Below are positions 1-39,960 of a DNA stretch of 39,960 nt, in pieces. The notes beneath the pieces are model-generated. The model did not search any database. It saw only the letters and a program-made list of their open reading frames with translations, and had not been told where the DNA came from. A program made the position numbers and the translations under genes. Each line of letters opens with the position of its first letter. Positions within the stretch are counted from its first letter, which is position 1. The stretch is from Oscillatoriales cyanobacterium (GTDB lineage Bacteria; Cyanobacteriota; Cyanobacteriia; Cyanobacteriales; Microcoleaceae): assembly GCA_004292745.1 (NCBI GenBank), contig RDXH01000084.1, forward strand, positions 1 to 39,960, read 5' to 3'.

Positions 1-38
1 TTGAACCTAGTGATGACGACCAGCAAGAGGACGACTAG
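1..38 (+). CDS. Graspetide-type precursor peptide, copy 1 (3' end only)
   Basis: Only the last codons are in the window. Read from base 3, the frame gives EPSDDDQQEDD and a TAG stop. The nine residues after the proline are nearly identical to the end of the complete precursor at 202-426 (TDDDQQEDD), and the DNA of bases 12-38 is identical to 400-426. This is therefore a tandem paralogue with Ser in place of Thr at the putative ester donor position. Acidic C-terminal residues next to Thr/Ser are what ATP-grasp ligases of the microviridin/graspetide type crosslink. The N-terminus lies upstream of the window. Identification rests on the paralogue and the adjacent ligase gene. Confidence 0.7.
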   Translation, partial: EPSDDDQQEDD

Positions 39-83
39 AATTTTGAATTACTAAGAAATAATTCGATCGCCCTTTATGTTCTT

Positions 84-120
84 GAAAGACCTGTATTAAT
101 TTTTGCATAACAGGTCTTTC
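84..120 (+). terminator. 11-bp perfect hairpin downstream of precursor copy 1
   Basis: GAAAGACCTGT (84-94) and ACAGGTCTTTC (110-120) are perfect inverted repeats around a 15-base AT-rich loop. There is no long T tract, so it may be an attenuator or RNA-stability stem rather than a strong terminator. A decayed copy (473-483 with 499-509, one mismatch and one G-U) follows precursor copy 2, just before the ligase gene. Confidence 0.5.
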
Positions 121-201
121 ACTGTCAACATTATTTCAATTGGTTTGGTTGTGATACCAGTTTCAAAAAAATGTAAAACCATAACTCAAAAAAACTAACT
201 T

Positions 202-426
202 ATGACGACTACCCAACTCGCTCTTGACAAAAAAGCAAATCCTTTGATGATGCACCTCAGCATCTCGCCCAAGTACGGCATCTCCCAAGAGCAATCTAGC
301 TACGATCCCACCACCCAGACTTCCAACATCTCCTCCATGAGTGGCTCCTGGTGTGCTCGCAGTAGCTCCACTGGAGATCTTATTTTCAGACCTCCTACTG
401 ATGACGACCAGCAAGAGGACGACTAG
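202..426 (+). CDS. Graspetide-type (ATP-grasp-modified) precursor peptide, copy 2
   Basis: Encodes a 74-residue peptide 114 bp upstream of an ATP-grasp peptide ligase. It has a leader-like N-terminal part, a YDPTTQ motif at about residues 34-39 that resembles motifs I associate with ATP-grasp target RiPP precursors, a Ser/Thr-rich centre (residues 38-57) and a core-like C-terminus ending TDDDQQEDD (66-74). Thr66 or nearby Ser/Thr residues and the Asp/Glu cluster are candidate partners for omega-ester bonds, by analogy with microviridins. No PFFARFL-type microviridin leader motif is seen, so it is probably a different graspetide group. No clear Shine-Dalgarno precedes the ATG. The function (often protease inhibition in known graspetides) is not shown here. 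No peptidase or transporter gene lies nearby within the window. Confidence 0.7.
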   Translation: MTTTQLALDKKANPLMMHLSISPKYGISQEQSSYDPTTQTSNISSMSGSWCARSSSTGDLIFRPPTDDDQQEDD

Positions 427-539
427 ATTTTTGTCTGCTTAACCGATTATTTTTATCGCCCTTTATGTTCTTGAAATACTTGTATGAATTTTTGCATTAC
501 AGGTCTTTCACTGTCAACTTTATTTCAATGAATTTAGTT

Positions 540-1511
540 ATGACCGACCTTTTAATCGTGACTTCCGAGACAGACATTCATGCAGATGTCGTTATCAACG
601 AATTGCAAAAATCAAATATTCGAGCAATTAGATTAAATTCAGAAAGTTTTATTCAAAAAAGTCATTATTTTTATGAATGGCAAGCTTCTGGCAATCCCAG
701 TCAAAGTTTTTTGTCCTTTGAAGACTCCTTGAAAGAAGTTCAAGATATTGGCGTGATTTGGTGGCGAAAACCACAAGATTATCAAGTGTTTTCAGAAGTT
801 AATGATGCTTGGGCAATCAAGTATTGTCAAGAAGAAACAGAATCTTTGATGTATTCTCTTTCTGGACTCTATCCCAAAGCTAGATGGGTGAGCATCAACC
901 AAATCCCCATTGCTCACAAGCTGGGAATTACTATCCCTCCAACACTCGTCACCAATTCCTACGATGCTGCTTGCAACTTTGTGACACAACAGGGTAAGTG
1001 CATTGTTAAACCGATGCGCTACTCTGGATTCTTACATGATGACAAGCAGTACGCTTGCTACACTCGCCCCATTGATGTAGAAACACTCTTAGAATTTCAA
1101 GAAAGCATTCGATTAGCACCAGTTTTTATTCAAAAACGCATTCAAAAAAAAGCTGAATATCGAGTTACATTAATCGGCAAGCAAAGTTTTGTCTGTCGCA
1201 TTGATGCCAAACATACCAACGATTCAGATGTGACTTTGGATTGGCGCGTCACCGAACCGGATAAACTTGTTCATGTTCCCGACAAGCTACCAATGGATTA
1301 CCTCAACAAACTCCATCAAATGCTTGACGAGTTTGGTCTGAATTTTGGTGCATTCGACATCATTCGCGACGATGATGATACGCTCTATTTTATCGAACTC
1401 AATCCCAACGGACAGTGGTATTGGATCGAAATTCTCACTAAAATGCCTATGGTTCGCGCCATGGTGGAACTCATCGAATATTTAGCGCTGCAATATCAAC
1501 AGGATTGCTGA
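540..1511 (+). CDS. ATP-grasp peptide ligase, MvdC/MvdD-like (graspetide maturation)
   Basis: A 323-residue protein starting MTDLLIVTSETD, which matches the usual N-terminus and length of MvdC/MvdD/MdnB/MdnC-type RiPP ligases. The frame is open back to 465, but those codons lie in the duplicated hairpin flank, so ATG 540 (or 528) is preferred. ATP-grasp features include KCIVKPMRYSG for nucleotide binding (about residues 153-163), the strand VFIQKRIQKKAEYRV, and the metal-binding end FIELNPNGQWYWIE near residue 290. The family uses ATP to activate Asp/Glu side chains of a bound precursor and forms lactones with Thr/Ser or lactams with Lys. Only one ligase is visible, so ester-only crosslinking is likely but inferred. 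It is cytoplasmic and probably transcribed with the precursor upstream. Confidence 0.85.
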   Translation: MTDLLIVTSETDIHADVVINELQKSNIRAIRLNSESFIQKSHYFYEWQASGNPSQSFLSFEDSLKEVQDIGVIWWRKPQDYQVFSEVNDAWAIKYCQEETESLMYSLSGLYPKARWVSINQIPIAHKLGITIPPTLVTNSYDAACNFVTQQGKCIVKPMRYSGFLHDDKQYACYTRPIDVETLLEFQESIRLAPVFIQKRIQKKAEYRVTLIGKQSFVCRIDAKHTNDSDVTLDWRVTEPDKLVHVPDKLPMDYLNKLHQMLDEFGLNFGAFDIIRDDDDTLYFIELNPNGQWYWIEILTKMPMVRAMVELIEYLALQYQQDC

Positions 1512-1593
1512 ATTCGATCGCGAATTACACATTTTATTAGGATTGCTTCGTTCCTCCTATCGGACAAGGATTCAACGGGAGCATCCCGATTTT

Positions 1594-1668
1594 GTAGGGG
1601 CGAAGCATGACCGCAGATAAGTTATTGGTTAAAAGGAAAGATTTACTACGGTCATGCTTCGCCCCTAC
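1594..1668. repeat. Inverted repeat with 20-bp perfect arms overlapping the HD gene end
   Basis: Arm 1594-1613 (GTAGGGGCGAAGCATGACCG) is perfectly complementary to 1649-1668. The right arm contains the TAG stop (1665-1667) of the HD-domain gene on the minus strand. It resembles the mobile palindromes common in filamentous cyanobacteria and may also end transcription of both convergent genes. Confidence 0.8.
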
Positions 1669-2519
1669 CGATATTCCTCAGATATCACCTGAGAATGCTC
1701 CACCCGAAACACATTCGCGCTCAAATTAGCCACAACTTGTTTCCCCTGCTGCGTCAGTTCCAAATAGCCGATCGCATCTTTTACATACCGATGAACCACA
1801 TTCCAATAAAACTTAGAATACCCATCCCGTAAATCCCCCGGATTCCTATACCCCAAAACCTGATTCTGACCCGTTTCCTCAAACTCGTAAAACAACGCAG
1901 TAATCTTTTGCAAATATCGCGGATCGCTCAACTGACCAATTAAATCAGCCGCACGAACTAAACCCGGATAATTGACCGTATCTTGATAATCTTCCTCCGC
2001 TGGCACCGGGAAACGAGTTAGCTCAATATTACGCTTAACCAGCTCCGCATCAATCAGTTTATGACCGCCAAAACGCTCAGAAACAAACATTTTGCTGCGA
2101 TCGACATGATAGGGAGTCAAACTAGCATCCGTCGCACCCAGAGGCAGTTTTATTTTCCCATCACCCACCCCCGTCGCATACATCCTCAAATCAGTTTGAT
2201 CGAGACGGCAAACTCCCTTCACATACCCAATATCGTGACATAGCAAAGCTATGTGGAAATGCAGCCAATCTTCACAGGAAACACCCCCTTCACGAATGTG
2301 TTTGCCACGCATAATTTCCTGTCCCACCAAGGTCACTAAAATAGTATGTTCTACATTGTGGTAAAGAGCATCGCTATTGGCAATATTTTGCAAGGCCATA
2401 TCCGCTACCCAGCAAATAATCTCTCCATAGTCTGACTTGAAGCCACCGTAAGTGTGGCGGTATCCTTCAATCAGCCGATTTACGAAAGCTTTAATCAGTA
2501 ATTCTGTGGCATTAAACAT
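1665..2519 (-). CDS. HD-domain metal-dependent phosphohydrolase-like protein
   Basis: A protein of about 284 residues from ATG 2519, which is preceded on the minus strand by GGGAAG five bases upstream; the frame is open to 2540. The HD superfamily signature is present: HNVEH at about residues 54-58, then HIALLCHDIGY about 40 residues later, giving the paired His and His-Asp metal ligands. A later Asp (about 186) in LVRAADLIGQLSD fits the fourth ligand. HD proteins hydrolyse phosphate esters, often of nucleotides or signalling molecules; the substrate cannot be read from the sequence. It resembles a conserved cyanobacterial HD family with no assigned pathway. It is monocistronic and convergent with the ATP-grasp gene. 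Its stop codon lies inside an inverted-repeat arm, so the last residues may be repeat-derived. Confidence 0.8.
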   Translation of the reverse strand: MFNATELLIKAFVNRLIEGYRHTYGGFKSDYGEIICWVADMALQNIANSDALYHNVEHTILVTLVGQEIMRGKHIREGGVSCEDWLHFHIALLCHDIGYVKGVCRLDQTDLRMYATGVGDGKIKLPLGATDASLTPYHVDRSKMFVSERFGGHKLIDAELVKRNIELTRFPVPAEEDYQDTVNYPGLVRAADLIGQLSDPRYLQKITALFYEFEETGQNQVLGYRNPGDLRDGYSKFYWNVVHRYVKDAIGYLELTQQGKQVVANLSANVFRVEHSQVISEEYR

Positions 2520-3349
2520 ATTCACTTCCCTGCTCGACACTAGCGGTTTAAATATTTTTATCCTGGTTTTTTAGGGGCTGCTGTTTTAGGTGAATTTTTA
2601 GCTACTTTTTCCTCTCGATTCCCGTTCTTATCTACAAGTATCTACTAATAGATTATCAACGACGAAGGCTGAAATTAGCGATCGAACAACTAGCTACTCC
2701 AGGCGCACCCTAAATAATTGGCATCTATAGGCGATCGAGGTGTCAAACCCTTCAAGCACCACTAAGCCCTGACAATCAAGCTATTTCGTTAAAGAAAATC
2801 CCACATCTGACATCTAACATCCAAAATTGCTTGACTTCTTCCGCTGCGATCGCCCTAGGGCTGGGTATTTCACTCAACAGAACACATTAACAGTATAACT
2901 TGGTACAACTACTTAGCTAGGACTCGCGATCGAACATCTATTCAATCTAACTACTCTCCCACTGAATCCGCAAGTCTAGCGGGAAATAGCTAAATCTTGG
3001 TAAGGATTTTGAGAAAAAATACTTAGGGTCTAGTTATCACAAACCTCAGTAATTATGACTAATAATAACTCTACTTCATCATCCACTCAATCCGTATATT
3101 CTCAGGTGACGAGCATAAGTCTTTTTTGTGACAATTCCATTCTCAAGAGGCGATCGCCACACCTAATCTTTGTGATGGCAAACCAAAATCAATGTGATCT
3201 GTATCACTTTTAGCAACTATAACAGCATATATAATATAAAAAATAAAATAACAAATTAAGTGCATCTTTCCATAATTCCTGTCCGCTAAATTTTTCTTCG
3301 ATACATTATCTCCTCCACTTAATCATCTTCATAATCAAGGTTCTAGGCA
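2520..3349. other. Intergenic region, 830 bp, between divergent genes
   Basis: No convincing gene. It contains several CGATCG/GCGATCGCC motifs and a short open frame (3055-3213) that overlaps a CRP-type site and is not accepted. The 3' part is strongly AT-rich and carries the promoter elements described separately. Confidence 0.6.
3193..3235 (+). promoter_or_regulatory. CRP/SyCRP1-type site with -10 box upstream of the unknown gene at 3350
   Basis: TGTGATCTGTATCACT at 3193-3208 fits the CRP/SyCRP1 consensus TGTGA-N6-TCAC(A). A perfect -10 hexamer TATAAT lies at 3230-3235 and no good -35 is seen. With a start near 3242 the site would be centred at about -41.5, the classical class II activator position. 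This predicts cAMP-dependent activation and an RNA leader of about 108 nt. Site and spacing are seen directly; regulation is inferred. Confidence 0.6.
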
Positions 3350-4162
3350 ATGATTCAAGCACAAAATAAATATGCCGACCTTTCTCAGCGCCGACACACA
3401 GATATCCTAGGGCAAATTCCTGTAGAAGTTAAAGATTGGGCCCAAAGCCTCCCTTGGAACAAGCGCCGCTATCTATTGTCCCTCTGTTATATCTTGTGCG
3501 CATCTACTCCCGACTTGCAAGCAGAATTTTTAGATGACTACACGGCAGATGGCTTAATTTCAAAAATGTTTGAAGATGTCGATACTCTACACCGTGTCAA
3601 AGAGTATCTAATCCGGTTCCAAGTTAAAAAAGAATTAAACGAATCAGATTTAAGAACCTACATCAAACAATTTTACATCCACTCTGCTCAACAAGTACGC
3701 GGGCAAAACGACCAGTATTTAGAATCGGCACTTCGTTTCGTTTTGAGTACAGAAGAACGCAATAATGTTTTCAACTACATTTTGGGTTTTGAATTCATGA
3801 AAATAGTATTTCAAATGAGCTGGTTGCAACACGAACGATTGGCGAGACTACAAAAAAATCAGTACCAGTTTATCGAAACCTACATCAAGCCGATTCAACA
3901 CGCACACAAAATCAACGGTATCATTGTCCCAAAAGATGAAAAAATATTTTTTGCTAGGCGCGTCTATTACGTTCAACAGCCGAATATTTCCTACAAAAAA
4001 CTAATTGAATTAGTAACCGCAACTTTTACCACAGAAATGGTAACTAACTGTGGATTTTCTATCAGTCGGCACGCTCAAGCTTTGCACTTTGACTACGATT
4101 ATATCTACAATCCAGAGCCGGAAGAAGCAAGATTTCCAACGGAATTGCAATTTATTTATTGA
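3350..4162 (+). CDS. Conserved cyanobacterial protein of unknown function (270 aa)
   Basis: The 270-residue product is soluble and mostly helical, with no signal peptide, membrane segment or P-loop. Notable stretches are WAQSLPWNKRRYLLSLCYIL (residues 27-46), which looks like a buried helix, EFLDDYTADGLISKM (59-73), and a C-terminal region rich in Tyr and acidic residues. I feel it is conserved in filamentous cyanobacteria but cannot name a function. The ATG follows AAGGTTCTAGGCA, a weak ribosome site. It stands alone, with a CRP-type promoter upstream and heptamer-rich noncoding DNA downstream. The predicted cAMP link would suggest a role in behaviour or surface functions, as for other SyCRP1 targets, but this is speculation. 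Confidence 0.6.
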   Translation: MIQAQNKYADLSQRRHTDILGQIPVEVKDWAQSLPWNKRRYLLSLCYILCASTPDLQAEFLDDYTADGLISKMFEDVDTLHRVKEYLIRFQVKKELNESDLRTYIKQFYIHSAQQVRGQNDQYLESALRFVLSTEERNNVFNYILGFEFMKIVFQMSWLQHERLARLQKNQYQFIETYIKPIQHAHKINGIIVPKDEKIFFARRVYYVQQPNISYKKLIELVTATFTTEMVTNCGFSISRHAQALHFDYDYIYNPEPEEARFPTELQFIY

Positions 4163-4204
4163 TAATCAAGCAAATATAGGCTTTCGAGCTGTCCTATGAG
4201 GTAC

Positions 4205-4525
4205 GAGCGAGAATTGATAATTGGTAATTGGTAATAGGTAATGGGTAATAGGTAATAGGTAATGGGTAATTAATAATGCCCTATAGCCTATGCCCCATGC
4301 TTCGACCCGCTCGCGAAGCCGAAGGACTCAGTACAAGTTACCCATTACCCATTACCCATTATATCAATTCTGGTTGTATCGGAATTGATATAACCGCGAA
4401 GGCGCTAAGGACGCGAAGGAAGAGAAGAGAGAGTTTAATACAGGACTATGAAGAGAGGATTTTATATTACCTATTACCCATTACCCATGCCCCATTACCC
4501 ATTACCCATTACCCATTCTCAAATT
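4205..4525. repeat. Heptamer STRR region (TAATGGG/CCCATTA) with embedded inverted repeats
   Basis: Runs of GGTAATG/GGTAATA on the left and CCCATTA on the right form long complementary blocks. Between them lie an inverted repeat TATATCAATTC/GAATTGATATA (4360-4370, 4382-4392) and a segment CCGCGAAGGCGCTAAGGACG (from 4393) whose relative recurs at 35017. The open frame across it (4276-4551) is repeat translation only. Confidence 0.85.
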
Positions 4526-4661
4526 TCTTAGTGCAAATCCATAGCACCTAGATTCCCTCAGAAGAGATAAAAATGGCCAACTATGCCTTGTGGAGGATAG
4601 TCTGAAATGGTCAATTTTTGGGATAATAAACAGCAGCACTCAAATTAGCTGAGGAACCAAC

Positions 4662-5813
4662 GTGCTGCTATCAAAAGGTTTTGAAGTAGAAATGTATACC
4701 GGCACGCCCGAAGGTGATGTTGTCGGTCTCTCGGATCGCATAGTCGCCGATTTAGAGGGATTTGTGCGGGAACCCGATAGTCGCAATGTAGAGTACACGA
4801 CGGCCCCACTATGCAGCTACGATCGCCTGCTGTGTGCCCTAGTCAAGCCACGAGTCCGGCTGCGACAATACTTAAAACAATTGGGCGACTATACCTTACT
4901 GCCGGGAAGTACCCTGTCTCTGGGAGGGAGCGATCGATTTTACAGATCGGACCCCAACAACCCCTACCACACCTACATCGAGCAAACCTACGGCACTAAA
5001 GTCGTCACCGCCAGCATTCACATCAACATCGGCATCTCTCAACCAGAACTGCTGATGCGGGCAATTCGCCTCGCCCGCGTGGAAGCACCCCTCTACCTCG
5101 CCTTGAGTGCTTCCTCCCCTTTCCTCGATGGCGAAGTCACCGGCTATCATTCCACTCGCTGGGGTTTGTTTCCCAAAACTCCCGCCGTCGTCCCCCTGTT
5201 TGAAAGTCACAAGCATTACATCCAGTGGACTGAGGAACAGCTACAACTCGGTACCATGCAAAACGTCCGCCACCTCTGGTCTGCCGTGCGCCCCAATGGC
5301 GATCGTCGCCCCTACTGTCTCAACCGCCTAGAACTGAGAATTTGTGACCTTGAAGTCAATCCTCTTGCCCTGTTAGCCATTACTGCGTTGCTAGAAGCTC
5401 GGATTGGGCAGATGATGGAAGACCCCAGCTTAGACCCCTTAGAACTGTGCACCTTCCCCGCGGCTACCCGCAACCAAGACTTAGTTGCTCTCACCGATGC
5501 CAACGAAATTGCTGCATCTCGTCACAGTTTGGATGCAGAACTGCGACACTGGCAAGATGGCAAAACTATTCTGGCACGGGATTGGATAGAGGAAATTTAC
5601 CAGCAAGTCTGGCCAATTGCCAAAAAAAGTGGCTTTAGCTGCTTTCTCTCACCGCTCAAAAAGATTCTGCGAGAAGGCAACACCGCCCAGCAGTGGTTAA
5701 AACTCCATGACAGTGGTTTGGACACCCGCAGTATTATTCTGCAAGGGATTAATGGTATGGTTCAACAGGAATGGGAACTCGAAGATAACTTGTGCGCCCA
5801 GTTAGTTGCTTGA
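4662..5813 (+). CDS. gshA: Glutamate-cysteine ligase, cyanobacterial type
   Basis: A 383-residue protein starting at GTG 4662, with GAGGAA about six bases upstream. It opens LLSKGFEVEMYTGTPEGDVV, the recognisable start of the cyanobacterial gamma-glutamylcysteine synthetase family. Length and the motifs EYTTAPLCSYDR, TASIHINIGIS and RLELRICD, which resemble the ATP/glutamate-binding strands of GCS2-type ligases, agree. It makes gamma-glutamylcysteine from glutamate, cysteine and ATP, the first step of glutathione synthesis, in the cytosol. It is free-standing, with a heptamer-repeat region upstream and trmL downstream after about 250 bp. Redox genes nearby (peroxiredoxins at 9.9-11.2 kb) fit functionally but are separate units. 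Confidence 0.9.
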   Translation: MLLSKGFEVEMYTGTPEGDVVGLSDRIVADLEGFVREPDSRNVEYTTAPLCSYDRLLCALVKPRVRLRQYLKQLGDYTLLPGSTLSLGGSDRFYRSDPNNPYHTYIEQTYGTKVVTASIHINIGISQPELLMRAIRLARVEAPLYLALSASSPFLDGEVTGYHSTRWGLFPKTPAVVPLFESHKHYIQWTEEQLQLGTMQNVRHLWSAVRPNGDRRPYCLNRLELRICDLEVNPLALLAITALLEARIGQMMEDPSLDPLELCTFPAATRNQDLVALTDANEIAASRHSLDAELRHWQDGKTILARDWIEEIYQQVWPIAKKSGFSCFLSPLKKILREGNTAQQWLKLHDSGLDTRSIILQGINGMVQQEWELEDNLCAQLVA

Positions 5814-6067
5814 AAAGACAATTTCCAGACAAATCAGAATATTTAATCAATCGCGTCCGACACAGGTTATAAATAAAAGCTATGGTTGCCTCTACCTTTG
5901 GGTAGATTTTTAGAGCAACTACCAAGATGGTGAAGACGCTCTTAATGGCCCGAACCATTAGACATCTCCCTTCTTCCTGTTTCCTGAATTTCCCCCTGCC
6001 CCCCAAGGGCGGAGGGGGGGTGACTTCCTCGTTCTTTCTTCTTGCTGCTTCCTTCTTCTATAGCTTC

Positions 6068-6529
6068 ATGCCCCAACTTGTCTTGATTCACCCCCAAATT
6101 CCCCCCAATACTGGGAATATCGCCCGCACTTGCGCAGCCACAGGCACTGAATTGCATTTGGTCGGGCCACTTGGATTTGAAATTACCGATCGCTACCTGA
6201 AACGGGCTGGTTTAGATTACTGGCCCCATGTCAACCTCCACATTCACGAAAATTTAGAAGCTTTTCTGGCTTGTCAGCAGCAACGGGGAGGACGCTCCAT
6301 CGGATTCAGCACAGGCGGGCGATACAGTTACACGCAATTCCAGTTTCTTGCCAGCGACTGGCTGATGTTTGGCTCCGAAACAGTCGGCATTCCTCAATTT
6401 GTCTTGGATGCCTGCGATGCCACAGTTTTTATTCCCATGAGCCAGCCGGGAGTGCGGAGTTTAAACCTGTCTGTCAGCGCGGCCGTAGGTTTATTTGAGG
6501 CAAAACGACAGTTGGGCGAACTGGGATAA
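6068..6529 (+). CDS. trmL: tRNA (cytidine/uridine-34 2'-O)-methyltransferase, TrmL/SpoU family
   Basis: A 153-residue SPOUT methyltransferase, the usual TrmL length, from ATG 6068 (MPQLVLIHPQIPPNTGNIAR). The frame stays open back to 5927, but that extension crosses low-complexity C/G-rich DNA and has no family resemblance. Motif 1 is PQIPPNTGNIARTCAATG, motif 2 LMFGSETVGIP (about residues 94-104), and motif 3 IPMSQPGVRSLNLSVSAAV (about 123-141), which forms the trefoil knot that binds S-adenosylmethionine. The family methylates the ribose of the wobble base in tRNA-Leu isoacceptors and so supports decoding. It sits alone, and no strong ribosome site is visible before the ATG. Confidence 0.85.
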   Translation: MPQLVLIHPQIPPNTGNIARTCAATGTELHLVGPLGFEITDRYLKRAGLDYWPHVNLHIHENLEAFLACQQQRGGRSIGFSTGGRYSYTQFQFLASDWLMFGSETVGIPQFVLDACDATVFIPMSQPGVRSLNLSVSAAVGLFEAKRQLGELG

Positions 6530-7111
6530 AGAATAATCGATACATACACATATAGATATTTAATACCTTTATATGTCTAGGAAATCTATATCAAAAGATA
6601 AGAAATTTGTATCAAAGCTGTGAGAATCTAAACAGCCAAGATTAATAGATTATGTTGAACCAAAAAGAGATTGTTATCATCAATACCAAAATATTTCAAA
6701 GATGATTGAGCAACCAAAACAGAGTTTTTGAGCGTTATAGCGTTCTAGACGGAACTTAGAACCCTGAGTGGCGCTATATCTAGTAAATATACGGTTGTAG
6801 TTATTTGCGAAGTTAGGATAGAGTGCGATCGTCAAAGATCCTACTCCTAGCCCTAGCGCCAACAGATATTTTATCTATTTGTTCTAGCTATTGCCGTGTA
6901 AGGGTTTTGGGTGCGATCGCCGCCAAATTTACCAGAAAATTTAATTTTTGTAGCTCTGCGAGCTTGTCTAAATTAAAAAATCAAGGTAATCTTGCCTAAG
7001 CATGATAGCTGTCAACAATCAAAATATTCTTGCTTGTTGATAAATCAGTGTCATGCAACCCCTTGCGTGTTTCCAAGGACAGTTAGCGCTTCTCAGTAGG
7101 AGGTCGTTTTT
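6530..7111. other. Intergenic region, 582 bp, upstream of the LysM/M23 gene
   Basis: AT-rich, with one HIP1-like GTGCGATCGCC near 6911. I looked for a ydaO (c-di-AMP) riboswitch, known upstream of some cell-wall peptidase genes, and did not recognise one. No convincing gene on either strand. Confidence 0.5.
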
Positions 7112-9562
7112 TTGAAACGAATATATCCCCAAAAAAATCAGCCTGTTAAGGCTAGTGAAATCGACAGAGACGGTTCTACAGAACAGTCCAAACAGACAAC
7201 GCTAAGCACTGGCAGAGTTCGCTCTCTAGCCACGATCGGACTTGCAATATCCGTAGGTGCTTCCAGCATCTTGCTGCCGAGAACCGGGGACAGCGCTCGC
7301 GCGTCCGAACTCGCACCGACACCAGAACCCACCGCGGAAGTACAGCCAGCGTCGGCTAACGAAATCCCTACCTCTGTAGGTGATACTTCCCCAGTTGCAC
7401 CTGCTGCTCAACCTGATAACCAGGTAGCGGTTAAGGTGCAACCAGGACAGACTCTGTGGGAGTTATCTCAGGACTATGCAGTTGCTCCAAATGCACTAGC
7501 AACTGCTAACGGCATTAAATCGGAAACCTTACTCCAAGTAGGGCAACAGCTCACAATTCCGTCAGCCGATGTCGTCGCACCACAACAGAATTTCGGCAAC
7601 ACCGCAGCGCCAGCACCAGATGCAGCCTCCCAGGTCAATCCCGAACAAAAGTTAGATTTAACAGGCTCAGAGCCTTCTGCTAGTGCGGTGGTGCAGTCAG
7701 GGGAGCCATCAACAGCAACGAGCCCCCTCGTAACTCCCACACCTGAGCAAAATTCAAGCTTCGTGCCCAATCCCAACGGGGCGATTGAGAGTTTGAAAAA
7801 ACAGGAAAACCGGACAGCAGCAGTGGGTCTGACCCAGTGGGAGTCTGAGGGAGGAACGAGTTCATCTACATCACCGACTGTATCCTTGCAGTCGCCAGCA
7901 CCGACGCCGGCATCTTCCACCTCTGCAACGCCAACGGTTATCCCCAATAGCGGGTTTGCTCAATCATCATCTATTGAACAATCCCTGGTAACACCCAGTT
8001 TACCGTCTGCTGTGGTAGTTGCCCCAGCCAACACTACATCCGCACCAACGGATGTGTTGTACAGTGTGCGTCCAGGAGATACCCTAGATGCGATCGCCTC
8101 ATCTCAGGGCGTGTCGGCACAAGACCTGATCGCGGTCAACAAGCTCGGCAACCCCAATTTGCTCAATGTCAATCAACGGCTGAAAATTCCGAAAGCTGGG
8201 TTAAACAATCCAGGGGTGCAAGCATCCGCTTCTACTATTCAGGCATCTAACTCTACATCTGTCTTCTCGGCAGCTTCGGTTCCCGCATCTTTGAACCCCA
8301 GCTCATCTACCCCAGAAATCCCTGGTTCTGGCGTTACAGTATCTGCGCCCACAGTACCGATGGTCTCTCCCCTGGCGAACTTGGAAGGTCTGAACAATAT
8401 TTCAGCGCCGATGGTTCCCCAAATTAACAACATCCCGCTAAGTCAAGTTTCTCAAACCATTAGCGACCCTGGGAAGTTGGAGCTTCAAGGCGAACCAAAA
8501 TTCACCGGTGCTGTGGATACCAGTGCGCTACCAATGCCAGCCACTGCAACTGCCAGCTCTACCTTGAATGCTGCATCAGCCCAGCCTGCTAACTGGACAC
8601 CAGTTGTCAGCACCCAGGGTTTAGCCACCGATACAGCTAGTGTCCTACCGGATTCTTCAGCAGCGACTACTCCATCGGCCGAGGCTATGAACCCTTATGC
8701 TGAACGCTTAAGGGCCCAAGTCGTCCGGCTACGAGAGGAATATCGGGCAGAGCGAAATTCGATCGGCCCCAATTCGGTAGCCCTAGCTCCCACGCAAGAC
8801 CCAGAGGCTCAAGTCCCTGGCGGCAACTTGTCTGAGGACAGCGAACGTCTCAACCCCTATCTCTACACCCCAGAGTACGCTGGAACGGTGCAGAATGAAA
8901 TCAGCAGACCCCCGTCGAGAGGGTGGAGCCAGGATGTTCAGAAGCAGCAGCAAGAGCGTTTTGACCCCGCCCGCGCCGCCCAATCGCAACCGATCGACCT
9001 GACACCGAACTCTAATTTAGAACGGCCCGTGGTGGCGACAGCTCCCTTGGGTTCCCAAGGTTACGACCCCCTCAGCAATCCCTCTTTGGGACAGATGGTT
9101 TCTCCAGAATTGCCACCCCTTTCTGGCGCTGATACCTATCTGCCTAACGGTTCAAAACAGTCGGCTAATGGGTTTATTTGGCCGGCTAAAGGTGTTTTCA
9201 CTTCCGGCTACGGCTGGCGCTGGGGACGGATGCACAAGGGTATTGACGTTGCAGGACCGATCGGCACACCCATTGTCGCCGCCTCGGACGGGGTAGTGAC
9301 CTATGCGCAGTGGAACGACGGTGGCTACGGCTATCTGGTGGAAATTACCCATCCTGACGGCACTGAGACTGTCTATGCCCACAACAGCCGGATTTTGGTG
9401 CAAAAAGGTCAGAGAGTTGCTCAAGGGGAACAGATTTCCGAAATGGGGAGCACAGGCAATAGTACCGGCCCTCACTTGCACTTTGAAATTCATCCCGCCG
9501 GATCGGGAGCTGTCAATCCCATGGCTTTTCTGCCCAAGGATGATTCCAGCGCTTCTCGCTAA
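7112..9562 (+). CDS. LysM-M23 peptidoglycan endopeptidase (NlpD/EnvC-like), 816 aa
   Basis: Starts at TTG 7112, chosen because a strong Shine-Dalgarno (TAGGAGGT, 7097-7104) lies seven bases upstream and no ATG fits. A hydrophobic segment at about residues 38-62 acts as signal or anchor. Two LysM peptidoglycan-binding modules follow: VQPGQTLWELSQDY... at about 108-152 and VRPGDTLDAIASSQG... at about 318-362. Long Ser/Pro/Thr/Ala-rich linkers separate them, and a C-terminal M23 metallopeptidase domain (about 690-805) carries HKGIDVAG and HLHFEI, the zinc-ligand motifs. It should cleave peptide crosslinks or activate amidases in the periplasm during division or growth. The intact zinc ligands suggest an active enzyme rather than an EnvC-type activator. 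Confidence 0.88.
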   Translation: MKRIYPQKNQPVKASEIDRDGSTEQSKQTTLSTGRVRSLATIGLAISVGASSILLPRTGDSARASELAPTPEPTAEVQPASANEIPTSVGDTSPVAPAAQPDNQVAVKVQPGQTLWELSQDYAVAPNALATANGIKSETLLQVGQQLTIPSADVVAPQQNFGNTAAPAPDAASQVNPEQKLDLTGSEPSASAVVQSGEPSTATSPLVTPTPEQNSSFVPNPNGAIESLKKQENRTAAVGLTQWESEGGTSSSTSPTVSLQSPAPTPASSTSATPTVIPNSGFAQSSSIEQSLVTPSLPSAVVVAPANTTSAPTDVLYSVRPGDTLDAIASSQGVSAQDLIAVNKLGNPNLLNVNQRLKIPKAGLNNPGVQASASTIQASNSTSVFSAASVPASLNPSSSTPEIPGSGVTVSAPTVPMVSPLANLEGLNNISAPMVPQINNIPLSQVSQTISDPGKLELQGEPKFTGAVDTSALPMPATATASSTLNAASAQPANWTPVVSTQGLATDTASVLPDSSAATTPSAEAMNPYAERLRAQVVRLREEYRAERNSIGPNSVALAPTQDPEAQVPGGNLSEDSERLNPYLYTPEYAGTVQNEISRPPSRGWSQDVQKQQQERFDPARAAQSQPIDLTPNSNLERPVVATAPLGSQGYDPLSNPSLGQMVSPELPPLSGADTYLPNGSKQSANGFIWPAKGVFTSGYGWRWGRMHKGIDVAGPIGTPIVAASDGVVTYAQWNDGGYGYLVEITHPDGTETVYAHNSRILVQKGQRVAQGEQISEMGSTGNSTGPHLHFEIHPAGSGAVNPMAFLPKDDSSASR

Positions 9563-9702
9563 GCATTTGTTTCAAGTTATGGGTTTTGATATATATTAAC
9601 AAAACTCATGACTTAATCATTTAGTCATTACGAATAGTGTAGTCAATTAGCTATCCCTAGAACGCCCTACCGTGCTACGATAGTAAATCGTGAACAGGTT
9701 TT

Positions 9703-9775
9703 GGCTCAGTGGCGCAGTGGTTAGCGCAGGGGACTCATAAGCCCAAGGTCGCAGGTTCAAATCCCGCCTGAGCCA
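9703..9775 (+). tRNA. tRNA-Met (CAT anticodon), elongator-like
   Basis: A 73-nt cloverleaf: acceptor GGCTCAG/CTGAGCC with discriminator A, D stem GCGC/GCGC, anticodon loop CTCATAA, TTCAAAT T-loop. No CCA is encoded. The anticodon stem GGGGA/GCCCA has only three central G-C pairs; both end pairs (G-A and A-G) are mismatched. CAT could also denote tRNA-Ile2 after lysidine modification, but the arm sequences look like elongator Met. Confidence 0.85.
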
Positions 9776-9793
9776 TAATGTAATGACAATCAG

Positions 9794-9823
9794 CACGCTC
9801 TCAGCTTTGAGAGTGTGTTTTTT
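9794..9823 (+). terminator. Rho-independent terminator after tRNA-Met
   Basis: Stem CACGCTCTCA/TGAGAGTGTG (one G-U), loop GCTT, then six T residues, 18 bp after the tRNA. Confidence 0.85.
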
Positions 9824-9899
9824 ATTTTGATTTAAGGTAACTGTACTCGTTATGACTATGATATATTTGTAACAGTTCGTAAAAAAGGAAACAAAATCT

Positions 9900-10499
9900 A
9901 TGACGAGTGAATGCCTCCGGGTTGGTCAGGCGGCCCCAGACTTCGCAGCAACAGCCGTAGTGGATCAGGAATTCAAGACTGTTAAACTGTCTGACTATAA
10001 AGGCAAAAAATATGTAGTCCTGTTCTTTTACCCCTTGGACTTCACTTTTGTCTGCCCAACAGAGATTACAGCATTTAGCGATCGCTTTGAAGACTTCAAT
10101 AAACTCAATACCGAAATCCTCGGCGTATCAGTTGACAGCGAATTTTCTCACCTAGCTTGGATACAATCAGACCGCAAATCCGGCGGAGTTGGCGACCTCA
10201 ACTATCCTTTAGTGGCGGATATCAAAAAAACAATTAGTGCCGACTACAACGTCCTTGACCCAGAAGCAGGCATTGCCCTCAGAGGTCTGTTCATCATCGA
10301 CAAAGAAGGCATCATCCAACACTCCACTATCAACAACCTTGCCTTCGGCCGCAACGTGGACGAAACTCTCCGCACTCTGCAAGCTATTCAACACGTCCAG
10401 TCTCACCCCGATGAAGTTTGTCCCGCAGGCTGGCAGCCCGGTGACAAGACTATGACTCCCGATCCTGTTAAGTCTAAAGTCTTCTTTGCTGCTGTCTAA
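9900..10499 (+). CDS. Typical 2-Cys peroxiredoxin
   Basis: A 199-residue AhpC/Prx1-class peroxidase. The peroxidatic Cys lies in [13 protein letters not shown] (about residue 52) and the resolving Cys in [10 protein letters not shown] (about 174). The GGVG loop, typical of overoxidation-sensitive Prx, is at about 95-98; the C-terminal YF partner motif is instead FF (SKVFFAAV). It reduces hydrogen peroxide and alkyl hydroperoxides with thioredoxin as donor, in the cytosol. The ATG is preceded by AAGGAA, and an AT-rich TATGAT box lies about 50 bp upstream. It is separated from the tRNA by a terminator, so it has its own promoter. Downstream lie direct repeats and a second thioredoxin-fold gene. 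Confidence 0.92.
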
Positions 10500-10505
10500 A
10501 TTGAT

Positions 10506-10610
10506 AGTTTTGAGTTTTGAGTTTTGAGTTAAAGAGTTTTTAATTCAAAACTCGAAACTTTCCCTGCAATTCCCAATTCCCCAATTCCCCAATTCCCAAT
10601 TACCCAATTA
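10506..10610. repeat. Direct TTTTGAG repeats and CCCAATT heptamers between the two redox genes
   Basis: Three TTTTGAG units are followed by an inverted match (AATTCAAAACTC), giving a hairpin that may terminate the peroxiredoxin transcript. CCCAATT/CCCCAATT repeats then end six bases before the next start codon, so repeat DNA supplies most of the leader of the next gene. Confidence 0.75.
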
Positions 10611-10616
10611 GGAAAT

Positions 10617-11156
10617 ATGCTGACTTCTACTGATTTTAGCGGCTTGTTAAATCAGCGGTTTTTCCAAAATTTATTGCCTGTCCCTGCTACTAATTCTCTG
10701 AAACTGGGACACAGAACCCCGGATTTTGAATTGCCGGATCTCAATAATGGTAAATTGGTACGGCTATCTAATTATCGCGGCGATAGGCCTGTGGTTGTGG
10801 CTTTTACTCGGATTTTTACTGAAAAGCAATATTGCCCCTTCTGTTTTCCTCATATTAAAGCCTTGAATGAAAACTGGGAAAAATTTGCCGATCGCAATAT
10901 AGAATTATTGATGGTGACAAGTACCGACGAGCGGCAAAGTCAGATAGTGGTTAGAGATTTAAGCTTAAAAATGCCACTGTTGAGCGATCCTAGTTGTCAA
11001 GTTTTTCGCGCCTATCAAGTCGGTCAAGCTTTAGGAGCGCCTTTGCCTGCTCAGTTTGTTTTGGATGCAGATGGAAAACTTCTATTTAAACATTTGTTCT
11101 CCTTTATCGACCACAATGCTAGTGTGGAAACTTTGCTAAAATCTATTCCTCAGTAA
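10617..11156 (+). CDS. Peroxiredoxin-like (AhpC/TSA family) redoxin
   Basis: A 179-residue thioredoxin-fold protein. The family core begins LGHRTPDFELPDLNNGKLV (about residues 30-48). The catalytic region FTEKQYCPFCFPHI (about 68-81) has a CPFC pair in place of the PxxxT/SxxC motif of classical Prx, so a thiol-disulfide or atypical peroxidase role is possible. The C-terminal half keeps LLSDPSCQVFRAY and the strand PAQFVLDADGKLLFKHLF. No signal peptide. The ATG follows AGGAAAT, and its leader is CCCAATT repeat DNA. Co-transcription with the peroxiredoxin 117 bp upstream is uncertain because of the hairpin between them. Confidence 0.75.
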   Translation: MLTSTDFSGLLNQRFFQNLLPVPATNSLKLGHRTPDFELPDLNNGKLVRLSNYRGDRPVVVAFTRIFTEKQYCPFCFPHIKALNENWEKFADRNIELLMVTSTDERQSQIVVRDLSLKMPLLSDPSCQVFRAYQVGQALGAPLPAQFVLDADGKLLFKHLFSFIDHNASVETLLKSIPQ

Positions 11157-11181
11157 GCATAAATAGTCACCGCCAACTTGC

Positions 11182-11276
11182 TATTGGGAGGTTCATTACG
11201 TCGATGGCACCGTAATTCGCGCACACCAACACGCGGCGGGTGGAAAAAAGGGGGCGATGACACAGTTGAGTCTCTA
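11182..11276 (+). pseudogene. IS5-family transposase remnant
   Basis: One frame reads YWEVHYVDGTVIRAHQHAAG and then a stop at 11274-11276. VDGTVIRAHQHAAG is a hallmark of IS5-type DDE transposases, where the Asp is catalytic. Only about 30 codons are recognisable, with no start or terminal repeats. The rest of the gap to 11591 holds no gene I can recognise. Confidence 0.7.
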
Positions 11277-11591
11277 GCTTTCCCAGAATTGAGGTTAACA
11301 GCCGAACAGATTTTTCGAGCCGGTCTGCCTCCGACCGAGCCGAGCTAGAAGGAATGGGGGCTATTGATGCCACTTGGTCTAAGTTTCGGACAACGCGCTC
11401 AAAATACGGCGGGGCAGGCCGAAATTAACGCTTGGGGAGAGCCCTTGAACTATGGTAAGTAGAAGGAAGAAGGCCCTTCGACTCCGCTGGCTGAACCGCT
11501 TCAGGAAGAAGATCGATGTGAAGAATGCTCATACAGCAAGCTTTTTAGCCACCTGTATCTTACGTTTAATTAAGTGGACTTACTTAGCTGC

Positions 11592-13469
11592 CTATTTCTT
11601 ACTAGGAGGAATCTTCTCAATACTAATCAGCGCCTCCATCACTGACTCCACAATCGGTGCCGCCACAGTCCCTCCCGATCCCCCCTTCGGCTCATCAATC
11701 ACTGCCAAAACCACATACCGAGGAGCCTCCACAGGCATAATTCCGACAAAGCTAGTAATAATCGCCTTGTTAGAATAACCACCACCACTAGCCTTTTGAG
11801 CCGTACCCGTTTTCCCTGCAATTCGATAGCCGGGAATCTGTGCAGCCTTCCCCGTACCGCCATCCACAACAGTTTCCATCATCTCTAACACTTGCTTAGT
11901 GGTTTTAGGTGAAAAAACCTGCTTCGCTACAACCCTCGGAAGCTTCCAATAAGCTTGACCTTCGCGATCGAAAAGTCCCCGCACCACATGGGGAGTTACC
12001 AACTTTCCACCATTGGCCAAAGCGCCATTAAGCTGCACTAATTGAATCGGAGTAATTGAAAAACCTTGGCCAAAAGCAGTGGTAGCAACTTCCACCGGAG
12101 AATTGATAAATTGCTCTCGATTTTTGAGCTGACTGGTTACTTCAAATGGCAAATCAGTACCTGCACTTTGTCCTAGTCCTAGTTTTTCTAAAGCTTGATA
12201 GTAAAGAGAAGATTTCATAGTTCTCATAATGTGTACCATCCCCACATTACTAGAATGTTTTAAAATATCTGTCACCGTCGAAGGACCCCGTGCCCCTGCT
12301 GACTGATAGTCGGAATTTTGAATCGGCCAAATACCCATGTAAATTCGACCTTCATCGTTAAACACGCTGTTAGGTTTGACAGCACCAGCTTCCATGGCGA
12401 TCGCCACATTAATTGCTTTAAAAGTCGAACCAGGTTCGTAAACATCAGTTACAGCCCAATTTTTATAACGTTCCAAACCAAAATTAAAATACTGATTGGG
12501 ATCGTAGGAAGGTTCGGCCACCATCGATAGCAACTCTCCATTACGGGCATCCATCACAATCACTGTGCCTCGCTTCGCCCCATGTTTCTCCATTTTTTCC
12601 TTCAGAGCAATCCGGGCTACCCGCTGCAAACGGCTGTCGATCGTCAATTGCAATTTCAAGTCATCCAACTGGACAAATCCCGCCGTCAGTCGATCGGGAA
12701 GCCAATGCCCATCGATCGACTTGCTAAATTGAATTGACGGCATCGATCGTTCCAGCAAATTCTGCTGACTGTATTCTACTCCTGCTTGCCCCTTCCGCTC
12801 TCCATCGACATAACCCAAGACATCCGCTACCAATTCCTGCTGCGGGTAAAAACGCTGCTGTTGTCGCACCAATTCCAACCCATCAACGGGACTATTTTTA
12901 ATCAGCATCCGCCCCACTCGATCGGCAACTTCTTGAGCCAAGGAATCAGCGATGGTAATACCACTTTCGGCAAGATTAAACTTTTGCAGCAATTCAGTTT
13001 CCGCAGTATTACCAGGGCTCACTTTGATAGGGAGCATGGGAGCCAAGGAGGCTGCGATTTCGGCTTTGGTGTGCTTGAATAACTTTGGGTGAGCATAGAG
13101 CGTGTACACCTGTCGGTCGATCGCCAACACATTCCCATTGCGGTCAATAATCGGGCGTCTGGGTACAAAGGGCTTAGTTTTCAAAGTTTGTTGCTGCTGG
13201 GCCTGTTTTTGCAGCGCTGGCCCTCGCGTCACCTGCAAATAAAACAAATTCACCGCCAGCCCCAGCCCTCCTAACATCAACACCGCCCACACCGCCCACA
13301 AGCGAAACTTGCTCAGTTTTAAGCGATTTATAGGTTGCCGAGGGGGGCTACCAGGCTTGCCAGAAGTAGCAGTTTTGGTTGGTTTAGCCCATCGAATGCG
13401 ATCGTCCGGCTGTTTTGAACCTTTCGAGTTCGGCGATCTGTAGCGGTCAAAACGAGGATCGTAGCTCAT
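11592..13469 (-). CDS. ftsI: Penicillin-binding protein, FtsI/PBP2-type septal transpeptidase
   Basis: About 625 residues from ATG 13469 (MSYDPRFDRY); the frame opens five codons earlier. Layout: a basic cytoplasmic tail, one membrane helix (about 56-78), a dimerisation/pedestal region, then the transpeptidase domain with PGSTFK (SxxK nucleophile, about residue 348), HSSN (about 406) and GKTGT (about 553). It crosslinks septal peptidoglycan in the periplasm and works with FtsW and the FtsQLB complex. An FtsL-like gene lies upstream on the same strand, as in division clusters, with about 100 bp of repeat DNA between them. No mutation of key residues is seen. Confidence 0.9.
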   Translation of the reverse strand: MSYDPRFDRYRSPNSKGSKQPDDRIRWAKPTKTATSGKPGSPPRQPINRLKLSKFRLWAVWAVLMLGGLGLAVNLFYLQVTRGPALQKQAQQQQTLKTKPFVPRRPIIDRNGNVLAIDRQVYTLYAHPKLFKHTKAEIAASLAPMLPIKVSPGNTAETELLQKFNLAESGITIADSLAQEVADRVGRMLIKNSPVDGLELVRQQQRFYPQQELVADVLGYVDGERKGQAGVEYSQQNLLERSMPSIQFSKSIDGHWLPDRLTAGFVQLDDLKLQLTIDSRLQRVARIALKEKMEKHGAKRGTVIVMDARNGELLSMVAEPSYDPNQYFNFGLERYKNWAVTDVYEPGSTFKAINVAIAMEAGAVKPNSVFNDEGRIYMGIWPIQNSDYQSAGARGPSTVTDILKHSSNVGMVHIMRTMKSSLYYQALEKLGLGQSAGTDLPFEVTSQLKNREQFINSPVEVATTAFGQGFSITPIQLVQLNGALANGGKLVTPHVVRGLFDREGQAYWKLPRVVAKQVFSPKTTKQVLEMMETVVDGGTGKAAQIPGYRIAGKTGTAQKASGGGYSNKAIITSFVGIMPVEAPRYVVLAVIDEPKGGSGGTVAAPIVESVMEALISIEKIPPSKK

Positions 13470-13493
13470 AAACAAATAAGTCATTAGTTAGTG

Positions 13494-13556
13494 GTTATTG
13501 GTTATTGGTTATTTGTTGGTTGTTTGTTGTCATAACCCATAACCAATAACCGATCC
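13494..13556. repeat. GGTTATT heptamer/inverted repeat between ftsL-like gene and ftsI
   Basis: GGTTATTGGTTATTGGTTAT on the left faces ATAACCCATAACCAATAACC on the right, giving a long imperfect stem inside the presumed operon. It could lower ftsI expression relative to the upstream gene. Confidence 0.7.
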
Positions 13557-13574
13557 CCGATGCCCCATTCCTGA

Positions 13575-14156
13575 TTAATAACCCAGGGGAGTTTCCACAG
13601 TACCTGAACCCTGGGCTCCTGGGGCGGGAGTTGCTGGGGTCGTCCTTTGGGGCGATCGACCAACAGGGGTCGGCGGCAAGAAAATTGTCTCCCCTGGCTT
13701 CTGTGGGGCCAAACCCGTTGCTGGATTTTCCGCGTCTTTAGCCAGTTGGTGTTTCAAGACTTCGCTGGCGGCACTCAACTGCTGTTCTCGGAGGCGCAGA
13801 GTTTCCAGCTTTTGATATTCTTGACTCCAGCGTTGCTCGCCGTAGACAGTCAAGCCGTAGACACTTAAAGCTCCACTCAACAGCAGAATCACTGCCACAG
13901 AAGAAGCTCGTTGGGCGCCCAGGAGCGATTGGAGCCACGCCGGATGTACGCGATGATGCGGCAGCACTTTGAGTACAGATGCTTCCTGCCGAGGCTGTGT
14001 TTGAGCTGTTTCTGCTGGGGAGTAGTTCGGTAATACTGGCCCTGTTTTTGCCCGCCTCCGTTGAGCAATGGAAGTAACTTTGCTGTTGGCAGACCCAGAG
14101 GCGGGTTTGCGAGCCGCTTTGCGGCGAGAATCCGTGGTTCTGATAGCAGCAGTCAT
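13575..14156 (-). CDS. FtsL-like bitopic cell-division protein
   Basis: About 193 residues from ATG 14156 (MTAAIRTTDSRRKA); the upstream TTG at 14168 and GTG at 14165 are alternatives. A basic cytoplasmic N-terminus of about 83 residues is followed by a single membrane helix (SSVAVILLLSGALSVYGLTV), then a heptad-rich stretch (YQKLETLRLREQQLSAASEV) typical of the FtsL/DivIC coiled coil, and a Pro/Thr/Gly-rich tail. Sequence identity to FtsL is generally poor; the call rests on topology, the coiled coil and its place directly upstream of ftsI. It would form part of the periplasmic scaffold recruiting FtsWI. The N-terminus is longer than in most FtsL proteins. Confidence 0.7.
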   Translation of the reverse strand: MTAAIRTTDSRRKAARKPASGSANSKVTSIAQRRRAKTGPVLPNYSPAETAQTQPRQEASVLKVLPHHRVHPAWLQSLLGAQRASSVAVILLLSGALSVYGLTVYGEQRWSQEYQKLETLRLREQQLSAASEVLKHQLAKDAENPATGLAPQKPGETIFLPPTPVGRSPQRTTPATPAPGAQGSGTVETPLGY

Positions 14157-14743
14157 AGAATTCACCAATACTTGACTTAGGTTAGGATTGCTTTTGGAGC
14201 GATCGGATATTCAATGGTGGCAATTGGAGCTAGATCGGTTATCCTTGCCAAGGATACCTCACAAACCAACTAACCCATCCTATCACTGGTCTATTTTCTT
14301 GCTTCTTTTACCGGAAAAAGAAAAATTTGCCGTCTTAGGATACCCGGAAGTAAAACAAATCCTTGAGCCGATCGGCAGTAAGGCAAGCTATACTTCCTCA
14401 CTATAAAACGCTGTAGAGGTCAATCATCAGGATACCTCGAAGCCAAGTTCAACATATCCTCAATGGGTCTGTTGTCAGCCCACAAAATAATCTTTGATTT
14501 GATGTGGGAATATGTGACTAAATGCAGTATTGTAATCAACGAGCGAATCATCGCTCGATTCGTGCCAGCATTGGTTCTCCAGTAAACCATTCCCTATCTG
14601 TAGCTGCTCTACCAGAGTGTTACTGATAGAAGCCACGGAATCTCGCCGGGAGCGATGAGATTTCTGATTTTACGGTTCAAAACCGCTCACTCGTTTTCAT
14701 CCCTGCTCTAAACAGACAGGGTTTCCAACCTAGGAGATTTTTT
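14157..14743. other. Intergenic region, 587 bp, between ftsL-like and lipoprotein genes
   Basis: A 72-codon open frame (14188-14406, +) has no recognisable features and is not called. Hairpins are visible: CGAGCGA/TCGCTCG at 14539-14556 and CCCTG/CAGGG near 14701-14720. No gene is supported. Confidence 0.5.
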
Positions 14744-15004
14744 ATGAACAAGGGATTAATTCGTCTGACTTTGGTACTAGGCTTAGCCGCCACTCTTGGC
14801 GCTTGCGCTGGTGAAACTGCCCCTACCACTACTCCTTCCCCTGCTGGTGAAGCCAGTCCTCCTCCTGCTTCTGCTCCAGCACCAAAGGAATCTCCAAAGA
14901 CCGCTCCAGGGGCTGAGAAGTCTCCAGGGGCTGAGAAGTCTCCCGCAGCTGAGAAGTCTCCTGCTGCTAAAGAATCGGCTTCTCCTGCTCCTAAAAAGCC
15001 CTAA
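14744..15004 (+). CDS. Small Pro/Ala/Lys-rich lipoprotein
   Basis: An 86-residue protein with a lipoprotein signal: basic start MNKGLIR, hydrophobic core, and lipobox LGAC with lipidated Cys21. The mature part is low-complexity, with Thr/Ser/Pro/Ala followed by repeats of the type SPGAEK/SPAAEK (about residues 45-75), and ends APKKP. TAGGAG precedes the ATG by eight bases. Such tails usually act as spacers between membrane and cell wall; no enzymatic domain is present. Its place between division genes and glgB does not suggest a role. The DNA after the stop again reads GCCTGCTGCTAAAAAATCG, like the repeat, hinting that the gene was once longer. Confidence 0.75.
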   Translation: MNKGLIRLTLVLGLAATLGACAGETAPTTTPSPAGEASPPPASAPAPKESPKTAPGAEKSPGAEKSPAAEKSPAAKESASPAPKKP

Positions 15005-15675
15005 CCACGGCGATCGCGGAGTACAGCCCCAACGGGCCTAGCCTGCTGCTAAAAAATCGTTCGCTGCTCACATTTTTTTATCACACTGGTCTGGGCCTGA
15101 TGTTGGGTGTTGGTTTTTGTCCGATCTCGAAGGGACACTGGATGCAGAAACAATTCTGAACAGATCTCTTGCAACCCAAGTTTGGGTAAATTAATTTAAT
15201 TAAACGTCAAATACCAAGGAATAAAAACCTTGCTGTATCAGCATTATTCGTCAATTTATAAATACGATCAGCCTGCTGCTATTTTCCTGATTGCTTCTAC
15301 TTAACGCCGATAAGTGGCTGTGCCAACAGGAAATAATTTAGACGTAAAGATCTATCTAAAATCGATCTAAAAACTTTAATATCGCAGTTGCATTACCACA
15401 AAAAAAAGTAAAAGTCAATAGTATTTAGAGAAATATACAAATCTTTCAATTTGTTTTAAGATTTTGATACTTAGATATTAGCCCCTAGCAAAACCAAGCT
15501 CAAAAGCAGGTGAAAACACTTGACCGACAGCCGGGGTCAGAATGCGATCGGGCCAATTCAGGCTGATTCAGTGGTAGGATAAGCAAGAAAAAATGTAAAA
15601 AAATGTAAAGTACCACATCGAGCAAAGTTTTTCTTTTCAAAACAATTAAGTAAAGTGATTGAGGTAAGTAGTTTT
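15005..15675. other. Intergenic region, 671 bp, upstream of glgB
   Basis: AT-rich; no gene or RNA recognised. The first 50 bases resemble the lipoprotein gene's repeat. The last 60 bases hold AAAAAATGTAAAAAAATGTA direct repeats that may belong to the glgB leader. Confidence 0.5.
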
Positions 15676-17970
15676 ATGCCCGCGAATGTCCCATTTGAAC
15701 AGATTGACCGGATTGTGGGGAATCAGCACCACGATCCATTTGAAGTGCTCGGCCCCCACGCGATCGAGGAAAACGGCAAAAAAATCTGGGCCGTCCGAGT
15801 TTATCTGCCCAATGCGGATGCGGTATCGGTGGTGTTGCCAGCATCGAGAACGGAACACCCGATGCAGTCAGTACATCACCCTCATTTTTTTGAATGTGCG
15901 ATCGAAATTCCAGAACTAGCTAACTACCAACTGCGAGTCAAAGAAGGAGAACACGAACGTTTTATCTACGATCCCTACGCCTTTCGATCGCCCAAACTCA
16001 CAGAATTCGACCAGCATCTCTTCTCAGAAGGTAATCACCACCGGATCTACGAAAAACTGGGAGCGCACCTCACCGAAGTAGAAGGCATCCCTGGAGTGTA
16101 TTTTGCAGTTTGGGCACCCAATGCGCGCAACGTTTCAGTTTTAGGCGATTTCAACTATTGGGACGGCCGCAAACATCAAATGCGGAAGTCCCAAAACGGC
16201 ATCTGGGAATTATTTATTCCGGGACTCGATGCGGGAACTCACTACAAATATGAAGTGAAAAACCAAGACGGACATCCCTATGAAAAGTCAGACCCCTACG
16301 GCTTCCAGCAAGAAGTACGACCGAAAACAGCATCCATAGTCACAGACTTAAACACCTACAGTTGGAACGACAGCGCTTGGATCGAAAAACGGAGGCAGAC
16401 AGACCCCCTGACACAGCCGATTTCGGTTTACGAATGCCACATAGGTTCTTGGCTCCATGCCGCCAGTGATGAACCTTCAGTGTTGCCAAATGGTGACATA
16501 GAAAGGCGAGTCCAAGTTTCTGAACTTAAACCAGGAGCCCGGTTTCTGACTTATCGGGAATTAGCCGATAGACTAATTCCTTACGTCCAAGATTTGGGAT
16601 ACACTCACATCGAAGTTCTGCCAGTAGCAGAACATCCTTTCGACGGCTCTTGGGGTTATCAAGTGACGGGCTATTTCGCCCCAACATCCCGCTACGGCAA
16701 ACCAGAAGATTTCATGTATTTTGTTGACCAGTGTCACGCTGTGGGCATTGGTGTACTGGTGGACTGGGTGCCGGGACATTTCCCCAAAGATGGACACGGT
16801 TTGGCTTTCTTTGATGGAACTCACTTGTACGAACACGCGGACCCGCGCAAAGGCGAACACAAAGAGTGGGGAACCCTGGTATTTAACTACGGCCGCAACG
16901 AGGTGCGGAATTTCTTAGTATCCAACGCTCTTTTCTGGTTCGACAAGTACCACATCGACGGGATTCGGGTAGATGCGGTGGCTTCCATGCTGTATTTGGA
17001 TTACTGTCGCGAACCGGGAGAATGGCTGACTAATCAGTACGGTGGTCGGGAAAATATTGAAGCGGCAGATTTTCTGCGGCAGGTGAATCATGTAATTTTC
17101 AGCTATTTCCCAGGTTCACTGTCTATCGCGGAAGAATCTACCTCTTGGCCGATGGTCTCTTGGCCGACCTATGTAGGTGGCTTGGGGTTCAATCTCAAGT
17201 GGAACATGGGTTGGATGCACGATATGCTCGACTATTTCCACATGGACCCTTGGTTCCGCCAGTTTCACCAGAACAACATAACTTTCAGTATGTGGTACAA
17301 CCACAGCGAGAATTTTATGCTGGCGCTATCCCACGATGAGGTAGTCCACGGCAAGGCTCACATCATTGGGAAAATGCCAGGAGATGAATGGCAAAAGTGT
17401 GCAAACGTGCGGTGTTTGTTTACTTTTATGTTTACTCACCCCGGCAAGAAAACCATGTTTATGGGGATGGAGTTAGGTCAGTGGCAAGAGTGGAACGTTT
17501 GGGGAGATTTGCAGTGGAATTTGCTGCAATTTGAGCCTCACCAAAAGTTGAAGCTGTTTTTTAAGGATTTGAACAATCTGTACCGCAGCGAATCAGCACT
17601 TTATAGTCAAGATTTTGCTGAGGATGGGTTTGACTGGATTGATTGCAGCGATAATCGGCACAGCGTCGTCGCCTTTATACGTCGAGAATCGGATAGTGAC
17701 GAGTTTGTGGTGACAGTTTGCAATTTTACGCCGCAGCCACACTCTCATTATCGCGTCGGAGTGCCGGAGGCGGGTTTCTATACGGAGTTGTTTAACAGCG
17801 ACGCACGGGAGTACGGTGGCAGCAATATGGGCAATTTGGGGGGCAAGTGGACTGATGAGTGGTGGTTCCACAATAGTGCTTATTCGATCGACTTGTGTTT
17901 GCCGCCTTTGGGTGTGTTAATTTTGAAGCTCGATCGGGCAAAAACAGCAGCAAAATCTCAAGAGTTTTGA
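15676..17970 (+). CDS. glgB: 1,4-alpha-glucan branching enzyme
   Basis: About 764 residues from ATG 15676 ([14 protein letters not shown]), preceded by GAGGTAAG; an in-frame GTG at 15655 is possible. The N-terminus has [13 protein letters not shown] and two CBM48-like modules ([20 protein letters not shown] at about 139-158), then a GH13 barrel. Catalytic motifs: [15 protein letters not shown] (Asp nucleophile), IAEEST (Glu acid/base) and LSHDEVVHG (transition-state Asp). It transfers cut alpha-1,4 chains to O-6 of glucose, making the branch points of glycogen. Full length with nothing missing. No other glycogen gene is nearby. Confidence 0.95.
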
Positions 17971-18020
17971 TGACGGTTGACAGTTGACTGTTGACTGTTG
18001 TTAGTGGCCGAAATTAGGAT

Positions 18021-18290
18021 ACGGCAGTGCCCATTGGTGTCAACTTAACGTCAAACCTAGTCACAGATTGCTGTTTGACTATTAAATCTAGATCCGAACG
18101 AGCCCCCCGCAACGATTCGGGGGGACAAGATTCCGATCTTTCGTCCCCCTTCCCCCATCCCCCCTTGGGGGGGGCAGGGGGGGGTGGGGGGGCTAGGGGG
18201 GGGTGGGGATGCGAGGGGGATCTAGACTTAGGTAAAAGCGACATTTATCAAGGCTTTCAGTCTTAAGTTGACACCAATGGGCAGTGCCGT
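18021..18290. mobile_element. MITE-like element, copy 1 (270 bp)
   Basis: Terminal inverted repeats 18021-18048 and 18263-18290 match at 27 of 28 positions (ACGGCAGTGCCCATTGGTGT... against its complement). The interior codes for nothing and contains a very G-rich strand. A second element with the same ends but a different interior is at 33771-33980. The transposase family that moves it cannot be told from this window. Confidence 0.8.
18167..18208 (+). other. G-quadruplex-prone tract
   Basis: Five G-runs of 8, 8, 7, 8 and 4 bases are separated by one to three bases (CA, T, CTA, T). It lies inside MITE copy 1, just past the stop codon of the convergent glycosyltransferase. C-rich blocks directly before it (18145-18164) could instead form a hairpin. 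Confidence 0.7.
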
Positions 18291-19175
18291 GTCCCAATTC
18301 CCAATTCCCAATTCCCAATTCCCAATTCCCAATTCCCAATTCCCAATTCCCAATTCCCAATTCCCAATTCCCAATTCCCAATTCCCAATTAGCAAAATTA
18401 AATATTCATAAAAAGCTTGCAGCGTACACCAAGCTAATCCCGCTTGACCGTCAAGAAATCCGCCTAGTAGAATATACATATAGAAAAAACGCACAACTGG
18501 TCGTAAAGGCAAGCGCAAAGAAAAATCTTTCAATGCACGGCGTCTTTCCACTTCTGAGGCTCCAAAAAATAAATCCCACCAATTTACTTGACCCGCTTCT
18601 AGTTGACGGAGGGTTTCGGCAGCCTCGTCACTGGAGTAGCGGTTGTGCTTTTCAATCCAGCGAGAAAGACCTTTGCTGCAAGTATAGTGAGGGTAGGTTT
18701 CCTTCAGGAAGTGAGTCGGACCATTGCAAACTTCCCGTTCCGTGTGGCCGTAGTCACTAAACCACACTTTGTCTTTGCGAAACAGACGCATTTGATAGCG
18801 GGGATATTGAGTGCTGCGGCGAATCCAACGATCCATAAATATTACTTTTTCAGCGACGTAATAGCCTATATATTCTTGACTTTCGATCGCCTTTAAGCAT
18901 TCAGCAAACAGTGCAGGTGTCATTCGCTCATCTGCTTCGAGGATGTAAACCCATTCGTACTTGCATGGAACTTCTTGCAACATCCAAGTCCGCTGACGCC
19001 CGTGAGTTTCAAAAGCGTGCTGCACTAAGAGCACTGGGTAGCTCTGGATAATCTCAAGGGTACGATCGCTGCTGAAAGAATCAACCACAATGATATCGTC
19101 ACAAAGCAGCGCCGATTCAATGCAAGCGGCGATATCAATCTCTTCGTTGTAAGTCAGAATATAAATTGAGAACAT
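18228..19175 (-). CDS. Family 2 glycosyltransferase with repeat-derived C-terminus
   Basis: A 315-residue frame. Residues 1-262 are a GT-A glycosyltransferase: [20 protein letters not shown], then [14 protein letters not shown] for nucleotide binding, and ILEADERM at about 78-85 as the DxD-like metal site, followed by a hydrophobic region near 228-262 that may contact the membrane. It resembles WaaE/KdtX-like enzymes adding sugars to lipopolysaccharide or exopolysaccharide; the substrate is unknown. Residues from about 264 to 295 are GNWELGI units translated from the CCCAATT array, and the last 20 or so come from MITE copy 1, where the TAA (18228-18230) lies. The native C-terminus has thus been replaced or extended. 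The core looks complete, so activity may remain. Confidence 0.8.
18293..18390. repeat. STRR: 14 perfect copies of CCCAATT
   Basis: 98 bp of uninterrupted heptamers between the MITE end and the glycosyltransferase domain. On the minus strand it is open in the glycosyltransferase frame and encodes GNWELGI repeats. Perfect copies suggest recent expansion and likely length instability. Confidence 0.95.
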
Positions 19176-19373
19176 TCCCAGTTGTCAGTAAGGGCAAACT
19201 ATAGCAGAAGGAAGAAGTCCGATGGATGTCGGCACAACAGCGATGTGCAAATGTAACAAAATCAATGGTTTGAGCAATTAACAACGTCCTAACTGCCTCA
19301 GCGGTTGCTATATTAACCAGATCAAATATTTATTAGAGATGTCTCTACCTGCGCGATCCCCGCTGTTGACTGG

Positions 19374-20204
19374 TCAACTCTTGTGGCGGCCGAACCGAGG
19401 AATTCCCATGCTTCTCAATCCAGTCCAACCAACAGTAATGTAACCGATCGCCAAGAGTAAACTGCTGATTCCCGTCTGCAAACTAGAATTTCTCGATCGA
19501 GTTCTCAACTCTTTCTCTTTTTGTTGCTTACGAGTCTGAATTTCTTTGCGGGCCTGGTTAGGAAGTTCTTGGGCTTGCTGTTCCAGAAATTTGTCTAGGG
19601 CTTTCGGGTCATTTTTTGACTCCTGAAGCACAGCTTTCAATTCCTTGGGAACCTCTGGACTCTTGAGTGCTTGTGCCATTTTTCCCTCATCTTGCAGGAG
19701 GGCTGCTATCTGACTGCGGCGCTGGCTTTTAAGCTGTTCTATCTGAGCTTTGAACTGATCGCTTTTAATTTGGGCTTCCAGTTGACCCTCAGCTTGTCCG
19801 GCTTCTCTATCGACTTGAACCAGGGCCTCCTTGAGTTCCAAACGAGTATTGTTGAGATGAAGTGGCACCAGACACAGATAAATCAGGCCTAGGAAACTGG
19901 AAACTAACAGCGCCCAGAATCGTAAATCCAGCCAAATATTTTGGCGTTCGATGGAGACTCCAGTGCTGGTGTCCACCCAAAAGCCAGTCATCAGTAGGGC
20001 TATACCCATTAAAGGAATAATTCCCCGGTCAACTATCTGAGTTGCCGCAGCCAACTGCCACCCTCTATTGAGAATGTCGGAGGTTTCTCCCGGTAGTGAC
20101 AGCACAATGCAGTCGAGCAAAGCAGAGAGAATCAAGATAATCCCCACTACTTTGAGAGTGCGAGCGGCTACAGAAGAAAATTGACGGCTATTAGTTGCTT
20201 TCAT
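19374..20204 (-). CDS. HpsJ-like membrane protein with coiled coil
   Basis: About 276 residues from ATG 20204; an in-frame ATG at 20246 would add 14. In start-20246 numbering there are three N-terminal membrane segments (about 32-51, 70-89, 109-128), a long charged coiled-coil region rich in Gln, Lys and Glu (about 135-255), and a final membrane segment (about 258-277). This layout and the phrase IVDRGIIPLMGIALLMTGFW match cyanobacterial HpsJ-type proteins linked to hormogonium polysaccharide secretion or cyanoexosortase systems. The exact role is unknown. It lies upstream of the glycosyltransferase on the same strand (198 bp gap) and near RfaE2 and MBOAT genes, consistent with envelope polysaccharide work. 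Confidence 0.6.
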   Translation of the reverse strand: MKATNSRQFSSVAARTLKVVGIILILSALLDCIVLSLPGETSDILNRGWQLAAATQIVDRGIIPLMGIALLMTGFWVDTSTGVSIERQNIWLDLRFWALLVSSFLGLIYLCLVPLHLNNTRLELKEALVQVDREAGQAEGQLEAQIKSDQFKAQIEQLKSQRRSQIAALLQDEGKMAQALKSPEVPKELKAVLQESKNDPKALDKFLEQQAQELPNQARKEIQTRKQQKEKELRTRSRNSSLQTGISSLLLAIGYITVGWTGLRSMGIPRFGRHKS

Positions 20205-20246
20205 ACAAATATGCGGTAAGTGGGAAACGAGGGAGTTTAGATCCAA

Positions 20247-21049
20247 GAAGAAAGTGACACCAGCGGTGGGAACCGCCTAGTCAGTAGCAGAATGGAGGGT
20301 AATTCACCCCTCATACCTTTGGGCCTACTCCCTTGCGGAGAGATGCGATCGCGCCTTTGTGATGACAGTTTTAGGGGCCCAAAGCACGGTCTGTGTTACA
20401 TAGCAGACTATGAACCAGCAGCAACAGATCTCTTGATTAGCTACCTATCAAGCGGGTGTATTGACTCAAATAACCTAGTGAGTTAAGACGCCAGACCCGT
20501 CATTACGGCTGGTTTGATTGCTCCGGCGAGGGAGCGTATCATGAGACCTGTGTAACAGAGAATTCCTGTTGGATAATTTTACACCGTTAGATTCAAGGCG
20601 GTAGTGGAGTAGATTTTGTTGCACAAGTTAAGTTATTTTCCACCAAAAGAGCTCGTTCCGACACCAGGCTCGACTTTTTTATGATTGTTCTTGACTGCGG
20701 TTTTGGTACAGAGGTGTTCTGGACCGTTGCGGTTCCAGCAGCTTTTGACTAGCTTGGGTTGGCGCGGTGGTGTCGAAAAATAATGCACACAGGACAATAA
20801 TTTGAGAATTTTCGGTTATATTCAAACTTCCTTTATCGAAACAATTTCAGCAGTCCTGTGAAAGATTTTACCGACTTGCTCAGAGCACCACAAGTCTCGG
20901 GAGCGGATCGATCGCATAAAACTCAGACTTAACTTGCTTTTTTATTAACAAAAATTCTCTCTATTTTTAAATTTCACTTAAGCTCTCGCCTGCAAATTAT
21001 AACTTACTAATTATTAGGCAATTGAATAATTAATTTTTCAATTTAGCAA
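20247..21049. other. Intergenic region, 803 bp, with possible structured RNA
   Basis: Between divergent genes. No protein gene is supported; the 64-codon frame at 20292-20486 looks spurious. Several stems are visible, including TTTGGGCC/GGCCCAAA (20318-20325 with 20376-20383) and a short GAGGG/CCCTC hairpin near 20295-20312. I could not match it to 6S RNA, tmRNA, SRP RNA or RNase P RNA. Confidence 0.4.
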
Positions 21050-21115
21050 GTGCTATTTCTCACTTTTGCTGGTAGGATGGTTCATCGCTGTTCAAACTCG
21101 CTGTTGGTGGAAACA

Positions 21116-21604
21116 ATGATTTCTGGTGTTTATAGGTTGAAAGAACTTGTTGGTGCGATCGCCTCAAATCCGGCTCAGTGGCGTCCCCTCGTCTTTACCA
21201 ACGGCTGCTTCGATATCTTACACGCAGGGCACGTCCGCTATTTGCTGCAGGCTTCATCCTTGGGGCGCTCCCTCGTGGTGGGATTGAATAGCGATGCTAG
21301 CGTACAAGCCCTCAAACCCCAGCAGCCGGGATTACCAGCGCGCCCCATCGTACCAGAGGAACAGCGAGCCGAAGTTTTAGCAGCTCTCAAAGCCGTAGAC
21401 GCCGTAGTAATTTTTCCCGAAACTACCGCCATTGAACTGATCGCGACTCTGAAACCAGATATCTACGTTAAAGGAGGCGACTATCAAATCGAAACACTAC
21501 CGGAAGCACCTGCGGTTTTAGCTTGTGGTGGCAAAATTTCCTTAGTTAAAATAGAAGTTCCGAGTTCTACCAGTGCGATTGTAAAACGCATTTTGCAGTT
21601 ATAA
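21116..21604 (+). CDS. Heptose/glycerol-type nucleotidyltransferase, RfaE2 (HldE C-terminal) family
   Basis: About 162 residues from ATG 21116 (MISGVYRLKEL), preceded by GGTGG; ATG 21077 and a frame from 21050 are alternatives. A Rossmann-type cytidylyltransferase fold is shown by FTNGCFDILHAGHVRYL, containing the HxGH motif, then VGLNSDASV, and IYVKGGDY and PSSTSAIVKRI at the end. RfaE2 transfers AMP to D-glycero-beta-D-manno-heptose 1-phosphate for LPS core heptose; many cyanobacteria keep this domain alone, so the natural sugar phosphate is uncertain. 46 bp upstream of an MBOAT acyltransferase gene on the same strand, so probably one transcript. Confidence 0.8.
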   Translation: MISGVYRLKELVGAIASNPAQWRPLVFTNGCFDILHAGHVRYLLQASSLGRSLVVGLNSDASVQALKPQQPGLPARPIVPEEQRAEVLAALKAVDAVVIFPETTAIELIATLKPDIYVKGGDYQIETLPEAPAVLACGGKISLVKIEVPSSTSAIVKRILQL

Positions 21605-21650
21605 AATACAGCAATAATAGGCAAACACTTATCTTATTTATTTGTAAAAC

Positions 21651-23123
21651 ATGACTTTCATCTCCCTTCAATACGCCCAATTTTTGCTAAGTTTGTTAGT
21701 TGTTTATTGGTTAGTGCCACTGCGATGGTGGCGACTTTCCATCATGGTAATTGGTAGTCTGATTTTTTATGGTTCGCTGCAAAGATGGTACATTCCTCTG
21801 CTGTTAGTAGGTACTCTATTTAATTATGTCCTGGCAATGGCGATCGGGGAACCTCTGGATTGGCGGATTGCTAACGAATCTTGGAACCGCCGCCGTTGGT
21901 TGCTGCTGTGCATAGGAATTAGCGTGAATGTATTGCTGCTTCTAGGCTTTAAGTATGTGCCTTTTTTCTTAAGTTCCCTAGGCAATTTGTTAAATTTACC
22001 CGTGGCTTTAGACAGTTCGGACTGGGTAAAAACCCACGTAATTGCACCTCTAGGATTGAGTTTTTTTTGCTTTGAGTGTATTGCTTATTTGATAGACGTG
22101 TATCGAGGTGCACCTGCGGCAAATTCACTGCTGCACTTTGCTGCTTACAAGTTGTTTTTTCCAAAACTAATTTCCGGACCAATTACTCGGTATCATAACT
22201 TAATTTATCAACTAAAATCCCAGAAATTTCCCACAGTAGATCGCATTGCAGAGGGACTGTGGGCGATCGCCTCCGGTGCAGTAAAAAAAGGGCTTTTGGC
22301 TGATAATTTGGGAATTTATGTAGATTTAAGTTTTACCAACTTGCAGCGTGCGGGAAGCGAAGATTTGTGGCTGACAATTTTTGCTTACGGGTTGCAACTT
22401 TATCTCGACTTTAGCGCTTATGTTGACATCGCGCGCGGTACTGCTTTGCTGCTAGGTTGGTACTTGCCACCCAATTTTGATTTTCCTTATTTTAGTGCTA
22501 GCATAGGCGATTTTTGGCGGCGCTGGCACATGACTTTAGGGGATTGGCTGCGGAATTATTTGTATTTTCCTTTGGGGGGTTCGCGGGTTAGTTTGTGGCG
22601 TACTTGTCTGAATTTGTTAATCGTCATGTTAGTGGCTGGAATTTGGCATGGTGCGGCTTGGGGATTTATTGTTTGGGGGGGGTTACACGGTTTGGCTTTG
22701 GTGGTTCATAGGCTGACAGATGCGGTGTTTAAGCGGTTGCGAATAGATTTTTTGTGGGACAATGCGATCGGCTTTTTCATCGGTTGGCTGTTAACTCAAG
22801 CTATGGTTTTTGGTAGTTGGATATTTTTCCGTCTTCCCGATTTAAAAGACTCTGGATGGGTAATTTCCCATTTGTGGGGACATCCTGCTGATGTCCAGTT
22901 TGCACATAAAGTTTATGTGGAAGCCATGGGTTTGGAAAGAGTGCAGTTAAGTTGGATGTTGGGGGGCTTGGCGGTGGCGATGTTGATGAATTATACGTTA
23001 ATTCGGGGTTTGAAGGTGGAGTTGAATTGGCCTGTGAAGTTGATGTTAGTACCGCTTTGTTTGTATGCGGTTTGGGTGTTGGCACCGGAGGGTGGTTTAC
23101 CTTACATTTATTTTGATTTTTAG
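21651..23123 (+). CDS. MBOAT-family O-acyltransferase (AlgI/DltB-like)
   Basis: A 490-residue polytopic membrane protein with about ten hydrophobic segments. MBOAT signatures are SFFCFECIAYLIDVYRG, LYLDFSAYVDIARGTALLLG, DFWRRWHMTLGDWLRNYLYF and the catalytic His in GIWHGAAWGFIVWGGLHG near residue 332. Such proteins move acyl (often acetyl) groups across the membrane onto extracellular polysaccharide, usually with an SGNH-type partner protein. None is directly downstream; a broken SGNH hydrolase lies at 30.2 kb, but a link is speculative. Likely co-transcribed with the RfaE2-type gene. Confidence 0.85.
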   Translation: MTFISLQYAQFLLSLLVVYWLVPLRWWRLSIMVIGSLIFYGSLQRWYIPLLLVGTLFNYVLAMAIGEPLDWRIANESWNRRRWLLLCIGISVNVLLLLGFKYVPFFLSSLGNLLNLPVALDSSDWVKTHVIAPLGLSFFCFECIAYLIDVYRGAPAANSLLHFAAYKLFFPKLISGPITRYHNLIYQLKSQKFPTVDRIAEGLWAIASGAVKKGLLADNLGIYVDLSFTNLQRAGSEDLWLTIFAYGLQLYLDFSAYVDIARGTALLLGWYLPPNFDFPYFSASIGDFWRRWHMTLGDWLRNYLYFPLGGSRVSLWRTCLNLLIVMLVAGIWHGAAWGFIVWGGLHGLALVVHRLTDAVFKRLRIDFLWDNAIGFFIGWLLTQAMVFGSWIFFRLPDLKDSGWVISHLWGHPADVQFAHKVYVEAMGLERVQLSWMLGGLAVAMLMNYTLIRGLKVELNWPVKLMLVPLCLYAVWVLAPEGGLPYIYFDF

Positions 23124-23366
23124 AGGATGGGAAGGAATAAGGATCGGATTTATGCAAGGGGGGTAAAAAACCTGGTTTCTCCATCAATATTTCTGTTAAC
23201 AAATCAGGATTTATTAGAGAAACAAGTGTAACTGCTCACCGCAACTGCGTTGCGGTATACCCAATGGTGGCTCATAGCTGGCTAGGGAGCAAATGTGGCA
23301 AGGGTTTGAATCAAAACGATGAAAATAGAGTATAGTAGCTCTCATGCCCAAAACAGCCGTACCGAT

Positions 23367-23555
23367 CGACTCGAACGCCGTGCAGATTTGTTGGTATCTA
23401 CTTTGCAAAGTTATATCGCGGCAATGGGTGGAGAGTTGTCATTTGTCGTAGAATTCAAAGATAGACCTCCCGTAAAAATTACTGGATTAAAATCGATGTT
23501 TGAAGAAAGCAGCTACACTACTAATGGAGAGGAAGAGTGCGGTATTCAAAGTTAA
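23367..23555 (+). pseudogene. 5'-truncated copy of the HigA-type antitoxin gene
   Basis: From LERRADLLVSTLQSYIAAMG to the end, the frame is nearly identical in DNA and protein to the last two thirds of the antitoxin at 25893-26246. The helix-turn-helix part and the toxin gene are missing. A different upstream sequence (ATG at 23344, MPKTAVPID in another frame, with TATAGT before it) is joined at about 23366. A C-terminal fragment could still be made from an ATG at 23319. Confidence 0.8.
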
Positions 23556-23570
23556 TTTTAGTTATTCTAA

Positions 23571-23633
23571 GGTGCGTCAGTGGGCAGATTTTTTTGCTCG
23601 ACTTACTTAAGAATTTTGCCCCGCTGACGCACC
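23571..23633. repeat. Inverted repeat (GGTGCGTCAG/CTGACGCACC) at the methyltransferase 3' end
   Basis: Ten-base perfect arms (23571-23580 and 23624-23633) extended imperfectly (TGGGC against GCCCC). It ends a few bases before the methyltransferase stop codon and could act as a bidirectional terminator. Confidence 0.75.
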
Positions 23634-23640
23634 CTACGGA

Positions 23641-25293
23641 CTAAATGTCTAGTTCTAACTGTTTCGCTTTAACTTCCATTTGTTTTTCTGCTGATTTAAC
23701 CACTTCAAAACTCAGGCGAACATCTAGCCGTTTTTTCTGTTCTAAAATATCCTTAATAGTAACAATTTGTATTTTATCGGAACTTTGACTCATATATTTA
23801 CTTTGATATATTCCTGCTGACTTAGCAGTTTTAATCATGTCCTTAGTTGGCTCTTTCAAACTGATAAAAATACCCAGGGCTGCTTGTTCGAGGGTAATTG
23901 TCCCTTGCAAATCGCGGATGTCTCCTGATTGCACCTTCCCTGACTTGACTTGCACGATAATCTTTTCTGGTTCATCTTTGTCGCCTTGAAAGTAAGCAAT
24001 GCCATCTATTCCCTTATCTGCACCTTTCTTGGCGTTAATAATTGCCCTATTATTAGTATAAGTAAGCACTGCCCATTTTTCAAATTCTTTGCGAGTGCGA
24101 TCGTCTTTTTTGTTCGCAAGGGCAACTGCTGCTTCCATGTCTTTAGGAATGCCGTTTAACTTAAGTTGTTCAAGTACACCTTTCCCAAAAGAATCCTCAA
24201 GGCGTTTGAGAATTAAACTAATACTTTGATAAGTAATGTCAATTCCTATCCATTGGCGGTTGAGGCGTTGAGAAGCACAGACGGTAGTACCGCAACCACA
24301 GTAAGCATCTAAAACTACATCGCCTTCATCGCTGCTGACTTGAATGATTCTCTCTAAAATAGCTAAAGGCTTTTGTGTGGGATAGCCAAGTCTTTCTGCT
24401 GACTGTGATTGAATGGGTTTAATATCATCCCAAATATTCTGTAATGGCGTACCTGACATTTCATCAAGATAGCGTTTGTATCGTGGTACTGTTCCCGGTT
24501 TAGTCTGAATTACTCGCCCTTCAACAATTAACTGGTTCATGTTTTCCTGACTGTAACGCCAGTAACGCTTAACGCCCATAACTTCGTAGTAAGGATTACC
24601 TTTTGCTTCACCACCAGGGCCAGTCAGGTTGTCAAGCTGATAACGCCTACCATCAGCATCAACATACTTGTAAAATTTTTCTACATAGTCTTGAGTGTAG
24701 TCTAGAAAGTGAGTATTAAATTTATAGTGCTTGCTTTTAGTATAGTATAAAATCGCATCAGTAATATTTCCGTAAGCTTTGCGACCTTGTTTAGTATCGC
24801 TGTGAGCATTTGTACGTTTCCAGACAATTTCATTGATAAAATCTCCTCCCTGCGGACAAAAAATCGCATCTAATACTAATTTTAAATAGTGACTAACTGT
24901 AGAATCGCAATGCAGATAAAAGCTACCCGTAGGTTTTAAGACTCGATAAATCTCGACTACTCGCAAAGTCATGTGTACCAAATATGCTAATAAACTGCCT
25001 TTGCTTAAGACTTTTGTTAAACCAGCGATTAAATCAATACTTTGTGATGTAAATTTACCTTGGTAATTTTCCAAGATTTCAGCTAAACCTTGATTTGCAT
25101 AATCATCCCAAGTCCAAGTGTCAATAAAAGCTTGTGCTTGGGCTTGGTCTTCCTTGCCAATGTTATTATAGATTTGGTTGTAGTTGCGTTTTGAGTTAAA
25201 AGGCGGGTCAATGTAGCATAAATCTACTGATTCATCTTTGATGTGTCTGCGTAAGACTTCGAGATTGTCACCGTAAAATAGTTGATTTACCAT
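23641..25293 (-). CDS. DNA methyltransferase fused to an Mrr-like endonuclease domain
   Basis: 550 residues from ATG 25293 (MVNQLFYGDNLEVL); codons upstream to 25413 are repeat or leader DNA. The catalytic motif DPPF (29-32) precedes the S-adenosylmethionine motif DAYCGCGTT (329-337), the order of beta-class N6-adenine/N4-cytosine methyltransferases. YPTQKPLAILERII (304-317) is the usual motif X region. After residue 400 comes a second domain with WAVLTY, GADKGIDGIAYF (Asp430) and IIVQVKSG (Gln448-x-Lys450), a PD-(D/E)xK site in the Mrr style. It is thus a possible single-chain restriction-modification enzyme; the recognition sequence is unknown. No separate restriction or specificity gene adjoins. 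Base use is more AT-rich than in neighbours, suggesting transfer. Confidence 0.85.
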   Translation of the reverse strand: MVNQLFYGDNLEVLRRHIKDESVDLCYIDPPFNSKRNYNQIYNNIGKEDQAQAQAFIDTWTWDDYANQGLAEILENYQGKFTSQSIDLIAGLTKVLSKGSLLAYLVHMTLRVVEIYRVLKPTGSFYLHCDSTVSHYLKLVLDAIFCPQGGDFINEIVWKRTNAHSDTKQGRKAYGNITDAILYYTKSKHYKFNTHFLDYTQDYVEKFYKYVDADGRRYQLDNLTGPGGEAKGNPYYEVMGVKRYWRYSQENMNQLIVEGRVIQTKPGTVPRYKRYLDEMSGTPLQNIWDDIKPIQSQSAERLGYPTQKPLAILERIIQVSSDEGDVVLDAYCGCGTTVCASQRLNRQWIGIDITYQSISLILKRLEDSFGKGVLEQLKLNGIPKDMEAAVALANKKDDRTRKEFEKWAVLTYTNNRAIINAKKGADKGIDGIAYFQGDKDEPEKIIVQVKSGKVQSGDIRDLQGTITLEQAALGIFISLKEPTKDMIKTAKSAGIYQSKYMSQSSDKIQIVTIKDILEQKKRLDVRLSFEVVKSAEKQMEVKAKQLELDI

Positions 25294-25368
25294 TTTCGCT
25301 ATTTCCTTTAAATGGCTGGTATAACTCGTGGTTATGTCTGTATTTGACAACAAACATTTAATTATACT

Positions 25369-25470
25369 ATAGCAATCCTTGCAGGAGTCGTAAATATTTT
25401 TACCCCACCCCAACCCTCCCCTTGCTAAGGGGAGGGAGTAAGAAATTCACAAATGATTTAGGATTGCTAT
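25369..25470. mobile_element. MITE-like element with ATAGCAATCCT ends
   Basis: ATAGCAATCCT (25369-25379) and AGGATTGCTAT (25460-25470) are perfect 11-bp terminal inverted repeats. The interior holds the palindrome CCCTCCCCTT/AAGGGGAGGG. The right end with its next 15 bases is closely matched by the element inside the SGNH gene (from 30667). Confidence 0.75.
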
Positions 25471-25531
25471 AAATATTGTTATTCGATCGACTACTGGCTA
25501 TAATATGCTATGTAAGGCATAATTTACCAAA

Positions 25532-25903
25532 ATGACATGGAACATCGACTTTCACTCTGATTTTTACTCTGAGTTTACCGAATTCCCCACTGATGTCAGA
25601 TTAGAGCTTTTAGCAAAGCTTACACTGCTACAAGTATTTGGTCCAAACCTGAAGCGTCCTCACGTCGATACTCTCAATGGTTCTACCTACACTAATAGGT
25701 CAGAACTTAGGTTTCAGGCGGCTGATGGAGTTTGGCGAGTTGCTTTTGCATTTGACCCTAGCCGCTCTGCGATTCTGTTGGTAGCTGGGGACAAATCTGG
25801 TAGTAGTGAGAATCGATTTTACAAGCAACTAATTAAGATAGCAGATAGTAGATTTGCTGACCATTTGATTAAGTTAACGGAGCAACAAACAGATGACAAT
25901 TAG
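25532..25903 (+). CDS. HigB/RelE-superfamily toxin (Gp49-like)
   Basis: A 123-residue protein of the phage Gp49-like/HigB toxin family: FYSEFTEFPTDVRLELLAKLTLL at the N-terminus, then PHVDTLNGSTYTNRSELRFQAADGVWRVAFAFD (core strands with RVAF) and a closing helix. Such toxins cut mRNA on the ribosome. The reverse-order arrangement (toxin first) with an 11-bp overlap into the antitoxin gene is typical of higBA and implies translational coupling. TATAATATGCTATG upstream (25500-25513) may hold the promoter. Intact. Confidence 0.85.
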   Translation: MTWNIDFHSDFYSEFTEFPTDVRLELLAKLTLLQVFGPNLKRPHVDTLNGSTYTNRSELRFQAADGVWRVAFAFDPSRSAILLVAGDKSGSSENRFYKQLIKIADSRFADHLIKLTEQQTDDN

Positions 25904-26246
25904 CCTGAAGACTATTATAGAGAATTTGCCTCCAGAACAACGAGCAATAGTCGAAAAGCGATCGATTGAATTAATGGCGGAAGAAATGACATTACAAGAC
26001 TTACGGAAAGCCAGGAAATTTACTCAGATACGCATGGCAGAATTATTAAATATGCGTCAAGAAAATGTCTCTAGACTCGAACGCCGTGCGGATTTGTTGG
26101 TATCTACTTTGCAAAGTTATATCGCGGCAATGGGTGGGGAGTTGTCATTTGTCGTAGAATTCAAAGATCGACCACCAGTGAAAATTACTGGATTAACATT
26201 GATGTTGGAAGAAAGCAGCTATACTAATGGAGAGGAAGAGTTTTAA
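25893..26246 (+). CDS. HigA-type antitoxin (XRE helix-turn-helix)
   Basis: A 117-residue antitoxin overlapping the toxin gene by 11 bp. The helix-turn-helix spans about residues 30-62 (LQDLRKARKFTQIRMAELLN and RQENVSRLERR). The C-terminal part, with GGELSFVVEFKDRPPVKITG, should neutralise the toxin, and the protein should repress its own promoter. A truncated paralogue lies at 23367-23555, in the same orientation 2.5 kb upstream. Confidence 0.85.
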   Translation: MTISLKTIIENLPPEQRAIVEKRSIELMAEEMTLQDLRKARKFTQIRMAELLNMRQENVSRLERRADLLVSTLQSYIAAMGGELSFVVEFKDRPPVKITGLTLMLEESSYTNGEEEF

Positions 26247-26288
26247 TTGACTAAACTAAAACCTAATTTTGCCAGATGTCTATTATTC

Positions 26289-26313
26289 AATCTAAAATCT
26301 AAAATCTAAAATC
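26289..26313. repeat. AATCTAAA heptamer-like repeats before mnmG
   Basis: TCTAAAA units repeat about three times directly up to the mnmG start codon, so the ribosome-binding region is repeat DNA without a Shine-Dalgarno. Confidence 0.7.
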
Positions 26314-26315
26314 GA

Positions 26316-28232
26316 ATGACCGCACAAACCCCAGTACAATTCCAAGACAGTTTCGACATCATCGTAGTTGGTGCCGGACACTCCGGCTGCGAAGCCGCCC
26401 TTGCCACTTCTAGACTCGGTTGTCGCACCCTTCTCCTCACCCTCAACCTTGACAAAATAGCATGGCAACCCTGCAATCCGGCTGTCGGTGGCCCGGCTAA
26501 AACTCAACTGACTAACGAAGTGGATGCACTAGGCGGGGAAATTGGCAAAATGGCCGATCGCACTTACTTACAAAAACGCATCCTCAACTCTTCGCGAGGC
26601 CCTGCTGTGTGGGCGCTGAGAGCACAAACAGACAAGCGGGAATATGCCGCTGTGATGAACAATATTGTCGAAAATCAAGAGAATTTGACCATCCGGGAAG
26701 CGATGGTGACAGACTTAGTTTTGGGCAAAAACGAAGAAGTAATCGGAGTCGAAACCTACTTCGGTGTCGCCTTTGAATGCAAAGCCGTAATTCTGACCAC
26801 AGGCACTTTTTTAGGTGGCACAATTTGGGTGGGCAATAAGTCGATGCCAGCCGGACGCGCCGGAGAATTTGCCGCCGTTGGTTTGACCGAAACTCTCAAC
26901 CGTTTGGGCTTTGAAACTGGCAGGTTGAAAACTGGAACTCCGGCAAGAGTTGACAAACGGACTCTCGATTATACTAACCTAGAACCGCAGCCCGGAGATG
27001 CCGATGTCCGCTGGTTTAGTTTCGATCCAGAAGTTTGGATCGAACGGGAACAAATGCCTTGTTATCTAACTCGAACTACGCCAGAAACTCACCAGTTAAT
27101 TAGAGACAATTTGCACCTTTCTCCTGTCTACGGCGGCTGGGTTGATGCGAAGGGGCCGCGCTATTGTCCGAGTATTGAAGATAAGATTGTCCGGTTTGCG
27201 GATAAGGAAAGTCACCAGATTTTTATTGAACCAGAAGGTAGAGATATTCCTGAACTTTATATCCAAGGTTTTTCGACTGGTTTACCGGAAAGTTTGCAAT
27301 TGCAAATGTTGCGGACTTTGCCTGGTTTGGAAAAGTGCGAGATGATGCGCCCAGCTTATGCTGTGGAGTATGATTATTTGCCGGCAACTCAGTGTTTTCC
27401 CACGCTGATGACTAAGAGGATCGAAGGTCTATTTTGCGCGGGTCAGGTGAACGGTACGACTGGCTATGAGGAGGCGGCTGCACAGGGGATTGTGGCGGGG
27501 ATTAATGCGGCTAGATTCGCGAAAAATCAGGCAATGATTGTGTTTCCTCGCGAGCAAAGTTATCTGGGGACTTTGATTGATGATTTGTGTACAAAGGATT
27601 TGCGGGAACCTTACCGGATGTTGACTTCGCGATCGGAATATCGGTTATTGTTGCGATCGGACAATGCTGACCAACGCTTGACTCCGCTAGGTCGGGAAAT
27701 TGGTTTGATTGGCGATCGACGTTGGGAGTTGTTCGAGCAGAAACAAGCTAATATTGTAGCAGAGAAGAAACGCTTGTACTCGACGCGGGTGAAGGAACAC
27801 GAGGATCTTGGCAAGCAGATTTTTGCTGAGACTCAACAATCGATTAACGGTTCGATTACTCTGGCTGATTTGCTGCGCCGTCCTGGTTTTCACTATGTCG
27901 ATTTGGAACGGTACAATTTAGGCGATTCTAGTTTGAAGTTGGCTGAGAAAGATGGTGCGGAAATTGATATCAAATATTCTGGCTATCTGCAAAAACAGCA
28001 AAATCAAATTGATGAAATTGTGAGACACGAACGCCGACAATTACCGGGAGATTTGGATTATATGGCGATTACAACTCTCTCGAAGGAGTCGCGGGAAAAG
28101 TTGACTAAGGTGAGGCCGCTGACTATTGGCCAAGCGTCGAGAATTGGTGGGGTGAATCCGGCTGATGTTAATGCTTTGTTGATTTTTCTGGAAGTGCGAA
28201 ATCGCCAGCAGCCCGCGAGTGTGGGAAAATAA
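26316..28232 (+). CDS. mnmG: tRNA uridine-5-carboxymethylaminomethyl modification enzyme MnmG (GidA)
   Basis: 638 residues, standard family length. The FAD-binding Rossmann motif [14 protein letters not shown] is at about 15-28, with [14 protein letters not shown] (about 52-65), [13 protein letters not shown] and the active-site region [11 protein letters not shown]. The C-terminal helical domain recognises tRNA and its partner MnmE (ending with [15 protein letters not shown] and [15 protein letters not shown]). With MnmE it installs the 5-carboxymethylaminomethyl group on wobble uridine using methylene-THF and FAD. This housekeeping gene sits inside an otherwise decayed accessory region. Confidence 0.97.
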
Positions 28233-28259
28233 TCGGATTTGATAGACGGCGTGGGGCTC

Positions 28260-28324
28260 AGAAACCGGGTTTCTTCCTAAAATCTCGTGAGGATGCGTAA
28301 ATTATCGCAGAAACCCGGTTTCTT
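28260..28324. repeat. Pair of AGAAACC(C)GGTTTCT palindromes
   Basis: AGAAACCGGGTTTCTT (28260-28275) and AGAAACCCGGTTTCTT (28309-28324) are each self-complementary apart from the centre and complementary to each other. They mark the junction between mnmG and the hsdS remnant. Confidence 0.75.
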
Positions 28325-28340
28325 GGATGGTTGGGCGATC

Positions 28341-28616
28341 GCAATTAATAACGTAAATGAATGTATTAATATTAACCTTGGTACATTTGCGAATCAAAGA
28401 TTTCCATGTCCTGATGTGAAAACACAAAAAATAATTACTTGTCAATTAGAAGAATTATCCTTTGAAACCCAACGCCTGGAAACCATCTACCACCAAAAAC
28501 TCGCAGTCTTAAAAAAACTCAAACAATCCATCCTGCAAAAAGCCTTCACTGGCGAACTCACCGCAGACACCGCCAACGAGAAAACAAAAGTCGCTAAGGA
28601 GAGAATTGCTACATGA
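28341..28616 (+). pseudogene. hsdS remnant: C-terminal end of a type I restriction specificity subunit
   Basis: The conserved end of HsdS is clear: FPCPDVKTQKIITCQLEEL, then ETQRLETIYHQKLAVLKKLK and QSILQKAFTGEL, the central or terminal helical region. Both target-recognition domains and the start are missing; the frame instead runs back into palindromic repeat DNA at 28287. Its TGA overlaps the next gene's start (ATGA, 28613-28616), a sign of translational coupling in a former type I R-M operon. No hsdM or hsdR is present. Confidence 0.8.
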
Positions 28617-30067
28617 TTACGCTTGAAACCCTTGAAAAATGGCTGCTTGCACCCGCAGAGACAGAACGGCTGGAATTCAAAGAAGCCAAACAACAGTTTG
28701 ATTCAAATAAGCTGCTGAAATATTGTGTAGCGCTGGCGAATGAAGGAGGCGGTTATATTGTTTTGGGCGTTACCGATAAGCAACCTCGCCAGGTAGTAGG
28801 TTCCCTAGCTTGGTCAACAGCAAAGGATTTAAACAGGATTAAGGCATATATAGTTGAGAAACTGAGATTTCGGGTAGACGCTACAGAATTGCAGCATCCT
28901 GATGGTCGAGTGCTAGTGTTTGAAGTGCCAACCCGTCCTGTAGGTCGTGCATTAGACTATGAGGGAGCCTACCTGATGAGAGCGGGAGAAGATTTGGTGC
29001 CGATGACACAAGATGTACTCAAAAATATTTTTGCTGAAGACCAACAAGATTGGTTTTCCCAAGCCGCCCGATGTAACGCTAGCCCTGACGATGTAATTGC
29101 CCTACTATAGCGGTTCTCAAAAAAGTGAGGTATGCCCTATGCCCTATGCCCTATGCCCTATGCCCTATGCCCTATGCCCATGAGTACCTCATCTTTCTGA
29201 GAAATTGAAAGATTGGAAAGCCAATATTTAATCAAACAAACAGCACAGGGTTGGACAATCACCAACCTAGCCGCCATCCTGTTGGCAAAAAAACTGGATG
29301 CCTTTTCCCATGCATTGGCTCGCAAAGCACCCCGTGTCGTGATCTATGAAGGTATTAATAAGTTGCAAACCCGCGATGACAAAACGGAAAACCGGGGATA
29401 TGCAGTTTGCTTTAAATGGTTGGTAGATTTTGTCCACTCAGCAGCACCACAAAATCGCTTTATCGAGGAAGTTGTGCGCGAGGAAGTGAAGATGTTTCCA
29501 GAACAAGCACTACGGGAACTGATTGCTAATGCGCTAGTACATCAAGATTTTCTAGCTACGGGCGCTTCAGTAATGATCGAGATGTATAGCGATCGCATCG
29601 AGATATCTAATCCTGGCATCCCGCCCATTAAGGTAGAGCGATTTATTGATGAATATCGCTCCCGCAACGAACAACTCGCCGATGTAATGCGACGTTTCCG
29701 TATATGTGAAGAAAAAGGCAGTGGTATTGACAAAGTTGTAAGCGCAGCAGAGATATTTCAACTACCCGCACCAGATTTTCGAGTAGGTGAGACACGCACC
29801 ACAGCCATGCTGTTTGCCCATCAGGATTTTGCATATATGAGCAAAACAGACCGAATTCGAGCCTGCTATCAGCATTGCTGCCTGCGGTATGTCACTAATC
29901 AACCTATGTCTAACCAAACCCTACGGGAGCGGTTCCGTCTAAGTGATTCGCAAGTAGCAACCGTTTCTCTGATTATAGGAGCTACCAAAGAAGCTGGCTT
30001 GATCAAGGCTGACGAATCCGAATCAACCTCTACCCGCTATGCTCGCTATCTCCCTTTTTGGGCATAA
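28613..30067 (+). pseudogene. AlbA_2/Schlafen-type ATP-binding protein, split by a heptamer cassette
   Basis: Two frames are parts of one protein. 28613-29110 (165 aa) is an AlbA_2/divergent-AAA_4 domain: ERLEFKEAKQQFDSNKLLKY, then NEGGGYIVLGVTDK. 29201-30067 is the partner half, with LRELIANALVHQDF, ISNPGIPPIKVERFI and EEKGSGIDKVV, the C-terminal ATP-binding (HATPase_c_4-like) domain, and a winged-helix-like end. Both halves share one reading frame, but stops (29108-29110, 29198-29200) flank an inserted repeat, and about 20 residues normally linking them are absent. Such proteins accompany type I R-M loci, which fits the ATGA overlap with the hsdS remnant. Two separate polypeptides remain possible. 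Confidence 0.8.
29116..29201. repeat. CCCTATG heptamer array with flanking inverted repeats, inserted in a gene
   Basis: About six CCCTATG units lie between imperfect inverted repeats (29116-29132 and 29185-29201, 14 of 17 matching). The loop-and-stem layout suggests the array entered, or grew in, as one cassette. Confidence 0.8.
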
Positions 30068-30222
30068 AAGTGTTTTAACGCAAACCGAGATGAGTCACTC
30101 TCAAAACCTCAAACCCTTGCAAAATCATCAAAAAAGTGCTTTAACGCAAACCGAGATGAGTCACGCTCGAAGCCTGAAACCCTTTCAGAATCATCAAAAA
30201 AGTGTTTTAACGCAAACCCAGG
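30066..30222. repeat. 66-bp tandem repeat, about 2.4 units
   Basis: Units start at about 30069, 30135 and 30201 and share AGTGTTTTAACGCAAACC. The period is a multiple of three and one frame (30039-30236) stays open, reading KSVLTQTEMSH twice. It lies between the broken ATP-binding gene and the SGNH gene. Confidence 0.85.
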
Positions 30223-30240
30223 CAAGCAAAATATGAACGA

Positions 30241-30953
30241 ATGAATCTACCGAAAAAAATAGCAACTGTAGCCCTTTCTTTGGCTTTGCTGGCGTCAGCA
30301 GGATTGAATGTCTTTCTCTACCAACAATGGCAAAAGTATTACCTGCTATTAAATGCTACGGGACTTGACCCACTCGGCCTCAATTCCTATCCTAATTCAG
30401 CAGAAAAGACACAACAACCGGTCATTGTCTTTTACGGCGATTCACGGGCTGAGAGTTGGCCGGCACCAGATACAATCAAAAATGCAACGATCGTCAATCG
30501 TGGTATAGGTGGTCAAACTACGGCGCAGGTGCTGGGACGTTTTCAGCAGCACGTAGCCTCGCTGAAGCCTAAGATAATTGTGATTCAAGTTGGGGTCAAC
30601 GACCTCAAGGCAATTCCTCTGTTTCCAGAACAAAAAGAGGCGATTATCCGAAATTGTGAGACAAATATAGCAATCCTAAATCAGTTGTGTAATTTTTGTA
30701 GGGGCAATCCCCCCGTGGTTGCCCCGCTTATGCTGGGGTAGGCACGGGGGCACTACCCCTACACGCAATTAATGACGTAAATGATTATATCAAAACCCTG
30801 GCGGGCGATCGGGTAATTGTATTGGATAGCAGTCAGGTATTGGCGAATTCCCAGGGGATTGTCAACCCGAAATACAGTCGAGATTTTCTGCATCTTAACT
30901 CGGAAGGCTATGCAGCACTTAACAAGGCAATTACTGGTATATTGGTGCCCTAG
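30241..30953 (+). pseudogene. SGNH/GDSL-type hydrolase interrupted by a MITE-like element
   Basis: The first part (from ATG 30241) has a membrane or signal segment (about 8-27) and blocks VFYGDSRAESW (GDS nucleophile), NRGIGGQT and VIQVGVNDLK. Repeat DNA begins at about 30667 and a stop follows at 30739-30741. The rest resumes in another frame at about 30765 (AINDVNDYIKTLAGDRV) and contains the catalytic Asp-x-x-His equivalent in DFLHLNSEGYAALN, ending at TAG 30951-30953. About 30-35 residues of the family are missing at the junction, so this was replacement, not simple insertion. The ancestral protein was probably an exported esterase or deacetylase. Confidence 0.85.
30667..30762. mobile_element. 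MITE-like insertion in the SGNH gene
   Basis: Its left end ATAGCAATCCTAAATCA matches the right end (reverse complement) of the element at 25369-25470. The interior carries GTAGGGGCAATCCCCCCGTGG with an imperfect inverted match ending CACTACCCCTAC. The expected right-hand ATAGCAATCCT complement is absent, so one end is lost. Confidence 0.7.
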
Positions 30954-31061
30954 GATAAGGCTGTCGCTCTGAAAAACATATCTAGCAAAAGCTAAACCAC
31001 TGAAGATCAAAGTTGAATGTTAAAATATAGTAGAATTCCTTACCGTGCTTGAATTCCAGTT

Positions 31062-31187
31062 ATGGCTGAAAAATTAACAGTTAAAAACTTTGCTGGTATC
31101 ACAGATTTGGAGCTTGAGATCAAGCGAATAAATATACTGATTGGCCCCCAAGCCAGTGGTAAAAGTGTTTGCGCCAAACTGCTATAA
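31062..31187 (+). pseudogene. N-terminal stub of an AAA/OLD-type ATPase
   Basis: Starts MAEKLTVKNFAGITDLELEI and reaches the Walker A loop IGPQASGKS (about residues 28-36), then stops at TAA 31185-31187 after only 41 residues. Overcoming-lysogenization/RecF-like ATPases begin exactly this way and run on for several hundred residues. The cut coincides with the start of the brnT remnant, suggesting a deletion that fused the two loci. Confidence 0.75.
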
Positions 31188-31205
31188 GTTAAATCTGTTT
31201 GTTCT

Positions 31206-31265
31206 AGGGCTTGTTATTCGGTTCGCAGATCACGCACAGAAGAGATTGACCTCTATGAAAGCTAA
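31206..31265 (+). pseudogene. BrnT toxin remnant (C-terminal end)
   Basis: The frame ending at TAA 31263-31265 reads SVRRSRTEEIDLYES, like the tail of BrnT ribonuclease toxins, and overlaps the brnA start codon by 11 bp, as in brnTA operons. A neighbouring frame just upstream gives LGLVIR, the preceding strand of BrnT, so a frameshift as well as truncation is likely. Confidence 0.6.
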
Positions 31266-31485
31266 GGAATTTGACCAAAAATTTGATGAGGCGGAAGACA
31301 TCACCCAGGTACTTGACTTGTCAAAAGCCAAACGTCCCCTCTCTACTCACAAAAGGATCAGCATAGACCTGCCCGTTTGGATGATTGAGTTAATCGAGAG
31401 AGAAGCCAGCCGTTTAGGAGTAACGCCCCAGACAATTATTCAAACCTCGCTAACTGAACATTTAGCCGTCAATAACCCCTCGTGA
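31255..31485 (+). CDS. brnA: BrnA-type antitoxin (ribbon-helix-helix)
   Basis: 76 residues from ATG 31255 (MKAKEFDQKFDEAEDITQVL), the typical BrnA opening, followed by KRISIDLPVWMIELIEREASRLGVTPQTIIQTSL, a CopG-like ribbon-helix-helix domain for dimerisation and operator binding. The frame is open back to 31141, but those codons belong to the ATPase and toxin remnants. Its toxin partner is reduced to a tail, so it is an orphan antitoxin; it might still repress or neutralise BrnT encoded elsewhere. Confidence 0.75.
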   Translation: MKAKEFDQKFDEAEDITQVLDLSKAKRPLSTHKRISIDLPVWMIELIEREASRLGVTPQTIIQTSLTEHLAVNNPS

Positions 31486-31654
31486 ATGAAGCCGAAAACA
31501 GTTATTATACAAAAGCTGGTTGCGATCGCGACATGAGAAATCAATAAAGGCGATCGGAACGAGGTTATCTGTGAGAGCAAAAAGTATCGAAGGCGACTAA
31601 TTTCGAGCGTTATATCCTCTGTTTGTAAGCGTTTATAGTATTTGGGCTAGGGAA

Positions 31655-31684
31655 TTGACAAAGAGCAAAATCATGAACTATGTT
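31655..31684 (+). promoter_or_regulatory. Sigma70-type promoter for the HEPN-RNase H operon
   Basis: TTGACA (31655-31660), an 18-bp spacer and TATGTT (31679-31684) precede the operon; the leader would be about 40 nt. Confidence 0.5.
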
Positions 31685-31735
31685 AGAGACATGGATGCAA
31701 TCGACATTCAAAAAACTGTGAGAGTTATGCAATGA
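31673..31735 (+). CDS. Possible 20-codon leader peptide overlapping the HEPN gene
   Basis: ATG 31673 opens a 20-residue frame, MNYVRDMDAIDIQKTVRVMQ, whose TGA overlaps the next ATG (ATGA, 31732-31735). The ATGA arrangement suggests translational coupling. The frame is open back to 31601, so it could also be the end of a lost upstream gene. If the promoter at 31655-31684 is real, the start codon falls inside it and the peptide would not be made from that transcript. Confidence 0.3.
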   Translation: MNYVRDMDAIDIQKTVRVMQ

Positions 31736-32490
31736 CTGAGATCCAGGAAAAACACTACAGCCAAATGATGTCTTTCATCGAAATAAATAGATGGTCATTT
31801 TCTGAAAAAGTAGAAGGTAATTGTCAGCGAATTGATGTTCAAAATGGCAAGTTTACTAATTGTGTGAAGGTTTATGGAACAGGAACCATCCAGATTCAAG
31901 GTTGTGAATCCAAATTAAGGGATGCACTGGTCAAAGCAAAAGAAGCGATCGAAAATGAGGAAAGCGTTGGAGATATGCTTCCTTTTGAGATTGAACGATT
32001 TCCAGAACTTTTAAAGGAAAGAGTCCCTGCTATAGATCCTGTAATTGTCCGATTTATTGAGGAAGCAATTATTACATTGAAAGCTGGCTCTAACTTAGGT
32101 TGCGCTTTCTTGCTTGGTGGTGCATCTGAAAAAACGATCTATTTATTAATAGATGCCTATAAAAAAGCCATTAAAGACGAAACCTTAAAGAACAAGTTTG
32201 TATCTAGAACCTCTGGGAAATTTATATCTAAAATTTTTGATGAATTCAAGCAATCATTTAAGAGTTCCAAAAACAAACCTCAAGGTTATGGGTGGACAAA
32301 CGATATAGAAATCAAGATTGAGCAAATATTTCAATTTTGCAGGATATGTCGTAACGAAGCAGGACATCCACACCTACCACCAAATCTAGATAAGGGGGTT
32401 TTGCTTGCAAACATGGGACAGTTTGTTAAGTATGTTGAAGACATATATGAGTTGATTGCTTACTATGAAGATCATGAAGTAGAATTATAA
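31732..32490 (+). CDS. Putative HEPN-domain protein with TBP-like N-terminus (RnlA-like architecture)
   Basis: 252 residues, no membrane segment. The N-terminal part (about 14-75) has strands RIDVQNGKFTNCVKVY and GTGTIQIQG followed by a helix, a pattern like the TBP-like domains of RNase HIII and of the toxin RnlA. The C-terminal part (about 100-245) is all-helical, with LGCAFLLGGASEKTIYLLID, as in DUF4145/HEPN-like proteins, and FCRICRNEAGHPH, giving R207-N208-x3-H212, the HEPN ribonuclease signature Rx4H with a polar residue after Arg. An RNase HI gene follows after 11 bp. By analogy it may be an RNA-cutting toxin or defence effector controlled by RNase H. The domain calls are by eye and the whole protein is not one I recognise. 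It appears intact, unlike its neighbours. Confidence 0.55.
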   Translation: MTEIQEKHYSQMMSFIEINRWSFSEKVEGNCQRIDVQNGKFTNCVKVYGTGTIQIQGCESKLRDALVKAKEAIENEESVGDMLPFEIERFPELLKERVPAIDPVIVRFIEEAIITLKAGSNLGCAFLLGGASEKTIYLLIDAYKKAIKDETLKNKFVSRTSGKFISKIFDEFKQSFKSSKNKPQGYGWTNDIEIKIEQIFQFCRICRNEAGHPHLPPNLDKGVLLANMGQFVKYVEDIYELIAYYEDHEVEL

Positions 32491-32501
32491 AGTTATATCT
32501 T

Positions 32502-33143
32502 ATGGTATCCAAGAAATACTACGCTGTTTTCAAGGGTAGAAAGACAGGAATATTTTCAAGTTGGCAGGAGTGTGAGGAGCAAATCACAGGCTTTAGTGGT
32601 GCGCTTTATAAATCCTTCAAGACCAAAGGTGAAGCAGAAGAAGCGCTAGATATTGCAAAACAAACTTCAATATTTCCCCAACAGCCTGAAAAAAGGAAGC
32701 GACAATCTGTCAATCCAAACGATATTGCTACCGACGCAATTATAATGGATAGTGTTTGTGTTGACGCTTCTTGCTTAGGCAACCCTGGTCCTGTTGAGTA
32801 CAAAGGTGTTCACACAACAACACACGAAGTAATTTTTCACAAACGCCCAATACCTAACGGGACTAATAATCTTGGGGAATTCTTAGCTATTGTTCATGCA
32901 CTAGCACATCTTAAAAATGAAGGAAAAGATCTACCTATCTATTCTGATTCACAGACAGCTATTCTTTGGGTTATAAACAAGAAAGTACGAACAAAGTTAC
33001 AACGAAATGAGAGTAGTGAGGAAATATTTAATTTGGTAGAACGGGCATTGACTTGGCTGGAGAGTAATGACTATGCTAATCCCATCCTTAAGTGGAATAC
33101 TGGTTCTTGGGGCGAGATTCCAGCAGACTTTGGTCGAAAATAG
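32502..33143 (+). CDS. RNase HI with N-terminal viroplasmin (hybrid-binding) domain
   Basis: 213 residues. The N-terminus KKYYAVFKGRKTGIFSSW ... SGALYKSFKTKGEAEEAL (about 4-49) is the caulimovirus-viroplasmin/RNase H1 hybrid-binding domain that grips RNA-DNA hybrids. A Lys/Arg-rich linker leads to the RNase H fold with Asp88 (VDASCLGNPGP), Glu126 (NLGEFLAIVHAL), Asp149 (YSDSQTA) and Asp209 (IPADFGRK), a complete DEDD set. It should cleave RNA in RNA-DNA hybrids. This architecture is common for stand-alone bacterial RNase HI, but tight pairing with a HEPN-like gene (11 bp) is unusual and suggests functional coupling. No strong Shine-Dalgarno is seen before the ATG, consistent with coupling to the upstream gene. 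Confidence 0.85.
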   Translation: MVSKKYYAVFKGRKTGIFSSWQECEEQITGFSGALYKSFKTKGEAEEALDIAKQTSIFPQQPEKRKRQSVNPNDIATDAIIMDSVCVDASCLGNPGPVEYKGVHTTTHEVIFHKRPIPNGTNNLGEFLAIVHALAHLKNEGKDLPIYSDSQTAILWVINKKVRTKLQRNESSEEIFNLVERALTWLESNDYANPILKWNTGSWGEIPADFGRK

Positions 33144-33152
33144 CACATAGAC

Positions 33153-33548
33153 TTAAAAACCGAGAATTTCTCTGATAACACTCTTTAGATCCGCATCAGC
33201 AGGGCGTTTGGCAAACTGCTCATGACTGTAAATCCAAACCAGTCTAATTGTACAATGAGTTGCATTAACCAACTACATCAATCTAATTTGCCCCGAAGCC
33301 CCTTTTGAAAACCTGATTTCCAGCTTATGAAATGTCCAGTCTTCCGGTAACTGAGTTTTTCCGGGTTGAGGTTCATTGCGAGAGTTGTTGGGGTATTGAT
33401 CGTCTATCAAATCTTCCAAAGTTTTTCCAATCAGCGCCACAAAGCTATCTCTGTGAACTTTTGCAAGTTTCTTGAAAGAACGCTTGAAATTATCGGATGC
33501 TTCAATCGAGAAGGGAGTTGAGCCAGTCATACACTTCTCCTTTGCCAA
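33153..33548 (-). pseudogene. RelE/ParE-like toxin with an in-frame amber stop
   Basis: The gene reads FSIEASDNFKRSFKKLAKVH, then LPEDWTFHKLEIRFSKGASG, a RelE-superfamily toxin common in cyanobacteria. TAG at 33273-33275 cuts it after QIRLM. Past the stop the same frame continues without a shift through LVWIYSHEQFAKRPADADLK and REILGF to TAA at 33153-33155, so a single base change probably disabled it. The lost part includes the conserved C-terminal strand. It overlaps the antitoxin gene upstream by 47 bp. It is convergent with the RNase H gene, with 9 bp between the ends. Confidence 0.8.
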
Positions 33549-33690
33549 TACGATTTAAGGATTCCGAAGCAAACGCATTATTCACAGTTGCAGACATTGC
33601 TAGTTCGTATGCAGCGCGATCGCGTTCAATGCGATCGAGCTTTTGATAACCTAATATAGCAGGCGATCGACCTAAGAGGCAAGCATTCAT
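33502..33690 (-). CDS. Antitoxin partner of the RelE-like toxin
   Basis: About 62 residues from ATG 33690 (MNACLLGRSPAILGYQKLD); ATG 33702 is also in frame. The stretch RDRAAYELAMSATVNNAFAS and the end GKGEVYDWLNSLLD look like small cyanobacterial antitoxins preceding RelE-type toxins. The gene overlaps the toxin gene, supporting a TA pair. HIP1-like CGATCG sites occur in it. The N-terminus is shorter than a full DNA-binding domain would need, so 5' truncation is possible. Confidence 0.55.
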   Translation of the reverse strand: MNACLLGRSPAILGYQKLDRIERDRAAYELAMSATVNNAFASESLNRIGKGEVYDWLNSLLD

Positions 33691-33770
33691 TCCACATGAC
33701 AAACCTTAGTAGTATTAAAGCAATCATATACAGGAGATTGCAGGTTTATGAGGTACTATCAATATCCCTG

Positions 33771-33980
33771 TAGGGACACGGCAGTGCCCATAGGTGTCAA
33801 CTTAAGGTAGAACCAATAGTCCGACAGGGGTTGAAACCCCTGTCTCAAAGCGCAAGTCCTCTTAAGAGGACTAAAGAACTCATTAGTCCTCTTTAGAGGA
33901 CTTTCGCTATTAGCCAGGGACTTCAGTCCCTGGCGGGCTTTCGGCTTAAGTTGACACCAATGGGCAGTGCCGTGTCCCTA
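33771..33980. mobile_element. MITE-like element, copy 2 (210 bp)
   Basis: Ends 33771-33805 and 33946-33980 are inverted repeats matching at 33 of 35 positions and nearly identical to those of copy 1 (18021-18290). Both ends begin with TA, which may be a target duplication. The interior is unrelated to copy 1 and consists of hairpins: GGGGTTGAAACCCC, AGTCCTCTTAAGAGGACT and CCAGGGACTTCAGTCCCTGG. Confidence 0.8.
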
Positions 33981-34018
33981 CAAGAACTATGTACATCACA
34001 TACCTGAAAAGTGCTGTA

Positions 34019-34979
34019 TCAGTGGAAATACGGACTATGTTTTAAAGTTCTAGCTAAAGCGTGGTCATTATCGCGCAATGCTTCATAAAAAAACAAAACT
34101 TCTCCGTGAATACCACAAGAACGGTGGTAAGCAATCACCTCTAACAACAGTTCGGGAGTTATGGACGAGCCGATCGACCAATTGCTGATAACTGTTAAAA
34201 TCACGGCGGTAGAATTGCGGATGAATCATATCCACCAACCTTCTCTCAACCCAAGCTTGAGAATCTTGCAAATATTCCACAAGTCCCCATTCATAAGGAC
34301 TTGGCGACATCGATAGCAACAAATCGGGATTAATCGCTTTCAATTCTCGGTACAATCGAGCCACAAACTCAGTAATTATATCAGCGCGCCAGTGTAGCCA
34401 ATGTTGCTCCCTAGGATTGGCTGGCGGTTCTCTCCCACACTGTTGGCGATAGTTTTCGGCCGTTTTGGCATCATAACCACCTTCGCATGGCAGTGCAATG
34501 CGATCGTCTCCTTGAACGCCATTTACGGCATAGTTTTTCACAACTTCCAGCATCAAACCTAGCAGAAAGTCCTGCACTTCCGAGTCGAGAGAGTTCATCC
34601 ACTCGAAATTATTCTTTTTCAGCAAATTTCCAGTGTGATCGCGCGCCGCCCACTCTGGTTTTTTCGCCAGCAAATGACCACCATTGAGATTGTAAGAAGT
34701 CACAAAACCATATTCAAACCAAGGAATGACTTTTAAACCGACTCTATTTGCTTCAACAACTAATTCCGCTAAAGGGTCACGGCCTTGATAGCGGGAGTCA
34801 ATTTCCACCCCAAATTGTTCCCGCATAATTTGAGAAGGATAAGCCGTAAAACCTCGGTTCCAAACTACAGGAAATACTGTATTAAATCCTGTATCGGCTA
34901 GGAAATCCATTGCTTCTGCAATTCGTTGTTTTGAAGTGAGAACTTTGCAGTCAGTGCTTGGTATCCAGACACCGCGCAT
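34019..34979 (-). pseudogene. GHL10-type glycoside hydrolase-like protein, frameshifted
   Basis: The intact part (from ATG 34979) reads RGVWIPSTDCKVLTSKQRIA, VIPWFEYGF, NGVQGDDRIALP and LLLSMSPSPYEWGLVEYLQD, a family 10-like TIM barrel of the DUF187/GHL10 type found in cyanobacterial surface proteins. After NSYQQLVDR the frame is lost and runs to a stop at 34083. Another frame resumes with SSITPELLLEVIAYHRSCGI and GEVLFFYEALRDND to TGA 34019-34021. About 20-25 residues usual at this point are absent, so a small deletion caused the frameshift. No signal peptide is present at the start. Confidence 0.75.
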
Positions 34980-35014
34980 TATAATTTGTTATTTGTTATT
35001 AATTAATATCAAAT

Positions 35015-35098
35015 GAACCGCGAAGACGCTAAGGACACGAAGGAAGAGAAAGAAGGAGATGCAGTTCTTCCTTCGCGCTCTTCGCGTCTTCGCGGTTC
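35015..35098. repeat. Large inverted repeat of CCGCGAAG type
   Basis: GAACCGCGAAGACGCTAAGG (from 35015) faces its near-complement ending CGCGTCTTCGCGGTTC (35098), arms about 33 bp. The left arm is related to the segment at 4393-4433 in the heptamer region. Confidence 0.8.
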
Positions 35099-35110
35099 GT
35101 TCAAATAAAT

Positions 35111-35166
35111 AAAATTTCTTGTGGGGCCTTAGCAACGGGCTAGAAGCCCGTTCCACAAGAAATTTT
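35111..35166 (-). terminator. Hairpin directly after metK
   Basis: Outer arms AAAATTTCTTGTGG/CCACAAGAAATTTT (14 bp, perfect) and inner arms AACGGGC/GCCCGTT. It ends two bases from the metK stop codon and is placed to terminate metK; it may itself be a mobile palindrome. Confidence 0.65.
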
Positions 35167-35167
35167 A

Positions 35168-36430
35168 CTATCCCGCCACGCCTGACAACTGCTCACTCAA
35201 AGCTGCTTTCAACAGTTCCACCTTGTCAGTTTGCTCCCAAGGTAAATCTAAATCAGTGCGTCCGAAGTGACCGTAAGCTGCCACGTCTTGATAGAAACGG
35301 CCGCCTCTTTCCGCAGGCAAATTCTGCAAGTTAAATGCTTGAATAATCCCCGCTGGACGCAGTTCAAAATGCTGCTTCACAACTTCCAAAAGGCCATCGT
35401 CATCCACTTTTCCAGTGCCAAAAGTTTCGATCATCATGCTGACGGGCCTCGCGACACCGATCGCATAACTCAACTGCACTTCACACTTTTCGGCTAAACC
35501 GGCCGCTACGATATTTTTAGCCACGTAGCGACAAGCATAAGCCGCGCTGCGGTCTACCTTGGTGGGGTCTTTTCCAGAAAAAGCACCGCCACCGTGACGG
35601 GAATAACCGCCGTAGGTATCCACAATAATTTTGCGCCCAGTCAAACCAGAATCTCCTTGAGGTCCGCCGATCACAAATTTGCCGGTGGGGTTGACAAGGA
35701 AGCGAGTTTCTGCATCTGGTTTGATGGCAATATCTGCAAACACGGGTTCGACCACAGCAGCCCAAAGGTCTTCTTTAATTTTGGCTTGAACTGCGACTGT
35801 TTCGGTAATGTCGCCGATCGCCTCAGTGTGCTGGGTAGAGATTAAGATCGTATCTATGCCCACAGGCTTGCCGTCTTCATAAACCACGGTAACTTGGCTT
35901 TTGCCGTCGGGACGTAGATAAGATAGCTGACCGGTTTTTCTGACTGCTGCGAGTTGGCGGCAAATCCGGTGGGCTAGGCTAATCGGTAGTGGCATCAATT
36001 CCGGCGTTTCGTTGCAAGCAAAGCCGAACATCAAGCCTTGGTCGCCTGCTCCAATGGCGTCCAATTGTTCTTCGCTAGATTGTTCCCGAGTTTCCTGGGC
36101 TGTATTCACCCCTTGAGCAATATCGGGAGACTGAGCGTCAAGAGCCACCAATACCGAACAGCTATTGGCGGAAAAACCGTTATCTGCGTGGATGTAGCCA
36201 ATGTCGGCTATTTTTTTCCGCGCTAATTCTATGTAATTTACCTGGGCTTTGGTGGTAATTTCTCCCGTCAGCAGCATCAAGCCTGTGTTGACAACAACTT
36301 CAGCGGCGACGCGACTTTTAGGGTCTTCGGTCAGTAAGGCATCTAAAATCGTATCTGAAATTTGATCGCAGATTTTATCGGGATGGCCTTCGGTAACAGA
36401 TTCAGAGGTGAACAGGTAGCGGCGTGACAA
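35168..36430 (-). CDS. metK: S-adenosylmethionine synthase
   Basis: 420 residues beginning [20 protein letters not shown], the standard MetK opening. The start is TTG at 36430, supported by AAGGAG nine bases upstream and the lack of an in-frame ATG. Further motifs are [18 protein letters not shown] (ATP binding), [15 protein letters not shown] and [19 protein letters not shown], the phosphate-binding loop. It makes S-adenosylmethionine from methionine and ATP, the methyl donor needed by the methyltransferases elsewhere in the window. Monocistronic; divergent from the AAA-GGDEF gene across about 300 bp in which I see no riboswitch. Confidence 0.97.
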
Positions 36431-36727
36431 TGATTATTTCTCCTTGTGATGTTTTCCAGTTTAGTGGAAGCAGGGTTTGATTTTGAGCAAAGTGACACTA
36501 CTATAGCAAATTCATACTCCAAGCTCGATCGACAGATCCAAATCTTTAAAGATTTGCCGCCTTTTTTTTATACTATTGAATAATTTTAACCTCTCAAATC
36601 TCAAACCTAAAATCGGCTGACTGGTATATTTTGGAAGACAGCCCAGTAGCGAACCACAGCGATCGCATTGATTGGTATGAGCTTACGCATCTAATTATTT
36701 ATCAGGGTCTCATCTGGCACCACAACT

Positions 36728-38443
36728 ATGCAAGGAATCCCCAAATCACCAAATTTCATCCAAAGGGTTGCAGACTTAGAATTTCCCGGTGGCCCCATAC
36801 CCCTGGACTCTCGATTTTATATCGATCGAACCCCAGCCGAAGCGCGAGCTTGTGCAGAAATTGGCAAACCCGGAAGCTTGGTTCGGATTAAAGCCCCCAG
36901 AAAAATGGGCAAAAGTTCTCTGATGCTACGCATAATTCAAGCGGCACTAGCGCGGGGATACCGCACTGTCACCGTAGATTTTCAGCAAGCGGATGAAGCT
37001 GCTTTTGGTAGCTTAGATAAATTTTTGCGATGGCTTTGTATCAATGCAGCCAGACAACTCAAACTCCCACCCAACTTGGATGATTTCTGGGATGAAGATA
37101 TGGGCAGTAAAGTAAGCTGTACTATGTATTTTGAAAACTATTTACTAGCAGAAATAGAAACTCCCATTGTCTTGGTACTCAATGAAGTCAATCGAGTATT
37201 TGAACGTACAAATATTGCTCAAGAATTCCTGCCACTACTGCGTTACTGGTACGAACAAGCCAGACTAATTGACACTTGGCAAAAACTCCGCTTAGTGGTA
37301 ATTCACTCAACAGAAATTTATGTGTCTTTGAGTTTAAATCAATCTCCTTTTAATGTAGGATTACCCATTAAATTGTTGGATTTTACTGTCGAGCAAGTCC
37401 AAGAATTAGCGCGACGATATGGACTGGACTGGAGTGATAGCTCTCCAGTTCAGCAATTAATGAAAATGGTAGGAGGACATCCTTATTTAGTCCATTTGGC
37501 TCTTTATAACTTAGTAAATCTGTTACAAGATAACCTCCGTAATTTGCCAGAAGAGGCAGGTAACTATCCGGCACAAACAGAATTAGAACAACTGCTAAAA
37601 TTAGCTCCTAGTCAAAGCGGAATTTATAGCGAACATATCCAAATTCAGTCGAGAATATTGCAAAAAAATCCCGCACTATCAGAAGCTTTTCAACAGGTAA
37701 TAAATTCTAATAATAGTATTTATATAGAGCCTTTAATTGCTTATCAGCTAGACAGTATGGGCTTGGTAAAATTAGATGGAAATAATTGTGTAGTGTCTTG
37801 CGAATTATATCGATTGTATTTTAAAATACACAATTTGTCCGAGCATAAGCCAAGGGCTCGTCTTGAAGATTTACAGCAAGAAAATGAAAGGCTACAAGCT
37901 TTGGTGAACGTGGACGAACTTACTCAAATTGGGAATAGACGGCATTTTGACAGTTGTTTGCGGGCGGAATGGAAGCACATGAGTCGTGATGGTTCTCCGA
38001 TATCTTTAATTTTGTGCGATGTAGATTATTTTAAAGTTTATAATGATACCTATGGACATCAAGCTGGAGATACTTGTTTGCGATCGGTAGCTCAGGCAAT
38101 TGCTCGATCGCTAAAGCATCCTGCTGATGTGGCTGCTCGGTATGGTGGCGAGGAATTTGCGGTGATTTTACCTCGGACTGATGCGTCGGCTGCTGGGATA
38201 GTTGCTGAAACAATTAGAGCTAATATTAAATCTTTGAATTTGGTTTTTAAGCATTCAAAAGTTGCCAATTTGCCGAATCCTGTGGTAACAATTAGTTTGG
38301 GAATTGCTAGTGTTGTTCCTGGGCCGGAGAATGATATATCAACGCTGGTATTAGCGGCTGATGAGGCTCTTTATGATTCTAAAAGACAGGGGCGCGATCG
38401 GGCTACTCTGAGTACGCTGTTGAATTTTAGGTTTGCATCTTAA
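36728..38443 (+). CDS. AAA-like (AAA_35) ATPase fused to a GGDEF diguanylate cyclase
   Basis: 571 residues. The N-terminal half (about 8-340) is an AAA_35-type STAND/ORC-like ATPase: GSLVRIKAPRKMGKSSLML contains the P-loop (about 50-68), and IVLVLNEVNRVFE is the Walker B region with Asn-Glu in place of Asp-Glu/Asp. A short coiled-coil linker (RLEDLQQENERLQALVN) leads to a GGDEF domain with DELTQIGNRRHFD, LCDVDYFKVYND and active-site GGEEF (about 475-479). The inhibitory RxxD site is HxxD (HPAD), so product inhibition may be weak. It should make cyclic di-GMP under control of nucleotide binding or oligomerisation by the ATPase part. No membrane segment, so cytosolic. Followed by an inverted repeat. 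Confidence 0.85.
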   Translation: MQGIPKSPNFIQRVADLEFPGGPIPLDSRFYIDRTPAEARACAEIGKPGSLVRIKAPRKMGKSSLMLRIIQAALARGYRTVTVDFQQADEAAFGSLDKFLRWLCINAARQLKLPPNLDDFWDEDMGSKVSCTMYFENYLLAEIETPIVLVLNEVNRVFERTNIAQEFLPLLRYWYEQARLIDTWQKLRLVVIHSTEIYVSLSLNQSPFNVGLPIKLLDFTVEQVQELARRYGLDWSDSSPVQQLMKMVGGHPYLVHLALYNLVNLLQDNLRNLPEEAGNYPAQTELEQLLKLAPSQSGIYSEHIQIQSRILQKNPALSEAFQQVINSNNSIYIEPLIAYQLDSMGLVKLDGNNCVVSCELYRLYFKIHNLSEHKPRARLEDLQQENERLQALVNVDELTQIGNRRHFDSCLRAEWKHMSRDGSPISLILCDVDYFKVYNDTYGHQAGDTCLRSVAQAIARSLKHPADVAARYGGEEFAVILPRTDASAAGIVAETIRANIKSLNLVFKHSKVANLPNPVVTISLGIASVVPGPENDISTLVLAADEALYDSKRQGRDRATLSTLLNFRFAS

Positions 38444-38450
38444 TCAGCGT

Positions 38451-38484
38451 GATGTCAAGTTTTGAAGCAAAAAAACTTGACATC
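38451..38484 (+). terminator. Perfect 13-bp inverted repeat after the AAA-GGDEF gene
   Basis: GATGTCAAGTTTT (38451-38463) pairs with AAAACTTGACATC (38472-38484). A further match, TTGACATCACGCT at 38583-38595, can pair with AGCGTGATGTCAA at 38446-38458, so two alternative stems compete. Confidence 0.65.
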
Positions 38485-38601
38485 ATATCGTTTCCGGTTG
38501 TATCGGAATGATTAAACCTGACTAGAACACTCTTGACACAGAGAAAGAGAAGAGAGAAATCATGATTCCGATGTCAACGGATTTGACATCACGCTCAGGG
38601 A

Positions 38602-39033
38602 CTATTTCATATATTCAACCATCTGCTGTTCCAACTTGGCCAGCAATGTATCGACATCCGTCGCAGCTTCTTCAAAACAAACAGGAGGTTCCGGCTTAGG
38701 TTCAAATAGAATCAACTTAATTTGACCTTCTCCTATGACCAAAATAGCCACTTCTTTCTCAGGCTTGTGAGCGTTCAAGACCCCTACAACTTCCTGAATA
38801 TGACTTCTAACTTGACGGTTCAACTCCTCAACCGCCTCTTTTTTACAATACACAAAACGCGCAGTTTCTGCAATATCAATTGCCAAAATCTCCTCGCTTT
38901 CCTCACCCCTTTCCAGAAATAGCCCCCAAGCCAAAGCAGCCAATTCATGTTGATGAGCTTTCACAAACTTATCTAATTTGCGACTCCAGCTATTTTCGTT
39001 TGGTTTAGACTCAGGGTGATCAAATAGAAACAT
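38602..39033 (-). CDS. CcmS-like small cyanobacterial protein
   Basis: 143 residues starting MFLFDHPESKPNENSWSRKL, with the helix HELAALAWGLFLERGEESEE, then LAIDIAETARFVYCKKEAVE, and the strand VAILVIGEGQIKLILFEPKP. The pattern resembles a cyanobacterial family recently linked to beta-carboxysome assembly (CcmS), from memory; without a comparison the alternative is a conserved protein of unknown role. Soluble, no catalytic motif. The gene is alone, with STRR DNA directly upstream, where TTTTCTCTTCTTGC beside the start gives AAGAAGAGAAAA on the coding strand as a ribosome site. Confidence 0.5.
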   Translation of the reverse strand: MFLFDHPESKPNENSWSRKLDKFVKAHQHELAALAWGLFLERGEESEEILAIDIAETARFVYCKKEAVEELNRQVRSHIQEVVGVLNAHKPEKEVAILVIGEGQIKLILFEPKPEPPVCFEEAATDVDTLLAKLEQQMVEYMK

Positions 39034-39067
39034 TTTCTCTTCTTGCTTATAGAAACTAATATCTTAC

Positions 39068-39185
39068 GGTTATTTGTTACTGGTTATTTGTTATTGGTTA
39101 TTTGTTATTGGTTATTTGTTATTAGAAGAGTGTGAATAACTAATGACCAATGACCAATGCCCAATGACCAATGCCCAATGCCCAA
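39068..39185. repeat. GGTTATTTGTTATT and CCAATGA/CCAATGC repeats
   Basis: Four 14-bp GGTTATTTGTTATT-like units (39068-39124) are followed by about six heptamer units of CCAATGA/CCAATGC (39145-39185), ending close to the ABC transporter stop codon. Confidence 0.85.
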
Positions 39186-39198
39186 AACCGCTGCGTTC

Positions 39199-39960
39199 TT
39201 ATTTTATACCAGATTGGACGCGCCAGAGCGACGCATAAACCCCATCATTTTCGATCAGTTGTTCGTGCTGTCCCGATTCTACCACCAGCCCCTCATCCAT
39301 CACAAAAATGCAGTCAGCATTACGCACTGTGGAAAGACGGTGGGCGATCGCAATTGTAGTCCGATTTTTAGTAATTCGTTCGAGCGATCGCTGAATAGCC
39401 GCCTCCGTCTCATTATCCACCGCCGAAGTAGCCTCATCCAGAATCAAAATCGGCGGATTCTTCAAAACAGCCCTAGCAATAGCAATCCGCTGTCTTTGTC
39501 CCCCAGACAATTTTTGACCCCTTTCCCCCACAATTGTCTCATAACCATCGGGCAATTGCACGATAAACTCATGCGCCTCAGCAATTTTTGCAGCATCTAT
39601 GATATCAGAATTAGTTGCATCGAAACTGCCATAAGCAATATTTTCTGCCACCGTACCATGAAATAAAAATATATCTTGACTCACCAATCCGATCGCACGA
39701 CGCAAATCTTTTAAATTCAGTTTAGTTAATTCAATCCCATCGAGAGTGATTTTACCATATTGTACCTCATAAAGCCGCAGAATTAACTTCACCAACGTAC
39801 TTTTTCCCGAACCAGTAGGGCCAACTATCGCCGTAGTTTTTCCTGGCATTAGTGTCAATGAAAAATATTGTAAAATCGGTCTTCTTTGATTGTAAGAAAA
39901 AGTCACATTTTTAAATTCCAGCGCCCCCTTAATCGAACTGATGGGCAATCGAATGTCTCC
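39199..39960 (-). CDS. ABC exporter, C-terminal ATPase domain (5' end outside window)
   Basis: The frame is open to the window edge (GDIRLPISS before the ATPase core), so this is the end of a longer gene. The nucleotide-binding domain is complete: Walker [16 protein letters not shown]-loop [17 protein letters not shown], signature [15 protein letters not shown], Walker [13 protein letters not shown] and switch His in [10 protein letters not shown]. The order and the phrase [15 protein letters not shown] are typical of MsbA/LmrA-type half transporters, with the membrane domain upstream, outside the window. The substrate (lipid, peptide or drug) cannot be told. Confidence 0.9.

Follow-up and report, generated by a model that had tools for sequence, protein, structure and literature searches.

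A TgmA/TgmB-like graspetide cassette of cyanobacteria with a predicted stem-and-loop product and a possibly impaired copy at this locus

The start of this stretch of DNA (the window, 39,960 bp) carries two short acidic peptides in tandem before a single ATP-grasp ligase gene, all on the + strand, and raises the question of what kind of product is made by such an arrangement and whether this copy is still able to make it. Sequence comparison suggests that peptides stapled into rings by a single ATP-driven ligase are the most likely product of the cassette. We are fairly confident that it is a TgmA/TgmB-like cyanobacterial graspetide cassette, in which ring closure would be guided by a leader and expression would be governed by an HTH-like gene with promoter repeats and by a hairpin, and that it is probably impaired in the window genome.

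The window begins at the first base of contig C93, in an assembly of 5.9 Mb and 408 contigs. Precursor copy 1 is represented by its C-terminal end (1..38), in which bases 3-38, read in frame from base 3, hold the last 11 codons (EPSDDDQQEDD) and the stop, the remainder lying beyond the contig start. Copy 2 is complete (202..426, 74 aa) and is followed by the ligase gene (540..1511, 323 aa). Direct repeats at 6-45/394-433 (95% identity, spacing 388) and 59-154/448-543 (86% identity, spacing 389) span the precursor end and the downstream flank, the second copy of which (448..543) ends 4 bases inside the ligase gene if this starts at ATG 540. That start, and not 465, is very likely the correct one on sequence comparison, because the ORFs of G008 and G018 begin with MTDLL. 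In the same-genus genome G001 both precursor copies are complete on one 115-kb contig (L014:9782-10000 and 10164-10388, with the ligase from 10501); the final 11 residues of its copy 1 match those seen in the window, and its copy 2 shares 97% identity with the window's. The tandem pair is therefore real, and an assembly chimera as sole cause of the duplication is rejected because of the complete pair in G001. The sequence similarity suggests that the pair was probably already present in the common ancestor of the window strain and G001. Both the tandem (S/T)DDDQQEDD precursors before one ligase and the duplication of about 389 bp carrying the flank and the first ligase bases, as described in the initial annotation, are thus borne out. 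The completion of copy 1 from upstream that it had envisaged is achieved in part: the upstream sequence is found at the end of contig C149, but in the alignment with G001 it stops 27 bp before the copy-1 start codon while C93 begins 181 bp into the ORF, and this gap may possibly hold further precursor copies. Precursor and ligase searches returned no second such locus in the genome at the thresholds used.

The ligase is, from its sequence and from structural models, a graspetide synthetase. Its best NCBIfam match is TIGR04187 (TgmB) with an E-value of 1.5e-56 and 191.9 bits, which is below the curated cut-off of 350; the intact G001 ligase, at 210.5 bits, also falls short. With the MvdD and MvdC models the window ligase gives E about 4e-43, again below their curated cut-offs, and the RimK family model matches weakly (E 0.00091). 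The designation as an MvdC/MvdD-like ligase is therefore right as to a match with these models but imprecise, since TIGR04187 scores best. Sequence matches in the PDB are MdnB, MdnC, CdnC, AMdnB and PruB, with PsnB added when a profile is used. The AlphaFold model of the G001 ligase (pLDDT 94.1) superposes on AMdnB with Z 31.4 and rmsd 2.2 over 304 residues, and gives Z values of 30.9 for MdnC, 29.1 for CdnC and PruB, 28.2 for MdnB and 26.5 for PsnB; the graspetide synthetases compared span 25.7-31.4, versus 22.1 for RimK. The model of the window ligase gives 23.2-28.1 for the graspetide synthetases versus 19.2 for RimK. HMM, PDB sequence and fold matches thus agree on the synthetase-family ATP-grasp ligase that defines the graspetide class. 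A single ligase match at E <= 0.001 is found in the own genome, which does not provide the MvdC plus MvdD pair of a microviridin system, and the assignment to a non-microviridin type with one ligase holds for a ligase that is nearest to TIGR04187 and to the solved graspetide synthetases. The dN/dS values of 0.07-0.14 in all 28 pairs of eight same-genus ligases indicate purifying selection.

The association of precursor and ligase extends beyond the window. A precursor adjoins the ligase in 12 loci, seven of them of the window's genus and the others in G234, Phormidium willei, Limnothrix/G093, G119 and Chamaesiphon; in L038, L043 and L044 the contig starts too close to the ligase for the precursor to be judged. 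The neighbourhoods of 12 loci other than the window (six same-genus, G234, Phormidium willei, G093, G119, Chamaesiphon and ESFC-1) were compared over about 5-6 kb, as far as sequence is present, for ORFs of 90 aa or more, and the only genes common to all 12 are the ligase and a divergent HTH-like gene. No third gene of that size, such as a transporter, is shared by all of them. The unit in all 12 compared loci, which come from five cyanobacterial lineages, consists of the divergent HTH-like gene, promoter, precursor, hairpin and ligase, and is new here. Among 59 genomes searched, with the own one counted, nine gave a precursor match, that of G006 being weak. Among 388 genomes drawn from the class, again with the own one counted, seven gave a ligase match at E <= 1e-30; of these, G019 has a broken gene and G331 a 28% identical ligase in a different type of locus. 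No plasmid-borne close relatives were found, the 25 plasmid records that match the ligase all being below 60% identity. In G003/UBA11344 and ESFC-1 the ligase is intact and the leader recognisable, and the acidic tail of the peptide is missing. Homologous loci with a ligase and no (S/T)DDDQQEDD peptide, which had been named as evidence against the proposal, hence do exist in these two cases, but the peptide is kept in 12 loci. The tailless precursors look from their sequence as if they were decaying, or else the ligase of these genomes may act on another substrate.

Ten further precursors in other genomes are 57-97% identical to the window precursor, which is therefore no chance ORF; an eleventh, more distant, is 38% identical. 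In the alignment A2, with 12 precursor rows, a leader of the PLMMHL type (241..258 in the window) is present in 11 rows and lacking in the distant L021 row. PLMMHL fits the pattern Phhx(1,2)h defined for graspetide leaders and reported in about 50% of graspetide precursors (PMC8939145). The YDPTTQ motif (301..318) takes the form Y(D/N)Px(T/S)Q in all 12 rows and agrees with the [YL]DPxTQ type expected for TgmA/TgmB-like systems. As had been claimed, YDPTTQ is present and PFFARFL is absent, the latter from all 12 rows of A2; that the general graspetide leader motif is nevertheless there as PLMMHL goes beyond the earlier remark on PFFARFL. Small ORFs were inspected in two overlapping sets of 19 and 24 of the 79 ligase loci, most Streptomyces loci lying outside these sets. 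With a loose pattern applied by eye, a related motif was seen beside the ligase in 13 of 24 loci, from cyanobacteria, Alphaproteobacteria, another proteobacterium, a delta-proteobacterium, Streptomyces and Kitasatospora, and no such precursor was seen with this pattern in the remaining 11. The window precursor scores 13.8 bits with TIGR04186 (TgmA), below the cut-off of 25. Some match at E <= 10 is given by seven of the 12 A2 members (best E 0.0015) and none by L040, L042 and L094, and all three actinobacterial precursors tested pass.

The predicted core (S47-D74, 340..423) was compared in 13 full precursors from 12 loci, and constant residues are found around a variable loop. S49, W50, S56, S/T57, D67, D69, E72, D73 and D74 are constant in all 13, whereas the loop between residues 57 and 67 varies from 3 to 10 residues in length and occurs in 12 distinct sequences. 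Conserved hydroxyl and acid residues in a C-terminal core next to the ligase, as found in these 13 precursors, are what characterises the graspetide class. The acidic tail occurs as DDDQQEDD, DDDTQEDD, DDDSQEDD, DSDQQEDD and DDDSKEDD; Phormidium willei has S in place of D68, and Chamaesiphon has A in place of S47. A Gly-Gly site is absent from all 13 precursors. Residue 66, immediately before DDD, is S in four, T in two, N in four, and C, P and E in one each. The Ser/Thr at this position had been put forward as the ring donor, which the hydroxyl in just six of 13 full precursors contradicts, and residue 66 is rejected as a conserved donor. Of the two products proposed for the two copies, the idea itself still stands while Ser versus Thr before DDD as their difference does not: two different products remain plausible because the two copies differ in the loop.

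It is known that a graspetide ligase phosphorylates a carboxylate, which is then attacked by a Ser, Thr or Lys side chain (PMC13097080). For the present cassette, the ATP-grasp ligase would bind the precursor via the PLMMHL leader and phosphorylate Asp and Glu side chains of the DxDxxEDD tail at the C terminus, and the activated acids would be closed onto hydroxyls of the SxSW(x5)S[S/T] segment. The product would be a hairpin-like multi-ring stem with a variable loop, and the loop would be the part that binds a target. By analogy with known members of the class, the inner closure is most likely that of S56/T57 onto D67/D69 and the outer one that of S49 onto E72-D74. In rosaritide, Ser8, Ser9 and Thr11 are closed onto Asp22, Asp26 and Asp24 (PMC13097080), and in fuscimiditide nested Thr-Asp esters form a stem and loop, with macrocycles of fewer than four loop residues not having been observed (PMC12291112). 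The 3-residue loop of G002 would then need the pairs S56-D67 or T57-D69. Expression would probably be controlled by the divergent HTH-like gene via direct repeats with a 10-bp spacing, and the hairpin after the precursor would probably set precursor above ligase expression. The residues that this pairing names for testing are S49, S56 and S/T57 versus D67, D69, E72, D73 and D74, which replace the earlier guess of the donor, and the constant stem with its 12 natural loops offers a ready scaffold set.

Among known systems, TgmA/TgmB (TIGR04186/TIGR04187, for instance of Streptomyces) is alike in the best ligase model, in the [YL]DPxTQ motif and in the acidic C-terminal tail; the precursors of the Streptomyces loci L064 and L108 and of the Kitasatospora locus L095 have LDPTTQ or LDPLTQ. 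It is unlike in that the cyanobacterial ligase and precursor fall below the curated cut-offs and the actinobacterial ligases are only about 30% identical, and the cyanobacterial cassette has a PLMMHLS leader, an SW-motif core and a divergent HTH-like gene, with no third shared gene. The stem and loop of nested Thr-Asp esters in fuscimiditide and the graspimiditides is the layout suggested here (PMC12291112), but graspimiditides have a methyltransferase gene and an RPFG leader (PMC13003496), while the present loci have PLMMHL and no third shared gene; as to a PIMT-like methyltransferase, the ORF comparison, made without a methyltransferase model, gives no third gene of at least 90 aa common to the 12 loci. 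Rosaritide (group 21) resembles the cassette in its TIGR04187 ligase and in a hydroxyl cluster closed onto a DxDxD tail, comparable to S56/T57 and D67xD69 (PMC13097080); it depends on a PpiC-type partner protein and its cluster includes a transporter gene, and neither type of third gene is common to the cassettes here. Microviridin synthetases (MvdC/MvdD) share the fold, the G001 model giving Z 28-31 with MdnC, MdnB and AMdnB, but in contrast to microviridin the cassette has no PFFARFL, no Gly-Gly site, one ligase and a different core. It is best described as a TgmA/TgmB-like graspetide cassette in a cyanobacterial version, distinguished by its core pattern, a likely regulator and a candidate operator; the best-preserved copies lie outside the window genome. 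That it would be a distinct cyanobacterial graspetide group, a self-contained cassette whose ester peptide is shaped like a hairpin with a loop free to vary and is controlled by a dedicated HTH-like switch on 10-bp repeats, is a bolder reading that we consider rather improbable. In that reading the peptide might act inside the cell, as no transporter gene is common to all loci.

In the titles and abstract openings of literature on graspetides, cyanobacterial graspetides, Microcoleus with microviridin, and the motif and model names, the cassette is undescribed, the supplements of surveys lying outside this scope. Precursors of the window type may already be listed there as predicted members. 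Lee et al. 2020 reportedly divided graspetides into 12 groups, and Ramesh et al. 2021 is said to be a further graspetide survey.

The HTH-like gene is divergent, encodes 159-173 aa and starts about 140-220 bp upstream of the precursor in the 12 loci; the Chamaesiphon ORF has 231 aa and reaches the contig end. Its protein has no Pfam match above cut-off, with weak matches for a C-terminal HTH-like stretch. There are 18 matches to it in the own genome, and such relatives are common, yet its place beside the cassette is constant, and a homologous gene occupies the corresponding position in the distant cassette versions of G006 and Oscillatoria HE19RPO. In same-genus promoters CGACT recurs every 10 bp, at positions of about -90, -80 and -70 relative to the precursor, the middle one being CGACC in some. 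Exact CGACT repeats elsewhere number two (Phormidium, G234, ESFC-1), three (G093), one (G119) or none (Chamaesiphon). Chains of three similar 5-mers with a period of 10 (one mismatch allowed) occur in 11 of 13 loci, and other periods from 7 to 14 in 0-2; shuffles give a mean of 0.28 and a maximum of 2, to be read with the fact that the 13 promoters are not independent because seven come from one genus. In the window strain the exact three-fold repeat occupies C149:23882-23906, a short way upstream of copy 1. A search of the own genome at up to one mismatch matches this site alone, a uniqueness that by itself is weak evidence because a backwards control pattern also matches once. Other HTH-like genes, in L113 and L116, have upstream repeats spaced by 10 bp with different letters, and those in L114 and L117 have none, in a comparison made without a shuffle control and in which the gene start in L115 was not found. 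This suggests that some members of the family may bind arrays with a 10-bp spacing. From the sequence pattern, the HTH-like protein is likely the cognate regulator and the repeats the candidate operator, and the two could serve to switch the product on.

The G006 homologue of the HTH-like protein has 459 aa and carries an NB-ARC ATPase domain. In the bolder reading of a distinct group, the fusion of this homologue to an NB-ARC (STAND) ATPase would suggest that the peptide could be deployed by a sensor of the kind seen in cyanobacterial conflict systems. In the search with defence models, neither the HTH-like gene nor the ligase has a match at E <= 0.001, and the G006 STAND protein has one weak match. 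The terms 'ATP-grasp' and 'RiPP' are absent from the main text of PMC7159879, on conflict systems in multicellular prokaryotes.

After copy 1 a hairpin (TGAAAGACCTGT...ACAGGTCTTTCA, 83..121) is predicted, with z -4.49 versus 200 shuffles and with backing from pair counts. Of 16 precursor-ligase stretches, 15 have a hairpin with z -2.79 or lower, and the exception is that between copy 2 and the ligase in the window (472..510, z -1.28). In the alignable subset of 13, pairing holds in 98.5% of the cells. Only 1 of 500 shuffles attains the observed covariation score, but 48 of 500 attain the count of two pairs changed on both sides, so that the support is mixed. In alignment A8 the ESFC-1 row is imperfectly placed. 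In Chamaesiphon, G093 and G119 this position is taken by a hairpin whose sequence is unlike the others. A simple intrinsic-terminator scan did not flag the hairpins, which have no clear T run, and for this reason attenuation is only a guess. Rfam gave no match at gathering score for window positions 1-3000. The hairpin may raise precursor over ligase expression.

The window copy differs from its relatives in several respects. Its ligase has a private in-frame deletion of 33 bp (11 residues) at about 890-894, with the junction ARWV-S-INQ at 888..896, where all 41 other aligned ligases are free of gaps. This deletion was missed in the initial annotation. The model of the window ligase dips to pLDDT 67 at residues 111-120, versus block means of 92-94 in G001, the helix 120-127 of the G001 model is missing and pTM goes from 0.90 to 0.82; the dip is only suggestive of damage, since an AlphaFold model is no measure of stability. 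On C149 the HTH-like gene encodes 145 aa, versus 164 in G001, and terminates within a repeated element that matches at 42 places in the genome. From these sequence differences the cassette of the window genome may be impaired in its ligase, its HTH-like gene and its hairpin. It is doubtful, but still to be weighed, that it is instead fully active and that the deletion only shortens a linker, perhaps with a change of ring specificity. An open reading frame, the retention of the residues invariant among 42 ligases and a dN/dS of about 0.1, no higher than elsewhere, agree with full activity and speak against decay. Nonetheless, the deleted block includes a predicted helix and two positions of which one has K/R in 40 of 41 ligases and the other P or Y in 39 of 41. 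The residue just before the block is N in 37 of 41 and S in the window ligase and four others, and changes also affect the HTH-like gene and the hairpin. The deletion itself could be recent, tolerated or an assembly error.

The same deletion weighs on the proposal that both copies are active with the Ser/Thr before DDD as donor, yielding Ser- and Thr-closed products of otherwise the same topology. There are indeed two copies with Ser at residue 66 in one and Thr in the other, but the position is N, C, P or E in seven of 13 full precursors and the G001 copies differ through the whole loop too, which makes this proposal highly improbable. It is also very unlikely that the enzyme acts as a RimK-like amino-acid ligase or for tagging, with the acidic peptide serving uncyclised as a carrier or regulator. 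The weak RimK model match and the RimK fold similarity (Z 22.1) would fit such an enzyme, and the lack of a Gly-Gly site in 13 precursors and of a third gene common to 12 loci would fit such a peptide; against this, all solved graspetide synthetases compared score above RimK, the leader fits Phhx(1,2)h, and constant hydroxyls and acids frame the variable loop. The TgmA/TgmB-like graspetide cassette, probably impaired in the window genome, remains the preferred reading.

The window copy is for practical purposes a poor choice for expression, and intact orthologues are supplied from relatives. Loss at the locus is seen in other genomes of the genus as well: G019 and Microcoleus FACHB-61 have only parts of the HTH-like gene and of the ligase, with no precursor match, and Microcoleus EPA2 has kept a fragment of the ligase.

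Distant versions of the cassette are found in the cyanobacterial genome G006 (locus L021, 8553-11576) and in Oscillatoria HE19RPO (L094, 2551-4508), and in both of them a homologue of the divergent HTH-like gene adjoins a YDPETQTSN precursor and its ligase. The homologue in G006 carries an NB-ARC (STAND) ATPase domain. On contig C149, which in our genome bears the sequence 5' of the cassette, an array of short direct repeats with a spacing of 10 bp lies at 23882-23906, and repeats spaced in the same way also occur 5' of the HTH-like paralogues at loci L113 and L116. Such arrays precede some members of the HTH-like family, and their letters differ from one member to another. These members are possibly regulators whose operators have diverged together with them.

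In ESFC-1 (L051, 4674-4871) and in the cyanobacterial genome G003 (L020, 4119-4307), the precursors retain the conserved leader and lack the acidic tail, and the neighbouring ligases are intact; these precursors may be decaying, or the ligases there may have a different substrate. The ligase of Microcoleus MP8IB2.171 (L038, 97-1143) contains 14 extra internal residues near its N-terminus, which look like a local duplication. A delta-proteobacterial small ORF (L111, 4534-4776) with a core of similar pattern, GSTWSRTGTTG...DPDEDKDD, adjoins a ligase 30% identical to that of the window, which suggests that the precursor core pattern extends beyond cyanobacteria.

Another graspetide-like locus, in cyanobacterial genome G331 (L027, 1150-3564), comprises a small ORF of the Gly-Gly type and a ligase with 28% identity. 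A further protein encoded there resembles, by eye, a PpiC-type isomerase, and in this respect the locus is reminiscent of the group-21 rosaritide system.

A palindromic MITE-like repeat with 23-nt arms is found shortly 3' of the ligase (window 1594-1668) and at the early end of the divergent HTH-like gene (C149, 23271-23345), with 42 matches in our genome.
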